From Serratia quinivorans (GTDB taxonomy: Bacteria; Pseudomonadota; Gammaproteobacteria; Enterobacterales; Enterobacteriaceae): a DNA stretch of 64,000 bases. The notes below the pieces were generated by a model. The model had not been told where the DNA came from, ran no database searches, and saw only the letters and a list, made by a program, of their open reading frames with translations. The stretch's first letter is position 1; every line of letters starts with the position of its first letter. This document shows positions 1-64,000 of the stretch, piece after piece. The stretch lies in assembly GCF_946227985.1 (NCBI RefSeq), contig NZ_CAMKGL010000001.1, forward strand, positions 124,001-188,000. The letters are read 5' to 3'. The translations under genes were made by a program, and so were the position numbers.

Positions 1-720
1 GAGCGCCACCGCATCGTTGAACGCGTGATCCGCCGCGTCAACGAGCGCATTCCGGTCGCCTACCTGACCAACAAAGCCTGGTTCTGCGACCTGGAGTTTT
101 ATGTTGATGAGCGCGTGCTGGTACCGCGTTCCCCGATTGGCGAACTGATCAACGATCGCTTCAGCGCACTGATCCCTCATCCTCCGAGCCATATTCTCGA
201 CATGTGTACCGGCAGCGGCTGTATTGCCATTGCCTGCGGCTATGCTTTCCCGGATGCGGAAGTGGACGCGGTAGACATCTCCGCCGACGTGCTGGCGGTG
301 ACCGAGCGCAATATTCAGGCGTTGGGTGTTGAACAGCAGGTGACGCCGATCCGTTCCGATCTGTTCCGCGATCTTCCGGCGATCCAGTACGATTTGATTG
401 TCACCAACCCACCGTACGTTGATGCAGAAGACATGTCAGATCTGCCGGAAGAGTTCCGCTTTGAACCTGAACTGGGTCTGGCGGCGGGTAGTGACGGCCT
501 GAAGCTGGTACGTCGCATTCTGGCCTGTGCGCCGGATTACCTGAGCGACGACGGCGTGCTGATTTGTGAAGTGGGTAACAGCATGGTACATCTGATGGAA
601 CAGTATCCGGATATTCCGTTCAGCTGGTTGGAGTTCGAAAACGGCGGTGACGGGGTGTTCATGCTAACCAAACAGCAATTGGTAGATTGCAAAGAGCATT
701 TCAGCATCTATCGCAGCTAA
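1..720 (+). CDS. prmB: Ribosomal protein L3 glutamine methyltransferase PrmB (5' end outside window)
   Basis: The reading frame is open from base 1 to the TAA at 718-720, so 239 C-terminal residues are visible and roughly 70 N-terminal ones are missing compared with the usual length of about 310. PrmB transfers a methyl group from S-adenosylmethionine to a glutamine of ribosomal protein L3 in the cytoplasm. The SAM-binding loop [12 protein letters not shown] and the substrate-glutamine motif NPPY (bases 406-417) are intact. A GTG at 25 is internal, not the start. It precedes aroC, as in E. coli. Confidence 0.95.
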
Positions 721-782
721 GCATTCTTCGGGCCTGCTCTGGCGGGCCCAACAGAGATAATAATTAAGGGTAAGGATCCGCG

Positions 783-1868
783 ATGGCAGGAAACAGTATT
801 GGGCAGATTTTCCGCGTCACCACTTTTGGTGAATCTCACGGTGTGGCGCTGGGCTGTATCGTAGACGGTGTGCCGCCGGGCATTCCGCTTACCGAAGCTG
901 ATTTGCAGCACGATCTGGACCGCCGTCGTCCAGGCACCTCGCGTTATACCACCCAACGCCGTGAGCCGGATCAGGTCCGTATTCTTTCCGGCGTGTTTGA
1001 AGGTGTGACTACCGGTACCAGCATCGGGCTGATAATCGAAAACACCGACCAGCGCTCGCAGGACTACGGTGCGATTAAAGACGTGTTCCGTCCGGGGCAT
1101 GCAGATTACACCTACGAACAAAAATACGGCGTGCGCGACTACCGTGGCGGCGGCCGTTCTTCGGCACGTGAAACGGCCATGCGTGTTGCAGCAGGGGCGA
1201 TTGCCAAGAAATACCTGCAGCAGAAATTTGGCGTACAGGTGCGTGGTTACCTGGCGCAGATCGGCGACGTGGTCTGTGAGCTGAAAGACTGGGAGCAGGT
1301 CGAACAGAACCCGTTCTTCTGTCCGGATCCGGACAAGCTGGAAGCCCTGGACGAGCTGATGCGCGCGCTGAAAAAAGAGGGCGACTCCATTGGCGCCAAG
1401 GTCAGCGTAGTGGCAGAAAACGTGCCGGTAGGCCTTGGCGAACCGGTGTTTGACCGCCTCGACGCGGATTTGGCGCATGCGTTGATGAGCATCAATGCGG
1501 TAAAAGGCGTGGAAATTGGCGACGGCTTTAGCGTTGTGACCAAGCGCGGCAGCGAAAACCGCGACGAAATCACCCCGGAAGGTTTCCAGAGCAACCATGC
1601 GGGCGGCATCCTTGGCGGTATCAGCAGCGGGCAGGCGGTGATCGCCCATCTGGCGCTGAAACCAACCTCCAGCATCATGGTGCCGGGCAAAACCATCAAT
1701 CGCCAGGGCGAAGCCGTGGAAATGGTCACCCGTGGCCGCCATGACCCTTGCGTAGGCATCCGTGCGGTACCAATTGCCGAAGCGATGATGGCGATTGTGC
1801 TGATGGATCACCTGCTGCGCCAACGTGCGCAGAACGGTGATGTGGTTTCTAACGTTCCACGCTGGTAA
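783..1868 (+). CDS. aroC: Chorismate synthase
   Basis: This 361-residue protein catalyses the last shikimate step, converting 5-enolpyruvylshikimate-3-phosphate to chorismate with reduced FMN. Length and sequence are typical: the N-terminal [18 protein letters not shown] signature, the central [17 protein letters not shown] motif at about residues 120-137, and the C-terminal [13 protein letters not shown] motif. The ATG lies about 60 bp after prmB, and mepA starts 5 bp after its stop, so aroC and mepA are probably co-transcribed. A long open frame on the opposite strand (717-1823) is a composition shadow. Confidence 0.97.
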
Positions 1869-1873
1869 TCACC

Positions 1874-2701
1874 ATGAAAAACTGGATGTTGGGCATTCTT
1901 GCCCTGATGGCTTCGGGTTCCGCCATGGCATTGACGCCGTGGCAGAAAATCGAGAACCCGGTGGCCGGTGCGCCGCAGGCGGTGGGGGGGTTTGCCAATG
2001 GTTGCATTATCGGTGCCCAGCCGCTGCCGTTGAACTCGCCGGATTATCAGGTGATGCGCCCCGATCAACGCCGCTACTTTGGCCACCCGGATCTGCTGGC
2101 GTTTATCCAGCGTCTGAGCAGCAAGGCAAGCCAAAAAAATCTCGGAACGGTACTGATCGGCGATATGGCGATGCCGGCCGGCGGGCGCTTCAGCAGCGGC
2201 CATGCCAGCCATCAGTCCGGGCTTGATGTCGATATCTGGCTACAGTTGCCGCGCCAACGCTGGAGTGCACAGCAACTGCTGAAGCCGCAACCGATCGATT
2301 TGGTTTCCAGCGACGGTAAGCAGGTGGTTGCGCGCCAGTGGCAACCGCAGATTGAAACTTTAATCAAAGCGGCGGCGCAGGATCGGGAAGTGACACGCAT
2401 CTTCGTCAACCCGGCGATCAAGCAGCGTCTGTGCCTGGATGCCGGTGCCGATCGTGACTGGTTGCACAAGGTGCGGCCGTGGTTTGGCCATCGTGCGCAC
2501 ATGCATGTGCGCCTGCGTTGTCCGGCCGGTAGCCTGGAGTGTAAAGAACAGGATACCCCACCGCCGGGTGACGGCTGTGGTGCCGAACTGGCAAGTTGGT
2601 TCATTCCGCATCAGCCGAGTGCCAAGCCGGGTAAACCGGTACCGCCGCCATTACCGCCTACCTGTCAGGCATTGCTGAATAACCATTTTGCTGCGGAATA
2701 A
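1874..2701 (+). CDS. mepA: Penicillin-insensitive murein endopeptidase MepA
   Basis: MepA is a periplasmic zinc endopeptidase of the LAS family that cleaves D-Ala-meso-DAP cross-links in peptidoglycan. The 275-residue product starts with a signal peptide ending near SAMA (residues 16-19). The metal ligands are visible as H113 and D120 in HQSGLDVD and as the HMH pair at 209-211. Six or more cysteines in the mature part fit the disulfide-bonded E. coli enzyme. It follows aroC by 5 bp. An ERIC repeat begins immediately after its stop codon. Confidence 0.95.
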
Positions 2702-2828
2702 TATACCCAAAGTAATTGGAGTTGCATCAAGGCGGTAAGGGAATGAATCCCGATGAGCTTACATGAGTAAGTGATTCGGGTGAATGAGTGCAATCAACAC
2801 AGATGCAGCTTCAAATAAGAGGGGTATA
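2702..2828 (+). repeat. ERIC repeat, copy 1
   Basis: An imperfect palindrome of about 127 bp bounded by TATACCC and GGGTATA, with the central ERIC core GATGAGCTTACATGAGTAAG. It fills the whole mepA-yfcA gap and ends one base before the yfcA start codon. Confidence 0.85.
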
Positions 2829-2829
2829 A

Positions 2830-3630
2830 ATGGAGTGGTTCGTCGTTGGCCCCGAGATGCTCGGGGTTTTGTTTGTGGTGGCATTGCTGGCGGGCTTTAT
2901 CGACTCCATTGCCGGTGGGGGTGGGTTGTTGACCGTACCGGCACTGCTGGCGGTGGGGGTGTCTCCAGCGCAGGCGCTGGCGACCAACAAACTGCAGTCG
3001 GTGGGGGGCTCCTTATCCGCCAGCCTGTATTTCATCCGCCGACGAGCCGTTGATCTCAACGATCAAAAGCTGACAATTCTGTTGGCGCTGATCGGTTCTG
3101 TTGCCGGAGCGATCCTGGTGCAGCACATGCGTGCCGATCTGCTACGGCAAATGTTGCCGTTATTGGTGATCGGCATCGGCCTGTACTTTCTGCTGACCCC
3201 GCGTCTGGGGGAGAGTGATCGACAGCGCCGTTTGAGCGCCTTGCCGTTCGGGCTGGTGGCCGGGGGCTGCGTGGGTTTTTATGACGGCTTCTTTGGCCCT
3301 GGTGCCGGCTCCTTCTACGCACTGGCCTATGTGACGCTGTGCGGTTTTAACCTGGCCAAATCCACCGCTCACGCCAAGGTGCTGAACTTTACTTCCAATT
3401 TTGGCAGCCTGGTGTTGTTTATTATCGGCGGCAAAGTGGTGTGGAGCATCGGTCTGGTGATGCTGGTAGGGCAGGTGCTGGGAGCACGGCTCGGGGCGCA
3501 TATGGTGATGACCCGTGGGCAAAAGCTGATCCGCCCGATGATCGTCATCGTTTCTCTGGTGATGAGCTGCAAGCTGTTGTACGACAATCACGGTACGGAA
3601 ATTCAGCAGTGGCTGGCGCTGCATTTTTAG
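2830..3630 (+). CDS. yfcA: TSUP-family inner-membrane transporter YfcA
   Basis: A 266-residue hydrophobic protein with about eight predicted membrane segments and the duplicated TSUP (TauE/SafE, formerly DUF81) organisation. The first repeat carries GFIDSIAGGGGLLTVPALL near residue 22, and the second carries GFYDGFFGPGAGSF near residue 150. The family exports or imports sulfur-containing or organic anions; the substrate of this member is unknown. The ATG is directly behind an ERIC repeat, and the only Shine-Dalgarno-like sequence (AGAGGGG) lies inside the repeat. A hairpin terminator follows. Confidence 0.9.
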   Translation: MEWFVVGPEMLGVLFVVALLAGFIDSIAGGGGLLTVPALLAVGVSPAQALATNKLQSVGGSLSASLYFIRRRAVDLNDQKLTILLALIGSVAGAILVQHMRADLLRQMLPLLVIGIGLYFLLTPRLGESDRQRRLSALPFGLVAGGCVGFYDGFFGPGAGSFYALAYVTLCGFNLAKSTAHAKVLNFTSNFGSLVLFIIGGKVVWSIGLVMLVGQVLGARLGAHMVMTRGQKLIRPMIVIVSLVMSCKLLYDNHGTEIQQWLALHF

Positions 3631-3641
3631 CATGCCAAGCG

Positions 3642-3675
3642 AGCGGTAACATGAAATAATTACCGCTTTATTTTT
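3642..3675 (+). terminator. Rho-independent terminator after yfcA
   Basis: The inverted repeat AGCGGTAA/TTACCGCT (3642-3649 and 3660-3667) is followed by TTATTTTTG. It separates yfcA from epmC. Confidence 0.75.
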
Positions 3676-3694
3676 GTGGTTATTGGATTTGTTT

Positions 3695-4252
3695 ATGTCA
3701 GACACGCAGGCTACCCATCAATACGAACAGCTGATTGATATCTTTAATCAGTGCTTCAGTGATGATTACAACACCCGGCTGGTTAAAGGCGACGATGAGC
3801 CGATTTATTTGCCGGCCGACGACCAACTGCCATACCACCGCATTGTCTTTGCCCACGGCTATTACGCCAGCGGCATGCATGAGATTTCTCACTGGTGCAT
3901 TGCCGGTGAACAGCGTCGCAAACTGGTCGATTTCGGTTACTGGTACTGCCCGGACGGGCGCGACGCACAGACGCAAAGCGAATTTGAAGCGGTGGAAATT
4001 AAACCGCAGTCGCTGGAGTGGATGTTCTGCGTGGCGGCCGGTTTCCCGTTCAACGTCAGCTGCGACAATCTGAACGGTGACTGCGAACCGGATCGCATCG
4101 CCTTCCAGCGTAAGGTACGCGAACGGGTACTGTTGCTGTTGGAACAGGGAATACCCACAAGACCTGCGCGCTTTATTCAGGCGTTACAATCGTTTTACAA
4201 TACGCCACCGCTGACGGCTGAGCTTTTCCCCTATCCGGAAGATCTCAACTGA
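3695..4252 (+). CDS. epmC: Elongation factor P hydroxylase EpmC (YfcM)
   Basis: EpmC hydroxylates the beta-lysylated lysine of elongation factor P in the cytoplasm, the last step of EF-P modification. The 185-residue protein is close to the 182 residues of E. coli YfcM. The metal-binding HxE motif is seen in GMHEISHWCIAGEQRRKLVD. The ATG at 3695 was chosen over one at 3674 because the product then begins MSDTQATHQYEQL, like its homologues. The gene keeps its E. coli position between yfcA and yfcL, with an ERIC repeat after it. Confidence 0.92.
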   Translation: MSDTQATHQYEQLIDIFNQCFSDDYNTRLVKGDDEPIYLPADDQLPYHRIVFAHGYYASGMHEISHWCIAGEQRRKLVDFGYWYCPDGRDAQTQSEFEAVEIKPQSLEWMFCVAAGFPFNVSCDNLNGDCEPDRIAFQRKVRERVLLLLEQGIPTRPARFIQALQSFYNTPPLTAELFPYPEDLN

Positions 4253-4273
4253 CTATATTGTTTAAATGAAAAA

Positions 4274-4400
4274 TATACCCAATAGCTTTCGAGCTGTAGC
4301 TAGGCGGCAAGCAAACGAATCCTCAGGAGCTTACCTTGGTAAGTGACTGGGGTGAGCGAGCGTAGCCAACAATGCTGCGGTTTGGAAGATGAAGGGTATT
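4274..4400 (+). repeat. ERIC repeat, copy 2
   Basis: A palindromic element starting TATACCC and ending GGGTATT, with the core CTCAGGAGCTTACCTTGGTA followed by AGTGACTGGGGTGAGCGAGC. It lies between epmC and yfcL, 12 bp before the yfcL start. Confidence 0.85.
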
Positions 4401-4412
4401 AGAGGAAATTTG

Positions 4413-4694
4413 ATGATCGCAGAATTCGAAGCGCGCATTTTGGCGCTGATTGATGACATGGTAGAGCACGCCAGCGATGATGAACTGTTTGCCGGTGGCT
4501 ACCTGCGCGGTCATCTGACGTTGGCGGTTGCCGAAGTGGAAGAGCTGGGTGAGCACAGCGCCGAAGCGCTGAAAACGCAGGTGGAAAGCAGCCTGCATAA
4601 AGCCATTGCTGCCGGTGAGCTGTCGCCGCCGGACCAGGTATTGGTGTATGGCATGTGGGAAAATCTGTATCAAACCGCACTGCCGACCGCCTGA
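4413..4694 (+). CDS. yfcL: YfcL family protein
   Basis: A 93-residue acidic cytoplasmic protein of unknown function. The N-terminus [20 protein letters not shown] and the C-terminal [17 protein letters not shown] match E. coli YfcL closely in length and order. The ATG at 4413 has the Shine-Dalgarno sequence GAGG at 4402-4405; an upstream ATG at 4389 lies within the ERIC repeat and is unlikely to be used. No catalytic motif is apparent. It converges on mnmC, with a strong hairpin between them. Confidence 0.88.
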
Positions 4695-4700
4695 CTCGCT

Positions 4701-4730
4701 TTACGAGGCGCTGATAACAGCGCCTCGTAA
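4701..4730. terminator. Hairpin between convergent yfcL and mnmC
   Basis: A perfect 13-bp stem TTACGAGGCGCTG/CAGCGCCTCGTAA with an ATAA loop. There is no long T-run, but its place between convergent genes suggests bidirectional termination. Confidence 0.7.
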
Positions 4731-4738
4731 CACCGCGA

Positions 4739-6760
4739 TTAAACCGCACGCCCCTTCAGCAGTTTTCTTACCCACATCCGGTTCGGATTCAATGCCGCCA
4801 ACATTTCTGCGTCGCCCGGCAAGGGTTCGCCGAACAGCTGCGCCGCCAAAATTTCCGCCGCCAGCGGTGCCGAGCACAGTCCACGCGAACCTAGCGCGCC
4901 AATCACAAACAGATTGGGATAACCTGGCGCATTGGCGATAGCCTCGCCGCGTTGATGCTGGCGTTGCAGATGCTGATACTGCGTCAGCGTAACCTGATAG
5001 TCTGGTACCGCGCCAATCATCGGCAGATGATCGCGGGTGGCGCTGCGCACGCCGCAGCGGGCATGCTGACCGCTGACGTCCACCTGCAGCGGCCAGCTCT
5101 GATCCGGCAGGCAGCGCAGCAGGCGGGCACGGTTATCCTGCTGTTCTTCCTCGCGGTATTCGGTGGCGGTTTCACCGCGCTGGTAGCTGGCGCCGATACA
5201 GTGCTGTTGGTTGTTGGCATTGACCGGCGTCAGGTAGCCGTCGTAACACAGTACCTGTTTCAATTCGCTCAGCGCTGGAGTGGTGGGAATATGGGAGACT
5301 TGGCCGCGCACCGCATAAACCGGCAGCGCTTCGCTGGGCGCCAGTTCGCCAAGCCGGTGGCCGTTGGCCAGGATCACCGTCGCATGCTGTCGGATTTCAC
5401 CCTGGTTGACACTGAGCTGCCAGCCGCTGTCGGTGGCGGTCAGGGCCTTGACGTCAGATTCATAGTGACAACTCAACCCCTGACGTTGCGCCAGGGCTAT
5501 CGCATTGCGCGTCAGCTCGGCCGGACACAGCCAGCCACCCTGCGGGTAGTTAATGCCGCCAAAACCACTGTCGATACCGCACAGGGCGCTGAGCGTGGTG
5601 CGATCGGCCGCCACGGCCAGCTGCGGTGGCCATGCAACCGCCAACATGTTGGCAATCTTCCCGGCACTCTTTTCATCATAGGCCAATTGGCTGACGCCAC
5701 ACCACTGGTGGTCAAACGTCACGCCCTGTTTTACCAGCGTGTCGTACTGACGGCGGGCAAAAAGGAAAGCGGCGCTGAAGAAATTCTCCAGGGCATCGCC
5801 GCGGCCGTTCAGCAACGGATAAAGCGCTCCCTGACGGTTGCCCGATGCCCCTTCGGCCGCCTGAGGTTCGGCACAATACAGCGTGACCTTGGCACCACGG
5901 CGCAGCAAGGCGAGGGCAGTCAAGGCGCTGGCAACGCCGCCGCCAATGATAGCGATATCGTCGGTATTGTCGGCTGCCGGGCGCAGTAACCAGGGCGTGG
6001 GGTGGGCAACTGCCGGCGCATCGGCAGGCAACTCGCCAATCAGCATTTCACGTTTCTGGCCGAACCCTTTGCTTTTTATGACTTCAAATCCGGCCTGCTG
6101 CAGCCCGCGCCGCACAAAACCTGCGGCGGTGAAGGTGGCCAGGCTGCCCCCCGGCCGGGCAAAGCGCGCCATGGCGGCGAACAGCTGCTCGGTCCACATA
6201 TCCGGATTTTTCGACGGGGCGAAGCCGTCGAGGAACCAGGCGTCGATTTGGCGGTGCATGCTGGCGTCGAAGTGCGGTAGCAATTCGTTCACGTCACCGA
6301 ACCACAGATCCAGCGTAATGCGGCCTTCCGCCAGCAACAGCCGGTGGCAGCCCGGCAGCGGCAACGGCCATTGGGCGCGTAACTCGTCGGCATAGGAAGC
6401 CAGCTCTGGCCAACGCGCATGTGCCGCTGCGAGATCGGCCTGCAGCAGCGGGAATTTTTCAAAGCTGATAAAGTGCAGCCGCTGCAGCGTGGCCTCCGGC
6501 GTTGTGGCACGGAAGTCGGCAAAGGCTTGCCACAGGGTTAAAAAATTAAGTCCGGTGCCGAAGCCGGTTTCCGCCACGATAAACAGCGGGCGAGGGTGCT
6601 CGCCAAAACGTGGCGGCAGCCGATTGCCCTTGAGAAACACGTAGCGGGTTTCTTCCAGCCCATCCTGATTAGAAAAGTAGACGTCATCAAACTGTTTCGA
6701 AACAGGTGTACCCTGTTCATTCCAGGATAACGCTGCGGTTTGGATCGGGGCGTGGCTCAC
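4739..6760 (-). CDS. mnmC: Bifunctional tRNA mnm5s2U34 biosynthesis protein MnmC
   Basis: MnmC completes 5-methylaminomethyl-2-thiouridine at tRNA wobble position 34. The C-terminal FAD oxidase converts cmnm5 to nm5, and the N-terminal SAM methyltransferase converts nm5 to mnm5. The methyltransferase motif [14 protein letters not shown] is near residue 65, and the FAD-binding motif [17 protein letters not shown] opens the second domain near residue 265. The GTG at 6760 (MSHAPIQTA) was chosen because it aligns with the Yersinia start; an in-frame TTG at 6781 adds 7 residues. It is divergent from fabB. Confidence 0.95.
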
Positions 6761-6846
6761 GGTTGGTTGCTCGTAACTCAAGGGGTGACGGGATTCTAAC
6801 GGCGCTGGCGCTATGGCGCAAACTGGATAAGAATAAAGCTGAAAAA

Positions 6847-6863
6847 CGCTGATCGGACTTGTT
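6847..6863 (+). promoter_or_regulatory. FadR activator site upstream of fabB
   Basis: The sequence CGCTGATCGGACTTGTT differs from the FadR consensus AACTGGTCGGACTTGTT at three positions. FadR activates fabB in E. coli, and the site lies about 70-85 bp before the fabB start, next to a FabR-like palindrome. Confidence 0.75.
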
Positions 6864-6864
6864 C

Positions 6865-6882
6865 GGCGTACATCTGTACGCT
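6865..6882 (+). promoter_or_regulatory. FabR repressor operator upstream of fabB
   Basis: The palindrome GGCGTACATCTGTACGCT has GCGTACA/TGTACGC arms and matches the AGCGTACA half-site of the E. coli FabR operator. FabR represses fabA and fabB in response to the unsaturated to saturated acyl balance. It lies immediately downstream of the FadR site. Confidence 0.75.
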
Positions 6883-6930
6883 AAAGTGCGATGCAAAATC
6901 CCGAATGTAAAATTGTGGAAGAGGTACTGA

Positions 6931-8145
6931 ATGAAACGTGCAGTGATTACTGGCCTGGGAATCGTCTCCAGCATTGGTAACAACCAGCAGGAGGTCCTGG
7001 CGAGCCTGCAGGAAGGACGTTCTGGGATCACTTTCTCCCAGGAGCTGAAAGATTCCGGCATGCGTAGTCACGTATGGGGCGATGTTAAACTGGACACTAC
7101 CGGTCTGATCGACCGTAAAGTGATGCGCTTTATGAGCGATGCGTCCGTTTATGCCTATCTTTCCATGGAAGAAGCTATCAAAGACTCAGGTCTGGCTGCC
7201 GATCAGGTTTCCAACGATCGCACCGGTCTGGTCGTTGGCTCAGGTGGCGGCTCTCCGCGTAACCAGGTTGCCGGATCCGACGGCATGCGGGCCAAAGGCC
7301 TGCGCGGCGTTGGCCCGTACATGGTGACCAAAGCTATGGCTTCAGGCGTTTCCGCCTGCCTGGCAACCCCGTTCAAAATTCGTGGCGTCAACTATTCCAT
7401 CAGCTCAGCCTGCGCAACCTCTGCACACTGCATTGGCCACGCGGTTGAACTGATTCAACTGGGCAAGCAGGACGTAGTCTTTGCCGGCGGTGGTGAAGAA
7501 CTGTGCTGGGAAATGGCCTGTGAGTTCGATGCAATGGGCGCTCTGTCCACCAGCTACAACGACACCCCGGAAAAAGCTTCCCGTACCTATGACGCAGCGC
7601 GTGACGGTTTCGTCATCGCCGGCGGCGGCGGTATGGTGGTAGTAGAAGAGCTGGAACATGCTCTGGCACGTGGCGCGCACATCTACGCTGAGATCATCGG
7701 CTACGGGGCGACCTCCGACGGTGCCGATATGGTTGCGCCGTCAGGCGAAGGCGCAGTGCGTTGCATGAAGATGGCTATGCAGGGCGTTGACACCCCAATC
7801 GACTACATGAACGTGCACGGGACTTCTACGCCGGTTGGCGATGTGAAAGAACTGGGCGCTATCCGTGAAGTGTTTGGCGACAACACCCCGGCAATCTCCT
7901 CCACCAAGGCCATGACCGGTCACTCACTGGGCGCCGCCGGCGTGCAGGAAGCGATCTACAGCCTGTTGATGGTTGAGCACGGCTTTATTGCGCCGAGCAT
8001 CAACATCGAAAATCTGGATGAGAAAGCTGCAGGCATGAACATCGTGACTCAGCCGACTCAACGCGAGCTGACTACCGTAATGTCCAACAGCTTCGGTTTC
8101 GGCGGCACCAACGCCACGCTGGTAATGCGTAAGCTGCAGAAGTAA
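6931..8145 (+). CDS. fabB: 3-oxoacyl-[acyl-carrier-protein] synthase I
   Basis: FabB condenses malonyl-ACP with acyl-ACP and is needed to elongate unsaturated fatty acids. The 404-residue protein shows the thiolase-fold Cys-His-His triad: the nucleophilic cysteine in [12 protein letters not shown] (about residue 163), a histidine in [11 protein letters not shown] (about 297) and one in [10 protein letters not shown] (about 332). Codon use is typical of a highly expressed gene. Adjacent FadR and FabR sites lie upstream, and a strong terminator follows. Confidence 0.97.
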
Positions 8146-8168
8146 TACCGGCTCAAGGTTTTAGAATA

Positions 8169-8193
8169 AAGCCCGCGTTTTCGCGGGCTTTTT
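8169..8193 (+). terminator. Rho-independent terminator after fabB
   Basis: AAGCCCGCG, a TTTT loop, then CGCGGGCTTTTT: a GC-rich stem with a T-tract, 24 bp after the fabB stop. Confidence 0.92.
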
Positions 8194-8355
8194 AATGCCT
8201 GTCGATCCTGCCGGTTGGCCGCTCGGAGTTATCTCAAATTACATCTTCTGACGGAACGTTAACGCTTCATTCAGCCTTTTGCGCATACAATGGCTCAATA
8301 GCGCGTATATCACTCGGCGTAGGATTTCAGAGTGATCGAACATTGAGGCAATAGA

Positions 8356-8577
8356 ATGAAAAAGTTAATTGCAGTTGGGCTGCTGTCGGTATTTTTGGCT
8401 GGGTGCGCGACTGAATCACCTTGTGTTCCGGTTTATGACGATCAGGGGCGTTTGGTGCACACCAACACCTGTATGAAAGGCACCACTCAGGATAACTGGG
8501 AAACCGCAGGCGCTATCGCCGGTGGTGCAGCGGCGGTTGCCGGTCTGACGCTGGGTATTATCGCGTTAACCAAATAA
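8356..8577 (+). CDS. Small hypothetical lipoprotein
   Basis: A 73-residue protein with a lipoprotein signal peptide: MKK, a hydrophobic stretch, and the lipobox LAGC with the lipidated cysteine at residue 17. Alanine at +2 predicts sorting to the outer membrane. The mature part has a pair of cysteines (C22 and C39) that could form a disulfide, and a glycine/alanine-rich C-terminal hydrophobic segment (AGAIAGGAAAVAGLTLGI) resembling glycine-zipper lipoproteins. I do not recognise a named family. It has its own terminator and stands alone between fabB and apbE. Confidence 0.8.
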   Translation: MKKLIAVGLLSVFLAGCATESPCVPVYDDQGRLVHTNTCMKGTTQDNWETAGAIAGGAAAVAGLTLGIIALTK

Positions 8578-8604
8578 CCTTCCGTCGGTGAGTTTCCCCG
8601 TATA

Positions 8605-8630
8605 AAACCCAGCCTCCGCGCTGGGTTTTT
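8605..8630 (+). terminator. Rho-independent terminator after the small lipoprotein
   Basis: AAACCCAGC and GCTGGGTTTTT flank a CTCCGC loop, 28 bp after the stop codon. Confidence 0.88.
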
Positions 8631-8780
8631 GTTTGGCTGAGACGCCACCGGTTGATTGATATTAAAGTATTTTTATTTCCAGCCACCTGGCAAAGACGGC
8701 TTTGACAGCGGGTGTAAATTCCATTCTTGCGCAAGCACTTGGCCGATATAATCCGGCATTCCACACTCTGGAATCACCTG

Positions 8781-9069
8781 ATGTCGGCTTTGGCGTCCAT
8801 CTCTTTATCCACGCACCGTTTGCACTTCGCTAAAAAGCGGGCCTGTGCAGGGATGGCTATTGGTCGTCAGTTGGCTGTTGTTGAATACCCAATTGGCGTT
8901 GGCCAGCCATAATTGCAGCCTGCAGTTCAGCGGTGAAGCGCCAATGGACCAGCATACGATGCATATGCAAAACAGCCTGCCTTCGTCAGATCAGATGCAA
9001 ACTCAGGGGCCACTGCTGTCGATGCTGGTGGTGCCGGCGGTGTATTTGTTGTTGCACCGTAAGGGATGA
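8781..9069 (+). pseudogene. Possible frameshifted small secreted-protein gene
   Basis: An ATG at 8781 opens a frame beginning MSALASISLSTHRLHFAKK. It soon leaves the plausible coding frame. Another frame, open from 8782 without an ATG, encodes a hydrophobic segment and signal-peptidase-like site (GWLLVVSWLLLNTQLALASH, about 8851-8910), then a His/Met-rich tail (DQHTMHMQNS) and a short hydrophobic end. A frameshift near 8850 would join a signal peptide to a small metal-binding-like protein. An intact short gene starting at GTG 8845 is the alternative. The function is unknown and the call is weak. Confidence 0.3.
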
Positions 9070-9074
9070 TGGAA

Positions 9075-9100
9075 CGGGGGCGCGGTATTCTGCGCCCCCG
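9075..9100. terminator. GC-rich hairpin downstream of apbE
   Basis: CGGGGGCGC and GCGCCCCCG pair around an 8-base loop. It lies between the end of the preceding small frame and the apbE stop; there is no clear T-tract. Confidence 0.55.
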
Positions 9101-9117
9101 GATCACTGCGTCAGAAA

Positions 9118-10149
9118 TTACTTCACCAGGAAGGCTTTAAACTGGGGGGTCATCACGGCACTGAACCCTTCGTCGGTCTTGCTGATCAGATAGACCGCCA
9201 GCCCTTTCTCCTGCGCCAGTTTCAGGGCTTTTTCTGTCCCCAGTACCATCAGTCCGGTATCCCAACCGTCGGCTTCCAGCGCGGTTGGGGCGATCACCGT
9301 GGCGGACACCAGACGGTGGGTTATCGGCCGGCCGGTGGTGGGATCGATCACGTGCGAATAGCGCTTACCGTCCTGTTCGAAATAGTTGCGGTAGCTACCG
9401 GCAGTACTGATGCCATAACCCTGTAAATCCACCAAAGCCTGTACCGCATTTTCGCGGTCGGTAGGCTTTTGGATCGCCACCCGCCAGGGTTTGCCCTGGC
9501 CGTTAACGCCGCGGGAAGAAACCGCACCGCCAACCGAGACCAGGTAGTTGGTGATGCCGTTGCGCGCCATCAACCCTACCAACTGGTCAACGCCATAGCC
9601 TTCACCCAGCGTTGAGAGATCGACATACATCTCCGGCAGATCTTTTTGCAACCATTCACCATGATCGTCAGCGATCAGTTTGAGGTGCTGCAGGCCAACA
9701 TTTTTTTGCGCCGCCTCTATTTGCTGTTGGCTCGGTACCTTGACCACTCGCTTATCCGGCCCAAAGCCCCACAAATTGACCAGTGGGCCGACGGTAATAT
9801 TCATCGCGCCCTGAGTATCGCGGCCGATGCGCTGGGCCATCAGAATAATGTCCGCCATGCCGCGTGGGATCTGCTGTGGATCTACGCTGCGGCTCTGATT
9901 AAAGCGCGACAGCACAGAATCATTGCGGTAGGTGGAGATATCGTCGTTGGCGCGTTCCAGCACGGCGTCGATCTGCTGCTGTAACTGTTGTTGATTGATG
10001 GCCACATCACCGCTGACCTTGACGCTGTAGAAGGTGCCCATGGTTTTGCCCTCAATATCAATCTGCGGGCGGGTATTCTGGTCATTGCAGGCGGTCAGCA
10101 AGCTGAGCGCCATGCTCAGCAACAGCCCTTTGGCGAAAACGTTAGCCAT
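9118..10149 (-). CDS. apbE: FAD:protein FMN transferase ApbE
   Basis: ApbE is a periplasmic, membrane-tethered enzyme that transfers FMN from FAD onto threonines of target proteins such as the NqrB, NqrC and RnfG subunits. The 343-residue precursor has a lipoprotein signal with lipobox LTAC (cysteine about 21). The mature protein contains GKTMGTFYSVKVSG, the YVDLSTLGEGYGVDQLV stretch and the SHVIDPTTGRPITH motif that binds FAD and magnesium. It is a single gene, divergent from ybiR, with no flavoprotein target encoded next to it. Confidence 0.95.
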   Translation of the reverse strand: MANVFAKGLLLSMALSLLTACNDQNTRPQIDIEGKTMGTFYSVKVSGDVAINQQQLQQQIDAVLERANDDISTYRNDSVLSRFNQSRSVDPQQIPRGMADIILMAQRIGRDTQGAMNITVGPLVNLWGFGPDKRVVKVPSQQQIEAAQKNVGLQHLKLIADDHGEWLQKDLPEMYVDLSTLGEGYGVDQLVGLMARNGITNYLVSVGGAVSSRGVNGQGKPWRVAIQKPTDRENAVQALVDLQGYGISTAGSYRNYFEQDGKRYSHVIDPTTGRPITHRLVSATVIAPTALEADGWDTGLMVLGTEKALKLAQEKGLAVYLISKTDEGFSAVMTPQFKAFLVK

Positions 10150-10305
10150 AAAAAATCCTTCAAATCTGGGAAAGGCGTTACAAATAAAGCAAAGTGCGGC
10201 GAATGAAAAGCGGATAAAGGTAAAAGAGCATTTTACTGGCGTTGCCGTCGCGCTTGGGCTAACTTCTGGCTCCTGATCCCCGGTTGTTTTTTTGAAGCGC
10301 TCAAC

Positions 10306-11418
10306 ATGAGTTCAAATATCGTTATCCGGCTGTTCCAGCCGTTCCTGAAAGATCGTTTTTTACATATTCTGCTGGTGGCCGGCGTGTTGATGGCGGTTGT
10401 TAATCCGCAACAACTGCCTGCACTCGGCGGTTTTATCGACTGGCGAACCATTATTACCCTGCTGGGACTGATGCTGTTGACCAAGGGGGTTGAGGTCAGC
10501 GGCTATTTTGACTTTATTGGCCGCAAGATAGTCAATACGCTGCACAGTGAGCGGCGGCTGGCGCTGTTTCTGGTGTTTGCTGCCGCACTTTTGTCGTCAT
10601 TCCTGACCAACGACGTGGCGCTGTTTATCGTTATTCCGCTGACTATCACGCTAAAAAAACTGTCTTCGCTGCCAATTAGTCGGTTAATTATCTTCCAGGC
10701 GCTGGCGGTCAATGCCGGTTCGCTGCTGACACCGATTGGTAACCCGCAGAACATTTTGCTATGGAGCAAATCCTCGCTGTCGTTTCTGGCTTTTATTGCC
10801 CAGATGGCGCCCTTTGGTGCAGCGATGCTGGCCAGCCTGCTGCTGTTAACCTGGTTCAGTTTCCCGGCGCGGGAGATCGTTAAAGCCCCACATACCGAAG
10901 GCTACCCTTACCAGCGACGCCTGTTGCTGAGCTGCGTGGCACTGTACGTGATTTTTCTGCTGTGTCTGGATATCGACCTGCCACTGTATGGCCTGTTGGC
11001 GGTGTTCGCCGGTTTTTTACTGCTGGCACGCCGGGTGTTGTTGCAGATTGACTGGAGCCTGATTTTTGTCTTTATCGCCATGTTTATTGACGTGGGGTTA
11101 TTCACCCGTCTTGAGGCCGTTCAGCCCTGGTTCGCGGACATTGCCAGGCTGGGCGAGGGGGGTATTTATGCCCTGGGGATCGGCCTGTCGCAGGTGATCA
11201 GCAACGTGCCGGCGACCATTTTACTGCTTAACTACGTGCCTTCCAGCCAACTGTTGGCCTATGCGGTCAACGCCGGTGGCTTTGGCTTGGCGATAGGCTC
11301 ACTGGCTAACCTGATTGCACTGCGGATGGCGGGCGAGCGAAAAATCTGGCTGAAATTCCATTACTACTCGCTGCCACTGCTGGCATGGAGTGGTTTGCTC
11401 GGCTGGTTGCTGGCTTAA
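10306..11418 (+). CDS. ybiR: SLC13/ArsB-type inner-membrane permease YbiR
   Basis: A 370-residue polytopic protein of the ion-transporter superfamily with about ten hydrophobic segments. It aligns by eye over its length with E. coli YbiR: DWRTIITLLGLMLLTKGVE near residue 45, the substrate-loop-like LTNDVALFIVIPLTITLK near 100, AGSLLTPIGNPQNILLW near 145, and the C-terminal GLSQVISNVPATILLLNYVP. The substrate is not established. It converges on pepT across a hairpin. Confidence 0.88.
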   Translation: MSSNIVIRLFQPFLKDRFLHILLVAGVLMAVVNPQQLPALGGFIDWRTIITLLGLMLLTKGVEVSGYFDFIGRKIVNTLHSERRLALFLVFAAALLSSFLTNDVALFIVIPLTITLKKLSSLPISRLIIFQALAVNAGSLLTPIGNPQNILLWSKSSLSFLAFIAQMAPFGAAMLASLLLLTWFSFPAREIVKAPHTEGYPYQRRLLLSCVALYVIFLLCLDIDLPLYGLLAVFAGFLLLARRVLLQIDWSLIFVFIAMFIDVGLFTRLEAVQPWFADIARLGEGGIYALGIGLSQVISNVPATILLLNYVPSSQLLAYAVNAGGFGLAIGSLANLIALRMAGERKIWLKFHYYSLPLLAWSGLLGWLLA

Positions 11419-11447
11419 GAGCGATATTTCTACTTGAAATACCGCTC
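11419..11447. terminator. Hairpin between convergent ybiR and pepT
   Basis: GAGCGATATTTC and GAAATACCGCTC form a 12-bp stem with one mismatch and a five-base loop, starting right at the ybiR stop. Confidence 0.65.
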
Positions 11448-11463
11448 TCCTTTGGCGCATCTG

Positions 11464-12696
11464 TTAGCCGCGTGCGGCCAGCAAACAGATGCTGCGGGTG
11501 ACCTGATAGGACTTCACAAAGGCGCTGACCGGCAGAAATTCAAAGCGCGAATGGAAATTGTGCGCACCGGTGAAGTAGTTGGGAGTCACCAGCCCGCGGC
11601 TGGATAACGCAGCACCGTCGGTACCACCGCGCATCGGGATCACCTTTGGCGGAATACCGTGGGCGGCGAGTGCGCCGAAAATCAGTTCGATGGCACGTTT
11701 ATCTTCACCGATCGAGTTACTGATATTGCTGTAGATATCCGTGACGCTGCAGCTTACCCGGGCGCGCGGATAGTTTGCCGCCACCTGCTGCACCACTTCT
11801 TGAATGCGTTCTTTACGCGCATTGAAACTCGCCAGATCGAAATCACGGATCGACACTTTCAACGTGGCGAGGTTGGCATTGGCCGTCAGGTCGTTGAACC
11901 AGAAGTAGCCTTCACGTCCCTCGGTATGCTCCGGCGTATCCCGGCTGTCGAACTGATTGATGATGTCGTTGGCGATACGAATCGGGTTGATCAGCACATT
12001 TTTGGCCGACATCGGGTGAGCGGTCACCCCCTCAATACGGATTTCCGCTGCCGCGGCGTTGAAATTTTCATACACCACTTCGCCCAGTTCGCAGCAGTCG
12101 ATGGTATAGGCGAAGTCTACGTCAAAGCGTGCCAGATCCAGTGCCTTGGCACCGCGCAGGCCAATCTCTTCATCCGGCACAAAAGCCACCAGGATATCGC
12201 CGTGACGGTCGGTAGCGCTCAGGTTAGCCAGCAGGGTCATCACTACCGTCACCGCCGCCTTGTTATCGGCGCCGAGTACGCTGGTACCGTCGCTGAAAAT
12301 AATCTCTTCATTCGGGTAGGCCAGGATCTCCGGGTGCTCGGCGGTGCGCAACCAGATGTCATGCTCTGCGTTCAGGCACAGATCCTGGCCGCTAAAGCGC
12401 AGGCGCTGCGGGTGAATATTTGCCGACAGACCGACGTCAACGGTATCGATATGGGTAATAAAACCGATGCGCGGCGCACCGGGCTGGTTGCCGGGTTTAC
12501 GTGCGGTAACGGTGGCGTGCTCATCAATTTGCACATCAGTCATCCCCAACTCGCGCAGTTCGGCTGCCAGCAGTTTGGCCATATCATGCTGACCCGGAGT
12601 GCTGGGCAGGGTTGTGGCGGTGGCATCGCTCTGGCTGGTTACCGCCAGATAGCGGAAGAAACGTTCGGTGAGCTGTTCGGCTATGGCGCTGGTCAT
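11464..12696 (-). CDS. pepT: Peptidase T (tripeptide aminopeptidase)
   Basis: PepT is a cytoplasmic dizinc M20 aminopeptidase that removes the N-terminal residue of tripeptides. The 410-residue protein has the M20 motifs: metal ligand in FITHIDTVD (about residue 80), bridging aspartate in LGADNKAAV (about 140), the catalytic glutamates in VPDEEIGLRGAK (about 173), and IDCCELGE before the dimerisation domain. The last metal histidine is in GAHNFHSRFE near residue 380. The length equals that of E. coli PepT within a few residues. Confidence 0.96.
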   Translation of the reverse strand: MTSAIAEQLTERFFRYLAVTSQSDATATTLPSTPGQHDMAKLLAAELRELGMTDVQIDEHATVTARKPGNQPGAPRIGFITHIDTVDVGLSANIHPQRLRFSGQDLCLNAEHDIWLRTAEHPEILAYPNEEIIFSDGTSVLGADNKAAVTVVMTLLANLSATDRHGDILVAFVPDEEIGLRGAKALDLARFDVDFAYTIDCCELGEVVYENFNAAAAEIRIEGVTAHPMSAKNVLINPIRIANDIINQFDSRDTPEHTEGREGYFWFNDLTANANLATLKVSIRDFDLASFNARKERIQEVVQQVAANYPRARVSCSVTDIYSNISNSIGEDKRAIELIFGALAAHGIPPKVIPMRGGTDGAALSSRGLVTPNYFTGAHNFHSRFEFLPVSAFVKSYQVTRSICLLAARG

Positions 12697-12912
12697 GCGA
12701 GTTCCTCTCGGTAAGCGGTCTATCGGTTTTAATGCTAAATCAGCCGGTTGTCCAATGGTGCAATGCTTTCGCTATCGGAATGCGAGACGCCGCTCAAAAT
12801 AAAAAAATAGCGGGGCAACTAGGAAATAGTCGCGGGTAACTGCGGCAAAATCGTTGTTAGCTCTGGGGTGCGGATGCCCCAACAAAAAAATCTGAACGCT
12901 AAAGGAGAATTC

Positions 12913-13809
12913 ATGCGCTCACGTCACGCTTTGCTTATAACTTTGTTATCCCTGGGAATATCTCAGACTGCCTGGTCCTCTACCGACGGTGGTCATGCCA
13001 ACAGCAACGCCAATAGCCGCGAAGTGGCCAGCGCGCTGGGCGGCCTGAAGAACAAAACCTATAGCCTGGATCAGGCTCCGAAGATCCGCGTAGCCAGCTT
13101 CAATATTGCCGCCGGTAAAGTCAGTGACATGACCGCCATCGCCAAGGCGATCAAGGCGATGAACGTCGACGTGGTGGCGCTGCAGGAAGTGGACAAGCTG
13201 ACCGGCCGCAGCGGCAAGCTGGATCAGGCTGATGAACTGGCCAAGCTGACCGGTATGCACGTGGTCTTTGGCCGCGCGATTGACTTTGACGGCGGGGAAT
13301 ATGGCCTGGCGTTCCTGTCAAAATATCCGCTGCATGACAGCAAAATCTACCCGCTGCCCTCCGGCCAGCGAGAACAGCGCATTGCCTTCAGTGCCCAGAC
13401 CGACGTGCCTGAGTTCCCGGCGCCGATTACGCTGATCAACACCCATCTGGACACCAAGGAAGATCCGGCCATGCGTCTGGAACAGGTGCGTGAATTGAAC
13501 GATCGCACCATTGAGATGCGCGGTATCAAGCTGTTGTTTGGCGATATGAACGACGTTCCGGGCAGCGTCACCTGGAGCGAACTCAGCCGTTACTGGAACG
13601 ACATCATGCCCACCGCGCAAGATGGCCGCAGTTGGCCGGCGGAAAATGCCGAAATCAAGGTCGACTACATCTTTAGCGGCAATGCCCAACGCTGGCATCT
13701 GGACAGCCTGACGGTGCCGAACGCCAGCGGCGACTGGAACGGTATTCACTGGCCGGCAGTCAGCGATCACCTGCCGGTGGTTGCCGAGCTGCGCTTGACC
13801 GAGCAGTAG
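12913..13809 (+). CDS. Secreted endonuclease/exonuclease/phosphatase-family protein
   Basis: A 298-residue protein with a signal peptide (MRSRHALLITLLSLGISQTA, cleavage near the WSS) and an EEP fold of the DNase I/sphingomyelinase superfamily. The catalytic elements are VASFNIA, ALQEVD with the metal-binding glutamate, INTHLD, FGDMND and the terminal SDHLPV with the catalytic Asp-His pair. The ATG at 12913 follows AAGGAG and was preferred to an upstream in-frame ATG at 12868. The substrate, whether nucleic acid, phospholipid or phosphoester, cannot be read from the sequence. It was probably part of the locus before the island next to it arrived. Confidence 0.85.
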   Translation: MRSRHALLITLLSLGISQTAWSSTDGGHANSNANSREVASALGGLKNKTYSLDQAPKIRVASFNIAAGKVSDMTAIAKAIKAMNVDVVALQEVDKLTGRSGKLDQADELAKLTGMHVVFGRAIDFDGGEYGLAFLSKYPLHDSKIYPLPSGQREQRIAFSAQTDVPEFPAPITLINTHLDTKEDPAMRLEQVRELNDRTIEMRGIKLLFGDMNDVPGSVTWSELSRYWNDIMPTAQDGRSWPAENAEIKVDYIFSGNAQRWHLDSLTVPNASGDWNGIHWPAVSDHLPVVAELRLTEQ

Positions 13810-13834
13810 TTTAATCAAAAGCAGTATTGTCAGC

Positions 13835-13909
13835 TTAAACGGGTGAGATCCGCGCCAGTCGTTCGATGGCGGCGCGGATTTCACCGGGTGTCAGGGCCGA
13901 AAAGCCTAT
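13835..13909 (-). pseudogene. 3' remnant of a MocR-type regulator/aminotransferase gene
   Basis: On the minus strand a short frame reads GFSALTPGEIRAAIERLARI, followed by three residues and a stop codon at 13835-13837. This matches the usual C-terminal helix of MocR/GntR-aminotransferase proteins, in which a glutamate-rich turn precedes EIRAAIERLA. The frame is closed by an in-frame stop at 13910-13912, and no upstream part of such a gene is present. It looks like the left edge of a deletion made when the bacteriocin island was acquired. Confidence 0.55.
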
Positions 13910-13981
13910 TCACATCGAAGACGTTTCACATGGTAAAGGCCAAACCCAAACCTATTGGCATACTGTCTTGAAATCCGAATC

Positions 13982-14020
13982 TGGACATTTCCGCATCAAT
14001 GAATAATAATTATCATTACC
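13982..14020 (+). promoter_or_regulatory. Immunity-gene promoter overlapped by a Fur-like box
   Basis: TGGACA (13982-13987) and TAATAA (14004-14009) are separated by 16 bp and can serve as -35 and -10. Bases 14002-14020 (AATAATAATTATCATTACC) agree with the 19-bp Fur consensus GATAATGATAATCATTATC at 15 positions and cover the -10. AT-richness could give a chance match. Confidence 0.5.
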
Positions 14021-14042
14021 AACAAGAAAACAGGAAGTTACA

Positions 14043-14570
14043 ATGAATAGTGACGCGTTAGTATGGAAAAAATTCGCGCAAATAGGGTTAATCGGCGTTG
14101 CGCCGTTAATTATTCTATTCACTTTTTTCAAACTATCTCCTGATAATTCGATTTTTATTTATTTTTCTGACCTGACTAAAGATTTTAGTGCAAACATTTC
14201 GACGACTAATTTGGCACTCACAAAACCTCTTGCATTTTATTGCAAAGTAGCACCTTTTTTTTCTCTGTACTTTGCAGCTAAACACATAAATCAAGTGAAG
14301 TCCAAACCAAATATAAAAAACATGGCTTCGATGGTTTTTTATTCAATCGGTTTTGTTGCTGTATACTTAATCATGTTTTATATTTTTGTGGTAGGCCAGT
14401 TTGACATGAATAATGGAAATCGCCTGTTGAAGGCTACTGCATCAAATGATTATACAATCATTCTCTATTATATTATTGTTTTTGCCGGGATGTACACGCT
14501 AACATTTATACTCTTGATGTTAGTGAGGCTTTTGTATTCCGAGTTTAGAAAATCCATAATATATAAATAG
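14043..14570 (+). CDS. Colicin A-type immunity protein (inner membrane)
   Basis: A 175-residue AT-rich gene on the strand opposite the colicin-like gene and convergent with it, which is the arrangement of pore-forming colicins and their immunity genes. The product has four hydrophobic segments at about residues 13-29, 62-78, 97-120 and 138-163, joined by charged loops. That fits the A-type immunity family (4 helices, about 178 residues) rather than the shorter 3-helix E1 type. The ATG follows AGGAAG at a good distance. It presumably blocks the pore domain in the inner membrane. The assignment rests on topology and context, since sequence identity in this family is low. Confidence 0.75.
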   Translation: MNSDALVWKKFAQIGLIGVAPLIILFTFFKLSPDNSIFIYFSDLTKDFSANISTTNLALTKPLAFYCKVAPFFSLYFAAKHINQVKSKPNIKNMASMVFYSIGFVAVYLIMFYIFVVGQFDMNNGNRLLKATASNDYTIILYYIIVFAGMYTLTFILLMLVRLLYSEFRKSIIYK

Positions 14571-14600
14571 AGCCTTATGGGAAAAGGCTCTATTTATTTT
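14565..14600. terminator. Bidirectional terminator between immunity and colicin genes
   Basis: AAATAGAGCCTT (14565-14576) pairs perfectly with AAGGCTCTATTT (14584-14595), followed by ATTTT. The stem includes the immunity stop codon and lies 19 bp from the end of the convergent colicin gene. Confidence 0.85.
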
Positions 14601-14613
14601 ACGTGACTGCCTA

Positions 14614-15687
14614 TTAATGTGCTGTGCGGACAACTTCGTTGTTGAACTTTTCAACCAGCCCTGCATCAATATAAGATGCACCATATGCAATCAGCACTGA
14701 GGCAGAAATTGCCAAGGCTGAAGTAGCAAGCACTGATAATCCAAGCAGTGACAATACGCCGGTCACCATAGCCATTGCGACGGCACTGGCAACACCACTG
14801 AGTACCATGGCCTCGACTTCATATACCAACGGTCCCCAGTTACCGGTATTATAACCCTCTGTGGCTTTTTCACGGATCTTATCAATCTTCATGACAATAT
14901 CTGTCACCTTGAAGAATTTACTAAACTGACCAAGCCGATTTGCCATATCTTGAGCATTAACATTTTTCATTGCATTAATAAGTGCTTGCTTATCTCCTTG
15001 TTTCACTTTCATTGAAGGATTTGACATCACTTTGTTAAATGACGCTATCGCATCATTATAACTTCGGATGTTTCTACCTTGAAAGTTCCGAATATTATTA
15101 GCAATTGCGTCAGCATAACTTTTATATTGTCGGCCAGCATGATTGCTAATTTTCTCACCTGCATCAGCGATAACTCCGCTAGCTTCCATGAGAAAATTCC
15201 TTTCATCTTTCACGTACGCAGTGACTTCCTTTTTGGCCGTATCTCTGCGAGATGCCCAGGAAGGATTATGGTAATTTTTGGGTGCGACGACTTCTTCAAG
15301 ACCTGTAATACTATCATCTTTTTGGACGTAAACTAAAAAAACAGAATCCTTACCGACGCGAGCATAATACCGTCGAGGTTTCCTACTATCGATTTCTACT
15401 ATTCCGTCATAAACAATATTTGGATGGCCAGGAATAGATTTCAGATATTTCTTTCCTGAGGAACTGCTATTATTTCCACCTTTGTTACCATCACCAGTAT
15501 CGCCACCCCAATGAACTCCGCTACCAGAATCAAGAGCATGAACTCCCTCGAAGGTCATCGTCACACCGTTAATCGTGTCTGTTAGTGTTCCGCCGTGCCC
15601 CACGTTAGGACCACCGCTAAGGCCAGTAGAACCTCCCTTCACACCACCGGTTGGGCCACGACTATCTTTCCCGTCTCCACCACTCAT
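14614..15687 (-). CDS. Compact pore-forming colicin-like bacteriocin
   Basis: This 357-residue protein has three parts. Residues 1-80 are Gly/Ser-rich, begin MSGGDG like the E-group nuclease colicins, and contain SGSGVHWGGDTGDGNKGG (54-71), resembling their OmpF-binding segment. Residues 81-160 form a short middle region with weak resemblance to the colicin N receptor domain. Residues 165-357 are a colicin pore domain: NFQGRNIRSYNDAIASFNKV, DMANRLGQFSKFFKV, REKATEGYNTGNWGPL and a hydrophobic helical hairpin at 294-338. It should kill by depolarising the inner membrane. It is smaller than colicin N (387 residues). No classical TolB or TonB box is obvious, and no lysis gene follows. AAGGAG precedes the ATG. 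Confidence 0.88.
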   Translation of the reverse strand: MSGGDGKDSRGPTGGVKGGSTGLSGGPNVGHGGTLTDTINGVTMTFEGVHALDSGSGVHWGGDTGDGNKGGNNSSSSGKKYLKSIPGHPNIVYDGIVEIDSRKPRRYYARVGKDSVFLVYVQKDDSITGLEEVVAPKNYHNPSWASRRDTAKKEVTAYVKDERNFLMEASGVIADAGEKISNHAGRQYKSYADAIANNIRNFQGRNIRSYNDAIASFNKVMSNPSMKVKQGDKQALINAMKNVNAQDMANRLGQFSKFFKVTDIVMKIDKIREKATEGYNTGNWGPLVYEVEAMVLSGVASAVAMAMVTGVLSLLGLSVLATSALAISASVLIAYGASYIDAGLVEKFNNEVVRTAH

Positions 15688-15706
15688 ATAAAGCTCCTTT
15701 TATATT

Positions 15707-15724
15707 CCTTAACGGTTATTAAGG
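15707..15724. promoter_or_regulatory. Palindrome in the colicin leader, possible operator
   Basis: CCTTAA and TTAAGG flank a six-base centre, 20-37 bp before the colicin start codon. No LexA box of the form CTGT-N8-ACAG is present between 15688 and 15802. What binds the palindrome, if anything, is unknown. Confidence 0.3.
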
Positions 15725-15801
15725 TAGGGGCATTATTGGTTAGTTCGAATGTGGAATAAATCACTTCGCGTTGTTTTACGGCTGACACAACAGACTAATA
15801 A

Positions 15802-16002
15802 GTTTATGTCACTTATTGCGATGGTATTGGCTGCAACGGCTCCACCAAAGGGGCGTATAAACTGGCGCTACAAGGGTTTCGGGTGAAAGAGTTGATTGGC
15901 GGTTTGGACTTCTGGCTTCGCGATGGCCATCCATTGGCCACCGGTGAACAGCCGGGCTCGCTGCAGGGAAGTGCTATTGGCGAAGACTGCGGCTGCGCCT
16001 GA
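15802..16002 (+). pseudogene. C-terminal remnant of a rhodanese-domain gene
   Basis: An open frame without a start reads VYVTYCDGIGCNGSTKGAYK and continues with LALQGFRVKELIGGLDFWLR, ending CGCA before the TGA at 16000-16002. The active-site loop C-D-G-I-G-C-N-G-S-T-K and the ELIGGLDFW helix are typical of the last 65 residues of rhodanese/sulfurtransferase domains. Upstream the frame is stopped by TAA codons at 15796-15801, where the AT-rich island begins. The 5' half of the gene is absent, so this is the right edge of the island insertion. It ends 5 bp before the flk stop. Confidence 0.75.
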
Positions 16003-16006
16003 GGGA

Positions 16007-17035
16007 TTAAAACACCAGCGCCAATACCAGAGCCAGCACCAGAATAAACAGGATAAACGCCACGGCCGGTTTGCTCAGCGCTTTTTGCAGCGGTTGGGGC
16101 AGGGCAGCAATCAGTGGGTTGAGCAACGGCTGCGGTTCGGCATGGCTGCCGGACTGCGGCTGTGCCGGACCGGTCTTTTCCAAACGGCGCGCAAACAGCT
16201 GGTTGATCAGGTCGCTCATCTGCGGATGGGTCAGCGGTGCGCCGGCATTGCAGTGAAAACGTGACTGACAGTAGTCATTCAACTGTTGCTGCTCCTGCGG
16301 ATCCGCAGGATGCTTAAGTGCGGCTAACAGGTTGTTCAGCGTCGGTGCGGTTTGCGGGCTCAGCGCTACCTTCACCTGCAAAAACTGATTCAGCAGTTGG
16401 AAATGGCGAGCGGGCAGCGGATCGTTGGTTTTGACCCCGCTGAGATCAAACAGCGTCTGCCAAATTTTGACCGGCGATTCGCCGGTGGCGGCGCTCAGCT
16501 TGGTCACCTGCAGTTGCAGGCTTTGATGTTCTGCAGGCAGCAGCGGGCGATCGCTGGTGGTGGTTTGTTGCGGGAGCGGGATGGTCAGGCTGCCGGTCTG
16601 CAACAGGTTTAATACCTGCTGCAACTGCGGGTGGCTCAATTGACTCAGCACCGTATGGCCAAACTGCTGGCGAATAAAGTCGCTGACGGCCTGGCGGTTA
16701 TTGCCCTGCGGCAGCAGATCGGTGAGTTGTTGCAACAATTGGCGGTTGGCATGGCTCTGCTGCACCTGCGCCAGGCGGTTTTGCAACAGTTGCTCGGCCG
16801 GTTGGAAATGGCGTGCCAGTAGCTCACTGTTATTGTCTGTTTGCAGATCATGACGCAGCGTGACCCAAATCTCTGCGGACTTGGCCGGGCTGAGCGCCAT
16901 GATCTTGACGATCAGCTTCTCCAGCGTCGTGCGTTGTGCCGGGGAGAGCGGACTACCGTCAGTGGTTGTGGTTTTGTCCGGGCTAGGGGAACGATCGCTG
17001 GCGATCGGGGTGCCCGGTCCACTCAAAGGTTGCAT
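16007..17035 (-). CDS. flk: Flagella biosynthesis regulator Flk
   Basis: Flk is a membrane-anchored cytoplasmic protein that in Salmonella couples hook and ring completion to substrate switching and late flagellar gene expression. The 342-residue product begins MQPLSGPGTP, close to the E. coli start MIQPISGPPP. It shares GNNRQAVSDFIRQQFG near residue 115, DRPLLPAEHQSLQLQVTKLS near 170, and LLNPLIAALP before a single C-terminal membrane helix (AFILFILVLALVLALVF) that serves as tail anchor. Glutamine content is high. No flagellar genes are nearby. Confidence 0.9.
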   Translation of the reverse strand: MQPLSGPGTPIASDRSPSPDKTTTTDGSPLSPAQRTTLEKLIVKIMALSPAKSAEIWVTLRHDLQTDNNSELLARHFQPAEQLLQNRLAQVQQSHANRQLLQQLTDLLPQGNNRQAVSDFIRQQFGHTVLSQLSHPQLQQVLNLLQTGSLTIPLPQQTTTSDRPLLPAEHQSLQLQVTKLSAATGESPVKIWQTLFDLSGVKTNDPLPARHFQLLNQFLQVKVALSPQTAPTLNNLLAALKHPADPQEQQQLNDYCQSRFHCNAGAPLTHPQMSDLINQLFARRLEKTGPAQPQSGSHAEPQPLLNPLIAALPQPLQKALSKPAVAFILFILVLALVLALVF

Positions 17036-17054
17036 ATCACCTGTCCTTCGCTGT

Positions 17055-17181
17055 ATATCCCCTGCTTACTTGGCGTTGCCACTATGTTGGCTGCGCAATC
17101 TCACCCGAATCACTTACCTGAGTAAGCTCATCGGAACTCGCTTGCTTGCCGCCTTGCCGCAACACCCATTACTTTGGGGAG
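17055..17181 (-). repeat. ERIC repeat, copy 3
   Basis: A palindromic element beginning TATATCCCC and ending near TTTGGGGA, with the core AATCACTTACCTGAGTAAGC. It occupies about half of the 303-bp flk-scsA gap. Confidence 0.8.
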
Positions 17182-17295
17182 AGAATAATCGTCGTACCCG
17201 GCGAAAAGCGCAGGATTGTGCGTATGATACCTGTAAACGGCCGCGACCAATACCGTCCTCAGACATTTCTTTACAGGCAAAACATTGCTAAAAGC

Positions 17296-17322
17296 GTCTG
17301 CGCCGCTAAGATAAGCGCAGAC
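17296..17322 (+). promoter_or_regulatory. Inverted repeat upstream of scsA
   Basis: GTCTGCGC and GCGCAGAC pair perfectly around an 11-base centre, ending 17 bp before the scsA start codon. It could be an operator or an mRNA hairpin; there is no T-tract. Confidence 0.45.
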
Positions 17323-17339
17323 TTGGAATTGAGGACGGC

Positions 17340-17705
17340 ATGGTTAGACAGCAGCGGATTGCGAAATGGTTTTTATACCTGGCTTGCCTGGTGGTGCTGA
17401 CCTGCATGACTCAGCGCATGGCGAGCCTGCATGCGTTGCAGCAAGTAATGGGTCTGCCTGCCGCCAGCACTCTCACCTCTGCCACCGATGACGCCGCCGA
17501 ACTGCAACCCACTCCCTGCGAACTGAGCGCCAAATCCTTGTTGGCCTCGCCGCCGGTAATGTTCGAAACCCTGCTGTTCGGCCTGGGTCTGTTACTGGTG
17601 CTGTTGGCACCTACCGTGGCCGCGCGTCTGCGCATTCCCCCTCCCAGAGTCATTTCCCCCACGACCCTCAGGGTACATCTGCGATTATGCGTGTTCCGTG
17701 AATGA
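17340..17705 (+). CDS. scsA: Suppressor of copper sensitivity ScsA-like membrane protein
   Basis: A 121-residue protein with an N-terminal membrane segment (WFLYLACLVVLTCM) and a second one near residues 75-95 (LLFGLGLLLVLLAPTVAARL). It matches in size and layout the first gene of the Salmonella scs cluster, including the TQRMASLHALQ motif after the first helix. ScsA contributes to copper and oxidative-stress tolerance there; its biochemical action is not settled. The gene lies 50 bp upstream of scsB. Confidence 0.8.
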   Translation: MVRQQRIAKWFLYLACLVVLTCMTQRMASLHALQQVMGLPAASTLTSATDDAAELQPTPCELSAKSLLASPPVMFETLLFGLGLLLVLLAPTVAARLRIPPPRVISPTTLRVHLRLCVFRE

Positions 17706-17755
17706 GTTCATCACCCGTCTTTTTTGGTTGATTGATTCATTTATGGAGAAAAAAC

Positions 17756-19792
17756 ATGTTGAATATCATCAGGTCGGCATTAGCCTGCCTGTTACTGCTG
17801 TGGCTACCTGCTTTGCAGGCGGCGGACAGCGGCTGGCTACAAAGTCCGACTAACGATCACGCCAAGGTGCGGCTGCGCGCCGATACCTCGCACAGCGGGG
17901 AAACCCGTTTGCTGCTGGCCATAGAGCTGCAAAAAGGCTGGAAAACCTACTGGCGTTCGCCGGGGGAAGGCGGTATTGCGCCGACCATCGCCTGGCAGGG
18001 TAATCCGCCACCGGCGACCTGGTACTGGCCAACGCCGCAGCGTTTTGACGTTGCCGGCATTTCCACCCAGGGTTATCACGACCGGGTTGAGTTGCCGCTG
18101 GTGATGAAAGGCGAGCTACCACGCCAGTTGGCGGGTACGCTGACGCTGTCTACCTGCAGCAATGTCTGCATTTTGACCGACTACCCGTTTAGTCTGGATC
18201 TTGACGCGCCGTCCGACGCGCAGTTTACCCATGACTTTGCCCAGGCAATGGGGCAGGTACCTATTGCCGATGGGGTGGTGGAGAGTATTAAAGCCGGTTA
18301 TCAGCGCGGAGAACTGCAGATCAGCGCCGAGCGTGCTGCCGGTTGGCAGCAGCCTGAGCTGTTCTTCGATACGCTGGAGGATGCCGATCTCGGCAAACCC
18401 AAGGTCAGCAGTGACGGCACCCGGATGTTCGCGCGGGTGCCGGTCAGCGACGGCTGGGGTGATAGCGCACCGGATCTGCGTGGCAAAACCCTGACGTTGG
18501 TTATCGGTGACGGCGGCGTGGCGCAGCAGGTGACGTTACCTATTGAAGGGCCACTGGCTTCACCGGTTGCGGCGAGTTTCTCGCTGTGGCAGGCGGTGCT
18601 GATGGCGCTGGCCGGTGGCTTGATCCTCAACCTGATGCCGTGCGTGTTGCCGGTATTGGGCATCAAACTGGGCTCGATTTTGCAGGTCGAACAGCGTGAC
18701 CGGCACAGTATTCGGCTGCAGTTCCTGGCTTCGTCGTTCGGCATTGTGGCGTCGTTTATGGCGCTGGCTTTGCTGATGACGCTGCTGCGACTGAGCAACC
18801 AGGCGCTTGGCTGGGGCATTCAGTTCCAAAACCCGTGGTTTATCGGTTTTATGGTGCTGGTGACGCTGTTATTCAGCGCTAACCTGTTCGGCCTGTTCCA
18901 TCTGCAGCTTTCCTCTTCGCTGAACACCAAACTGGCGACCCATAACGGTCGCGGCCTGAGTGGGCATTTCTGGCAGGGCGCTTTCGCTACCTTGCTGGCG
19001 ACGCCATGTTCCGCACCTTTCCTGGGTACCGCGGTGGCCTTTGCTCTGGCAGCACCGTTGCCGGTGCTGTGGGGCATGTTTGTCGCGCTGGGCATCGGGA
19101 TGAGCCTGCCCTGGCTGTTGATTGCCGCCTGGCCGGCGCTGGCGCTGCGTTTACCTCGTCCAGGACGTTGGATGAACAGCCTGCGACTGGTGATGGGGTT
19201 GCTGATGCTGGCTTCTTCGTTGTGGCTGCTAAGCCTGATGACCAACCATATCGGTGGCGTCCCTACGCTGGTGGTGGGTGTTCTCGCGCTGCTGGCCCTG
19301 TTGCTGGCGGTCGGCTGGCAACATGGGGTTCGCCTGGCGGCCAAGCTGGCAGCCGCTACCCTGGTGCTGGTTGGGGTGGTGCTATTGGCCGGTTCGCTGA
19401 CCGCCGGGCTGTGGCGTCAGCCGTTGCATGACAATGTGGCCTGGCAACCGCTGAGCGAGGAGGCGATCACCCAGGCGCTGGCCCAGAACAAACGGGTGTT
19501 TGTCGACGTCACCGCTGACTGGTGTGTGACCTGTAAAGCCAATAAATTCAATGTACTGCTACGCGATGACGTGCAAAAAGCGCTGGGCGCCGAGGACGTT
19601 GTCGCCCTGCGGGGGGACTGGAGCCGTCCATCGGCCGAAATTAGCGCCTTCCTGCAACAGCGCGGCAGTGTCGCCGTGCCTTTTAACCAAATCTATGGCC
19701 CCGGCCGCCGCGACGGCGTGGTGTTGTCCCCGTTGTTGACCCGCGATGCCGTATTGCAAACCCTGTCCGCCGCCAAAGGAAATTCACAATGA
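17756..19792 (+). CDS. scsB: Thiol:disulfide reductase ScsB (DsbD-like)
   Basis: ScsB carries electrons across the inner membrane to keep periplasmic ScsC reduced. The 678-residue protein has a signal peptide ending near LQAAD, an N-terminal periplasmic domain with a TCSNVC cysteine pair, a DsbD-type transmembrane domain with paired cysteines (NLMPCVLPVLGIKLG and ATPCSAPFLGTA), and a C-terminal thioredoxin domain with active site DWCVTCKANK. The ATG at 17756 follows GGAG and was preferred to one at 17732. It overlaps scsC by 4 bp. Confidence 0.93.
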   Translation: MLNIIRSALACLLLLWLPALQAADSGWLQSPTNDHAKVRLRADTSHSGETRLLLAIELQKGWKTYWRSPGEGGIAPTIAWQGNPPPATWYWPTPQRFDVAGISTQGYHDRVELPLVMKGELPRQLAGTLTLSTCSNVCILTDYPFSLDLDAPSDAQFTHDFAQAMGQVPIADGVVESIKAGYQRGELQISAERAAGWQQPELFFDTLEDADLGKPKVSSDGTRMFARVPVSDGWGDSAPDLRGKTLTLVIGDGGVAQQVTLPIEGPLASPVAASFSLWQAVLMALAGGLILNLMPCVLPVLGIKLGSILQVEQRDRHSIRLQFLASSFGIVASFMALALLMTLLRLSNQALGWGIQFQNPWFIGFMVLVTLLFSANLFGLFHLQLSSSLNTKLATHNGRGLSGHFWQGAFATLLATPCSAPFLGTAVAFALAAPLPVLWGMFVALGIGMSLPWLLIAAWPALALRLPRPGRWMNSLRLVMGLLMLASSLWLLSLMTNHIGGVPTLVVGVLALLALLLAVGWQHGVRLAAKLAAATLVLVGVVLLAGSLTAGLWRQPLHDNVAWQPLSEEAITQALAQNKRVFVDVTADWCVTCKANKFNVLLRDDVQKALGAEDVVALRGDWSRPSAEISAFLQQRGSVAVPFNQIYGPGRRDGVVLSPLLTRDAVLQTLSAAKGNSQ

Positions 19793-20505
19793 AAAAATTA
19801 ATGATTTTACTGATGCTGATCGCTACCCCTGTCTGGGCCGCAGCCCCATTTACCCCGGAACAGGAAGTCCGCATTAAAGAGCTGATCCGTGAAACGCTGG
19901 TGTCGAACCCCGATATTCTGGCGCAGGCGGTCGATGCCTGGCAGCAGCAAACCACCGGCCAGCAAATCAGCCAGGCGATCAAGCAAAACGCCAAAGCCCT
20001 GTATGAAGACCCGGCCAGCCCGCGTCTGGGGGCGGCCAACGCCAAACTGACGCTGGTGACCTTTACCGATTACAACTGTCCGTACTGCAAGCGTTTTGAT
20101 CCGATGCTGGAGAAGATCGTCAAACAATACCCGGACGTCGCGTTGGTGGTGAAATTATTGCCATTCAAAGGCGAAAGCTCGGTCAGTTCGGCACGGGTGG
20201 CATTGACTGCCTGGCAACAGCATCCGGACCAGTTTTGGGCGTTGCACCAGCGGCTGATGGCGAAAAAAGGTTTCCATGACACCGCCAGCATTACCGCTGC
20301 CCAGCAGAAAACCGGGGTGAAAGAAGTGGCACCCAGTGAGCTGAGCATGACCACGTTGCGCACCAATATGGAGTTAGCAGAAAAATTGGGCGTGCAGGGG
20401 ACGCCGGCGACGCTGATCGGCGATCAGATGTTGCCGGGGGCCGTGTCTTACGAGGAACTGGAGGCGATGGTGAAACAGCAATTGGCGAAGGTCAAAAATG
20501 GCTAG
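19789..20505 (+). CDS. scsC: Periplasmic DsbA-like thioredoxin ScsC
   Basis: ScsC is a periplasmic thiol-disulfide protein kept reduced by ScsB and implicated in copper tolerance and disulfide repair. The 238-residue precursor has a short signal peptide (MKKLMILLMLIATPVWAAAP), an alpha-helical N-terminal stretch that forms the oligomerisation stalk in known ScsC proteins, and a DsbA-type thioredoxin domain with CPYC in YNCPYCKRFDPM near residue 100. The cis-proline loop is GVQGTPATLIGD. It overlaps both scsB (4 bp) and scsD (8 bp), implying tight co-translation. Confidence 0.93.
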   Translation: MKKLMILLMLIATPVWAAAPFTPEQEVRIKELIRETLVSNPDILAQAVDAWQQQTTGQQISQAIKQNAKALYEDPASPRLGAANAKLTLVTFTDYNCPYCKRFDPMLEKIVKQYPDVALVVKLLPFKGESSVSSARVALTAWQQHPDQFWALHQRLMAKKGFHDTASITAAQQKTGVKEVAPSELSMTTLRTNMELAEKLGVQGTPATLIGDQMLPGAVSYEELEAMVKQQLAKVKNG

Positions 20506-20998
20506 GCTGCGGCGTTGGGCGCGGGAACTGCTGATCCTGCTGTTGATTGTCCTGGTAGCGGCGTTCGGCATGGACTGGCTGCGTGCACCGCAGGCTCCGC
20601 CAGCCTTCGATTCGCAGGCCCTGACGACGCTGAGCGGTGAGCAGGTGTCACTGGCACAGCTCAGTCAGGATAAACCGTTGCTGGTCTATTTCTGGGCCAG
20701 CTGGTGCGGTGTTTGCCGCTTCACCACTCCCTATGTCGCCAGACTGGTCGGCGAGGGGGGCAACGTGTTGACCGTAGCGCTGCGCTCCGGTGACGATGCT
20801 CAGGTGGCGCAGTGGTTGGCTGCTAAAAGGGTGTCCTTGCCGGTGGTTAACGATCCGCGTGGCGAGCTGTCGGCGCAGTGGCAAATCGGCGTTACCCCAA
20901 CGCTGGTGATCATCTCCAAAGGCCAGGTGGTGCAAAGCACCACCGGCTGGACCAGCTATTGGGGCATGAAGCTGCGGCTGTGGTGGGCCGGGCTGTAA
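20498..20998 (+). CDS. scsD: Membrane-anchored TlpA-like thioredoxin ScsD
   Basis: A 166-residue protein with one N-terminal membrane helix (LLILLLIVLVAAFGMDWL) and a periplasmic TlpA/ResA-type thioredoxin fold. The active site is in FWASWCGVCRFTTP near residue 65 and the cis-proline loop in IGVTPTLVII. It closes the scsABCD operon. Its partner in the Scs redox system is less defined than the ScsB-ScsC pair. No terminator is evident before the convergent MocR gene, 8 bp away. Confidence 0.92.
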   Translation: MARLRRWARELLILLLIVLVAAFGMDWLRAPQAPPAFDSQALTTLSGEQVSLAQLSQDKPLLVYFWASWCGVCRFTTPYVARLVGEGGNVLTVALRSGDDAQVAQWLAAKRVSLPVVNDPRGELSAQWQIGVTPTLVIISKGQVVQSTTGWTSYWGMKLRLWWAGL

Positions 20999-21006
20999 TC
21001 ACCGGT

Positions 21007-22464
21007 TTATTCGACCGCTATCACCTGACGAATCGCCCGGCACAGCCGGGCGATACCTTCTTCTATCAGTGGCGGCGTGTTGGCGGCGAAATTCAACCGC
21101 AGGCCGTGCGCGCCACGCTGTTCTTCGGCATAAAAACACTCACCGCGTGCAAAAGTCACGCCTTCTCGCCAGGCTACCGGCATCAGTGCTTCGGTGCTGA
21201 CGGCGGCGGGCAGCGTCAGCCAGATAAACAACCCGCCCTCCGGCGTTTCAAACCGGCAGCCTGGCGGCAGTTGTTGCTGTAATGCGGCGACCATCACATC
21301 CCGGTGCTGGCGATAGACTCGTCCGGCACGCCGCAGTTGCTTGTCGTAGCGACCGATGGTGACGAAGGCGTCCAGCGCGCGCTGGATCAGGTTGGAACTG
21401 GTAAAGCTGTCGACGTGTTTCAGTCTGGCGATACGTTGATAGTGTTCGCTGTCCGCCACCAGATAGCCGATGCGCATGCTGGGCAACAGCATTTTGGAAA
21501 ATGTGCTGACATAAATCACCGCTCCCGGCTGCGCGAGTGCCCGCAGCGAGGGCAATTGCTTGCCGTTGTAGCGCAAATCACCGACAAAATCGTCCTCGAG
21601 GATCACCACCCCGGCATGTTGAGCCAGTGCCAACAGGCGACGCCGCCGGGTTTCACTCATGCAGCGCCCGGTAGGGTTATGGAAATTGGGGATGGTGTAA
21701 ATCAGCTTCGGCCGGTGTTTTTCCAGCAGGGCGGGCAGTTGGTCAACCAGCATGCCGTGCCGATCGCTGGGAATAGTGACGATATTGATGCGGTGCAGGC
21801 GCAGCAGCCCCAGGGCTTCGGCGTAGGTCGGCTGTTCGACGATCACCGTATCGCCTGGCTCCAGCAGGCTTTGCACAATCAGGCTGATGGCGTGTTGTGA
21901 GCCGTTGGTGATCAGCAATTGTTCCGCATGGGTCGGAATGCCCTGCGCGGTGAGGATCCGCCCCAGCGTATCGCGCAGCGGGTAGTAGCCACAGTATTCA
22001 CCATAGCTGAAGGCCTCTTCCGCATGGCGGCTGAGCACCGACAGCAAGATCTTGCGAAACTCTTCCTGCGGGAAAACTTTCGGACTGCCGACACCGGCAG
22101 CAAAGTTGATGATGCTGTCCGGCAGGGGGATATCGGGGTAGCCATCCAGTCGTGAGGTCAGGGTGGTAAAGCGCTCCGCCGGAAAAGGGACATCGGTTGC
22201 CGGTTTTGGCTGTGCGGGCAGTGGCAGCGGGGGCTGGACATAGGCACCGCTGCCACGCCGTTGGCGCAAAAAGCCTTTGGCCGCCAGTTCAGCATAGGCG
22301 TTGTCAACCGTCAGCCGGCTGACAGCCAGTTCGGTGGCCAACGTACGGGTTGAAGGCAGCTTATCACCATCGACAAACACGCCGCTCAGGATCGCCCGCC
22401 GCAGCGCCTCCTCAATTTGCAGATACAGCGGAACATCCTGCTGACGGTCTAATGGAATATGCAT
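21007..22464 (-). CDS. MocR/PdxR-family transcriptional regulator with aminotransferase domain
   Basis: A 485-residue protein with an N-terminal GntR winged helix (about residues 10-78; LPSTRTLATELAVSRLTVDN is the recognition region) joined by a linker to a class I aminotransferase fold. The PLP lysine lies in VSTFSKMLLPSMRIGY. YTIPNFHNPTGRCMS is the pyridine-binding stretch. Such proteins sense PLP or amino acids and regulate divergent genes. Here the divergent DMT exporter 170 bp away is the likely target, and the regulator may also control itself. Confidence 0.9.
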   Translation of the reverse strand: MHIPLDRQQDVPLYLQIEEALRRAILSGVFVDGDKLPSTRTLATELAVSRLTVDNAYAELAAKGFLRQRRGSGAYVQPPLPLPAQPKPATDVPFPAERFTTLTSRLDGYPDIPLPDSIINFAAGVGSPKVFPQEEFRKILLSVLSRHAEEAFSYGEYCGYYPLRDTLGRILTAQGIPTHAEQLLITNGSQHAISLIVQSLLEPGDTVIVEQPTYAEALGLLRLHRINIVTIPSDRHGMLVDQLPALLEKHRPKLIYTIPNFHNPTGRCMSETRRRRLLALAQHAGVVILEDDFVGDLRYNGKQLPSLRALAQPGAVIYVSTFSKMLLPSMRIGYLVADSEHYQRIARLKHVDSFTSSNLIQRALDAFVTIGRYDKQLRRAGRVYRQHRDVMVAALQQQLPPGCRFETPEGGLFIWLTLPAAVSTEALMPVAWREGVTFARGECFYAEEQRGAHGLRLNFAANTPPLIEEGIARLCRAIRQVIAVE

Positions 22465-22634
22465 GCGAAATTGGCTCGGTTAACGGTGATGATTTTTACT
22501 ATACCCCATAGCAACAGGCCTTCAAGCGGATAAAAGTGGCCTGCATAACATCGGGGGAAAGTGGCTCTGGCGGCAAAATCGCGCGGCGTTAGAATCTCTG
22601 CCTGAGTTTATTACCGCCGTTTTTTGAGGGTGTC

Positions 22635-23630
22635 ATGTCATTACCATCGGGTGTTTCCGCCAGGCCGGTTTTCCCCGGCGCGGGTATTTTACAGGGCAGC
22701 AGTCAGGGTTATGTGATTGCCATTATCAGCGCCATGTTGCTGGCTTTTACCGCCATTATTATCCGCGTGCTGACGCAGTATTATCACCTGCCGACCTTTG
22801 TGCTGGCCTTTTGGCGAGCGGCATTGGTGGCGCTGGTTTTATTGCCGGCATTGCTGCTGTTTAAGCCCGAGTGGGCGCGTTTACGGCGTTCCCAGATCCC
22901 ATTTTATGCCTGTTATGGCCTGCTGCTGGCGGTATTCAACAGCCTCTGGACGCTGTCGGTGGCGCTGAACGGCGCGTCGGTGGCGACCATCCTGACTTAC
23001 TGCTCGGTGGGTTTTACCGTTTTCCTCGGTTGGATTATCTACAGCGAACGCCTGAACCTGCGCCAGTTGGTGGTGATTGTGGTCAGCCTGGGGGGCTGTT
23101 TTCTGGTCAGCAACGGTGACAGCATGGGCAACAGCCATTTTAACCTGCCGGGGTTGTTGGTCGGTATGCTGTCCGGCATCGGTTATACCCTCTACACGCT
23201 GGGCGGACGGGTGGCGACTGAACGCCATTATCCGGTGTGGAATACCATTTTGTACGTGTTTGGTTTTTCCGCCGTCTATCAGTGGCTGTTCAACATCGCG
23301 CTGACGTTATACCCACTGGCGGCTTTCCATGGCATGACCGGCTCCTTGTGGTTCCTTTCAGAGGGGGGGCAGGGCATCGAGTGGCGCGGTTGGCTGTTGC
23401 TGCTAACGCTGGCCGCAGGCCCGACGCTGTTGGGGTTCGGCCTGTACAACATCAGCCTGAAAACCTTGCCGCTGGCGGTGGCGAACCTGATTTTGTCGCT
23501 GGAGCTGGTGTTCACGGCGGTGATCGCCTATTTCCTGCTGGGGGAAAACATGAGCTCGTTACAACTGCTCGGCAGCGCCCTGGTGATGGGCGGGGTGCTG
23601 ATGCTGAAGAACAAGACGGCTGAGGCGTGA
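22635..23630 (+). CDS. DMT-family (EamA) inner-membrane exporter
   Basis: A 331-residue protein with about ten membrane helices in two EamA repeats (about residues 27-155 and 180-325). YHLPTFVLAFWRAALVAL and the second-repeat LAVANLILSLELVFTAVIAY are typical of drug/metabolite transporters. A cytoplasmic tail of about 25 residues precedes the first helix. GAGGGTGTC upstream of the ATG is an acceptable ribosome-binding site. It is divergent from the MocR regulator, which suggests ligand-controlled export. The substrate is unknown. Confidence 0.88.
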   Translation: MSLPSGVSARPVFPGAGILQGSSQGYVIAIISAMLLAFTAIIIRVLTQYYHLPTFVLAFWRAALVALVLLPALLLFKPEWARLRRSQIPFYACYGLLLAVFNSLWTLSVALNGASVATILTYCSVGFTVFLGWIIYSERLNLRQLVVIVVSLGGCFLVSNGDSMGNSHFNLPGLLVGMLSGIGYTLYTLGGRVATERHYPVWNTILYVFGFSAVYQWLFNIALTLYPLAAFHGMTGSLWFLSEGGQGIEWRGWLLLLTLAAGPTLLGFGLYNISLKTLPLAVANLILSLELVFTAVIAYFLLGENMSSLQLLGSALVMGGVLMLKNKTAEA

Positions 23631-23664
23631 TTTGTTACCCTTGAGTCAATATGTGGAGGTAATA

Positions 23665-23706
23665 ATGACCAATAACCCAAGATTAAAACGGGCGTTAATC
23701 GCTTAA
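23665..23706 (+). CDS. Putative 13-residue leader peptide
   Basis: The short frame MTNNPRLKRALIA is preceded by an excellent Shine-Dalgarno sequence GGAGG (23655-23659), five bases before the ATG. Its stop codon lies three bases before a strong hairpin. This geometry is that of leader peptides controlling antibiotic-resistance genes, and an acetyltransferase of that type follows. It could instead be the start of a decayed gene. There is no direct evidence of translation. Confidence 0.4.
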   Translation: MTNNPRLKRALIA

Positions 23707-23709
23707 AAC

Positions 23710-23758
23710 GGCAGTGTTTTACGACCAAAAAACACTGCCACAGACATTTGGCTGTGGC
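23710..23758 (+). promoter_or_regulatory. Two mutually exclusive hairpins before the acetyltransferase gene
   Basis: Hairpin A pairs GGCAGTGTTTT (23710-23720) with AAAACACTGCC (23729-23739). Hairpin B pairs GCCACAG (23737-23743) with CTGTGGC (23752-23758). They share bases 23737-23739, so forming one disfavours the other. The acetyltransferase ATG is 27 bp further on. Confidence 0.5.
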
Positions 23759-23785
23759 TCTTGCAATGAATATAGAGAAAGCGCC

Positions 23786-24415
23786 ATGACTGAAAAACAC
23801 TGGTCAAAAACAGAACTGCTGCACCAAACGGTGACCAACCCCAATATTATCGTCAAAGGGACCCACAGCTATTACAGCGACTACCTGGATGACGGCTTTG
23901 AGCGCTCCGTGGTGCGTTATTTGCACGGAGACGAGGTCAGCCAACAGTGGCAGCCGCTAGGCGTGATAGACCAATTGCTGATCGGCGATTATGTCTGCAT
24001 TGCCGCCGAGGCCGTGATCCTGATGGGGGGTAATCATACTCATCGTGCCGATTGGTTCTGCCTGTATCCGATGATGGAAAGCATTCTGGCTTCCTATCAG
24101 CCGAGGGGTGACACCCGGCTCGGAGACGGCTGTTGGATCGGGATGCGGGCGATGCTGATGCCGGGCGTGAACATTGGGGAAGGGGCGATAGTGGCTGCAG
24201 GCAGTATTGTGACCAAGGATGTTGAACCTTACGCTATGGTGGGGGGTAATCCGGCACGGCCGATCAAACTGCGGTTTAGCCCGCAGACTATCGCCCGGCT
24301 ACTTGCTTTGCGCATTTATGATTTGTCGGCGGAAGACTTTTCGCGCGTGCAGCCTTTGCTGGCTAACGATGATATTGCGGCCCTTGAGCAGGCGGTAGCT
24401 GAAATTAAGCGCTAA
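23786..24415 (+). CDS. Xenobiotic (CatB/Vat-like) O-acetyltransferase
   Basis: A 209-residue left-handed beta-helix (hexapeptide repeat) acetyltransferase of the XAT family, which includes type B chloramphenicol and streptogramin A acetyltransferases. NPNIIVKGTHSYYSDY, the active-site histidine in GGNHTHRADW (about residue 90), GDGCWIGMRAMLMPGVNIGE and the YAMVGGNPARPIKLRF hinge all match CatB landmarks. The ATG at 23786 (MTEKHWSKTE) was preferred to 23714, which lies in the leader hairpin. The drug or metabolite acetylated cannot be read from sequence. Confidence 0.85.
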   Translation: MTEKHWSKTELLHQTVTNPNIIVKGTHSYYSDYLDDGFERSVVRYLHGDEVSQQWQPLGVIDQLLIGDYVCIAAEAVILMGGNHTHRADWFCLYPMMESILASYQPRGDTRLGDGCWIGMRAMLMPGVNIGEGAIVAAGSIVTKDVEPYAMVGGNPARPIKLRFSPQTIARLLALRIYDLSAEDFSRVQPLLANDDIAALEQAVAEIKR

Positions 24416-24419
24416 ATGA

Positions 24420-24656
24420 AAAGGGCGGGAATAACCCCGCCCGAGTTTGATTAAAGCCCGAGATACCCGGGCCTAGCGCACCGAGGGGCCATTATGGGAC
24501 ACGTCCATGTGTCCCACCCTACGGGCCGACTGGAAGTCGTTCCAATTTGCTCCCGGCAAATTGGTCGGCAGCTAAAGCTGCTACGACCCCTTCGGCACGC
24601 TCTCCCTAATAACTGGCTCTGTAGGTCGTTTGATGTGCAGAGTGATCCCGCCCTTT
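24420..24656 (+). repeat. Structured intergenic element with 11-bp terminal inverted repeats
   Basis: The ends AAAGGGCGGGA (24420-24430) and TCCCGCCCTTT (24646-24656) are perfect inverted repeats. Inside are GGGCGGG/CCCGCCC at the left end, TGGGACAC/GTGTCCCA (24495-24516), CCAATTTGC/GCAAATTGG (24542-24564) and a bulged GGTCGGCAGC/GCTGCTACGACC stem (24563-24588). There is no convincing reading frame. The left hairpin may also terminate the acetyltransferase transcript. The family is not recognised. Confidence 0.6.
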
Positions 24657-24659
24657 GAC

Positions 24660-26177
24660 TTACTCGGCCTTGGCCGCTTCCGCCGTTTGGCGGCGTTTGC
24701 GCACTATGCGCAACACCAGCGGCAGTACCAGAACGGCCACCGCCAACACCAGCAAGGTTTGCGCGATGCTGCTGCTCCACAGAATGCCAAACTCCCCGTT
24801 GCTGATCGACAGTGCGCGGCGCAGGTTCTGCTCCAGCATCTCTCCCAATACGAAGCCCAGGATTAGCGGCGACATTGGGAAGTGCATTTTCCTCAGGATA
24901 TAGCCAAACACCCCCAGTCCGACCATCAACAGCAGGTCAAAGGTGGTGCTGTGCACCGCATACACACCGACCGCCGACACTGCGGCAATGGCCGGTACCA
25001 GGAACCACAGGGGAATGGTCAGCATGCGGGTGAACAGGCCAACCAGCGGCAGGTTCATGATCAACAGAATGACGTTGGCAATCAGCAGTGCGGCGATCAG
25101 CCCCCAGACAATATCCGGCTGCTCGGTGAACATCGCCGGGCCGGGTGTGATGTTGTACAGCGTCAGTGCGCCCATCATCACCGCCGTGGTACCGGAACCC
25201 GGAACCCCCAGCGTCAGCATCGGAATGAACGAACCACAGGCCGATGCGTTATTGGCCGCCTCTGGAGCCGCCACGCCACGGATATCACCTTTACCGAAGG
25301 TGTCGCTGTTGCCGCTGATTTTCTTTTCGGTCATATAGGTCAGCGCACTGGCGATGGTGGCACCCGCGCCTGGCAAAATGCCGACGAAGAAACCCACCAC
25401 CGAGGAACGCAGCGTTGGGCCAACGCACTGGGCGGCTTCCTTGCGGTTGAACAGCAGGCGGCCGGTTTTGCGCACCAGTTTTTGTCCGCCGCTGGTGCTT
25501 TCCAGCATCAACAGGATTTCACTGACCGAGAACAGGCCGATCACCACCACGATAAACTGTACGCCGTCGGAGAGATGAACGCTGTCGAAGGTGAAGCGAT
25601 AAACGCCGGTGTTGGCATCGACCCCGACCGTCGCCAGCCCCAGGCCAATCAGCGCCGCCAGCAGCGACTTCAGCGGGTTCTGGCTCATCATGCTGCCCAG
25701 ACAGGCGATGGCGAACACCATCAGGGCAAAATATTCCGCCGGGCCGAACGCCAGTGACCAGCGTGCCAGCAGTGGGGCGAACAGGATAATGCCACCGATA
25801 GCGATCATCGAGCCGGTAAACGAGCTGACCGCCGAGATTGACAGCGCCACACCGGCGCGCCCCTGCTGTGCCATCGGATAGCCGTCCAGTGCCGTCATGA
25901 TCGCCGCCGCGTCACCCGGCACGTTGAGCAGGATTGAGGAGATACGACCGCCGTACTCGCAGCCGATATACACCGTCGCCAGCAGGATCAGCGCGGACTC
26001 GGCCGGCAGTTTGAGGGCGAACGCCAGTGGCAGCAAAATAGCCACGCCGTTGATCGGCCCCAACCCCGGCAGCAGGCCGACAATGGTGCCAACGAAGCAG
26101 CCGATCAGAGCGATAATCAGGTTTTGTGGCACTAACGCCACCTCAAACCCTTGAGACAAATACATCCAGGTTTCCAT
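24660..26177 (-). CDS. tctA: Tripartite tricarboxylate transporter large permease TctA
   Basis: TctA is the large membrane subunit of the TctCBA uptake system for citrate and related acids. The 505-residue protein has about twelve hydrophobic segments and the family motif GLLPGLGPINGVAILLPLAF near residue 40, repeated in a second half as GILPGAGATIASALTYM. The ATG at 26177 (METWMYLSQGF) behind GGGGGCGAAG was preferred to a start at 26201 that would overlap tctB. It is the last gene of tctCBA. Confidence 0.92.
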   Translation of the reverse strand: METWMYLSQGFEVALVPQNLIIALIGCFVGTIVGLLPGLGPINGVAILLPLAFALKLPAESALILLATVYIGCEYGGRISSILLNVPGDAAAIMTALDGYPMAQQGRAGVALSISAVSSFTGSMIAIGGIILFAPLLARWSLAFGPAEYFALMVFAIACLGSMMSQNPLKSLLAALIGLGLATVGVDANTGVYRFTFDSVHLSDGVQFIVVVIGLFSVSEILLMLESTSGGQKLVRKTGRLLFNRKEAAQCVGPTLRSSVVGFFVGILPGAGATIASALTYMTEKKISGNSDTFGKGDIRGVAAPEAANNASACGSFIPMLTLGVPGSGTTAVMMGALTLYNITPGPAMFTEQPDIVWGLIAALLIANVILLIMNLPLVGLFTRMLTIPLWFLVPAIAAVSAVGVYAVHSTTFDLLLMVGLGVFGYILRKMHFPMSPLILGFVLGEMLEQNLRRALSISNGEFGILWSSSIAQTLLVLAVAVLVLPLVLRIVRKRRQTAEAAKAE

Positions 26178-26188
26178 CTTCGCCCCCG

Positions 26189-26620
26189 TTAGCTCAGCCA
26201 AACGCCGAGTGGCAATGTCACATCAAGTAAGCGGTCAAAGGCGTAATACAGCGCTACACCCATCACTACGCCGGACACCAATGCCGCTTTCAGGCTGGCA
26301 TGGAACAGCAGGCCAATGCTGAAGGTCAGTAATGTCGTTGCCAGCGGAAAACCCAGCCACTCGAAGCCCCAGGCGTACAGCACCAGCGTAATCACCAGCA
26401 CCAGCAGGCGCTGCATTACCTTGTTATGCGGCCATTCAACCACCTGAGGCTTGTTCAGCAGCAACAACGCTGCGCACAGCGCCATCAGGCTGAGAATCGC
26501 CAGCGGGAAGGGACGGGGTCCCAGCGGTTCGTAGCTGTATTCGCTCTGAATACCCCAGCCGATAAACAGGCCGCCAATGCACAGCAGCAGCCAAAAACCG
26601 GCGAAAATGCGATCGCTCAT
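26189..26620 (-). CDS. tctB: Tripartite tricarboxylate transporter small permease TctB
   Basis: A 143-residue membrane protein with four predicted helices, typical of the poorly conserved TctB subunit. It begins MSDRIFAGFWLLLCIGGLFI, and GPRPFPLAILSLMAL is the short motif shared with relatives. It sits 12 bp downstream of tctC and 11 bp upstream of tctA, so the three genes form one operon. Confidence 0.9.
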   Translation of the reverse strand: MSDRIFAGFWLLLCIGGLFIGWGIQSEYSYEPLGPRPFPLAILSLMALCAALLLLNKPQVVEWPHNKVMQRLLVLVITLVLYAWGFEWLGFPLATTLLTFSIGLLFHASLKAALVSGVVMGVALYYAFDRLLDVTLPLGVWLS

Positions 26621-26632
26621 GGTAGCCCCCGG

Positions 26633-27613
26633 TTACTTGGCCAGGCCGAAAACTTTGGCCTGTTCGCGGTACTGATTGACCTGGTTTTTCACGTAGGCAT
26701 CCAGTTCCTTGCCGCTCAGGTTAAATTCAAACAGACCACGCAGATCGCGCTGTTTTTTGAACTCGTCGGTTGCCATCATTTTCTTGAAGGTGTCGAGCCA
26801 CCACTGGTACTCCTCTTCGCTGACCTTTGGCCCAACGTAGAAACCGCGGATAATCGGCCATACCAGATTGAAGCCTTGCTCTTTGGCGGTCGGCACATTG
26901 GCCAGCTGGCCCGGCAGACGTTGATCTGCATATACCGCCAGCACGCGGATTTTGTCGCCCTGCAGGTAAGGCACCATTTCGCTCAGATCGCCGGAAACCG
27001 CCTGAATGTGGTTGCCGAGCAGCGCAGTAACCGGCTCGCCACCGCCTTCGAAGGCTACGTAACGCATTTTGTGAGGGTCTACCCCGACTTCACGGGCCAG
27101 CAGGGCGGTTTTCATCCAGTCCTGGCTGCCGATAGAGGCACCGGCACCGAATACCACGCTGTTTGGATCTTTCTTGAAGGCGTCCATCAGGTCTTTCAGG
27201 GTTTTGTATGGCGAGTCGGCGCGGACGGCAATCATGCCATAGTCGGTACCGACGGCGGCCAGCCATTTCACGTCGTCCACGTTATAGCGGCCGAATTTCC
27301 CTTGTGACAGGTTCAGCAACGAGCCGCCGGAGAAGGCGACTACCGTGCCGAACTCTGCCGGACGTTGGGCAACGATGGCGTTGTAGGCAACGGCGCCAAC
27401 GCCGCCGGGCATGTAGGTAACGCGCATCGGTTTATCGATGGCTTTGGTTTCCTGCAGCGAGACCTGAATCAGCTTGCAGGTCAGATCAAACCCACCGCCG
27501 GGCTTGGCAGGGGCGATACATTCGGTGCGTTTTGGTGCTTCCACGGCAAAGGCCTGATTGGCTGCCAGCAGCAGGGCGGTAGCGGTCAGAGTGCGGGTGA
27601 TTATTTTTTTCAT
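26633..27613 (-). CDS. tctC: Tripartite tricarboxylate transporter substrate-binding protein TctC
   Basis: TctC captures tricarboxylates in the periplasm and delivers them to TctAB. The 326-residue precursor has a signal peptide (MKKIITRTLTATALLLAANQ, cleaved near AFA-VEAP) and the Bug/TctC fold. ECIAPAKPGGGFDLTCKL lines the ligand pocket near residue 35, and FGAGASIGSQDWM follows mid-protein. The ATG at 27613 has GGGGAAAG before it; a TTG at 27625 is less likely. It is the first gene of the operon, divergent from a small hypothetical gene and the tctDE regulators. Confidence 0.93.
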   Translation of the reverse strand: MKKIITRTLTATALLLAANQAFAVEAPKRTECIAPAKPGGGFDLTCKLIQVSLQETKAIDKPMRVTYMPGGVGAVAYNAIVAQRPAEFGTVVAFSGGSLLNLSQGKFGRYNVDDVKWLAAVGTDYGMIAVRADSPYKTLKDLMDAFKKDPNSVVFGAGASIGSQDWMKTALLAREVGVDPHKMRYVAFEGGGEPVTALLGNHIQAVSGDLSEMVPYLQGDKIRVLAVYADQRLPGQLANVPTAKEQGFNLVWPIIRGFYVGPKVSEEEYQWWLDTFKKMMATDEFKKQRDLRGLFEFNLSGKELDAYVKNQVNQYREQAKVFGLAK

Positions 27614-27912
27614 TGCTTTCCCCAAGGTATTTTTCAGTCGGTGCGGATCCCCGCCGATACGGGTTGCTGGATTGTTAAATCAACAACCTTTCATTTACCT
27701 TTCAACCGGCGGAAAAGTTTCCGGGATGTGATACGCATCTCCTGTTAGTGCCAATAGCACCACGATAGCTGGCCCAATTGACCGCTGCGCTAACACATGC
27801 GGTGAGGTAATAACAGCCCATAAACCTTGCTTAAAGCTTGCGTAATGTCAGTTTTGCCGTCTCAGCCTTGAGATAAAATGGCGAAAATTAAAATTAGTGC
27901 AGGTGCAGGTTT

Positions 27913-28233
27913 ATGTTTTCATTAGGGAAGTTATTTGGTGGCAGGGACAGCGAGAAAGTCAAAGCTATCAAAATGTTGCCGTCGGCATATGCCGACCTTT
28001 CCGGGGAGGAAGGTGAGTGCCGGCTGAAACGCCTGCGCCCGGACATCGGCGTTTTTGAACTGCATTTCGCCGATCCCAAAGGCGATAAATACGTTTGCCC
28101 TATGACGGCCTGTATTACCGGCATTGATATTATTTTTGCTGCCAATAATCGCTCGGTATTGGTTTCTCCTCCATTCACGCCAGCCAAATTGCAGCCGGTG
28201 TTGGATATCGCCCTGGCCGACAGAGAAAAGTAA
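27913..28233 (+). CDS. Hypothetical 106-residue protein between tctC and tctD
   Basis: A short cytoplasmic protein with no signal peptide or membrane segment. It begins MFSLGKLFGGRDSEKVKAIK and contains two cysteines near the middle (C39 and C63). Mixed charged and hydrophobic residues suggest a small alpha/beta domain. I do not recognise the family. It lies 299 bp from tctC, divergently, and 220 bp before tctD, so it may have its own promoter. The sole ribosome-binding hint is GGTGCAGG upstream, which is weak. Confidence 0.65.
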   Translation: MFSLGKLFGGRDSEKVKAIKMLPSAYADLSGEEGECRLKRLRPDIGVFELHFADPKGDKYVCPMTACITGIDIIFAANNRSVLVSPPFTPAKLQPVLDIALADREK

Positions 28234-28453
28234 TAGCCTGCCCGCTGAATAGACGGCTGCGCCGACGGGCCAGAGTTTATTCAGTGTCACAATTGTGCCC
28301 CAGCTCCCAAAACTGGCCCGGTATAACACTTCTATACCCCCGTCTTCCGTGCCATCCTTCGGTTATCAAAATGTTAATTAACAACGGGCCGGATCTGGGC
28401 ACCATCACGCAGTATTCGGTCTGCAGGCATAGATAAATCAATGGAATGGAAAC

Positions 28454-29128
28454 ATGCGTCTGTTATTGGTTGAAGACCATCCCGAGCTATCCCACTGGCT
28501 GCAAAAGGCGCTGACCGGCGTCGGTTTTGCCGTTGACGTTACGCCTGACGGGCTGGCGGCTGACCACCTGCTGTTAAACGAGACCTATGCGCTGGTGGTG
28601 TTGGATGTAGCGCTGCCGCGGCTTAATGGCCTGGAACTGCTGGCCCGGCTTCGTAAACGCGGGCAGGATTTGCCGGTGCTGTTGCTGACGGCCAGAACCG
28701 ACGTTGCCGATCGCGTCAAAGGGCTGAATCTGGGGGCCGACGATTACCTGACCAAACCGTTTGAACTCGATGAATTGGAAGCGCGCATTCGGGCGTTGCT
28801 GCGCCGCAGCGTCGGCGTCACCCAGCAGGCGTTGCAGTATGGTGCGCTGACCTATCACGATGAAGGCTATTTCCAACTCGACGACAAACCGCTGCAGTTG
28901 ACGCCCCGAGAATTGGCGGTGCTGACCGCTTTGATCCACCGGCGTGGCCGCCCGGTTGCCAAACAACAGCTGTTTGAACAGGTATTTACCCTGTCCGATG
29001 AAGCCAACCCGGAAAGCATCGAACTGTACGTTCATCGGCTGCGGAAAAAACTGCAGGGCAGTAATGTGGCGATCATCACCCTGCGTGGTCTGGGCTACAG
29101 CCTGGAGCTTTGCAATGAGGTGGTTTAA
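28454..29128 (+). CDS. tctD: Response regulator TctD (OmpR family)
   Basis: TctD is the DNA-binding response regulator that activates tctCBA when tricarboxylates are sensed. The 224-residue protein has a receiver domain with acidic residues in LVEDH, the phospho-accepting aspartate in VVLDVALPRLNG (about residue 51) and the lysine in DDYLTKPFELDELEARI (about 100). A winged-helix output domain follows, including LTPRELAVLTALI and ESIELYVHRLRKKL. It overlaps tctE by 14 bp. Confidence 0.93.
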   Translation: MRLLLVEDHPELSHWLQKALTGVGFAVDVTPDGLAADHLLLNETYALVVLDVALPRLNGLELLARLRKRGQDLPVLLLTARTDVADRVKGLNLGADDYLTKPFELDELEARIRALLRRSVGVTQQALQYGALTYHDEGYFQLDDKPLQLTPRELAVLTALIHRRGRPVAKQQLFEQVFTLSDEANPESIELYVHRLRKKLQGSNVAIITLRGLGYSLELCNEVV

Positions 29129-30533
29129 CGCGCCACGCTCACTGTTTTATCAACTGTTGTTGTTCTTTGGCTTACCCTTGTTGGTGCTGGGCAGCATCTC
29201 GATATATACCCACTATTTCAGTGCGATGAATGCCGCCACGCTGGCCTATGATCGCACGCTGCTGGCGTCGGCACGTACCGTGGCGGAACGGCTGGTGGTG
29301 CGCAATGGCCGGCTGGAGGCGGACGTGCCCTATATAGTGCTCGACAGCTTCGAGCGCAACATGAACGATCAGCTTTATTACGAAGTGATCTCCCCGCAGG
29401 GCGACAGTATTTCAGGCTATAACGACCTGCCGCCGATGCCGCCCCATATCCTGCGTTCCAGTCTGTATCCGGCGTTGGTACATTTTTATGATGCCCAATA
29501 TCGCGGTCGACCGATTCGCGTGGCCGCGTTGTACCAGCCGATTAACGAATCTGGCGTGATGGGCATGGCGACCATTCTGGTCGCGGAGACGCTGGAATCG
29601 CGCCGCTATCTGGCGCGGCAAATGATGCTTTCCGCCTTGCTCAGCCAGGGAACGGTGGTGGTTTTGACCATGATCCTGGCCTTCGCGCTACTCAAGCGGG
29701 TGCTGAAACCGATGCGCAAACTTTCCGGCATTATGCTGCGGCGCGATCCGGGTGAACTGACGCCGCTGCCGATGGTATTGCCCTGGTCGGAAATGCAGCC
29801 GCTATTGCTGGCATTCAACCGTTATATTGAACGACTGCGGCTGATGGTGGCGCGTCAGGAACGTTTCAGCGCCGACGCTTCACACCAGTTACGTACGCCG
29901 TTAACCGTACTGAAAACTCAGGTGGGGGTAGCACTGGCCAGCGATCAACCGCAGCAGTGGCGGGAAAGCCTGCTAGCGATGAGCACCACGCTGGATAATA
30001 CCGTGGCACTGACCGATCGCCTGCTCTACCTTTCCAGGCTTAAAGCCCATGAGCACCATGCCGATCGCAAACTGCAGCCGGTCAATCTGGCGCAGGTGCT
30101 GCGCGATGCCTGTTTTTCACGGCTGCCGCAGGCACGCAGCAAACGCATCGATCTGGGGTATGAGGGGGAATCCGTCTGTTGGGTCGGCGGCGAGGCGTTG
30201 CTGCTGACCGAACTGTGCGCCAATCTGCTGGATAATGCGCTGAAATACACCCCGAATCAGGGCACGGTCACGGCGCGGTTAAGCATGGATAAGGTGGCTG
30301 GGGAATGCGTGCTGGAAATTGAAGACAGCGGCCCGGGCATTGCCGAACAGGATACGGCACAGGCGCTGCAGCCGTTTCATCGGCTGGATAACGTGGGCAA
30401 TCAGCCCGGTGCCGGTTTGGGGCTGGCGCTGGTCAGCGACATCACCCGTTATCACGGCACCCGCCCGGAACTGCTGACCTCGGCCACCCTGGGAGGCCTG
30501 TTGGTGCGGGTGCGTTTTCAACTGTTGCCTTAG
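29115..30533 (+). CDS. tctE: Sensor histidine kinase TctE
   Basis: TctE is the inner-membrane kinase partner of TctD. The 472-residue protein has two membrane helices (about residues 10-30 and 165-185) around a periplasmic sensing domain. A HAMP-like linker, an H-box ADASHQLRTPL with the phosphorylated histidine, and ATPase boxes NLLDNALKYTP (N), EDSGPGIAE (G1) and GAGLGLALV (G2) follow. The ATG at 29115 lies inside the end of tctD. It converges on and overlaps the next exporter gene by 4 bp. Confidence 0.93.
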   Translation: MRWFNAPRSLFYQLLLFFGLPLLVLGSISIYTHYFSAMNAATLAYDRTLLASARTVAERLVVRNGRLEADVPYIVLDSFERNMNDQLYYEVISPQGDSISGYNDLPPMPPHILRSSLYPALVHFYDAQYRGRPIRVAALYQPINESGVMGMATILVAETLESRRYLARQMMLSALLSQGTVVVLTMILAFALLKRVLKPMRKLSGIMLRRDPGELTPLPMVLPWSEMQPLLLAFNRYIERLRLMVARQERFSADASHQLRTPLTVLKTQVGVALASDQPQQWRESLLAMSTTLDNTVALTDRLLYLSRLKAHEHHADRKLQPVNLAQVLRDACFSRLPQARSKRIDLGYEGESVCWVGGEALLLTELCANLLDNALKYTPNQGTVTARLSMDKVAGECVLEIEDSGPGIAEQDTAQALQPFHRLDNVGNQPGAGLGLALVSDITRYHGTRPELLTSATLGGLLVRVRFQLLP

Positions 30534-31432
30534 CTTTCACACTCTGCGGTTTGCTTGGCCTTACGGCCCAGCGGCGTGCGCAGACGCTGCGACAGGATCA
30601 CACCCAACAAGGTAATGCCGCCGCCGATCAAGTGGTAGCTGTGCAGATGTTCATGCAGGAACACCACCGCAATGATGGCGGTAAATACCGGAGCCAGATT
30701 CATAAAGATCGATGCGGTATTGGCACCCAGACGCATCACGCCGTGGATCCACAGATATGGTGCGACGATCGAGGCCGGGATACCGGCGAACAGCACCAGC
30801 GGAATATTTTGGCGGGTCAAGGCAACGTCCTGCGCCATCAGGAAGTTAGGCAGCAGCAACACCACGCCGAACAGGATCTGCACATACAGGGACTGCCAGT
30901 TGGGCAACGCAATCGCCCAGCGCTTGGTCAGTACACCGTACAGCGCATAGGCGGCGGTGGCGGCAAACATCATCAACTCGCCTTTGCCGATGCCATGTTG
31001 CAATAACTCACCTGGATTACCGGCGCTCACCAGCCAGATCAAACCGGCCAGCGATAGCAGGCTGCCGATCGCGATACCCACCGTAGGGGCCACTCGCAAC
31101 AGCACTATGCTGATCAGAATAGTCAGTAACGGGATCAGGGAAACAATAATGCCCATAAACAGCGCGCTGACGCTGTGCGCCGCGTAATAAGCCAGACTCT
31201 GATACAACACCATACCCAGCATGCCGAGAACCATTAATTTCCACCAGTTGGCGCGAATCGCCGCCCAGTGACGGATCACGCCGGGCAGCACGAAAGGCGT
31301 CAGCGTGATCAGTGCCAGTAACCAGCGATAGAAGGAGATGGCGGCCGGATCGATGGCGGTAGCGGAGAGCTTGCTGACCACGGCATTGATTGACCAAATC
31401 AACACTGCCAGCAGAGGGAACAGCATATTCAT
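30530..31432 (-). CDS. DMT-family (EamA) inner-membrane transporter
   Basis: A 300-residue protein with ten predicted helices in two EamA repeats (about residues 5-137 and 150-285). Landmarks are AVLIWSINAVVSKLSA in the first helix and ANTASIFMNLAPVFTAIIAV in the second repeat. The ATG at 31432 (MNMLFPLLAV) was taken as start; an ATG 15 bp upstream in frame is an alternative. A strong Fur-like box abuts this start codon. It is divergent from an AraC-type regulator. The substrate is unknown; iron-linked expression hints at a siderophore, amino acid or metabolite exporter. Confidence 0.85.
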   Translation of the reverse strand: MNMLFPLLAVLIWSINAVVSKLSATAIDPAAISFYRWLLALITLTPFVLPGVIRHWAAIRANWWKLMVLGMLGMVLYQSLAYYAAHSVSALFMGIIVSLIPLLTILISIVLLRVAPTVGIAIGSLLSLAGLIWLVSAGNPGELLQHGIGKGELMMFAATAAYALYGVLTKRWAIALPNWQSLYVQILFGVVLLLPNFLMAQDVALTRQNIPLVLFAGIPASIVAPYLWIHGVMRLGANTASIFMNLAPVFTAIIAVVFLHEHLHSYHLIGGGITLLGVILSQRLRTPLGRKAKQTAECES

Positions 31433-31451
31433 GATAATTATTCTCATTAAC
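31433..31451 (-). promoter_or_regulatory. Fur-like box at the start of the DMT exporter gene
   Basis: Read on the minus strand, GTTAATGAGAATAATTATC matches GATAATGATAATCATTATC at 16 of 19 positions. It directly precedes the ATG and contains the candidate ribosome-binding GAGAA, so Fur binding could block transcription through the start region. Confidence 0.6.
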
Positions 31452-31549
31452 AACGGACATGCTGGCTAGTTTACCTGTGTCCGGTTTATTATATATAGTG
31501 ATATTCAGACAAAATTTACCCTAAACAAGACAAGTCACGGGACGAAACC

Positions 31550-32323
31550 ATGCCAGAAATCCGTCATTACCCCGAGGCACTGATCCCGGCGCCACGACCG
31601 GTGCAGTTCCGCTGTGAGGAGTTCAACGCCCGCACGGAGTTCCAGCCGCACCGGCACAGCTGGGGGCAATTGATGTGGGTCAAGGCCGGAGTTATGGTGC
31701 TGCGCATCGGCGGTCAACGTTTTCTGGCACCGCCTGAGTTTGTGCTGTGGGCGCCGGCGGAAATTGAACACTCTTGTTATAACCAGCGTCTGGCGCAGTG
31801 CCGCATGGTCGATATTGCGTTGCCGCTGTGTGCCGGGATGCCGGCCGATCCCTGTCTGGTCAGCGTGACGCCCATTTTCCGCGCCATTGCCGAAGATTTT
31901 TATGCACGCAAACAATATATCCCGCAGAGCAAACAGGACTTGCGCCTGTGCCGGGCGCTGATCGACCAACTGCTTCTGTCGCCGGTTCAACAAACCTACC
32001 TGCCGTCATCCGAAGACAAATTCCTGGCACCGGTGTTGGAGGCGCTGGAACATTGTCCTTCGGACAATACGTCGCTCGCCGCCTGGGCTGCCCGGGTCTA
32101 TACCACCGAACGTACGCTGTCGCGCCGTTGCCAGCAGGATCTGGGCATGTCATTTAGCGAATGGCGCCAGCGTTTGCGTTTCCTGCATGCCGTGTCCCTG
32201 CTGGAACAGGGCAAAACCGTGCAGGAGGTGGCGCTGGAGGTAGGGTACAGCTCGGCCTCGGCGTTTATTGTCATGTTTCAGCAAATCGCCGGGACCACCC
32301 CCGAGCGCTTTCGCCGGGCATGA
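31550..32323 (+). CDS. AraC-family transcriptional regulator
   Basis: A 257-residue regulator with an N-terminal cupin (HRHSWGQLMWVKAGVMVLRI near residue 36) that would bind a small ligand, and a C-terminal pair of helix-turn-helix motifs. The second shows the AraC signature VALEVGYSSASAFIVMFQQI followed by GTTPERFRR. It is divergent from the DMT exporter across about 117 bp and is the natural candidate for its regulation, alongside Fur. The ligand is unknown. Confidence 0.88.
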   Translation: MPEIRHYPEALIPAPRPVQFRCEEFNARTEFQPHRHSWGQLMWVKAGVMVLRIGGQRFLAPPEFVLWAPAEIEHSCYNQRLAQCRMVDIALPLCAGMPADPCLVSVTPIFRAIAEDFYARKQYIPQSKQDLRLCRALIDQLLLSPVQQTYLPSSEDKFLAPVLEALEHCPSDNTSLAAWAARVYTTERTLSRRCQQDLGMSFSEWRQRLRFLHAVSLLEQGKTVQEVALEVGYSSASAFIVMFQQIAGTTPERFRRA

Positions 32324-32346
32324 TTCAGTGGCACACTATTTCCCAG

Positions 32347-32473
32347 ATAACTCTTCATACTTGACGCCGCCTCTGTGTTGGCTGCGAGCACTCACCCCAG
32401 TCACTTACTTGAGTAAGCTCCTGGGGACCCCTGCTCTTACCGCCTTGATGCAGCGCCAATTATTTTGGGTATA
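32347..32473 (-). repeat. ERIC repeat, copy 4
   Basis: A palindromic element containing the ERIC core CCCAGTCACTTACTTGAGTA then AGCTCCTGGGGA, ending GGGTATA. It fills most of the gap between the AraC-type regulator and pdxB. Confidence 0.88.
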
Positions 32474-32500
32474 AATAGCCGTAAACCGTCGGAGCAATAA

Positions 32501-33622
32501 GTGAAAATCCTGGTTGATGAAAATATGCCGTACGCGACTCAATTGTTCAGTCGTTTGGGAAATGTGCAGGCGGTGCCTGGCCGCCCGATCCCGAGTGATG
32601 CGCTGGCCGATGCCGATGCGCTGATGGTGCGTTCGGTGACTAAAGTGAATGAAGCCTTGCTGGCCGGTACCCGCATTGGTTTTGTCGGCACCGCGACCGC
32701 CGGTACCGACCACGTAGACGACGTTTGGCTGCAGCAGCAGGGCATAGGTTTTTCTGCCGCACCGGGTTGCAACGCCATTGCGGTAGTGGAATATGTGTTC
32801 TCCGCACTGATGCTGCTGGCCGAACGCGATGGTTTCCAACTGCGGGATAAAACCGTCGGTATTATCGGTGTTGGCAACGTAGGCTCACGCCTGGATGCCC
32901 GCCTGAAAGCCTTGGGTGTCCGAACCTTGTTATGCGATCCGCCGCGCGCTGAACGCGGTGATGCCGGTGAGTTTTGGCCGTTGGAAAAGCTGGTGGCGGA
33001 AGCCGACGTGCTCACTTTCCATACGCCATTGAATAAATCCGGCCCTTACAACTCGCTGCATCTGGTGGACGCGGAACTGCTGGCTGCATTGCCGGACCAT
33101 CGCATTCTGATCAACGCCTGTCGCGGTGCGGTGGTGGATAATGCTGCCCTGTTGCAGGCACTGGAGAAAGGCAAAAAACTGAGTACCGTGCTGGACGTGT
33201 GGGAGCCGGAACCGGAGCTTTCGCTGCCGTTGCTGGCGCGGGTGGATATTGGCACCGCGCATATTGCCGGTTACACGCTGGAAGGCAAGGCACGTGGCAC
33301 CACTCAGGTGTTTGAGGCCTTCAGCCGCCACCTGGGCCAACCACAACAGGTCGAGCTGGCCTCGCTGCTGCCGGTACCCGAATTCAGCCAGATCCAACTC
33401 AATGGGCCGCTGGATGAAGGCAAATTAAAACGATTGATGCACTTGGTGTATGATGTGCGCCGCGATGATGCGCCGCTGCGCAAAGTGGCCGGGCAACCGG
33501 GCGAGTTTGATCGTCTGCGCAAGCATTACCAGGAACGCCGCGAATGGTCTTCATTACGCGTCCAGTGCGATGACAGCGCCAGTGCGGAGCTGCTGCACAA
33601 GCTGGGTTTCCTGACGGCATAA
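32501..33622 (+). CDS. pdxB: Erythronate-4-phosphate dehydrogenase
   Basis: PdxB oxidises 4-phosphoerythronate in the second step of pyridoxal phosphate synthesis. The 373-residue protein has the D-2-hydroxyacid dehydrogenase layout: substrate-domain start VDENMPYA, the NAD-binding motif [13 protein letters not shown] (about residue 119), catalytic arginine in [11 protein letters not shown] (about 208), the glutamate in LDVWEPEPE and the histidine in [13 protein letters not shown] (about 254). A PdxB-specific C-terminal dimerisation domain follows. ERIC repeats lie on both sides, separating it from usg. Confidence 0.96.
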
Positions 33623-33667
33623 GGCTTTCTTAAGCCACAGCGACTAATTTTGTTATCAGGGTGCGGT

Positions 33668-33794
33668 AATACCCTATGGCTTTCAAGTTGCGGCCAGGCG
33701 GCCAACTCGTGAGTCCCCAGGCGCTTACTTAAGTAAGTAACTGGGGGGAGCGAGTGCAGCCAACAACGCTGCGGCTTGAAAGACGACGGGTATA
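33668..33794 (+). repeat. ERIC repeat, copy 5
   Basis: A palindromic element between pdxB and usg with the core CCCCAGGCGCTTACTTAAGT then AAGTAACTGGGG, ending GGGTATA. Confidence 0.88.
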
Positions 33795-33838
33795 TTAGCC
33801 GCCCATCTGCATTTGAATAAATACTCTGGAGAAACCCA

Positions 33839-34849
33839 ATGTCTGACGGCTGGAATATCGCTCTGCTTGGCGCCACTGGCGCGGTAGGTGAAGCGTTGCT
33901 GGAATTATTACAGGAACGCCAGTTCCCGGTGGGCGAACTCTATCCATTGGCAAGTGAACGCAGCGCCGGTGCCACGGTGCGCTTCAACGGCAAATCGGTA
34001 CTGGTGCAAAACGCGGAAGAATTTGACTGGTCACAGACGCAACTGGCGTTCTTCGTCGCCGGAACCGAGGCTTCGGCCCGCTATGCGGAAGAAGCCGGCA
34101 ACATGGGGTGCCTGGTGATCGACACCAGCGGCCTGTTTGCGCTGGAACCGGACGTGCCGTTGGTGGTTCCTGGGGTGAACCCACAGGTACTGGCCGATTA
34201 CCGTAACCGCAATATCGTTGCCGTGGCCGACAGCATGGTCAGCCAACTGCTGACCGCGATCAAACCGCTGACTGAGCAGGCCGGGCTTTCCCGTCTGCAC
34301 GTCACCACCCTGATGTCGGTATCGGCACGCGGCAAAGTGGCGGTCGACGATCTGGCCGGTCAAAGTGCGCGCCTGCTGAACGGCATTCCGGCTGAAGCGG
34401 GCGTTTTCGCCAAGCAGTTGGCGTTCAACCTGCTGCCGTTGCTGGCCGACGAACAGGGCAGCGTGCGTGAAGAGCGTTTGATTGTCGATCAGGTGCGTAA
34501 AGTGCTGCAGGACGAAGGGCTGCCGATTTCCGTGAGCTGTGTGCAGTCGCCGGTATTCTACGGCCATGCCCAGGTGGTTCACCTGGAAGCGTTGCGCCCG
34601 ATGTCTGCAGAAGAAGCGCGCAGCGAGCTGGAACAGCTGGATGATATCCAACTGAGCGAAGAAGACGACTACCCGACCCAGGTGACGGAAGCCTCTGGCA
34701 GCGATGCGTTGAGCGTCGGTTGTTTGCGTAATGACTATGGTATTCCGGAAATCCTGCAGTTCTGGTCGGTGGCCGACAACGTGCGTTTCGGCGGCGCGCT
34801 GATGGCGATCGAAACCGCAGAGCGTCTGGTGCAGGAGCAGATGTACTGA
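33839..34849 (+). CDS. usg: USG-1, aspartate-semialdehyde-dehydrogenase-like protein
   Basis: A 336-residue protein homologous to Asd, with an N-terminal NADP-binding loop ([18 protein letters not shown]) and a C-terminal dimerisation domain (VRNDYG-like [20 protein letters not shown]). At the position where true dehydrogenases have the catalytic cysteine (GNCTVS-type), this protein reads ADSMVSQLL, so a serine-containing motif replaces it and dehydrogenase activity is unlikely. E. coli Usg shows the same change. Its physiological role is unknown. Its stop codon overlaps the truA start by one base. Confidence 0.92.
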
Positions 34850-35670
34850 TGTCTGAAGTTGCCTTGCCCACCCAGCCGACGTTGAAAATCGCGCTGGGGA
34901 TTGAATATGACGGCAGCCAGTATTACGGCTGGCAGCGTCAGCAGGAAGTCGCCAGCGTGCAGGCCTGTCTGGAACAGGCGTTGAGCAAGGTAGCGGATGC
35001 GCCGATCAGCGTCTTGTGCGCCGGACGTACCGACGCCGGGGTGCATGCTACCGGTCAGGTGGTGCATTTCGAAACCACCGCGCAACGCAAGGACGCGGCC
35101 TGGACGATGGGCGTTAACACCCATCTGCCGCCGGATATCGCCGTGCGTTGGGTGACGGGCGTGAGTGAAGATTTTCATGCTCGTTTCAGCGCGACTGCGC
35201 GCCGTTACCGCTACATTATTTATAATCACCGCTACCGCCCGGCGGTATTGCAGCAGGGGATGACCCATTTTTATCACCCGCTGGATGCCGAACGGATGGA
35301 AAGGGCGGCGCAGGCGCTGCTGGGCGAGAACGACTTTACTTCGTTCCGCGCCGTGCAATGCCAGTCGCGCACGCCGTGGCGTAACGTAAAACACGTTAAA
35401 GTTACGCGCTACGGTGAGTATATTGTGGTAGATATCAAGGCGAATGCCTTTGTACATCATATGGTTCGCAATATTGTCGGTAGCCTGATGGAAATTGGCT
35501 GCGGCAATCAGGATGAGAATTGGATGGCCGAATTACTGGCGCTGAAGGATCGTAATCTGGCTGCGGCGACGGCGCGAGCCGACGGGTTATACCTGGTTAG
35601 CGTTGATTACCCTGAGCACTTTGCCATACCCCGGCCGCCAATGGGGCCGCTGTTTTTACCCGACAATTAA
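34849..35670 (+). CDS. truA: tRNA pseudouridine(38-40) synthase TruA
   Basis: TruA isomerises uridines 38, 39 and 40 in the anticodon arm of many tRNAs. The 273-residue enzyme has the catalytic aspartate in [20 protein letters not shown] (about residue 64), [19 protein letters not shown] at the N-terminus, and [17 protein letters not shown]. The gene is translationally coupled to usg through ATGATG-type overlap at 34848-34850 and precedes dedA, as in E. coli. Confidence 0.96.
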
Positions 35671-35745
35671 ACGCCGGCGCGCCCGACGCGTTGTTCCCTT
35701 GTGTACCTGCCGGGTGGGTGAGACACCCGGTAAAAGAGAGAACCT

Positions 35746-36408
35746 ATGGACATCATCAAGTTTGTAATTGATTTTATTCTGCATATTGACGTGCATCTGG
35801 CCGAGCTGGTAGCGCAATACGGTATGTGGGTGTACGCCATTTTGTTCCTGATCCTGTTTTGCGAAACCGGGCTGGTGGTGACACCTTTCCTGCCGGGCGA
35901 TTCTCTGTTGTTTGTTGCCGGTGCGCTGGCGGCATTGCCGACCAACGATCTGAATGTACATGCCATGGTCGCGTTGATGATAGGCGCGGCGATACTGGGC
36001 GATGCGGTGAACTACACCATTGGCCGGCTGTTCGGGGAAAAGCTGTTCAGTAATCCGAATTCGAAAATTTTCCGCCGCAGCTACCTGGATAAAACCCACC
36101 AGTTTTATGAAAAACACGGTGGGAAAACGATTATTCTGGCGCGATTTGTGCCGATCGTGCGTACATTTGCGCCGTTCGTTGCTGGTATGGGGCATATGTC
36201 CTATCGCCATTTTGCCGCCTACAACGTGATTGGTGCACTGGTTTGGGTGCTGCTCTTCACTTATGCTGGCTACCTCTTCGGCGATCTGCCGATCGTGCAG
36301 GAAAACCTGAAACTGTTGATCGTGGGTATCATCATTGTTTCAATTCTGCCGGGTGTCATTGAAATTTGGCGCCATAAGCGTGCGGCTGCCCGCCAGCAAA
36401 AACAGTAA
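35746..36408 (+). CDS. dedA: DedA-family inner-membrane protein
   Basis: A 220-residue protein of the DedA/SNARE-associated family, whose members act as lipid scramblases or flippases and support membrane homeostasis and proton-motive force. Visible landmarks are [20 protein letters not shown] near residue 45, the reentrant-loop motif [18 protein letters not shown] (arginines essential in relatives), and [18 protein letters not shown]. About five hydrophobic segments are present. It lies 75 bp after truA, with a hairpin-like GCCGGGTGGGTGAGACACCCGG leader in the gap. Confidence 0.93.
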
Positions 36409-36638
36409 AAACATCGCTTAACCTGTCGGTTCGACCAGTTTTTTGTCCACAGAGTCGGGCCGATATGGTTTAATGAGCGACATTTATGGTCTGTTCCTGT
36501 TAACAACCTTGAAACCTGTGCCTTGCTCGCGCGCATGCCGCGTTTTGCTCAGGCATTTTTTCATTGGTGTTCTCGGGGGGATTGTTAAAGCATGAACAGC
36601 GGACTGGCGTCTGCCAGGTTCAAACAGAAAGGTCATCG

Positions 36639-37547
36639 ATGAGCTGGATTGAACGAATTCTTAACAAGAGCAATATCACCCAAACCCGCAAGGCAAGTAT
36701 TCCTGAAGGGGTCTGGACTAAATGCGATAGCTGCGGTCAGGTTCTCTACCGCGCCGAGCTGGAGCGTAATCTGGAAGTGTGCCCGAAATGCGACCACCAC
36801 ATGCGCATGACTGCGCGTATGCGTCTGCATACCCTGCTCGATGAAGGCAGTGAAGTGGAGCTGGGCAGCGAACTGGAGCCGAAAGACGTTCTGAAGTTCA
36901 AGGATTCCAAAAAGTATAAAGACCGCCTGGTTGCCGCACAGAAAGCGACCGGTGAAAAAGACGCGCTGGTAGTAATGAAAGGCACGCTGTACGGCATGCC
37001 GATTGTCGCTGCTTCGTTCGAATTCGCCTTTATCGGCGGTTCCATGTCGTCCGTGGTCGGCGCGCGCTTTGTGCGTGCGGTTGAGCAGGCGCTGGAAGAC
37101 AACTGTCCGCTGGTGTGTTTCTCAGCCAGTGGCGGTGCCCGTATGCAGGAAGCGCTGATGTCGCTGATGCAGATGGCGAAAACCAGTGCCGCACTGGCGA
37201 AACTGCAGGAACGCGGTCTGCCGTACATTTCGGTACTGACCGACCCGACCATGGGTGGCGTTTCCGCCAGTCTGGCTATGCTGGGTGATATCAATATCGC
37301 CGAGCCGAAAGCGCTGATCGGCTTTGCCGGCCCACGCGTTATCGAGCAGACGGTGCGTGAAAAACTGCCGCCGGGCTTCCAGCGCAGTGAGTTCCTGATT
37401 GAAAAAGGCGCGATCGACATGATCGTACGCCGTCCGGAAATGCGCCAGACTCTGGCGAGTATCCTTTCCAAGCTGACCAACCAGCCGCAGCCGCATTTCG
37501 ATGAAGCCGCGCCGTTGTCCGAGCAGGAAAATCAGGCCGACGCCTGA
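36639..37547 (+). CDS. accD: Acetyl-CoA carboxylase carboxyltransferase subunit beta
   Basis: AccD pairs with AccA to transfer carboxyl from carboxybiotin to acetyl-CoA, the committed step of fatty-acid synthesis. The 302-residue protein begins [12 protein letters not shown] (ATG at 36639 after AAAGG) and has an N-terminal four-cysteine zinc finger: CDSCGQ near residue 27 and CPKCDH near 46. The crotonase-type domain shows [21 protein letters not shown] and [16 protein letters not shown] hairpin between it and folC suggests partial termination. Confidence 0.96.
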
Positions 37548-37559
37548 GAGCAATAAGTT

Positions 37560-37587
37560 CCCCGCGCCGGTATCCATCGGCGCGGGG
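37560..37587 (+). terminator. GC-rich hairpin between accD and folC
   Basis: CCCCGCGCCG and CGGCGCGGGG pair perfectly around an 8-base loop, followed by TTC; there is no strong T-tract. It may act as an attenuator between the two genes. Confidence 0.65.
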
Positions 37588-37699
37588 TTCAGCCGCCATT
37601 TTGTGGCTAAATGACGGCTGATAACGGAGAGCATCGCCTTTACCGCGGTGAGGGTGGTGCCCTGATGGATTAATGAACCCAAGTTCAGTGACGGGACTC

Positions 37700-38962
37700 A
37701 TGCAAAACCACCAAATTCCCCAAGCCACGTCGCCATTGAGCTCGTGGCTTTTCTATCTGGAACGTCTGCACAGCCAGGCGATCGAACTCGGCCTGGAACG
37801 CGTACAGCGCGTTGCGGCGCATCTTGATTTACTCACTCCTGCACCGACGGTATTTACCGTAGCCGGTACCAATGGCAAAGGCACCACCTGTCGCACCCTA
37901 GAAACCATCCTGATGGCGGCCGGTTTGCGCGTTGGCGTCTACAGCTCGCCGCACCTGGTGCGTTATACCGAGCGGGTACGTATTCAGGGCGATGAACTGA
38001 GCGAGGCCGAACACTGCCGCTCGTTCGCCGCCATTGAAGCGGGCCGGGGTGATACTTCACTGACCTACTTCGAATTCGGCACCCTGTCGGCGCTGCAACT
38101 GTTCAAACAGGCTAAGCTTGACGTGGTGATCCTGGAAGTCGGACTCGGCGGCCGTCTGGATGCGACCAATATCGTCGATCCGAGCGTGGCGGTGGTGACC
38201 AGCATCGCGTTGGATCATACCGACTGGCTGGGCAACGATCGCGAAAGCATTGGCCGTGAAAAGGCCGGGATCTTCCGCAGCGGCAGACCGGCGGTGGTGG
38301 GTGAACCGGATATGCCGGCCACCATTGGGCAGGTAGCAGAAACGCTGGGTGCCCAACTGTATCGCCGTGGCGATGCCTGGAGCTTCAGCGAGCAGGGCGA
38401 ACGCTGGCAGTGGCAAGGCGGCGGTACCTTGCTGACCGATTTGCCGATGCCCAACGTGCCGTTAGCCAATGCGGCAACGGCACTGGCGGCGCTGCATTTT
38501 TCTGCGTTGGAAATTGATGAGCGGGCAATCTTTACCGGCTTGCAGCAGGCGACATTGCCTGGACGTTTCCAGATTGTGCGACGCGATCCGATGCTAATCC
38601 TCGACGTGGCGCATAACCCCCACGCGGCAGGTTACCTGGCCGGGCGTCTGGCGACCTTACCGCGCAATGGCGGCAAGGTACGTGCGGTGGTGGGGATGTT
38701 GTCGGATAAAGACATCGCCGGTACGCTGGCCTGTCTGAGTGAGCAGGTCGATGAGTGGTATTGCGCGCCGCTGGACGGACCGCGCGGGGCCAGCGTCGAA
38801 CTGTTGGCGCAATATTTGACGGAACCGCGGCAGTTTGCCGATGTCGAAACTGCCTGGCGTCAGGCTATGCAGGACGCAGATATTCAGGATATTGTGATCG
38901 TCTGTGGATCGTTCCACACCGTTGCACAGGTTATGGCGGCGTTAGACGAGTGGGGAGTGTGA
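37700..38962 (+). CDS. folC: Bifunctional folylpolyglutamate/dihydrofolate synthase
   Basis: FolC adds glutamate to dihydropteroate to make dihydrofolate and then extends tetrahydrofolate polyglutamates. The 420-residue protein has the Mur-ligase-type P-loop VAGTNGKGTTCRTLE (about residue 52), the FEFGTLSALQLF omega-loop region, EVGLGGRLDATNIV and the C-terminal ligand-binding LDVAHNPHAAGYL. The ATG at 37700 was chosen because it aligns with the E. coli start (PQA-SPL-SWL); one at 37673 lacks support. It abuts dedD directly. Confidence 0.95.
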   Translation: MQNHQIPQATSPLSSWLFYLERLHSQAIELGLERVQRVAAHLDLLTPAPTVFTVAGTNGKGTTCRTLETILMAAGLRVGVYSSPHLVRYTERVRIQGDELSEAEHCRSFAAIEAGRGDTSLTYFEFGTLSALQLFKQAKLDVVILEVGLGGRLDATNIVDPSVAVVTSIALDHTDWLGNDRESIGREKAGIFRSGRPAVVGEPDMPATIGQVAETLGAQLYRRGDAWSFSEQGERWQWQGGGTLLTDLPMPNVPLANAATALAALHFSALEIDERAIFTGLQQATLPGRFQIVRRDPMLILDVAHNPHAAGYLAGRLATLPRNGGKVRAVVGMLSDKDIAGTLACLSEQVDEWYCAPLDGPRGASVELLAQYLTEPRQFADVETAWRQAMQDADIQDIVIVCGSFHTVAQVMAALDEWGV

Positions 38963-39712
38963 GTGGCAAGTAAATTTCAAAACCGATTGGTCGGTACCGT
39001 GATTTTGGTCGCGCTGGGGGTGATTATCCTGCCAGGGCTGCTGGACGGTAAAAAGAAACATTATGAGGACGAATTCGCCGCAATTCCATTGGTGCCGAAG
39101 GCCGGTGATGTGGAAGAAAACGACGTCGTGCCGCCGGTAAGCCAACCGCTGCCGGCACAGCCGCCGGAAGGGGCAGGCGCACTGGTAGAGCAGCAGGCGG
39201 CCAATGAGGCAGCAGCGCAGCAGGCTGTCCGCCAGCCGACGCAGCAGCCGACGTTGGTGAACCCGCCGGTCGAAACCCGTCCACAACCGACGCCGCAGCC
39301 GCAGGTGAAGCCTAAACCGGTAGAAACCAAACCGGTGGAAGTGAAGCCAAAACCGGTACCGCAACCCAAACCGGTGGAGACGAAGCCGGTGGTGAAACCT
39401 GAGCCAACGCCAGTACCCAAGCCTGAGCCTGCACCCGTGCAGAAACCGGCGGAAGAGAAAGCGCCGGCAGGGCAGGCTTATGTGGTGCAGCTCGGTGCGC
39501 TGAAGAACGCTGCCAAGGTGAACGAGGTGGTGGCATCGCTCAGGCTGTCCGGCTACCGCGCCTTTACCGTGCCATCAACGCCGGTACAGGGTCAGATCAC
39601 CCGGATCTACGTCGGCCCGGATGCCTCAAAACAGAAGCTGCAGTCTTCGCTGTCCGCGTTGAACTCGATCAGTGGTTTGAGCGGTCAGGTGAAGCCGTAC
39701 GGCGTACGTTAA
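38963..39712 (+). CDS. dedD: Cell division protein DedD (SPOR domain)
   Basis: DedD is an inner-membrane division protein that stimulates septal peptidoglycan synthesis. The 249-residue product has a membrane helix (LVGTVILVALGVIILPGLL) near the N-terminus, a long Pro/Lys/Val/Glu-rich linker made of degenerate KPVE-type repeats (about residues 90-165), and a C-terminal SPOR domain (YVVQLGALKNAAKVNEVVAS to GQVKPYGVR) that binds denuded glycan. The GTG start immediately follows the folC stop, so the two are translationally coupled. Confidence 0.93.
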   Translation: MASKFQNRLVGTVILVALGVIILPGLLDGKKKHYEDEFAAIPLVPKAGDVEENDVVPPVSQPLPAQPPEGAGALVEQQAANEAAAQQAVRQPTQQPTLVNPPVETRPQPTPQPQVKPKPVETKPVEVKPKPVPQPKPVETKPVVKPEPTPVPKPEPAPVQKPAEEKAPAGQAYVVQLGALKNAAKVNEVVASLRLSGYRAFTVPSTPVQGQITRIYVGPDASKQKLQSSLSALNSISGLSGQVKPYGVR

Positions 39713-39746
39713 GATTATGGGGCGCAGTATGCTGTGCCCCATAATC
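39713..39746 (+). terminator. Hairpin after dedD
   Basis: GATTATGGGGC (39713-39723) and GCCCCATAATC (39736-39746) pair perfectly. It lies at the dedD stop codon. Confidence 0.6.
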
Positions 39747-39870
39747 GATACATGCCGATATAATCATTAAAAATAATGTGCCTTTCGTAGCTGAAATGGC
39801 CTATGTAGGCGCGGCGATTGGGAATTTTGTTATCGCCGCTTTTTATTTGTAGCGGGGCAGGAAAACCCCT

Positions 39871-39886
39871 ACGCAAACGTTTACGT
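39871..39886 (+). promoter_or_regulatory. PurR operator upstream of cvpA-purF
   Basis: ACGCAAACGTTTACGT matches the PurR consensus ACGCAAACGTTTNCNT over its full length. PurR with hypoxanthine or guanine represses the cvpA-purF operon in E. coli. It is centred about 66 bp before the cvpA start. Confidence 0.93.
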
Positions 39887-39944
39887 TTTCTGTTAGAATT
39901 CGCCGCGAAATGGATGCAGGGGCGATTCATCATTGGAATAGTTC

Positions 39945-40445
39945 ATGGTCTGGATTGATTACGTCATTATAGCGGTGATTGGATTTTCGGCTCTGGTGAG
40001 CCTGATCCGAGGGTTTGTTCGCGAAGCATTGTCACTTGTGACATGGGGATGTGCGTTTTTTGTTGCCAGCCATTTCTACTCTTACCTTGCAGTCTACTTC
40101 ACTCGTTTTGAAGATGAACTGGTGCGAAACGGCATCGCGATTGCCATCTTGTTTATCGCGACCCTGATCGTAGGCGCTATTGTTAACTATGTGATTAGCT
40201 CACTGGTAGAGAAAACCGGGTTATCAGGTACCGACCGGGTGCTGGGCGTCTGTTTTGGCGCACTGCGCGGCGTGTTGATCGTTTCGGCGATACTGTTTTT
40301 CCTGGATACCTTTACCGGTTTCTCACAAAGTACCGACTGGAAACAGTCGCAGCTGATCCCCCAGTTCAGTTACATCATCAGGTGGTTCTTTGACTACCTG
40401 CAGAGCACGTCGAGTTTCTTGCCGACCCATTTACCGGGGCGGTAG
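39945..40445 (+). CDS. cvpA: CvpA family membrane protein (colicin V production)
   Basis: A 166-residue inner-membrane protein with four predicted helices, the first in YVIIAVIGFSALVSLIRGF. The cytoplasmic loop motif GFVREALSLVTWGCAFFVAS and the GTDRVLGVCFGALRGVLIVS stretch are typical. It is required for colicin V production in E. coli and is linked to envelope stress; its molecular function is unknown. It is the first gene of the PurR-controlled operon, with purF 21 bp downstream. Confidence 0.93.
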   Translation: MVWIDYVIIAVIGFSALVSLIRGFVREALSLVTWGCAFFVASHFYSYLAVYFTRFEDELVRNGIAIAILFIATLIVGAIVNYVISSLVEKTGLSGTDRVLGVCFGALRGVLIVSAILFFLDTFTGFSQSTDWKQSQLIPQFSYIIRWFFDYLQSTSSFLPTHLPGR

Positions 40446-40466
40446 CGCTGATGAGGAAAAGACAAC

Positions 40467-41984
40467 ATGTGCGGTATTGTCGGTATCGCCGGTTTTATGC
40501 CGGTAAACCAGTCGATTTATGATGCGTTGATGGTGCTTCAGCACCGTGGCCAGGATGCCGCAGGCATCGTCACCATAGATGCCCATAATGGGTTCCGTCT
40601 GCGTAAGGCAAACGGTCTGGTGAAGGATGTGTTTGAGGCACGCCATATGCAGCGCTTGCAGGGCAACATGGGGATTGGCCATGTGCGCTACCCGACGGCT
40701 GGCAGCTCCAGTGCCTCAGAGGCTCAACCCTTCTATGTAAACTCGCCGTTCGGCCTGACGCTGGCCCACAACGGCAACCTGACCAACGCCCATGAGCTGC
40801 GCCAAAAGCTGTTTGAAAGCGGCCGCCGCCATATCAACACCACCTCCGATTCCGAGATCCTGCTGAACGTACTGGCCAGTGAGCTGGATCGTTTCCAACA
40901 TTATCCGCTGGAATCCGACAACATTTTCACCGCCGTTGCCGCCATGCATCAGCAACTGCGTGGCGCTTACGCCTGCGTAGCGATGATCATCGGTCACGGT
41001 CTGCTGGCATTCCGTGACCCTAACGGTATCCGCCCGCTGGTGATCGGCAAGCGTCAGCTTGAAGATGGCCGCAATGAATATATGGTGGCTTCCGAGAGCG
41101 TCGCACTCGATACGCTGGGCTTCGAGTTCTTGCGTGATGTGGCGCCGGGCGAAGCGGTGTATATCACCGAGAAGGGCCAACTGTTCACTCGTCAGTGCGC
41201 AGAGAACCCGAAAACCAACCCGTGCCTGTTCGAATACGTCTATTTCGCTCGTCCGGACTCCTTTATGGACAAGATTTCGGTCTACAGCGCACGCGTGCGC
41301 ATGGGGCAGAAGTTGGGTGAGAAGATTGCCCGCGAGTGGGAAGATTTGGACATCGACGTGGTGATCCCAATCCCGGAAACGTCCTGTGATATCGCGTTGG
41401 AAATCGCGCGTATCCTGGATAAGCCGTACCGTCAGGGTTTTGTGAAGAACCGCTATGTCGGCCGCACCTTTATTATGCCGGGCCAACAGGCGCGCCGTAA
41501 GTCGGTACGTCGCAAGCTGAACGCCAACCGTGCCGAGTTCCGCGACAAGAATGTGCTGTTGGTGGATGATTCCATCGTGCGCGGCACCACTTCAGAGCAG
41601 ATCGTGGAGATGGCGCGTGACGCCGGGGCGAAACGAGTTTACCTGGCTTCCGCTGCGCCGGAAATTCGCTTCCCTAACGTCTACGGCATCGACATGCCGA
41701 GTGCCAATGAACTGATTGCTCATGGCCGTGAAGTAGACGAAATCCGCCAGATCATCGGTGCCGATGGTCTGATCTTCCAGGACCTGGACGATCTGATTGA
41801 AGCGGTACGCGAAGAGAACCCGGACATCACCCAGTTCGAGTGCTCGGTATTCAACGGTATCTACGTCACCAAAGACGTCGACCAGAGCTACCTTGAGTAT
41901 CTGGAATCGCTGCGTAATGACGACGCCAAAGAAATACGTGGTCAGACCGAAGCGGAGAATCTGGAAATGCACAACGAAGGTTAA
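40467..41984 (+). CDS. purF: Amidophosphoribosyltransferase
   Basis: PurF makes 5-phosphoribosylamine from PRPP and glutamine, the first step of purine synthesis. The 505-residue protein begins [10 protein letters not shown], so the nucleophilic glutaminase cysteine becomes N-terminal after methionine removal. The glutaminase domain ([11 protein letters not shown]) is followed by the phosphoribosyltransferase domain with the PRPP loop [13 protein letters not shown] near residue 366. It sits between cvpA and ubiX under the PurR operator. Confidence 0.97.
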
Positions 41985-42007
41985 TTTCCCCCCCTTGACC
42001 AAAACAG

Positions 42008-42033
42008 TGCACCGCGGCGTTCTCTGCGGTGCA
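42008..42033 (+). terminator. Hairpin between purF and ubiX
   Basis: TGCACCGC (42008-42015) and GCGGTGCA (42026-42033) form an 8-bp stem, without a long T-run. It may weaken readthrough from purF into ubiX. Confidence 0.5.
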
Positions 42034-42116
42034 TTATCCCTCCCTGACTTGCTTATGCAGCCCCATTGCGGCAAAGTCTGCCTGATCCTATTTTTTCCTT
42101 GGCAGAGGCCAGCTTT

Positions 42117-42689
42117 ATGAAACGACTCATCATCGGTATTTCCGGCGCCAGCGGCGCAATCTATGGCGTGCGTCTGCTACAGGTATTGCGTGACGTCGCA
42201 GAGGTGGAAACCCATTTGGTGATGAGTAATGCGGCGCGACAGACGCTGTCGCTGGAAACCGATCTCAGCCTGCGTGAAGTGCAGGCGCTGGCCGATGTGG
42301 TGCATGACTCGCGCGATATTGGCGCCAGCATTTCTTCCGGTTCGTTCAAAACGGCCGGCATGGTGATTTTGCCCTGTTCAATCAAAACCTTATCCGGTAT
42401 TGCCAATAGCTACAGTGACGGTCTGCTGACGCGTGCCGCCGACGTGGTGCTGAAAGAACGCCGCCGGTTGGTGCTGTGCGTACGCGAAACCCCGTTACAT
42501 CTTGGCCATTTGCGTCTGATGACTCAGGCGGCGGAAATGGGCGCAGTGATTATGCCGCCGGTACCGGCGTTTTATCATCGTCCTGCCAGCGTAGAAGACA
42601 TCATCGATCAAACGGTAAACCGGGTGGTCGATCAGTTTGACATTGAATTACCGCAAGATTTATTTGCCCGCTGGCAAGGTGCCAATTAA
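42117..42689 (+). CDS. ubiX: Flavin prenyltransferase UbiX
   Basis: UbiX prenylates FMN with dimethylallyl phosphate to make the cofactor used by the UbiD decarboxylase of ubiquinone synthesis. The 190-residue protein has the FMN-binding motif GISGASGAIYG (residues 7-17), SSGSFKTAGMVILPCSIKTL and RETPLHLGHLRLM. The ATG at 42117 was preferred to one at 42066. It ends the cvpA-purF-ubiX group; hisJ begins 301 bp later with its own promoter. Confidence 0.94.
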   Translation: MKRLIIGISGASGAIYGVRLLQVLRDVAEVETHLVMSNAARQTLSLETDLSLREVQALADVVHDSRDIGASISSGSFKTAGMVILPCSIKTLSGIANSYSDGLLTRAADVVLKERRRLVLCVRETPLHLGHLRLMTQAAEMGAVIMPPVPAFYHRPASVEDIIDQTVNRVVDQFDIELPQDLFARWQGAN

Positions 42690-42990
42690 CAAATTTCTCC
42701 CCAATTTGGCACATTTGTGCAACACCGCACTGAATTAGGGCGGCGCATGCACCATAATGATCCCACTTCATCACGCTCACTGTTTCAAGGCTCTGGTATT
42801 TATCCATTGCCCGTGGCGCGGCCAACACTGGCCGATTTAATTTTGCGGTTATCGTCCCAGGAAACAGTTTTGTGAAGGCCGGAGCCGTTCCCTCCGCCTA
42901 CAGCAACAAATGTGGCACGATTACTGCAAATTGATTTGGTGGAAAAGTAATGCCCGCAGTGGCATCAAAAAATCAATTTGAGGGTGATTT
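42690..42990 (+). promoter_or_regulatory. hisJ regulatory region with a sigma-54-type promoter
   Basis: At 42913-42928, TGGCACGATTACTGCA has the -24 GG and -12 GC separated by ten bases, close to the consensus TGGCACRNNNNTTGCW, placing transcription near 42940. Upstream, TGCACCA at 42748-42754 is an NtrC half-site; TTGGCACATTTGTGCAA at 42706-42722 is another imperfect dyad. Nitrogen control of histidine and basic amino acid uptake is known in enteric bacteria. No other feature is seen here. Confidence 0.7.
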
Positions 42991-43773
42991 ATGAAAAAGC
43001 TGGTTAAGGTTCTTCCTTTAGTCTTGGCTTTAAGCGCGGCAAGCAGCGCATTTGCCGCAGTACCATCAACGCTGAAGATCGGCACCGATCCGACCTATGC
43101 ACCCTTTGAATCCAAAAATGCCAAGGGCGAGTTGGTCGGTTTTGATATCGATCTGGCCAAAGAGCTGTGCAAACGCATAAATACTAAATGTACCTTTGTG
43201 GAAAGCGATTTTGACGCGCTGATCCCGTCCCTGAAGGCGAAGAAAATTGACGCCATCATCTCTTCTTTGTCGATCACCGAAAAACGCCAGCAGGAAATTG
43301 CCTTCACCGACAAGCTGTATGCCGCCAACGCCCGCCTGATCGCGCCGAAAGGTTCCAAGCTGTTGCCTACCGTAGATGCGCTGAAAGGCAAGAGCGTCGG
43401 CGTGCTGCAGGGGACCACCCAGGAAGCCTATGCCAACGCCATGTGGCAGCCTAAGGGCATCACTGTCGTGCCTTATCAGAACCAGGATCTGGTGTACGCC
43501 GACCTGGCATCCGGCCGTATCGATGCCGCCTTCCAGGATGAAGTGGCAGGCAGCGATGGCTTCCTGAAACAGCCTCCAGGCAAGGACTATGCTTTTGCCG
43601 GTGAATCGGTGAAGGATGACAAATTCTTCGGCGTGGGCACCGGAATGGGCCTGCGCAAGACCGATACCGAACTGAAGGCGGCGCTGGATAAAGCCTTTGC
43701 TGAAATGCGCAAAGACGGCACTTACGACAAGTATGCGAAGAAATATTTCGACTTTGACGTCTACGGCGGTTAA
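42991..43773 (+). CDS. hisJ: Histidine ABC transporter periplasmic-binding protein
   Basis: HisJ captures histidine (and arginine weakly) in the periplasm for HisQMP. The 260-residue precursor has a signal peptide ending near SSAFA (residues 20-24). The mature part carries the family landmarks [40 protein letters not shown] and [13 protein letters not shown], and ends YFDFDVYGG as E. coli HisJ does. E. coli has two binding-protein genes here (argT and hisJ); only this one is present. Confidence 0.93.
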
Positions 43774-43858
43774 TGCCGCATACCGTTCCATGTTGTGACT
43801 ACGGGGCTGGCCCGCCGGCCCCGATGGTTCGGGATCCAATGACGACAGGGTGAAGTAA

Positions 43859-44545
43859 ATGCTGCAAGGCTATTCCCAATTGATATTAGAGGGGGCTCTG
43901 GTGACGCTGGAGCTGGCCCTCAGTTCCGTACTGCTGGCGCTGGTCATCGGTTTGATCGGTGCCGGCGGCAAGCTTTCCCAAAATCGCCTGCTTTCTACCG
44001 TGTTTGGCGCTTATACCACGCTGATCCGTGGCGTACCCGATCTGGTGCTGATGCTGCTGATTTTCTACGGCCTGCAAATTGCGCTCAACAACCTCACCGA
44101 ACTGCTTGGCTTCTCGCAAATCGATATTGATCCGCTCAGCGCGGGCATCATCACCCTCGGGTTTATTTACGGTGCCTATTTCACTGAAACCTTTCGCGGT
44201 GCCTATATGGCGGTGTCGAAGGGGCAGATCGAAGCGGCAACGGCCTACGGCTTCACCGGTTCACAAATTTTCCGCCGCATTCTGTTCCCTGCGATGATGC
44301 GCTTTGCCCTGCCGGGCATAGGCAACAACTGGCAGGTGATCCTGAAGGCCACGGCGCTGGTGTCTATTCTGGGCCTCAATGACGTGGTGAAAGCTACTCA
44401 ATTGGCCGGTAAAGGCACCTATCAGCCGTTCTTCTTTGCGATCGTGGCCGGTGTGGTTTATCTGGTGTTCACTACCGTTTCCAACGGTGTGCTGCTGTGG
44501 CTTGAACGGCGTTATTCCCTGGGCGTCCGGAGGGCTGAGCTATGA
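43859..44545 (+). CDS. hisQ: Histidine ABC transporter permease HisQ
   Basis: A 228-residue inner-membrane permease with five helices. It carries the HisMQ-family start GYSQLILEGALVTLELALSS and the coupling-helix EAA motif in SKGQIEAATAYGFTGSQIFR (about residue 120). It pairs with HisM to form the histidine/lysine/arginine/ornithine channel. It lies 85 bp after hisJ and overlaps hisM by 4 bp. Confidence 0.94.
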   Translation: MLQGYSQLILEGALVTLELALSSVLLALVIGLIGAGGKLSQNRLLSTVFGAYTTLIRGVPDLVLMLLIFYGLQIALNNLTELLGFSQIDIDPLSAGIITLGFIYGAYFTETFRGAYMAVSKGQIEAATAYGFTGSQIFRRILFPAMMRFALPGIGNNWQVILKATALVSILGLNDVVKATQLAGKGTYQPFFFAIVAGVVYLVFTTVSNGVLLWLERRYSLGVRRAEL

Positions 44546-45246
44546 TCGAAATTTTACAACAGTATTGGCAATCGCTGCTGTGGAGCGACGGTTACCGTTT
44601 CACCGGGGTCGCCGTCACCCTGTGGCTGCTGATTTCCTCGGTGGTAATGGGCGGTTTGCTGGCGATCCCGATGGCGGTGGCACGCGTTTCCTCCATCACC
44701 TGGGTGCGTTTCCCCGTGTGGCTCTACACCTATATATTCCGTGGTACGCCACTGTACGTGCAGTTGCTGGTGTTTTACTCCGGTATGTACAGCCTGGAAA
44801 TCGTGCGTGGGACAGACTTCCTCAACGCCTTCTTCCGCAGCGGGCTTAATTGCACCATTTTGGCGCTAACGCTGAACACCTGTGCCTACACCACCGAGAT
44901 CTTCGCCGGGGCGATACGCTCGGTGTCGCACGGTGAAATCGAAGCGGCCAATGCTTACGGTTTCTCTCGCTTCAAAATGTACCGCTGTATCATTTTGCCT
45001 TCAGCACTGCGCACCGCGCTGCCGGCTTACAGCAATGAAGTGATCCTGATGCTGCACTCGACCGCGCTGGCGTTCACCGCCACCGTGCCTGACCTGCTGA
45101 AGATAGCGCGAGATATCAATGCGGCGACCTACCAGCCGTTCTATGCCTTTGGCATTGCAGCGGTGCTGTATCTGATCATCTCTTACGGATTAATCAGCCT
45201 GTTCCGCAAGGCGGAAAAGCGCTGGATGGCACACGTTAATCACTGA
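44542..45246 (+). CDS. hisM: Histidine ABC transporter permease HisM
   Basis: A 234-residue permease, partner of HisQ. The EAA motif is in SHGEIEAANAYGFSRFKMYR near residue 132, the N-terminal helix reads FTGVAVTLWLLISSVVMGGL, and the C-terminus is YGLISLFRKAEKRWMAHV. The ATG overlaps the hisQ stop, and hisP follows after 18 bp, so the four his genes act as one operon. Confidence 0.94.
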   Translation: MIEILQQYWQSLLWSDGYRFTGVAVTLWLLISSVVMGGLLAIPMAVARVSSITWVRFPVWLYTYIFRGTPLYVQLLVFYSGMYSLEIVRGTDFLNAFFRSGLNCTILALTLNTCAYTTEIFAGAIRSVSHGEIEAANAYGFSRFKMYRCIILPSALRTALPAYSNEVILMLHSTALAFTATVPDLLKIARDINAATYQPFYAFGIAAVLYLIISYGLISLFRKAEKRWMAHVNH

Positions 45247-45264
45247 TAATGACGGGAACCTACT

Positions 45265-46038
45265 ATGTCTGAGAATAAATTAGCCGTCACCGAACTGCAT
45301 AAACGCTATGGCGAGCACGAAGTGCTGAAAGGCGTCTCGCTGGCGGCCAACGCAGGGGATGTGATTAGCATCATCGGGTCTTCCGGCTCCGGTAAAAGTA
45401 CCTTTTTGCGCTGCATTAACTTCCTGGAGAAGCCAAGTGAAGGCGCCATCAGCCTGAACAACGAAGATATTCGCATGGTGCGCGACAAGGACGGCCAGCT
45501 CAAGGTCTTCGATAAGAAACAACTGCAGTTACTGCGCACTCGCCTGACCATGGTGTTCCAGCATTTTAACCTGTGGAGCCACATGACGGTGCTGGAGAAC
45601 GTGATGGAGGCACCGGTGCAGGTTCTGGGGCTAAGCAAGACCGAGGCGCGTGAGCGCGCGATACGTTATCTGGACAAGGTGGGGATCGACGAGCGTGCCC
45701 GTGGTAAATATCCGGTGCACCTGTCCGGCGGCCAGCAACAGCGCGTGTCGATCGCACGGGCGTTGGCGATGGAACCGGAGGTGTTGTTGTTTGACGAACC
45801 GACCTCGGCACTGGATCCGGAACTGGTGGGCGAAGTGCTGCGCATCATGCAGAAGCTGGCGGAAGAAGGCAAAACCATGGTGGTGGTGACGCACGAAATG
45901 GAGTTTGCACGCCATGTTTCCAGCCACGTGATCTTCCTGCACAAAGGGTTGATCGAAGAACAGGGGCCACCGGCTGAGCTGTTCGGCAATCCGAAAAGTC
46001 CTCGCCTGCAGCAGTTCCTTTCCGGCGCGTTAAAATAA
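45265..46038 (+). CDS. hisP: Histidine ABC transporter ATP-binding protein
   Basis: HisP hydrolyses ATP to drive histidine and basic amino acid uptake. The 257-residue protein has Walker A GSSGSGKSTFLR (about residue 40), the Q-loop around MVFQHFNLW, the ABC signature LSGGQQQRVSIARAL (about 155), Walker B VLLFDEPTSALDPEL and the H-loop VTHEMEFA. The insert with DKDGQLKVFDKKQL is typical of HisP. A strong hairpin separates it from convergent yfcH. Confidence 0.96.
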   Translation: MSENKLAVTELHKRYGEHEVLKGVSLAANAGDVISIIGSSGSGKSTFLRCINFLEKPSEGAISLNNEDIRMVRDKDGQLKVFDKKQLQLLRTRLTMVFQHFNLWSHMTVLENVMEAPVQVLGLSKTEARERAIRYLDKVGIDERARGKYPVHLSGGQQQRVSIARALAMEPEVLLFDEPTSALDPELVGEVLRIMQKLAEEGKTMVVVTHEMEFARHVSSHVIFLHKGLIEEQGPPAELFGNPKSPRLQQFLSGALK

Positions 46039-46045
46039 TGGGTTT

Positions 46046-46071
46046 TTGGGGCCAGAACTTTCTGGCCCCAA
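46046..46071. terminator. Hairpin between convergent hisP and yfcH
   Basis: TTGGGGCCAGA and TCTGGCCCCAA pair perfectly around ACTT, 8 bp after the hisP stop and 9 bp from the end of yfcH. Confidence 0.75.
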
Positions 46072-46079
46072 TAGGCTCT

Positions 46080-46994
46080 TCAGCGGGCTGCGCCCCGCTG
46101 ATTAATCACATCATCCAATGCCTGTTCCAACTCCAAAAAGCGGAAGCTGAAACCGGCTTCTTCCAGCCTTTTCGGTACCGCTCGTTGCCCACCCAGCACC
46201 AATACCGCCGCTTCACCCATCAATAAACGCATGGCAAAGGCCGGCACGCGTAAAAACGCAGGTCGGTCGAGCACGTTGGCGAACTGAGCGGCAAACTGTT
46301 CGTTGTGAACCGGGTAAGGGGCCACCATATTAAATGGCCCTTGCAGGGTGTGGTGATTCAGTAAATAGACGATGCCGTCGACCATGTCTTCCAGGTGGAT
46401 CCACGGCAGATATTGGCGGCCGTCGCCTATGGGGCCGCCCAGTCCAAGGCGGAATGGCGGTAACATTTTAGCCAACGCGCCGCCTTTGGCTGCCAGCACC
46501 ACGCCGGTACGAAGCAGACAGACGCGGGTAGCCTCGCTTTGCGCTTGCAGCGCCAGAGACTCCCAGCGTTGGCACAGCTGATGGGTGAACTCGTCATGCG
46601 GGGCTTCGTCTTCGGTGACTACCGCCTGGCCCTGATCGCCATAATAGCCGGTTGCGGAACCGGAAATCAGCACGCCGGGCGGTGTGCTAGCGGCGTTAAT
46701 CAGCTTGGCCAATTGTTCGGTCAGATCCCAGCGGCTGTGGCACAGGCGTTCTTTCTGCGCTTTGCTCCAGCGCTTGTCGGCGATAGGCTCACCGGCCAGG
46801 TTGATGACGGCGTCAAAACCGTCCAGTGAGGGCTTGTCCTGCAGCGTTGACCAGTAGCTGACCTGCTCGCCAAAGCGCTCACGTGCGCGTTGCACGTTGC
46901 GGCTCAGCACCGTAATTTGATGAGAAAGGCCCAGCAGCCGTTGCGTCAGGCTGCTCCCTATCAATCCTGTGGCGCCGGTTATCAGGACTCGCAT
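46080..46994 (-). CDS. yfcH: TIGR01777-family NAD-dependent epimerase YfcH
   Basis: A 304-residue extended short-chain dehydrogenase/reductase-like protein. The N-terminal Rossmann motif is [29 protein letters not shown] holds a tyrosine-like active-site region near residue 120, and [20 protein letters not shown] follows. A C-terminal DUF1731 segment ends the protein. The substrate is unknown, though relatives are linked to cell division or nucleotide-sugar processing. It forms a minus-strand run with folX upstream, 27 bp away. Confidence 0.9.
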
Positions 46995-47021
46995 GGTCGA
47001 TTCTCCCTGAAACGGTGGTTT

Positions 47022-47393
47022 TCAGGCCCGGCGATAGCTCATGGTCATCGAAACCGAGTCGGCGTAGCGCAGGGCCAATAGTTTATCTATCTCCACTTCA
47101 GCATAGGTTACCCAGGCGTGTTGTTTCACGATATCGAGCACATCCTGAGTTAATTTTTCCAGCAGGGCGAAGCGGTTATCTTCCACGTGACGAATGATGG
47201 CCTTGGTGATGGTGCGGTAGTTGAGCGCGTCGTCGATATTTTCACTGTCGCGCGCCTTATCCGCCGGGTAGTGGATCACCACGTTAATCAGGATGTCCTG
47301 ACGGTTGTTGATTTCTTCTTCCTTGATACCGATGAATGTACGCAACCGCAGATTTTTTATACGAATAATGGCGTCGGGTTGACTGAATGACAT
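47022..47393 (-). CDS. folX: Dihydroneopterin triphosphate 2'-epimerase
   Basis: FolX epimerises dihydroneopterin triphosphate to dihydromonapterin triphosphate, leading to tetrahydromonapterin. The 123-residue protein is of the FolB/FolX tunnelling fold. [20 protein letters not shown] near the N-terminus holds the catalytic-side glutamate, and [19 protein letters not shown] is the pterin-binding segment. Length and start match E. coli (about 120 residues). Upstream is yfcG on the same strand with a terminator between them. Confidence 0.92.
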
Positions 47394-47469
47394 CAGAGAA
47401 TCTCCACAGGTCTGATTATTGGTGCTCAGAATACACGGAAAGCAGGGAAATGATAACGAGCCGGGGGAA

Positions 47470-47490
47470 ACTCCCCGGAGGCCGGGGAGT
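47470..47490 (-). terminator. Terminator after yfcG
   Basis: ACTCCCCGG and CCGGGGAGT form a 9-bp stem with a three-base loop, 7 bp downstream of the yfcG stop in its direction of transcription, followed by TTTCCCC. Confidence 0.75.
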
Positions 47491-47497
47491 CGGAAAA

Positions 47498-48127
47498 TTA
47501 ACCCTGCTCAGCCAGCTTGTAGGCACGCTCGGTTGCCGGGCGGTTGCTGATGCGTTCGAACCAGTTGCGTACCGCCGGATAATCCGCCAGATCGATGCGC
47601 TGACGCGGGTGTGACACTACCCAGGGATAAGTGGCGATATCGGCAATGCTGTAGTTGTCACCGCCCAGATAAGGGTGCTTTTGCAGCTCGGCTTCCAGTA
47701 CCGCATACAGACGTTTGGTTTCCAGGTGATAACGTTCGATGGCATAGGGCACCGGCTGCGGCGCGTAGTGGTTGAAGTGGTGGTTTTGCCCCAGCATCGG
47801 CCCAAAGCCCGCCACCTGCCAGAACAGCCACTGTAGCGTGGCTGCACGCTCGCGTAGCCCTTTGCTCAGCAGCTTGCCGGTTTTCTCCGCCAGATACAGC
47901 AGAATTTCGCCGGATTCGAAAAGGCTGATTGGCGTACCGCCATCGACCGGCTGATGGTCGACGATCGCCGGAATTTTGTTGTTGGGTGAAATGCTCAGAA
48001 AATCCGACTTGAACTGATCGCCGGCGCTGATATTTACGCGGTGGATACGGTAGGGTAAGCCAACCTCCTCCAGAAACAGGGTAATTTTGTGACCATTGGG
48101 AGTAGGCGCGTAATACAGGTCAATCAT
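47498..48127 (-). CDS. yfcG: Glutathione-dependent disulfide-bond oxidoreductase YfcG
   Basis: A 209-residue Nu-class glutathione-transferase homologue. The N-terminal thioredoxin-like domain begins [20 protein letters not shown], with the threonine-asparagine pair that holds two glutathiones in the E. coli enzyme. [11 protein letters not shown] and [11 protein letters not shown] follow, then the all-helical C-terminal domain with [12 protein letters not shown]. It reduces small disulfides using glutathione and has little transferase activity in relatives. Confidence 0.93.
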
Positions 48128-48374
48128 GTTGCCTCCTGCGGTAAGGTGATCTGTAAGTCATTACACGTTGTTGCGGTCTTCGCCGCGCACAAAGGTATAT
48201 CAGAGATCTTTATATAGGGTACCAACAATAGCAGCTAAGAATAGCAGGCTATGTGAGATTCGTCCGATGCTATCGCCACAAGATGCATTACAATTTTCTG
48301 CAGGCACATCTGTGGGTTGTCGCGCAGCGATGGCGCGCTAAAATAGGGCCTATTTGCTTATCAGGGACAAGGTT

Positions 48375-48926
48375 ATGAAGCTGATATTTGCCTCGGATAT
48401 ACATGGTTCGCTTCCCGCCACCGAAAGCCTGTTGGCGCGTTTTGAACAAAGCGGCGCCGACTGGCTGATCCTGCTGGGTGATTTGCTGAATCATGGGCCG
48501 CGCAATGCACTGCCGCTGGGGTATCAGCCAGCGCAGGTTGCCGAACAATTGAATCGCTATAGCGACAAGATCATCGCCGTTCGCGGCAACTGCGACAGTG
48601 AAGTCGATCAGATGCTACTGTCTTTCCCTATCACTGCGTCTTGGCAGCAGGTGCTATTACAAAAAAGACGATTGTTTTTAACCCACGGTCACCTTTATCA
48701 TCCCTCGGCACTGCCACCGTTATCTGCCGGTGATGTGCTGGTCTATGGACACAGCCATTTGCCGCAGGCGGAACGGCAGGGGGATATTTACTGCTTTAAT
48801 CCAGGCTCGGTCAGCATTCCGAAAGGGGGCTTTCCTGCCAGCTATGGCATACTGGAGGACGGCGTTTTAAGTGTGGTCACTTTGCTCGGCGGCAAGGCTG
48901 TTGCAGAGGTGGCATTAACGCACTAA
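48375..48926 (+). CDS. yfcE: Calcineurin-like phosphodiesterase YfcE
   Basis: A 183-residue metallophosphoesterase of the MJ0936 class. The five metal-binding motifs are visible in order: ASDIHGS, LLGDLLNHGPR, VRGNCDSEVD, FLTHGHLY and YGHSHLP. E. coli YfcE hydrolyses phosphodiesters such as bis-pNPP with manganese; the natural substrate is unknown. The ATG at 48375 aligns with homologues; an in-frame one at 48354 is upstream without support. It is divergent from yfcG across 247 bp. Confidence 0.94.
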   Translation: MKLIFASDIHGSLPATESLLARFEQSGADWLILLGDLLNHGPRNALPLGYQPAQVAEQLNRYSDKIIAVRGNCDSEVDQMLLSFPITASWQQVLLQKRRLFLTHGHLYHPSALPPLSAGDVLVYGHSHLPQAERQGDIYCFNPGSVSIPKGGFPASYGILEDGVLSVVTLLGGKAVAEVALTH

Positions 48927-49016
48927 TTTATACACACACAATAAAAATCTTTGAAAAACACTCATTGATTAACCAGTGCGCGGGATGCATCGCGCCAAAA
49001 TAGAAGGTTTTAGAGG

Positions 49017-49574
49017 ATGGCGGAACAGGATCAGGCTGCAGATACCGAGTGGGTTGATATCGTCAACGAGCAAAACGAAGTGATTGCTCAATCCAGTCGC
49101 CAACAGATGCGTGCCCAACGGCTGCGTCATCGTGCTACCTATATTGTGGTGCATGATGGAATGGGAAAAATTCTGGTGCAGCGTCGCACCGATATTAAAG
49201 ATTTCTATCCGGGCTGGCTGGACGCCACTGCGGGTGGGGTAGTACAGAGCGGCGAGAACGTGCTGGATTCTGCCCGTCGCGAAGCGGAAGAGGAGCTGGG
49301 CATTGCCGGCGTGCCTTTCGCCGAACACGGCCTGTTCTACTTCGAAGAAGATCAGTGCCGGGTATGGGGCGCATTGTTCAGTTGCGTATCGCACGGCCCG
49401 TTTGCCCTGCAGGAAGAAGAAGTGGTTGAGGTGAGCTGGCTGACGCCGGAAGAAATCACCGCACGCTGCGACGAATTCACGCCGGATTCGCTAAAAGCGC
49501 TGTCGCTGTGGCTGACGCGCAACAACGAACAGGCTTATGGCAAGCCGCTACGCGATAGCGATGAAAATGCCTGA
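49017..49574 (+). CDS. yfcD: Nudix hydrolase YfcD
   Basis: A 185-residue Nudix protein. The Nudix box [23 protein letters not shown] lies near residues 76-98, satisfying GX5EX7[29 protein letters not shown] precedes it, as in isopentenyl-diphosphate isomerase-like Nudix enzymes. The substrate is unknown. The gene starts 90 bp after yfcE and ends at a strong bidirectional terminator shared with pta. Confidence 0.93.
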
Positions 49575-49590
49575 TGTGTTCGCGCAAATA

Positions 49591-49620
49591 AAAAAACCGG
49601 TCAATTGACCGGTTTTTTTT
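49591..49620. terminator. Bidirectional terminator between yfcD and pta
   Basis: AAAAACCGGTCA and TGACCGGTTTTTTTT flank an ATT loop region, giving an A-tract and a T-tract on either side, the classic shared terminator of convergent genes. Confidence 0.93.
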
Positions 49621-49640
49621 ATCTGATAATTCAGAAATTA

Positions 49641-51803
49641 TCAGGCTTTGGCTGCTGCTGCATCAGCCTGGGAAGACTGGATGGCGGTCAGCGCCACGGT
49701 GTAAACGATATCGTCTACCAGTGCGCCACGCGACAGGTCGTTCACCGGCTTGCGCATGCCTTGCAGCATTGGCCCGATGGACACCAGATCAGCAGAACGC
49801 TGTACCGCTTTGTAGGTGGTGTTACCCGTGTTCAGATCCGGGAAGATGAACACGGTAGCCTGGCCTGCAACCGGCGAGTTAGGTGCCTTGGACTTGGCTA
49901 CGTCAGCCATGATCGCGGCGTCATACTGCAACGGACCGTCGATGATCAGGTCAGGACGTTTTTCCTGCGCCAGGCGGGTTGCTTCACGCACTTTTTCAAC
50001 GTCGCTGCCTGCACCTGAGTTACCGGTGGAGTAGGAGATCATCGCTACGCGTGGTTCGATGCCGAAGGCGGCAGCAGAGTCGGCTGACTGAATGGCGATC
50101 TCAGACAGCTGCTCGGCGGTTGGATCCGGGTTGATCGCACAGTCGCCGTACACCAGAACCTGGTCAGGCAGCAGCATGAAGAACACGGAGGACACCAGCG
50201 AGCTGCCCGGTGCGGTTTTGATCAGCTGCAGCGGTGGACGAATGGTGTTGGCGGTGGTGTGAACCGCGCCGGAAACCAGCCCGTCAACTTCGCCTTTCTC
50301 CAGCATCAGGGTGCCGAGAACCACGTTGTCTTCCAGTTGCTCACGCGCAACCACTTCGGTCATGCCCTTGCTCTTGCGCAGCTCAACCAGACGCGGCACA
50401 TACTGTTCGCGGACGGCGACCGGATCAACAATCTCGATGCCTTTGCCCAGTTCAACGCCCTGAGCGGCAGCAACGCGCTGGATCTCTTCCGGATTACCCA
50501 ACAGCACGCATTCTGCGATACCACGTTCGGCACAGATAGCCGCCGCTTTCACGGTACGTGGTTCGTCGCCTTCAGGCAGCACGATGCGTTTGCCGGCTTT
50601 ACGTGCCAGTTCGGTCAGCTCGTAACGGAACGCTGGTGGTGACAGACGACGTGAACGCTCGGAGGTGGCGGTCAGAGACTCGATCCACTCGGCGTTGATG
50701 TGGCTGGCCACGTAGTTCTGCACTTTCTCGATGCGCTGGTGGTCATCCGCCGGCACTTCGAGGTTAAAGCTTTGCAGGCTGAGCGAGGTCTGCCAGGTGT
50801 TGGTTTCAACCATAAATACCGGCAGGCCGGTCTGGAAGGCACGTTCACACAGCTTTCTGATAGGTTCGTCGATGGCATAGCCACCGGTCAGCAGGATAGC
50901 GCCGATCTCTACGCCATTCATTGCTGCCAGACAGGCAGAAACCAGCACGTCAGGTCGGTCTGCCGAAGTTACCAGCAGTGAACCCGGACGGAAGTGTTCC
51001 AGCATGTGCGGGATGCTGCGCGCACAGAAAGTCACCGACTTCACGCGGCGGGTCATGATGTCGCCTTCATTGACCACAGAGGCCTTCAGGTGACGGGCCA
51101 TGTCGATAGCGCGGGTGGCGATCAGATCGAAGCTCCACGGCACGCAACCCAGTACTGGCAGCGGGCTGTTGGCGAACAGCTGCGCCGGGTCAACGTTGGT
51201 CACGCTGGCCTTGGTGGAATCGTCGAAGATTTCGGACAGGTCAGGACGGGTGCGGCCCTGCTCGTCAACCGGGGCGTTCAGCTTGTTGATGATCACGCCG
51301 GTGATGTTTTTGTTTTTGCTGCCGCCGAAGCTGCTGCGCGCCAGTTCGATACGCTCTTTCAACTGTGCCGGGGAATCGTTGCCCAGCGCCAGCACGAAGA
51401 CGATTTCCGCATTCAGCGTTTTGGCGATTTCATAGTTCAGCGCGTTGGCGAACTGGTGCTTACGGGTCGGCACCAGGCCTTCGATCAGCACCACTTCTGC
51501 GTCTTTGGTGTTCTCGTGGTAGCGAGCCACGATCTCTTCCATCAGCACGTCTTGCTGGTTGGAGCTCAATAGGCCCTCAACGTAGCTCATGCGCAGTGGT
51601 TCTGCCGCCGTGATGGTGGAGTTGCTGCTGCGGATGATGGTGGTGGTCTGGTCGAGCGAATCGCCGCCAGTACGTGGCTGTGCGATAGGTTTGAATACGC
51701 TCAGGCTAACGCCTTTTTGCTCCATGGAGCGAATGACACCCAGGCTGACGCTGGTCAGGCCGACGCTGGTGCCAGTGGGGATCAACATAATAGTACGTGA
51801 CAC
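49641..51803 (-). CDS. pta: Phosphate acetyltransferase
   Basis: Pta interconverts acetyl-CoA and acetyl phosphate. The 720-residue protein has an N-terminal P-loop/DRTGG regulatory region ([20 protein letters not shown], then the DRTGG-type middle domain) and a C-terminal catalytic PTA domain ([16 protein letters not shown] near residue 410, [19 protein letters not shown], and [10 protein letters not shown]). The start is a GTG at 51803, giving VSRTIMLIP as in E. coli. A longer frame running to 51878 includes ERIC sequence and is artefactual. It is downstream of ackA in the same direction. Confidence 0.96.
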
Positions 51804-51834
51804 AGAATAGTCCTCTTCACGATTTAACATGAGG

Positions 51835-51959
51835 CTATAGCCAAAATAATTGAAGTTGCAGCTAGGCGGCAAACGCATGAGGCCTGGGAGTTTAGATAAC
51901 TAAATGACCAGGGTGAACGCGTGCAGTCAACGTGGCTGCGGCTTCAAGTATGAAGGCTA
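51835..51959 (+). repeat. ERIC repeat, copy 6 (divergent core)
   Basis: A palindromic element bounded by CTATAGCC-type and GGCTA-type ends with the ERIC arms TTGAAGTTGCAGCTAGGCGG and GTGGCTGCGGCTTCAAGTAT. The centre GAGTTTAGATAACTAAATGA replaces the usual GCTTACATAAGTAAG. It lies in the 196-bp ackA-pta gap. Confidence 0.8.
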
Positions 51960-51965
51960 AAACAG

Positions 51966-51989
51966 CACCGTCAGCCTGGGCTGACGGTG
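51966..51989 (-). terminator. Terminator-like hairpin just after ackA, inside the operon
   Basis: CACCGTCAG and CTGACGGTG flank CCTGGG; in the minus-strand transcript the stem begins 10 bases after the ackA stop and is followed by CTGTTTTA. It lies upstream of pta. Confidence 0.7.
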
Positions 51990-51999
51990 TCGGAGTGCG

Positions 52000-53202
52000 T
52001 TACGCGGTCAGACGGGATGCGTCTTGCGCGATGACCAACTCTTCGTTGGTCGGGATAACCAGCGCCAGACGGCTACCGTCTTTGGTGATGGCACCGGATT
52101 TACCGAAGCGAGCAGCCATGTTGCGCTCGTGGTCAATCTCGAAGCCCAGCAGGCCCAGTTTGTTCAGGGTCAGCTCACGCACCATACCGGCGTTTTCACC
52201 GATACCGCCGGTGAAGATAACCGCGTCCAGACGGCCGTCCATCAGTGCGCTGTAGGCACCGATGTATTTGGCCAGGCGGTGGCAGAATACGTCCATCGCA
52301 CGTTTGGCGTCGGCTTTGCTTTCGTAGTTGTCTTCAACATAACGGCAGTCGCTGGTGACTTCGGTCAGGCCCAGCAGACCGGACTCTTTGGTCAGCATTT
52401 TGTTGATTTGATCAACGCTCATGCCCAGGGAGTCGTGCAGGTGGAAGATGATGGCCGGATCGATGTCACCACTGCGGGTGCCCATGACCAGGCCTTCCAG
52501 TGGGGTCAGACCCATGGAGGTGTCAACGCATTTGCCGTTGCGCACTGCGGTAACGGAACCGCCGTTGCCCAGGTGGCAGGTGATCAGGTTGACTTCTTCA
52601 ACCGGCTTGTTCAGGGCCTTGGCCGCTTCCTGAGTGACGTAGAAGTGGCTGGTGCCGTGTGCGCCATAGCGACGAACGCTGTGGTCGCGGTACAGGCTGT
52701 ACGGCAGGGCGTACAGGTAGGATTCTTCCGGCATGGTCTGGTGGAATGCGGTGTCGAACACGGCAACGTTTTTATCCGCCAGTTTAGGGAAGGATTTCAA
52801 TGCCTCGGCGATACCGATCAGGTGCGCCGGGTTATGCAGTGGTGCAAATGGCACCGAATCTTTGATACCCTGCAGAACTTCGTCGTTGATCACGGCAGAA
52901 GCGGTAAACTTCTCGCCGCCGTGCACAATACGGTGACCGATAGCGGTCAGCTGTGCAGAAAGCTCAGGTTTTTGTGCCAGAATAGTATTAACAATGTAGT
53001 TCAGTGCTTCGCTGTGCGCAGCGCCGGCACCCAAAGCCGCTTCGTGTTTGGCGCCGTCCATCTTCCATTTGAGGCGAGCCTCAGGCAGGTGGAAACATTC
53101 GGCCAGGCCGGAGAGGTGTTCTTCACCGTTGACAGCATCGATGATAGCGAACTTCAGGGAAGAACTGCCGCAGTTCAGGACCAGTACTAGCTTACTCGAC
53201 AT
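52000..53202 (-). CDS. ackA: Acetate kinase
   Basis: AckA transfers phosphate between acetyl phosphate and ADP. The 400-residue protein has the acetokinase signatures [15 protein letters not shown] (residues 6-20) and [16 protein letters not shown], the catalytic aspartate in [11 protein letters not shown] (about 148) and [16 protein letters not shown] near the C-terminus. It is the first gene of ackA-pta. A terminator-like hairpin and an ERIC repeat separate the two genes. A long frame on the opposite strand (52024-53190) is a composition shadow. Confidence 0.97.
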
Positions 53203-53556
53203 GGAAGTACCTACTTAAATAGTTCGTGTTGTTAAAGGAAAGACCAAAACACGTGGTGAATTAATCGTCAATCAGACAACAAGCGTAGCGCATAATGCCG
53301 TTGACATTTATGATTAACATCATGTGAATCGAACAAACCACATGACGATGAAAAAACCGATGATTTCTCTGCGGTTTAAATAATCTTGATTTTTATAGGG
53401 CTAAAAGTTGACAGAATTCTTGTCATCTTCTACCGGCCAAAAGGCCGGCTTAGGATACCGATAGCCTGAGGCAAACACAAAATAAATTTAAAGCTTCAAC
53501 TTTTTTAGTATTGTGTTGGCTGTGTCCTTATTTTCTTTATGACGTTGAGGTACGCG
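53203..53556. promoter_or_regulatory. Divergent ackA / yfbV regulatory region
   Basis: A 354-bp gap between divergent genes. Near yfbV, TTGACAGAATTCTTGTCA (53408-53425) is a -35-like motif within a TGACA/TGTCA dyad, and CCGGCC-AAAA-GGCCGG (53433-53448) is a short hairpin. On the ackA side, the reverse strand of the 53310 region reads GTTAATCATAAATGT, which resembles an ArcA site only in its first half. No gene is seen. Confidence 0.4.
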
Positions 53557-54012
53557 ATGACGAGCAAACCGTCCGGTTCCGTAAGCTGGTTTCAGGTCTT
53601 CCAGCGCGGGCAGCATTATATGAAAACCTGGCCGTCAGACAAACGTCTGGCTCCGGTCTTTCCGGAGAATCGCGTTGCGAGTGCCACCCGTTTTGCCGTC
53701 CGCTTTATGCCGCCGCTGGCGGTGTTTACCCTGACCTGGCAGATAGCCATGGGCGGCCAGCTTGGCCCGGCCATCGCCACTGCACTGTTCGCCTGCAGCA
53801 TGCCGATGCAGGGGTTGTGGTGGTTGGGGCGCCGTTCGGTTACCCCGTTGCCGCCAACGCTGCTGCAATGGTTCCATGAAGTGCGTAACAAGCTGAAGGA
53901 AGCCGGCCAGGCAGTCGCGCCGGTAGAAGGCACGCCGACCTATCAGGCGTTGGCGGATCTGCTGAAACGCGCTTTCAAGCAGTTGGATAAAACCTTCCTG
54001 GATGATCTGTAA
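53557..54012 (+). CDS. yfbV: YfbV family membrane protein (UPF0208)
   Basis: A 151-residue inner-membrane protein with two hydrophobic segments (about residues 45-90). [37 protein letters not shown] and the C-terminal [20 protein letters not shown] match E. coli YfbV. In E. coli the protein helps insulate macrodomain Ter at its border. The ATG at 53557 ([13 protein letters not shown]) was preferred to one at 53539. It is divergent from ackA. Confidence 0.92.
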
Positions 54013-54022
54013 CTTCAAAAAT

Positions 54023-54041
54023 GGCCGCATTGATTGCGGCC
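54023..54041 (+). terminator. Hairpin after yfbV
   Basis: GGCCGCA and TGCGGCC form a 7-bp stem followed by TTGTT, 10 bp after the stop codon. Confidence 0.6.
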
Positions 54042-54159
54042 TTGTTACCCGTTCCGGCCAATAACCCCGGTTTAAATCAAAGAACCGGCGAGTTGTGATT
54101 TCCTGCGATATTGCGCTGTGCGATGCTTCCGCCATAAGTAATTTATCGAGGAAATTATG

Positions 54160-54654
54160 ATGGAAATGACCCACGCCCAACGGCTGATCCTGTCGAACCA
54201 ATACAAGATGATGACCCTGCTGGACCCGGATAACGCCGAGCGTTATCGCCGTCTGCAAACTATTATCGAACGCGGTTTTGGCCTGCAAATGCGCGAGCTG
54301 GATCGTGACTTTGGCGAAATGAGCGAAGACGTGTGCCGCACCATTATCAACGTGATGGAAATGCACCATGCGCTGCAGGTTTCCTGGGACAACCTGAAAG
54401 AAAAACAGGGAATTGAGGCACGCCGCCTGGCGTTTCTCGGTTTTGATGCCGCGACTGAAGCGCGTCACCTGAGCTATGTGCGTTTCCTGGTGACCACGGA
54501 AGGGCGCTATACTCATTTCGATTCCGGCAGCCACGGCTTTAATGCCCAAACCAAAATGTGGGAAAAGTACCAGCGGATGCTGGCCATCTGGCTGTCATGC
54601 CCACGCCAGTATCATCTGAGCGCCGTAGAGATAGCGCAAATTATCAATGCCTGA
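54160..54654 (+). CDS. yfbU: YfbU family protein
   Basis: A 164-residue cytoplasmic protein of unknown function. [40 protein letters not shown] and [20 protein letters not shown] match E. coli YfbU. Two adjacent ATG codons at 54157 and 54160 follow GAGGAA; the second was chosen to match the E. coli start. Overexpression of the homologue is toxic in E. coli, but no mechanism can be read here. The sugar-phosphatase gene yfbT follows after 16 bp. Confidence 0.9.
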
Positions 54655-54670
54655 TTAAAAGAGGTTTCCT

Positions 54671-55327
54671 GTGGAGTGTAAGGGTTTTCTGTTCGATCTT
54701 GATGGGACGTTGGTTGATTCACTGCCGGCGGTAGAGCGCGCCTGGATTAACTGGGCCAAACGCCGCGGCATTAATCCGCAGGACGTACTGGATTTTATTC
54801 ACGGTAAACAGGCCATTACTTCGTTGCGTCACTTTATGCCGGGTGAAAGTGAGGCGGCCATTCAGCAGGAATTTCTGCTGCTGGAGCAGGTGGAAGCGCA
54901 GGACACCGACGGCGTCACGGCATTACCGGGGGCCGCTGCCTTGCTCGAGTGCCTCAATCGCCTCGATATCCCATGGGCGATCGTTACCTCAGGGTCGATC
55001 CCGGTTGCCAGCGCCCGCCGTAACGCCGGTGGTTTGCCGCAGCCGGAGGTGTTCATTACCGCCGAGCAGGTGAAGCATGGCAAGCCGCAGCCGGATGCCT
55101 ATTTACTGGGCGCCGAGCGCCTGGGGTTGGCACCACAGGATTGTGTGGTGGTGGAGGACGCCGCCGCAGGTATTCTTTCCGGGCTGGCCGCGGGCTGCCA
55201 GGTGATTGCGGTCAATGCGCCGGCCGATGCACCCAAGCTGGAGCAAGTCGATCTGTTACTGTCGTCGCTTGAACAGATTGCGGTAAGTAAAACCGAGCAG
55301 GGTGCGACGATTAGCCTGGTGGCATAA
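54671..55327 (+). CDS. yfbT: HAD-like sugar phosphatase YfbT (HxpA)
   Basis: A 218-residue haloacid dehalogenase-type phosphatase acting on hexitol and pentose phosphates in E. coli. It has the nucleophile motif FLFDLDGTLVDSLPA (aspartates about 10 and 12), the cap domain, the motif II serine in AIVTSGSIP, the motif III lysine in KHGKPQPDAYL, and motif IV VVVEDAAAG. The start is GTG (MECKGFLFDLDG), with AGAGG 10 bases upstream. A strong terminator follows. Confidence 0.93.
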   Translation: MECKGFLFDLDGTLVDSLPAVERAWINWAKRRGINPQDVLDFIHGKQAITSLRHFMPGESEAAIQQEFLLLEQVEAQDTDGVTALPGAAALLECLNRLDIPWAIVTSGSIPVASARRNAGGLPQPEVFITAEQVKHGKPQPDAYLLGAERLGLAPQDCVVVEDAAAGILSGLAAGCQVIAVNAPADAPKLEQVDLLLSSLEQIAVSKTEQGATISLVA

Positions 55328-55355
55328 CGGCCCTATCTTCACCCTAATTGATTAG

Positions 55356-55379
55356 ACCCCGCATCGGCGGGGTTTTTTT
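55356..55379 (+). terminator. Rho-independent terminator after yfbT
   Basis: ACCCCGC, an ATCG loop, GCGGGG, then seven T residues. Confidence 0.92.
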
Positions 55380-55425
55380 ATGCTAATTTTTAAGCCCTTG
55401 GATATCTCTGTCGGATGAGGCCGTT

Positions 55426-57258
55426 TTGAACAGCGAATTACTGTGGGTGCTGAGTTTACTGTTGATTGCCATCGTGCTGTTCACCACCAACAAACTGCGT
55501 ATGGACGTAGTGGCGTTACTGGTGATCATCGCCTTTGTGCTGAGCGGCACGCTGACCCTGTCGGAGGCCACGGTGGGCTTCAGCGACCCCAACGTGATCC
55601 TGATCGCCGCGCTGTTCGTGATTGGTGAAGGGTTGGTGCGCACCGGCGTGGCTTACCAGGTGGGAGACTGGCTGGTGAAGGTGGCCGGCAGTAGCGAAAC
55701 CAGGATGCTGATGTTGCTGATGGTCACCGTGGCCGGTCTCGGGGCTTTTATGAGTTCGACAGGCGTGGTGGCGATCTTTATCCCGGTGGTGCTCAGCGTG
55801 GCGGCGCGGATGAAAATTCCCCCCGGCAGGTTGATGATGCCGCTGAGTTTTGCCGGTTTAATTAGCGGCATGATGACGCTGGTGGCGACGCCGCCGAACA
55901 TGGTGGTGAACAGTGAACTGGTGCGCGAGGGCATTGGCGGCTTTGGCTTCTTTGCCGTGACGCCGGTCGGCCTGGCGGTGCTGGTGCTGGGCGTGGGGTA
56001 TATGCTGGTGGCGCGGCGCTGGCTGGGCAATGACGACGGTGATAAAACGCGTGAAACCTGGCAGCGCCGTACCTTCCGAGATCTGATCCGCGACTATAAG
56101 CTGACCGGCCGTGCCCGTCGGCTGGCGCTGCGCAGCGGCTCGCCGCTGGTAGGTCATTCGCTGGATGAGTTGCATCTGCGTGCCCGCTACGGTGCCAACG
56201 TGGTGGGGATTGAACGCTGGAAGCGCTTCCGGCGGGTGATGGTCAGCGCGTCCGGCAGCACCGAACTGCGTGAAGGGGATGTGCTGCTGCTCGACATGTC
56301 GGACAGCCAGGTCGATTTGCGCGAGTTCTGCAGCGAGCAGCAGCTGGAGCCGATGGTTCTGCGCGGCGATTATTTCTCTGAGCAGTCGCGTAACGTCGGC
56401 ATGGCGGAAGTCTCGTTGATCCCCGATTCAACGTTGTTGGGCAAAAGCCTGCGCGAATCCACTTTCCGTAGCCGTTATGATTTGAACGTGGTCGGTATTC
56501 GCCGCAATGGCGAAACCCTGGCTGGCAAGCTGGTGGATGAGCCCCTGGCGTTGGGCGATATTCTGTTGGTGATCGGCGACTGGAAGGCGATCCGCCAGTT
56601 GCAGGCGAAAACCCATGATTTTATCGTGCTCCATCTGCCGGCCGAAGTGGACGAAGTGGCACCGGCCATCACCCAGGCGCCGCATGCCTTGTTCTGCCTG
56701 GCACTGATGGTGGCGATGATGCTGACCGATGAGATCCCCAACCCGATCGCCGCGCTGATTGCCTGTCTGCTGATGGGCAAGTTCCGCTGCATCGACATGG
56801 AAAGCGCCTATAAATCGATACACTGGCCGAGCATTATCTTGATTGTCGGTATGATGCCGTTTGCCCAGGCGTTGCAAAAAACCGGCGGGGTAGATTTGAT
56901 CGTGCGTGGGTTAATGGACGTGGCCGGAGATGCCGGGCCGCGGGTGATGCTGGTGTGCCTGTTTGCGCTGTGCGCCACTATTGGCCTGTTTATCTCCAAT
57001 ACCGCCACTGCCGTACTGATGGCACCGATCGCCATTGCCGCTGCGCGCGAAATGGGCGTTTCGCCGTATCCCTTCGCCATGATTATTGCCATCGCTGCCT
57101 CGGCGGCGTTTATGACGCCGGTTTCTTCACCGGTGAACACGTTGGTGTTGGGGCCGGGGAATTATAAGTTTGGGGATTTCGTGCGTATCGGCGTGCCGTT
57201 CACGCTGTTGGTGATGTTGGTCAGCGTGATTATTGTGCCCTGGCTATATGCATTTTGA
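55426..57258 (+). CDS. yfbS: SLC13-family transporter YfbS with two RCK-C domains
   Basis: A 610-residue inner-membrane permease with about eleven helices, divided by two cytoplasmic TrkA-C (RCK-C) domains at about residues 215-300 and 310-400. [16 protein letters not shown] marks the first substrate loop, and [18 protein letters not shown] with [20 protein letters not shown] marks the second. It begins at a TTG codon as [13 protein letters not shown], matching the E. coli YfbS start. The substrate is unknown; sulfate or dicarboxylates are typical of the family. Confidence 0.93.
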
Positions 57259-57263
57259 TTAAC

Positions 57264-57281
57264 GGCGCAGCGTGCTGCGCC
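57264..57281. terminator. Hairpin between convergent yfbS and yfbR
   Basis: GGCGCAGC and GCTGCGCC pair around GT, 6 bp after the yfbS stop. Confidence 0.6.
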
Positions 57282-57288
57282 ATGAAAA

Positions 57289-57888
57289 TTACAGGGAAGA
57301 GTCCAGGCTGATTTCATCCAGTGACAGGCTGAAGCTGGGGATAAACACCTTCATGAAATAATCCATCTCCGGGCTGCTGCGTTGTTGCAGGGTCTTTTCC
57401 AGCCGCGCTTTTGCCAGCTTGAATTCGTTATTGCCGGCAGATAACTCCTCCAGACATTTCAGGTAGGCGCACAGCGCATCGGCCTGTTTCACCACCAACT
57501 TTTCGTCTTCGGTATAATAGTGTTCATCGAGGATCGAGCGGAAGTCGTTACGCAATTCTTCCGGGATCATATCCAGCAGTTTCTGCTGGGCAATCTTTTC
57601 GATCTTCTTGTACTCGTGGGCGATCTGCGGATTGTAGTATTTGATTGGCGTCGGCATATCGCCGGTAATCACTTCGCTGGCATCGTGGTACATCGCCAGC
57701 AGGGCGACGCGATCGGCGCTCAGGTTGCCATTGAACTTGCGGTTTTTGATCACCGCCAGCGCATGGGCAACGAATGCCACCTGCAGGCTGTGCTCGGAAA
57801 CGTTCTCGGTGCGGACATTGCGCATCAGCGGCCAGCGGTTAATCAGTTTCAAGCGTGACAGATGGGCAAAAAAGTGGCTCTGGCTCAT
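57289..57888 (-). CDS. yfbR: 5'-deoxynucleotidase YfbR (HD domain)
   Basis: YfbR dephosphorylates deoxyribonucleoside 5'-monophosphates. The 199-residue protein has the HD metal site: the histidine in [13 protein letters not shown] (about 33), [19 protein letters not shown] (HD pair about 68-69) and a distal aspartate in [18 protein letters not shown] (about 137). The ATG at 57888 ([16 protein letters not shown]) gives the same length as E. coli; a longer frame to 58008 enters an ERIC repeat. It is upstream-adjacent to alaA on the same strand. Confidence 0.94.
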
Positions 57889-57949
57889 GGTGCTCTCTTT
57901 TACAACGGCAAGTGAGGACTCCATTGTGAGCAGTGGCAGCAGGTTATGC

Positions 57950-58076
57950 AAATATCCTTCATGCTTCACGCTGCCTCTTTGTTGGCTGCCTTCACCCACC
58001 CCGGTCACATAGCTATCTATGCTCCCGGGGATGTGCTCAGTTGCCGCCTTGATGCAACGCGAAGCATTTCGGTTAT
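57950..58076 (-). repeat. ERIC repeat, copy 7
   Basis: A palindromic element in the yfbR-alaA gap with the arms CTTCATGCTTCACGCTGCCT and TTGCCGCCTTGATGCAACGC. The core CACATAGCTATCTATGCTCC is divergent at the centre. Confidence 0.8.
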
Positions 58077-58096
58077 TACGAGAGCGCGCTTAATTT

Positions 58097-59311
58097 TTAC
58101 TGGTGATAGCCTTCCAGGAAACGACCCAGTTTGCCCACCGCCATTTCCAGTTCGTCCACACGCGGCAGCGTTACGATACGCACGTGGTCCGGGTATGGCC
58201 AGTTGAACGCGCTGCCCTGCACCAGCAGCACTTTTTCCTGCAGCAGCAGATCCAGCACCAATTTCTGGTCATCATGAATATTAAAGCGTTTGGCATCGAT
58301 GCGCGGGAACATATACAACGCACCCTGAGGCTTCACGCAGGAAACGCCGGGGATCTGGTTCAACAGTTCCCAGGTGCGGTTACGCTGTTCATACAGACGG
58401 CCGCCGGGTTGAATAAATTCGTTGATACTCTGGTAACCGCCCAACGCCGTTTGGATCGCGTGCTGCATCGGCACGTTGGCGCACAGGCGCATCGACGCCA
58501 GCATTTCCAGCCCTTCGATATAGCCCTTGGCATGTTTCTTCGGCCCGTTCAGTACCATCCACCCCTGGCGGAAACCGGCTACGCGGTAAGTTTTGGACAG
58601 CCCGTTGAAGGTGACGGTCAGCAGATCCGGTGCCAGCGCTGCGATCGAATGGTGCTCGGCTTCGTCATACAGGATCTTGTCGTAGATCTCATCGGAGAAG
58701 ATGATCAGGTTATGCTGACGGGCGATCTCAACAATCTGCTCCAGCAGTGCTTTGCTATAGACCGCGCCGGTCGGGTTATTCGGGTTGATGATCACAATGC
58801 CACGGGTGCGTGGGGTGATCTTGCTGATGATATCATCCAGATCCGGGAACCAGCCGGCTTCTTCATCACACAGGTAATGTACGGCTTTGCCGCCGGACAG
58901 CGAAACCGCCGCGGTCCACAGTGGATAATCCGGCGCCGGCACCAGCATTTCGTCACCGCTGTTGAGCAGCGCCTGCATGGATTGCACGATCAGCTCGGAA
59001 ACCCCATTGCCGATGTAGATATCCTCAACGGTCACGTCACGTATGTTGCGCGCCTGGTAGTGCTGCATGATCGCTTTACGTGCCGAGAAGAGCCCTTTGG
59101 AGTCGGAATAGCCTTGCGCCGTGGGCAGATTGCGGATCACGTCGACCAGGATTTCGTCAGGGGCGTCAAAACCAAACGGGGCAGGGTTACCAATGTTCAG
59201 TTTGAGGACTTTATTGCCTTCTTCTTCAAGACGTTTAGCTTCTTTGAGCACCGGGCCGCGAATGTCATAACAGACGTTGTCCAGTTTGCTGGATTTCTCA
59301 ATGGGGGACAT
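58097..59311 (-). CDS. alaA: Alanine transaminase AlaA
   Basis: AlaA makes alanine from pyruvate and glutamate. The 404-residue class I aminotransferase begins MSPIEKSSKLDNVCYDIRGP. It shows the PLP aspartate/asparagine stretch GIVIINPNNPTGAVYSKALL (about residue 175), the PLP lysine in FNGLSKTYRVAGFRQGWMV (about 240) and the C-terminal DHVRIVTLPR arginine. The ATG at 59311 matches E. coli; an upstream extension to 59425 is not supported. A long frame on the opposite strand (58103-59470) is a shadow. Confidence 0.95.
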   Translation of the reverse strand: MSPIEKSSKLDNVCYDIRGPVLKEAKRLEEEGNKVLKLNIGNPAPFGFDAPDEILVDVIRNLPTAQGYSDSKGLFSARKAIMQHYQARNIRDVTVEDIYIGNGVSELIVQSMQALLNSGDEMLVPAPDYPLWTAAVSLSGGKAVHYLCDEEAGWFPDLDDIISKITPRTRGIVIINPNNPTGAVYSKALLEQIVEIARQHNLIIFSDEIYDKILYDEAEHHSIAALAPDLLTVTFNGLSKTYRVAGFRQGWMVLNGPKKHAKGYIEGLEMLASMRLCANVPMQHAIQTALGGYQSINEFIQPGGRLYEQRNRTWELLNQIPGVSCVKPQGALYMFPRIDAKRFNIHDDQKLVLDLLLQEKVLLVQGSAFNWPYPDHVRIVTLPRVDELEMAVGKLGRFLEGYHQ

Positions 59312-60174
59312 AGAAAGTTGAGCCTTTTGCTGGGATGGGGGCGTTCCTACCGTGGAACACCGCAACCTGCCCAATGTACTCCTGGCGCTGACGCTTTTGA
59401 AGGGTTGTGCACGCCTTTGGTGCAAACGAAGGGCTCAGAGGTTGATTTCAGGGATGATAAACAATGTTAAAGTGTTTTATTGGTGTTTAATTCTTGTTTT
59501 TATTTGATTTGCAGTTATTTAAACTGATTCGATGGGGGTGCGCAGACGTATAAAGGCCCATGCCATCGGCGCTGAGCTAACGGAAGGGGCTTTACTGTTA
59601 AGCCACAGAGGGGATTTAACGGAGTTAAAATGTAAAGAAATGATAATGCCAGAGTCGTCTGATGGTCGCTTGCCCATCTGCGATCCAAACTGAATCATAA
59701 TAAAATTCACATTAGCGCTATTTTAGTTTCTCTGTTAAGCCGCGTTTAAGTAGTTATTCCTTAGTTATTGACGGGATGAATGTTACTAATTGAATTTATT
59801 AATATCATTAAAAAATGTACCGGCTGTTACAACAGAAACTTCTTACTTTTTCGCGTATAGGAAGACGCTCAGGCCAGTCTGGCTGCGGAGGTTGAGCAGC
59901 ACAATTGGTGTGGTAATCCCGCTATCTGAGTGAGTAAAATATAGTGTTCGGTAAAAATGAAACACTTACACCACTTATAACGTTAGTCGTTGTATAAGCA
60001 TTCTCGATAGATCACATTTTAAAAGGCGATAGAGGTAACGAAATAAAAGTAATTTTTTTGCCCTCCACTAATGAGTGGGGTACTGTCATGTCTGACATCG
60101 TCCCTTTTAAACGATGTCTTAGAAACACACCAGGGTAGTTTGTAAATTAGAATTTAAAAAGTGAAGAAAACACT
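59312..60174. promoter_or_regulatory. Long alaA-lrhA intergenic region with lrhA leader hairpins
   Basis: An 863-bp AT-rich gap with no convincing gene. Close to lrhA, CCACT/AGTGG (about 60066-60079) and GACATCGT/ACGATGTC (60094-60101 and 60111-60118) form two successive stem-loops that would lie in the lrhA leader. The remainder presumably holds lrhA and alaA promoters; no confident -35/-10 pair was picked. Confidence 0.5.
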
Positions 60175-61110
60175 ATGACAACTGCAAATCGTCCGATACT
60201 CAATCTCGACCTCGATCTGCTAAGAACCTTTGTAGCTGTTGCTGATTTGAATACTTTTGCGGCGGCGGCAGTCGCCGTTTGTCGTACTCAATCAGCCGTC
60301 AGCCAACAAATGCAGCGGTTAGAGCAACTGGTTGGCAAAGAGTTGTTTGCCCGTCATGGGCGCAATAAATTACTGACCGAACACGGTATTCAGCTTCTCG
60401 GTTACGCCAGGAAAATCCTGCGCTTCAACGACGAAGCCTGTACTTCACTGATGTACAACAATATTAAAGGTGTTCTGACTATTGGCGCTTCTGATGATAC
60501 CGCCGATACCATCCTGCCTTTCCTGCTTAACCGCGTCACTTCGGTGTATCCAAAACTGGCGATTGATGTCCGGGTGAAACCCAGCTCGTTCATGATCGAC
60601 ATGCTGGAAAACGGTGAAGTCGATCTGGCGATCACCACTATGGCTACCGCAGATCGCCCGCACATTGTGCTGCGTACTTCGCCAACCCTGTGGTATTGCG
60701 CTGCGGATTACCATTTCCAGGCCGGTGAACCGATCCCGTTGGTGGTGATGGACGAACCCAGTCCGTTCCGCTCGATGGCTATCAAACATCTGGATGAGGC
60801 CGGGATCCCATGGCGTATTGCCTATGTGGCTTCGACGCTGTCCGCCGTTCGTGCCGCCTGCAAGGCCGGTTTGGGTATCACCGTTCGTCCGATCGAAATG
60901 ATGAGCCCGGACCTGCGGGTGCTCGGTGCGATGGAAGGGCTGCCGTCACTGCCAGATACTCAATATAGCCTGTGCAAGGATACCCAGTGCGGCAATGAGC
61001 TGGCGATGGCGATTTTCAGCACCATGCAGAGCGGCAACGACAACTACAGCTTCAGTGGGCCGGGTACCTCGCTGCAAGATGACACCTGTCTGGTCGACGA
61101 TGAGGAATAA
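60175..61110 (+). CDS. lrhA: LysR-family transcriptional regulator LrhA
   Basis: LrhA represses flhDC and motility, and controls fimbriae and RpoS-linked genes in E. coli. The 311-residue protein has the N-terminal LysR helix-turn-helix ([20 protein letters not shown], with [20 protein letters not shown] as recognition region) and a type 2 periplasmic-binding-like effector domain beginning near [20 protein letters not shown]. It is followed by a terminator and by the nuo operon, as in E. coli. Confidence 0.94.
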
Positions 61111-61136
61111 CGCCCAAAAGCGTTAAACCGGGTAAG

Positions 61137-61166
61137 AAAACCTCTGCTTCGGCGGAGGTTTTTTTT
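61137..61166 (+). terminator. Rho-independent terminator after lrhA
   Basis: CCTCTGC, a TTCG tetraloop, GCGGAGG and eight T residues, about 30 bp after the stop codon. Confidence 0.92.
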
Positions 61167-61595
61167 GCTCTGAATTTGATAAAAAGTCAGTTTATGAGAG
61201 CTTCGATTGATTTTCAAAGCGAAGTCACTATTTGTTTTACTCTAAGACGGCTAATGAGAACGGTTATCAGACGAAAAAATAGTCTTTCGGTTATTTTTTG
61301 AACAAATAATTATAAAGGTAAAGGCCTGGAATCAATATGGTTATTTTGGTAGTTTGTGGCGGGCCGATTTGACCGGCGGGATTGACAAAAATTATTAAAG
61401 GGCCACACTTTTTTTGAGGGTTTATGCTGAAAACGTGTCCTGGATCAAAAAAATACCCCTAGGTAGTGAGTGGAAGAACAGGAGATTCCTGAGACAATGG
61501 TATAGTAAAACTGAAATGAGCATGTTGGTTTATATCTATCTGTTTCTACACATCAATTAACTGACACGATTTAGCCTAAGCCGGTCGCATCAAAT

Positions 61596-61610
61596 GTTAA
61601 TTAAATGATG
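61596..61610 (+). promoter_or_regulatory. ArcA-like box upstream of nuoA
   Basis: GTTAATTAAATGATG agrees with the 15-bp ArcA consensus GTTAATTAAATGTTA at 12 or more positions. ArcA represses nuo under oxygen limitation in E. coli. Confidence 0.55.
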
Positions 61611-61637
61611 AGTATGTAAACTAGTGTGTAGATACTT

Positions 61638-61653
61638 TTGTCAAAGTTGACAA
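61638..61653 (+). promoter_or_regulatory. Perfect inverted repeat upstream of nuoA
   Basis: TTGTCAA-AG-TTGACAA, a 16-bp perfect palindrome with 7-bp arms, about 170 bp before nuoA. The binding factor is not identified. Confidence 0.4.
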
Positions 61654-61822
61654 AAGGTTATAGAAAGGAGTAAAAAGCCCACAGTAAAACGCTGGCTAAC
61701 TTGCTGTAATAGCAGTTTGTTTGTGTGGTTTATTTATCCTTCCCTTAAATCGATGTGGTGCACTAACTGCCAGAAACAAGAGCAGAGCGATCGACGCCAC
61801 TTTTGATGAGTAAGCATAGAGT

Positions 61823-62263
61823 ATGTCAACAACCACTGAAGTTATCGCTCATCACTGGGCGTTCGCCGTATTTTTTGTCGTGGCAATCGGGCTTTGCTGT
61901 TTAATGCTGATGGGCGCGTTCTTCTTGGGCGGGAGAGCCCGTGCGCGCGCCAAACATACCCCGTTTGAATCAGGTATCGACTCGGTCGGTACGGCGCGCA
62001 TGCGTCTGTCCGCCAAGTTCTATCTGGTTGCCATGTTCTTCGTTATTTTCGATGTTGAAGCCTTGTATCTGTATGCCTGGTCGGTCTCCATACGTGAGAG
62101 CGGTTGGGTAGGCTTTATCGAAGCCGCCATTTTCATTTTGGTGTTATTGGCTGGGCTGGTTTATCTGGTGCGTATTGGCGCATTGGATTGGACTCCGGTG
62201 CGATCCAGACGCCAGAGCAAGCCAGGCACAATCAAAAACGCCACCAACAGTCATCCGCAGTAG
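61823..62263 (+). CDS. nuoA: NADH-quinone oxidoreductase subunit A
   Basis: NuoA is a small membrane-arm subunit of complex I near the quinone site. The 146-residue protein has three membrane helices (about residues 15-37, 70-90 and 98-120) and the conserved loop [20 protein letters not shown] between helices 1 and 2. [14 protein letters not shown] in helix 2 carries the conserved Asp and Glu. The Shine-Dalgarno is weak. The C-terminal tail is charged. It is the first gene of the nuo operon, 24 bp before nuoB. Confidence 0.95.
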
Positions 62264-62286
62264 TCGGTTAAAAACGAGGCATTAAG

Positions 62287-62961
62287 ATGGACTATACGCT
62301 CACCCGCATAGACCCGAACGGTGAGAACGACCGTTACCCCCTGCAAAAACAGGAGGTCGTCGCCGATCCCCTGGATCAACAGGTTCACCGCACGGTTTAC
62401 ATGGGTAAACTCGAACATGCATTGCATGACATGGTGAACTGGGGGCGTAAAAACTCTATTTGGCCGTATAACTTCGGTCTTTCGTGCTGCTACGTGGAGA
62501 TGGTGACGTCCTTTACCGCCGTTCACGACGTGGCCCGCTTTGGTGCTGAAGTTCTGCGTGCATCGCCACGTCAGGCTGACCTGATGGTGGTGGCCGGTAC
62601 CTGCTTCACCAAAATGGCCCCGGTTATTCAACGTCTGTACGAACAGATGCTGGAGCCAAAATGGGTGATCTCCATGGGTGCCTGTGCCAACTCCGGCGGC
62701 ATGTACGATATCTATTCCGTGGTACAGGGTGTGGACAAGTTCCTGCCGGTCGACGTGTACATTCCCGGCTGCCCACCGCGCCCGGAAGCTTACATGCAGG
62801 CACTGATGCTGTTGCAGGAATCTATTGGCAAAGAACGCCGCCCTCTGTCCTGGGTTGTCGGCGATCAGGGTGTTTACCGCGCCAACATGCAGTCTGAAAG
62901 AGAGCGTAAACACGGCGAGCGTATCGCGGTGACCAACCTTCGGACGCCTGACGAGATTTAA
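62287..62961 (+). CDS. nuoB: NADH-quinone oxidoreductase subunit B
   Basis: NuoB holds the terminal N2 iron-sulfur cluster that passes electrons to quinone. The 224-residue protein shows the tandem cysteines in [10 protein letters not shown] (about residues 65-66), a cysteine in [12 protein letters not shown] and one in [15 protein letters not shown]. The amphipathic N-terminal region and [11 protein letters not shown] match E. coli. nuoC/D begins 96 bp downstream. Confidence 0.96.
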
Positions 62962-63056
62962 GACGTTCATTTAACGTCCATCTTAGTGCGCTATTGGTTA
63001 ACACAGCGAAAAGTGAACTTGCGGCGAAATAACCCTTCAGTGTGGTGAAAAAAATT

Positions 63057-64000
63057 ATGACAGATTCAACGACGCACGACGCATTGCCGGCCTGGCAAAC
63101 CAGAGATCACCTTGACGACCCGGTGATTGGCGAACTGCGCAACCGTTTTGGGCCGGAAGCCTTTACTGTTCAGCCCACCCGTACCGGAATGCCCGTGGTA
63201 TGGGTCAAACCTGACCAGTTACTGGAAGTAATGACGTTTTTGAGAAAACAGCCGAAGCCTTATGTCATGCTGTTCGATCTGCATGGCGTGGACGAGCGTC
63301 TTCGCACCCACCGCGACGGCTTGCCGGCTGCGGATTTTTCTGTTTTCTATCATCTGATTTCTATCGAACGCAACCGTGACATCATGCTGAAAGTGGCGCT
63401 GTCTGAAAAAGACCTGCACGTGCCCACAGCGACCAAGGTTTTCCCTAATGCCAACTGGTATGAGCGTGAAACCTGGGAAATGTTCGGTATTACCTTCGAC
63501 GGCCACCCGCACCTGTCGCGCATCATGATGCCGCAAACCTGGGAAGGCCACCCGCTGCGTAAAGACTACCCGGCGCGCGCCACCGAGTTCGATCCCTTTG
63601 TGTTGACCAAACAGAAAGAAGATCTGGAAATGGAGGCGCTGACCTTCAAACCGGAAGACTGGGGTATGAAGCGCGGCACCGAGAACGAGGACTTCATGTT
63701 CCTTAACCTCGGTCCGAACCACCCGTCTGCGCACGGTGCATTCCGTATCATTCTTCAGTTGGATGGCGAAGAGATTGTCGACTGCGTACCGGATATCGGT
63801 TACCACCACCGTGGCGCCGAGAAGATGGGCGAGCGTCAGTCCTGGCACAGCTACATTCCGTACACCGACCGTATCGAGTACCTCGGCGGCTGCGTGAACG
63901 AAATGCCTTACGTGCTGGCGGTTGAGAAACTGGCCGGTATCAAGGTGCCGGATCGCGTTGACACCATCCGCGTGATGCTGTCCGAACTGTTCCGTATCAA
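63057..64000 (+). CDS. nuoC: NADH-quinone oxidoreductase subunit C/D (3' end outside window)
   Basis: The fused NuoCD protein of enterobacteria combines the 30-kDa and 49-kDa hydrogenase-like subunits of the complex I peripheral arm. About 314 codons are visible, from ATG 63057 ([14 protein letters not shown]) to the window edge; the full protein is near 600. The C part contains [20 protein letters not shown] and the D part begins near residue 205 with [20 protein letters not shown] and [15 protein letters not shown] (quinone-site residues). The frame is uninterrupted. Confidence 0.95.

Follow-up and report, generated by a model that had tools for sequence, protein, structure and literature searches.

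The window, which is the whole stretch of 64,000 nucleotides of Serratia quinivorans DNA analysed here, contains a real and intact bacteriocin–immunity pair, whose modules form an uncommon mosaic and whose control signals depart from the usual ones. The toxin gene (positions 14614–15687, minus strand, ATG start) codes for a protein of 357 amino acids with a calculated mass of 38.0 kDa and converges with the gene of a 175 amino acid immunity protein (14043–14570, plus strand, ATG start), the two open reading frames being 43 bp apart. We suggest that the pair is, with high probability, a horizontally acquired chromosomal cassette of a colicin-like bacteriocin and its immunity protein, which operates by the steps of import, pore formation and protection proposed below. 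An earlier sequence-only reading had described both open reading frames, and they exist as described; its core proposal of a compact pore-forming bacteriocin with its own immunity gene, acquired by the chromosome, is supported by the sequence, by the insertion and by the absence of the cassette from this site in relatives.

The C-terminal part of the toxin (residues 158–357, positions 14617–15216, minus strand) was assigned to the colicin A-type pore-forming domains by Pfam, phmmer, alignments and its hydrophobic hairpin. The Pfam family PF01024 (Colicin) matches residues 165–350 (E 2.7e-13, 50.6 bits, cut-off 23.4), in agreement with the previous placement of the pore domain at about 165–357. 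When the domain was compared to the PDB sequences by phmmer, colicin A (1col, E 2.4e-61), colicin N (1a87, 4.4e-58), colicin S4 (3few, 2.4e-54) and colicin B (1rh1, 1.2e-47) were found and, more distantly, E1, Ia, Ib and pyocin S5. Local alignments of residues 158–357 gave 137 identical residues out of 200 (68.5%) with the colicin of plasmid pE36_2, the closest of the proteins compared, 101 of 198 (51.0%) with colicin A, 95 of 191 (49.7%) with colicin N, 97 of 196 with an S4-like colicin of E. coli and 100 of 192 with a colicin encoded on a viral contig. The earlier claim that the protein is closest to colicin N was therefore not borne out, as colicin A matches about equally well and the pE36_2 colicin better. 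The hydrophobic helical hairpin, previously placed at 294–338, was found at residues 293–340 (14668–14811, minus strand); it comprises 48 residues free of D, E, K and R, and the corresponding stretch has 49 residues in colicin A and 48 in colicin N. Since an identity of about 50% extends along the entire domain, a fold like that of colicin A is probable, and by this homology pore formation is very likely the killing mechanism. The AlphaFold models are of low confidence, with a mean pLDDT of 36 for the full-length protein (7 sequences) and of 47 for the helical model of the pore domain (12 sequences). Foldseek searches with this low-confidence pore-domain model placed 1col, 1a87, 3few and 1rh1 on top, with a TM score of only about 0.35 and an rmsd of 19–20 Å; thus the ranking of the model is the sequence signal restated and carries no weight as evidence for the fold.

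A membrane immunity gene adjoining on the opposite strand is a feature of the pore-forming colicins, and the accessible text of one study describes this orientation as the usual one where a colicin attacks the plasma membrane (PMC6668396). The 175 amino acid protein belongs to the family PF03857 (Colicin_im; E 1.4e-7, 32 bits, cut-off 25.8), which together with the alignments supports the view that the toxin has its own immunity gene. It shares 87 of 162 residues (53.7%) with the immunity protein of pE36_2, 27.1% with that of colicin A and 20.5% with that of colicin N. Of the proteins compared, those of pE36_2 thus come closest both to the toxin and to the immunity protein, which is what one expects of a cognate pair. 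Within 30 genomes of the same genus, its own included, the only match of the immunity protein is itself. The protein had been called a four-helix protein; its family assignment fits this description, but the hydropathy peaks, evaluated with a simple threshold, fall into three regions only (residues 6–34, 93–123 and 137–166), so that the four helices rest on the family. Between the convergent genes a repeat search detected a perfect 14-bp inverted repeat with a loop of 7 nt (14563–14597), flanked by sequence that is T-rich on the plus strand and less so on the minus strand. This repeat, which a simple terminator scan did not report, may be a shared terminator for both genes.

According to the alignments, the 357 amino acid protein is a mosaic of an E-colicin-like N-terminus, a central domain of about 80 residues and the pore domain. 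Residues 1–80 (15448–15687, minus strand), starting with MSGGDGKDSRGP, form a glycine-rich, presumably disordered translocation domain in which G, S, N, D, T and P account for 70% of the residues. Similar N-termini are found in other bacteriocin open reading frames of the genus, larger ones among them, with 49 of 77 (L004) and 45 of 75 (L008) identical residues, and in a short open reading frame (L005) with 45 of 75. The same genome also codes for a second bacteriocin of 848 amino acids with a Cytotoxic domain (L070), whose N-terminus is identical in 36 of 71 residues. Modules, be they N-terminal, central or killing, are thus shuffled among Serratia bacteriocins.

The central domain (residues 80–157, positions 15217–15450, minus strand) is a candidate receptor- or porin-binding domain, recognized by its relatives and without a Pfam family. 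Among 72,556 plasmid records relatives were found in three (E at most 1), namely Serratia pE36_2, PWN146p1 and AP028481; further relatives are L004 and one locus of another genus (L063), so the domain appears mostly in Serratia bacteriocins. A profile built from five sequences had no match below E 0.06 among the PDB sequences. The DNA pattern of the central-domain motif occurs in one viral contig, but no such protein was present among the nearby open reading frames of at least 80 amino acids. A colicin N-type receptor domain had first been suspected by eye from the beta–beta–alpha look of this region. When we compared the central domain by hhalign with colicin N-type receptor domains (residues 90–185 in colicin N), probabilities of 33%, 33%, 5.7% and 1.6% were obtained across four MAFFT modes; the 33% score beat the reversed profile and was reached by none of 100 column shuffles, a weak and alignment-dependent signal. 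The central domain is perhaps distantly akin to the receptor domain of colicin N, a likeness that would not tell which receptor it binds.

These modules suggest how the toxin might act. The producer would release the 357 amino acid protein, and the central domain would bind to the surface of a related cell, probably to a porin. We suppose a porin, after the example of colicin N, because there is no long coiled-coil arm; in fact a protein of 357 amino acids, in which only some 80 residues separate the N-terminal part from the pore domain, has no room for one. The glycine-rich N-terminus would then thread through that porin, and a short beta strand in it would serve as epitope for the energised Tol system; as a TolB box is missing, TolA itself is the most likely partner. 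The C-terminal domain, presumably a ten-helix bundle, would reach the inner membrane, the hydrophobic hairpin would insert, and the opening ion channel would collapse the membrane potential, as is established for colicins A and N and as the identity of about 50% suggests for this protein. Meanwhile, the convergent membrane protein would guard the producer against the pore, which is the known role of its family. The model for such a pathway is the compact colicin N, for which the available passages describe one porin that is both receptor and translocator and a direct contact to TolA (PMC7335789, PMC4339652).

The contact to the Tol system can be considered at the level of motifs. The TolB box DG(S/T)GWSSE, a core motif taken from the text at hand of PMC2821528, was not found in residues 1–110, where the best window has 5 mismatches out of 8. 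By the same test colicin N likewise has at least 5 of 8 mismatches, colicin A and the pE36_2 colicin have none, and the 848 amino acid bacteriocin of the same genome carries a TolB-box-like DHSGWSSE with one mismatch. Residues 34–50, TLTDTINGVTMTFEGVH (15538–15588, minus strand), are a candidate beta-strand epitope for TolA. Therein VTMTF (residues 42–46) was set by eye beside SYHITF of colicin N, a likeness at motif level; colicin N is described to bind TolA through a strand added from SYHITF (PMC4339652, in part). Comparable N-terminal motifs are RITITNG in the S4-like protein and HITITGG in the alveicin B-type protein. A TolA-binding strand within TLTDTINGVTMTFEGVH is thus plausible at motif level. 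A far more specific proposal, in which a TolB-independent importer uses a single porin and contacts TolA directly, its receptor module is largely private to Serratia bacteriocins and has no solved close relative, SOS control is missing and the immunity gene is controlled by Fur, appears distinctly unlikely to us. The small protein lends itself to asking whether TolB-free import through a single porin, as described for colicin N, also works when the receptor domain is another one or has diverged strongly.

The chromosomal surroundings bear on the origin of the cassette. It is contained in an inserted A+T-rich segment of 1.9 kb with about 40% G+C (about 13907–15799), which was delimited by comparison with relatives; over 13898–15815 the G+C content is 39.6% versus 55.6% in the whole window. 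Both borders carry remnants of genes that are intact in several relatives: the last 23 codons of a MocR-type gene with GntR and aminotransferase domains (13834–13906, minus strand) on the left and the 3′ part of a rhodanese-domain gene (15800–16002, plus strand) on the right. The insertion is flanked by a gene of the endonuclease/exonuclease/phosphatase family (12868–13809, plus strand, identified by Pfam) and by flk (16007–17035, minus strand and hence the strand of the colicin gene, identified by NF007987). The same 26 of the 30 genomes of the genus, its own included, have both flanking genes, and in the other 25 no colicin match lies between them; by their coordinates the matches are elsewhere. 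Since the spacing of the flanking genes ranges from 130 to 6238 bp, the site between them is a variable spot. The gene order could be read in seven relatives, four of which (L027, L028, L029 and L034) have the phosphatase-family gene, the MocR-type gene in reverse, the rhodanese gene and flk in reverse; the exceptions have an additional MFS transporter gene (L030), no MocR gene (L033) or neither of the two inner genes (L026). The Pfam domain names of the genes at this locus were taken from L027 and L030. DNA similarity ends at the left border, 13906, in five of 13 relatives (L027, L028, L029, L034 and L035) and resumes at the right border, 15800, inside the rhodanese gene, in five of 13 (L027, L028, L030, L031 and L036), being a few bases off elsewhere. 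In comparison to L028, 1708 bp of the older content are missing; the cassette replaced most of the MocR-type gene and part of the rhodanese gene. As the insertion is bordered by remnants, is low in G+C and is absent at the same spot in relatives, horizontal acquisition by the chromosome is supported, which had been supposed before from the neighbouring phosphatase-family gene and flk. As for signs of a mobile element, no repeats joining the borders were found within 13790–16010, where the longest repeats are 23 nt at most.

With the whole protein as query, colicin-type matches were obtained in 12 of 30 genomes of the genus and in 19 of 295 genomes of the family, the own genome being included in both counts. 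Among the listed matches of these genomes the window's own gene is the only one to match the query over its full length. An alignment of the group against 84,980 species genomes yielded six loci, which are 44–48% identical in the best segment. At least 80% of the protein was covered by none of 380 matching plasmid records and none of five matching phage records, and at least 80% of the inserted DNA by none of 68 matching plasmid records and none of the 40 matching genomes among 5426 of E. coli. Viral relatives of the whole protein were not found.

Before the immunity gene a promoter scan, which reported seven such sites in the region versus 5.6 expected by chance, placed a sigma70-like promoter (TGGACA-17-AATAAT, 13982–14010, plus strand). 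Its putative −10 element overlaps a Fur-box-like palindrome (14002–14020, minus strand) which agrees in 16 of 19 positions with the Fur consensus. The window holds one more Fur-like site of this quality, the mean in shuffled sequences is 0.00, and in 5000 single-base shuffles the 162-bp stretch never attained the score. It is odd that this box, a candidate only, sits at the immunity gene and not at the toxin gene.

Upstream of the colicin gene a LexA box was not found, the best match having 9 of 20 mismatches. A LexA match with at most six mismatches is present in 17 of 33 upstream stretches of colicin-type genes and missing in 16, ours included; shuffling of each stretch gave such matches in 0–10 of 100 cases. 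Seven of seven relatives from named plasmid records or viral contigs (L018, L020, L021, L022, L023, L044 and L045) have a match with five mismatches at most, and six of six loci of the bacteriocin 28b type have no LexA match. The count leaves out pAlvB, for which the start motif was not found, broken or startless open reading frames, the duplicate viral locus L046 and some further loci (L050, L051 and L060) that repeat or closely resemble entered ones; some of the start codons in the list are the analyst's choice. A smaller set of seven loci could suggest that all relatives are SOS-controlled, an idea ruled out by the 16 stretches without a LexA match. Other loci thus lack a LexA box as well.

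No promoter-like site was found on the minus strand between the colicin gene and flk. A scan for terminators gave none in the 319 bp that separate the colicin gene from flk, its upstream neighbour on the same strand, so that transcripts of flk might read through into the colicin gene. The colicin ATG is preceded by AGGAG, resembling a ribosome-binding site, and the frame of 357 codons is open. By eye, a CRP-like site and the palindrome CCTTAA-N6-TTAAGG were also seen before this ATG. An open reading frame for a lysis lipoprotein was not found in 13800–16010 by a scan which recovers those of ColA and ColN; the one lipobox-like open reading frame of this region (13952–14131) does not have the look of a signal peptide, and nowhere in the genome does PF02402 score above its cut-off. 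Because no LexA box, clear promoter or lysis gene was found, expression and release of the toxin can only be presumed, and the colicin gene could be poorly expressed.

These observations bear on a different view of the cassette, namely that it is a decaying or silent acquisition in which only the immunity gene with its own promoter matters, protecting the cell from related toxins that are carried by plasmids, for example the pE36_2 colicin. The nine mismatches to the LexA box, in contrast to five at most in the plasmid and viral relatives, the missing minus-strand promoter-like site and the missing lysis gene would all fit to it, and on plasmid pQC19 a shortened toxin open reading frame is in fact retained beside an immunity open reading frame. 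However, the open frame behind AGGAG and the possible read-through from flk speak for a usable toxin gene, and the 28b-like loci lack a LexA match as well although 28b is, according to the accessible part of PMC13101503, a produced bacteriocin. We consider such a decaying or silent acquisition unlikely.

If the toxin is made, it might also be imported by another route. Klebicin E, a compact colicin A-type pore-former, is reported in the available text to use OmpC and TonB via EETLTVV (PMC10906532), and residues 33–37 of our protein, GTLTD, could be read as a weak TonB box with 2 of 5 mismatches to ETLTV. By this crude measure, however, the Tol-dependent colicin A scores equally (ESVTV, two mismatches). 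In addition, GTLTD is away from the extreme N-terminus, and the TLT stretch is absent from the related N-termini of L004, L005 and L008, which retain MSGGDGKDSRGP and the later GVH. That the same bacteriocin enters by way of a porin and the Ton system is therefore unlikely. Finally, contact-dependent and type VI delivery systems also carry pore-forming toxins (PMC9558359, as excerpted), and a colicin-type domain could be the cargo of such a system and not part of a diffusible protein. Yet the protein is complete and short, its N-terminus is of the colicin type, no delivery module was recognised in it, and its nearest relatives look like stand-alone colicins, so that we regard delivery of this kind as extremely improbable. 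We prefer to see the protein as a diffusible and probably Tol-dependent pore-former with its own immunity protein.

The closest known counterpart is the pair on the S. marcescens plasmid pE36_2 (AP028508.1, BEM75792.1/BEM75793.1), which is unnamed and annotated as 'hypothetical protein'. It has the same convergent arrangement, a related central domain, and pore domain and immunity protein of 68.5% and 53.7% identity. Unlike the protein of the window, the pE36_2 colicin has 393 amino acids, is plasmid-borne and has a colicin A-type N-terminus with the TolB box DGTGWSSE as well as a LexA box. Colicin N is likewise compact, shows no TolB core by the same test and has a convergent immunity gene and a pore domain of 49.7% identity, but with 387 amino acids it is longer, its locus has a lysis gene and a LexA box, and the immunity proteins are only 20.5% identical. 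Colicin A resembles our protein in the pore domain (51.0%) and in the immunity protein (27%); in contrast, it has 592 amino acids and a TolB box, and its central domain is stated to bind BtuB (PMC4339652, in part).

The N-terminal plan is similar in the alveicin B type (Hafnia alvei pAlvB, NC_005911), whose homologue L071 has 358 amino acids counted from MSGGDGKD. The L071 gene is 94.8% identical to that of pAlvB over the full length; the pAlvB annotation has a longer start (376 amino acids), and the name alveicin B was derived from the plasmid name and a reference title in the accessible text of PMC9457839. On the contrary, the pore domain of this type is of the colicin E1 type (21% identical) and its immunity protein is E1-type too, and in the named records it resides on a plasmid. 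Klebicin E can be likened by its description, according to which it is a pore-former of the colicin A type, small with its 39.9 kDa, and has a tetraspan immunity protein; it is set apart by the described TonB box at residues 3–9 (PMC10906532, in part).

Our protein had also been counted among the smallest pore-forming colicins. It is indeed below colicin N, which is about 42 kDa and is called one of the smallest colicins in the available part of PMC7335789, but its size is not exceptional given the 358 amino acids of the alveicin B type, 332 amino acids in another colicin A-type protein of the genus (L003) and the mass of klebicin E; the colicin A-type protein of the viral contig has 370 amino acids. 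Colicins JS (10.4 kDa) and Z (26.3 kDa) are smaller still, although Z is judged not to be mainly a pore-former in the text at hand (PMC6668396).

Few protein bacteriocins of Serratia have been characterised. According to the accessible text of PMC5536347, 28b was the only Serratia bacteriocin identified to date as of 2017, and the part available of PMC13101503 (2026) likewise names 28b only for S. marcescens. The earlier reading had no described Serratia bacteriocin of exactly this architecture to point to; no description of the 357 amino acid protein was found in the open-licence literature as far as its text was available, but a chromosomal pore-former of Serratia was already known with this bacteriocin (marcescin) 28b of 47.5 kDa (PMC13101503; PMC9558359, both in part). 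Both are chromosomal pore-formers, and the 28b-like loci of the genus are also without a LexA match. In contrast to our protein, 28b has a TolB-box variant, in which N14 is noted for Col28b in the available text of PMC2821528, and the accessible descriptions list no immunity protein. Compared with the 28b-like loci of the genus by whole-protein identity and the N-terminus MPGFNYGG, the window protein does not belong to this type; the 28b-like proteins are 26–27% identical to it over the matched part only. They carry a DGTNW box. The cassette is thus another chromosomal Serratia pore-former, here with a matched immunity gene, and is new in its mosaic make-up within the well-known colicin family, not a new kind of thing.

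The spot between the phosphatase-family gene and flk, in which the window carries its pore-forming colicin and immunity gene, was also inspected in relatives. In genome G020 it is occupied by a 6.2-kb stretch (L026) encoding proteins with Pfam matches to carbamoyltransferase, GNAT acetyltransferase and MFS transporter families, a further protein which resembles 2OG-oxygenases weakly and below the cut-off, and one protein without a Pfam match. The two flanking genes are separated by just 130 bp in G015 and by 211 bp in G019.

Small pore-forming colicins were also found at other loci. Genome G011 of the same genus encodes a colicin A-type protein of 332 aa (L003 1495–2493, minus strand), which has a WSGESWGWPTTG N-terminus and the TonB-box-like motif ETLVV; its gene is preceded by a LexA box with three mismatches and a Fur-like box with four mismatches. 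When the L003 ORFs of at least 60 aa were inspected by eye, none appeared immunity-like. The IMG/VR viral contig L044 harbors at position 2470–4168 a pore colicin of 370 aa with a colicin N-like start and a LexA box, together with a convergent Colicin_im gene. The same contig also encodes an IstB/DnaA-type ATPase, and this cassette is perhaps phage-carried.

Shortened frames were observed as well. On plasmid pQC19 (L019 3932–5129) a toxin ORF of 233 aa, scarcely more than the pore domain, adjoins an immunity ORF related to the immunity protein of the window. At L005 1501–1851 a bacteriocin N-terminus close to that of L008, both from the same genus, is followed by an early stop and looks like a broken remnant.

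Concerning control sites, a LexA match with at most six mismatches was absent from the 250 bp upstream in all six bacteriocin 28b-like loci (L007, L009, L010, L011, L012, and L014). The window contains a second Fur-box-like site with three mismatches at 31433–31451.

The genome from which the window derives encodes a second bacteriocin of 848 aa (L070 2450–4996, minus strand), accompanied by a Cloacin immunity gene of 84 aa (L070 2181–2435, minus strand); the pair lies at about 1375180–1377995 of contig C1. This bacteriocin has a TolB-box-like sequence and the Pfam domains Cloacin, Pyocin_S, and Cytotoxic, the last of which we take to be the rRNase domain of colicin E3 and cloacin.
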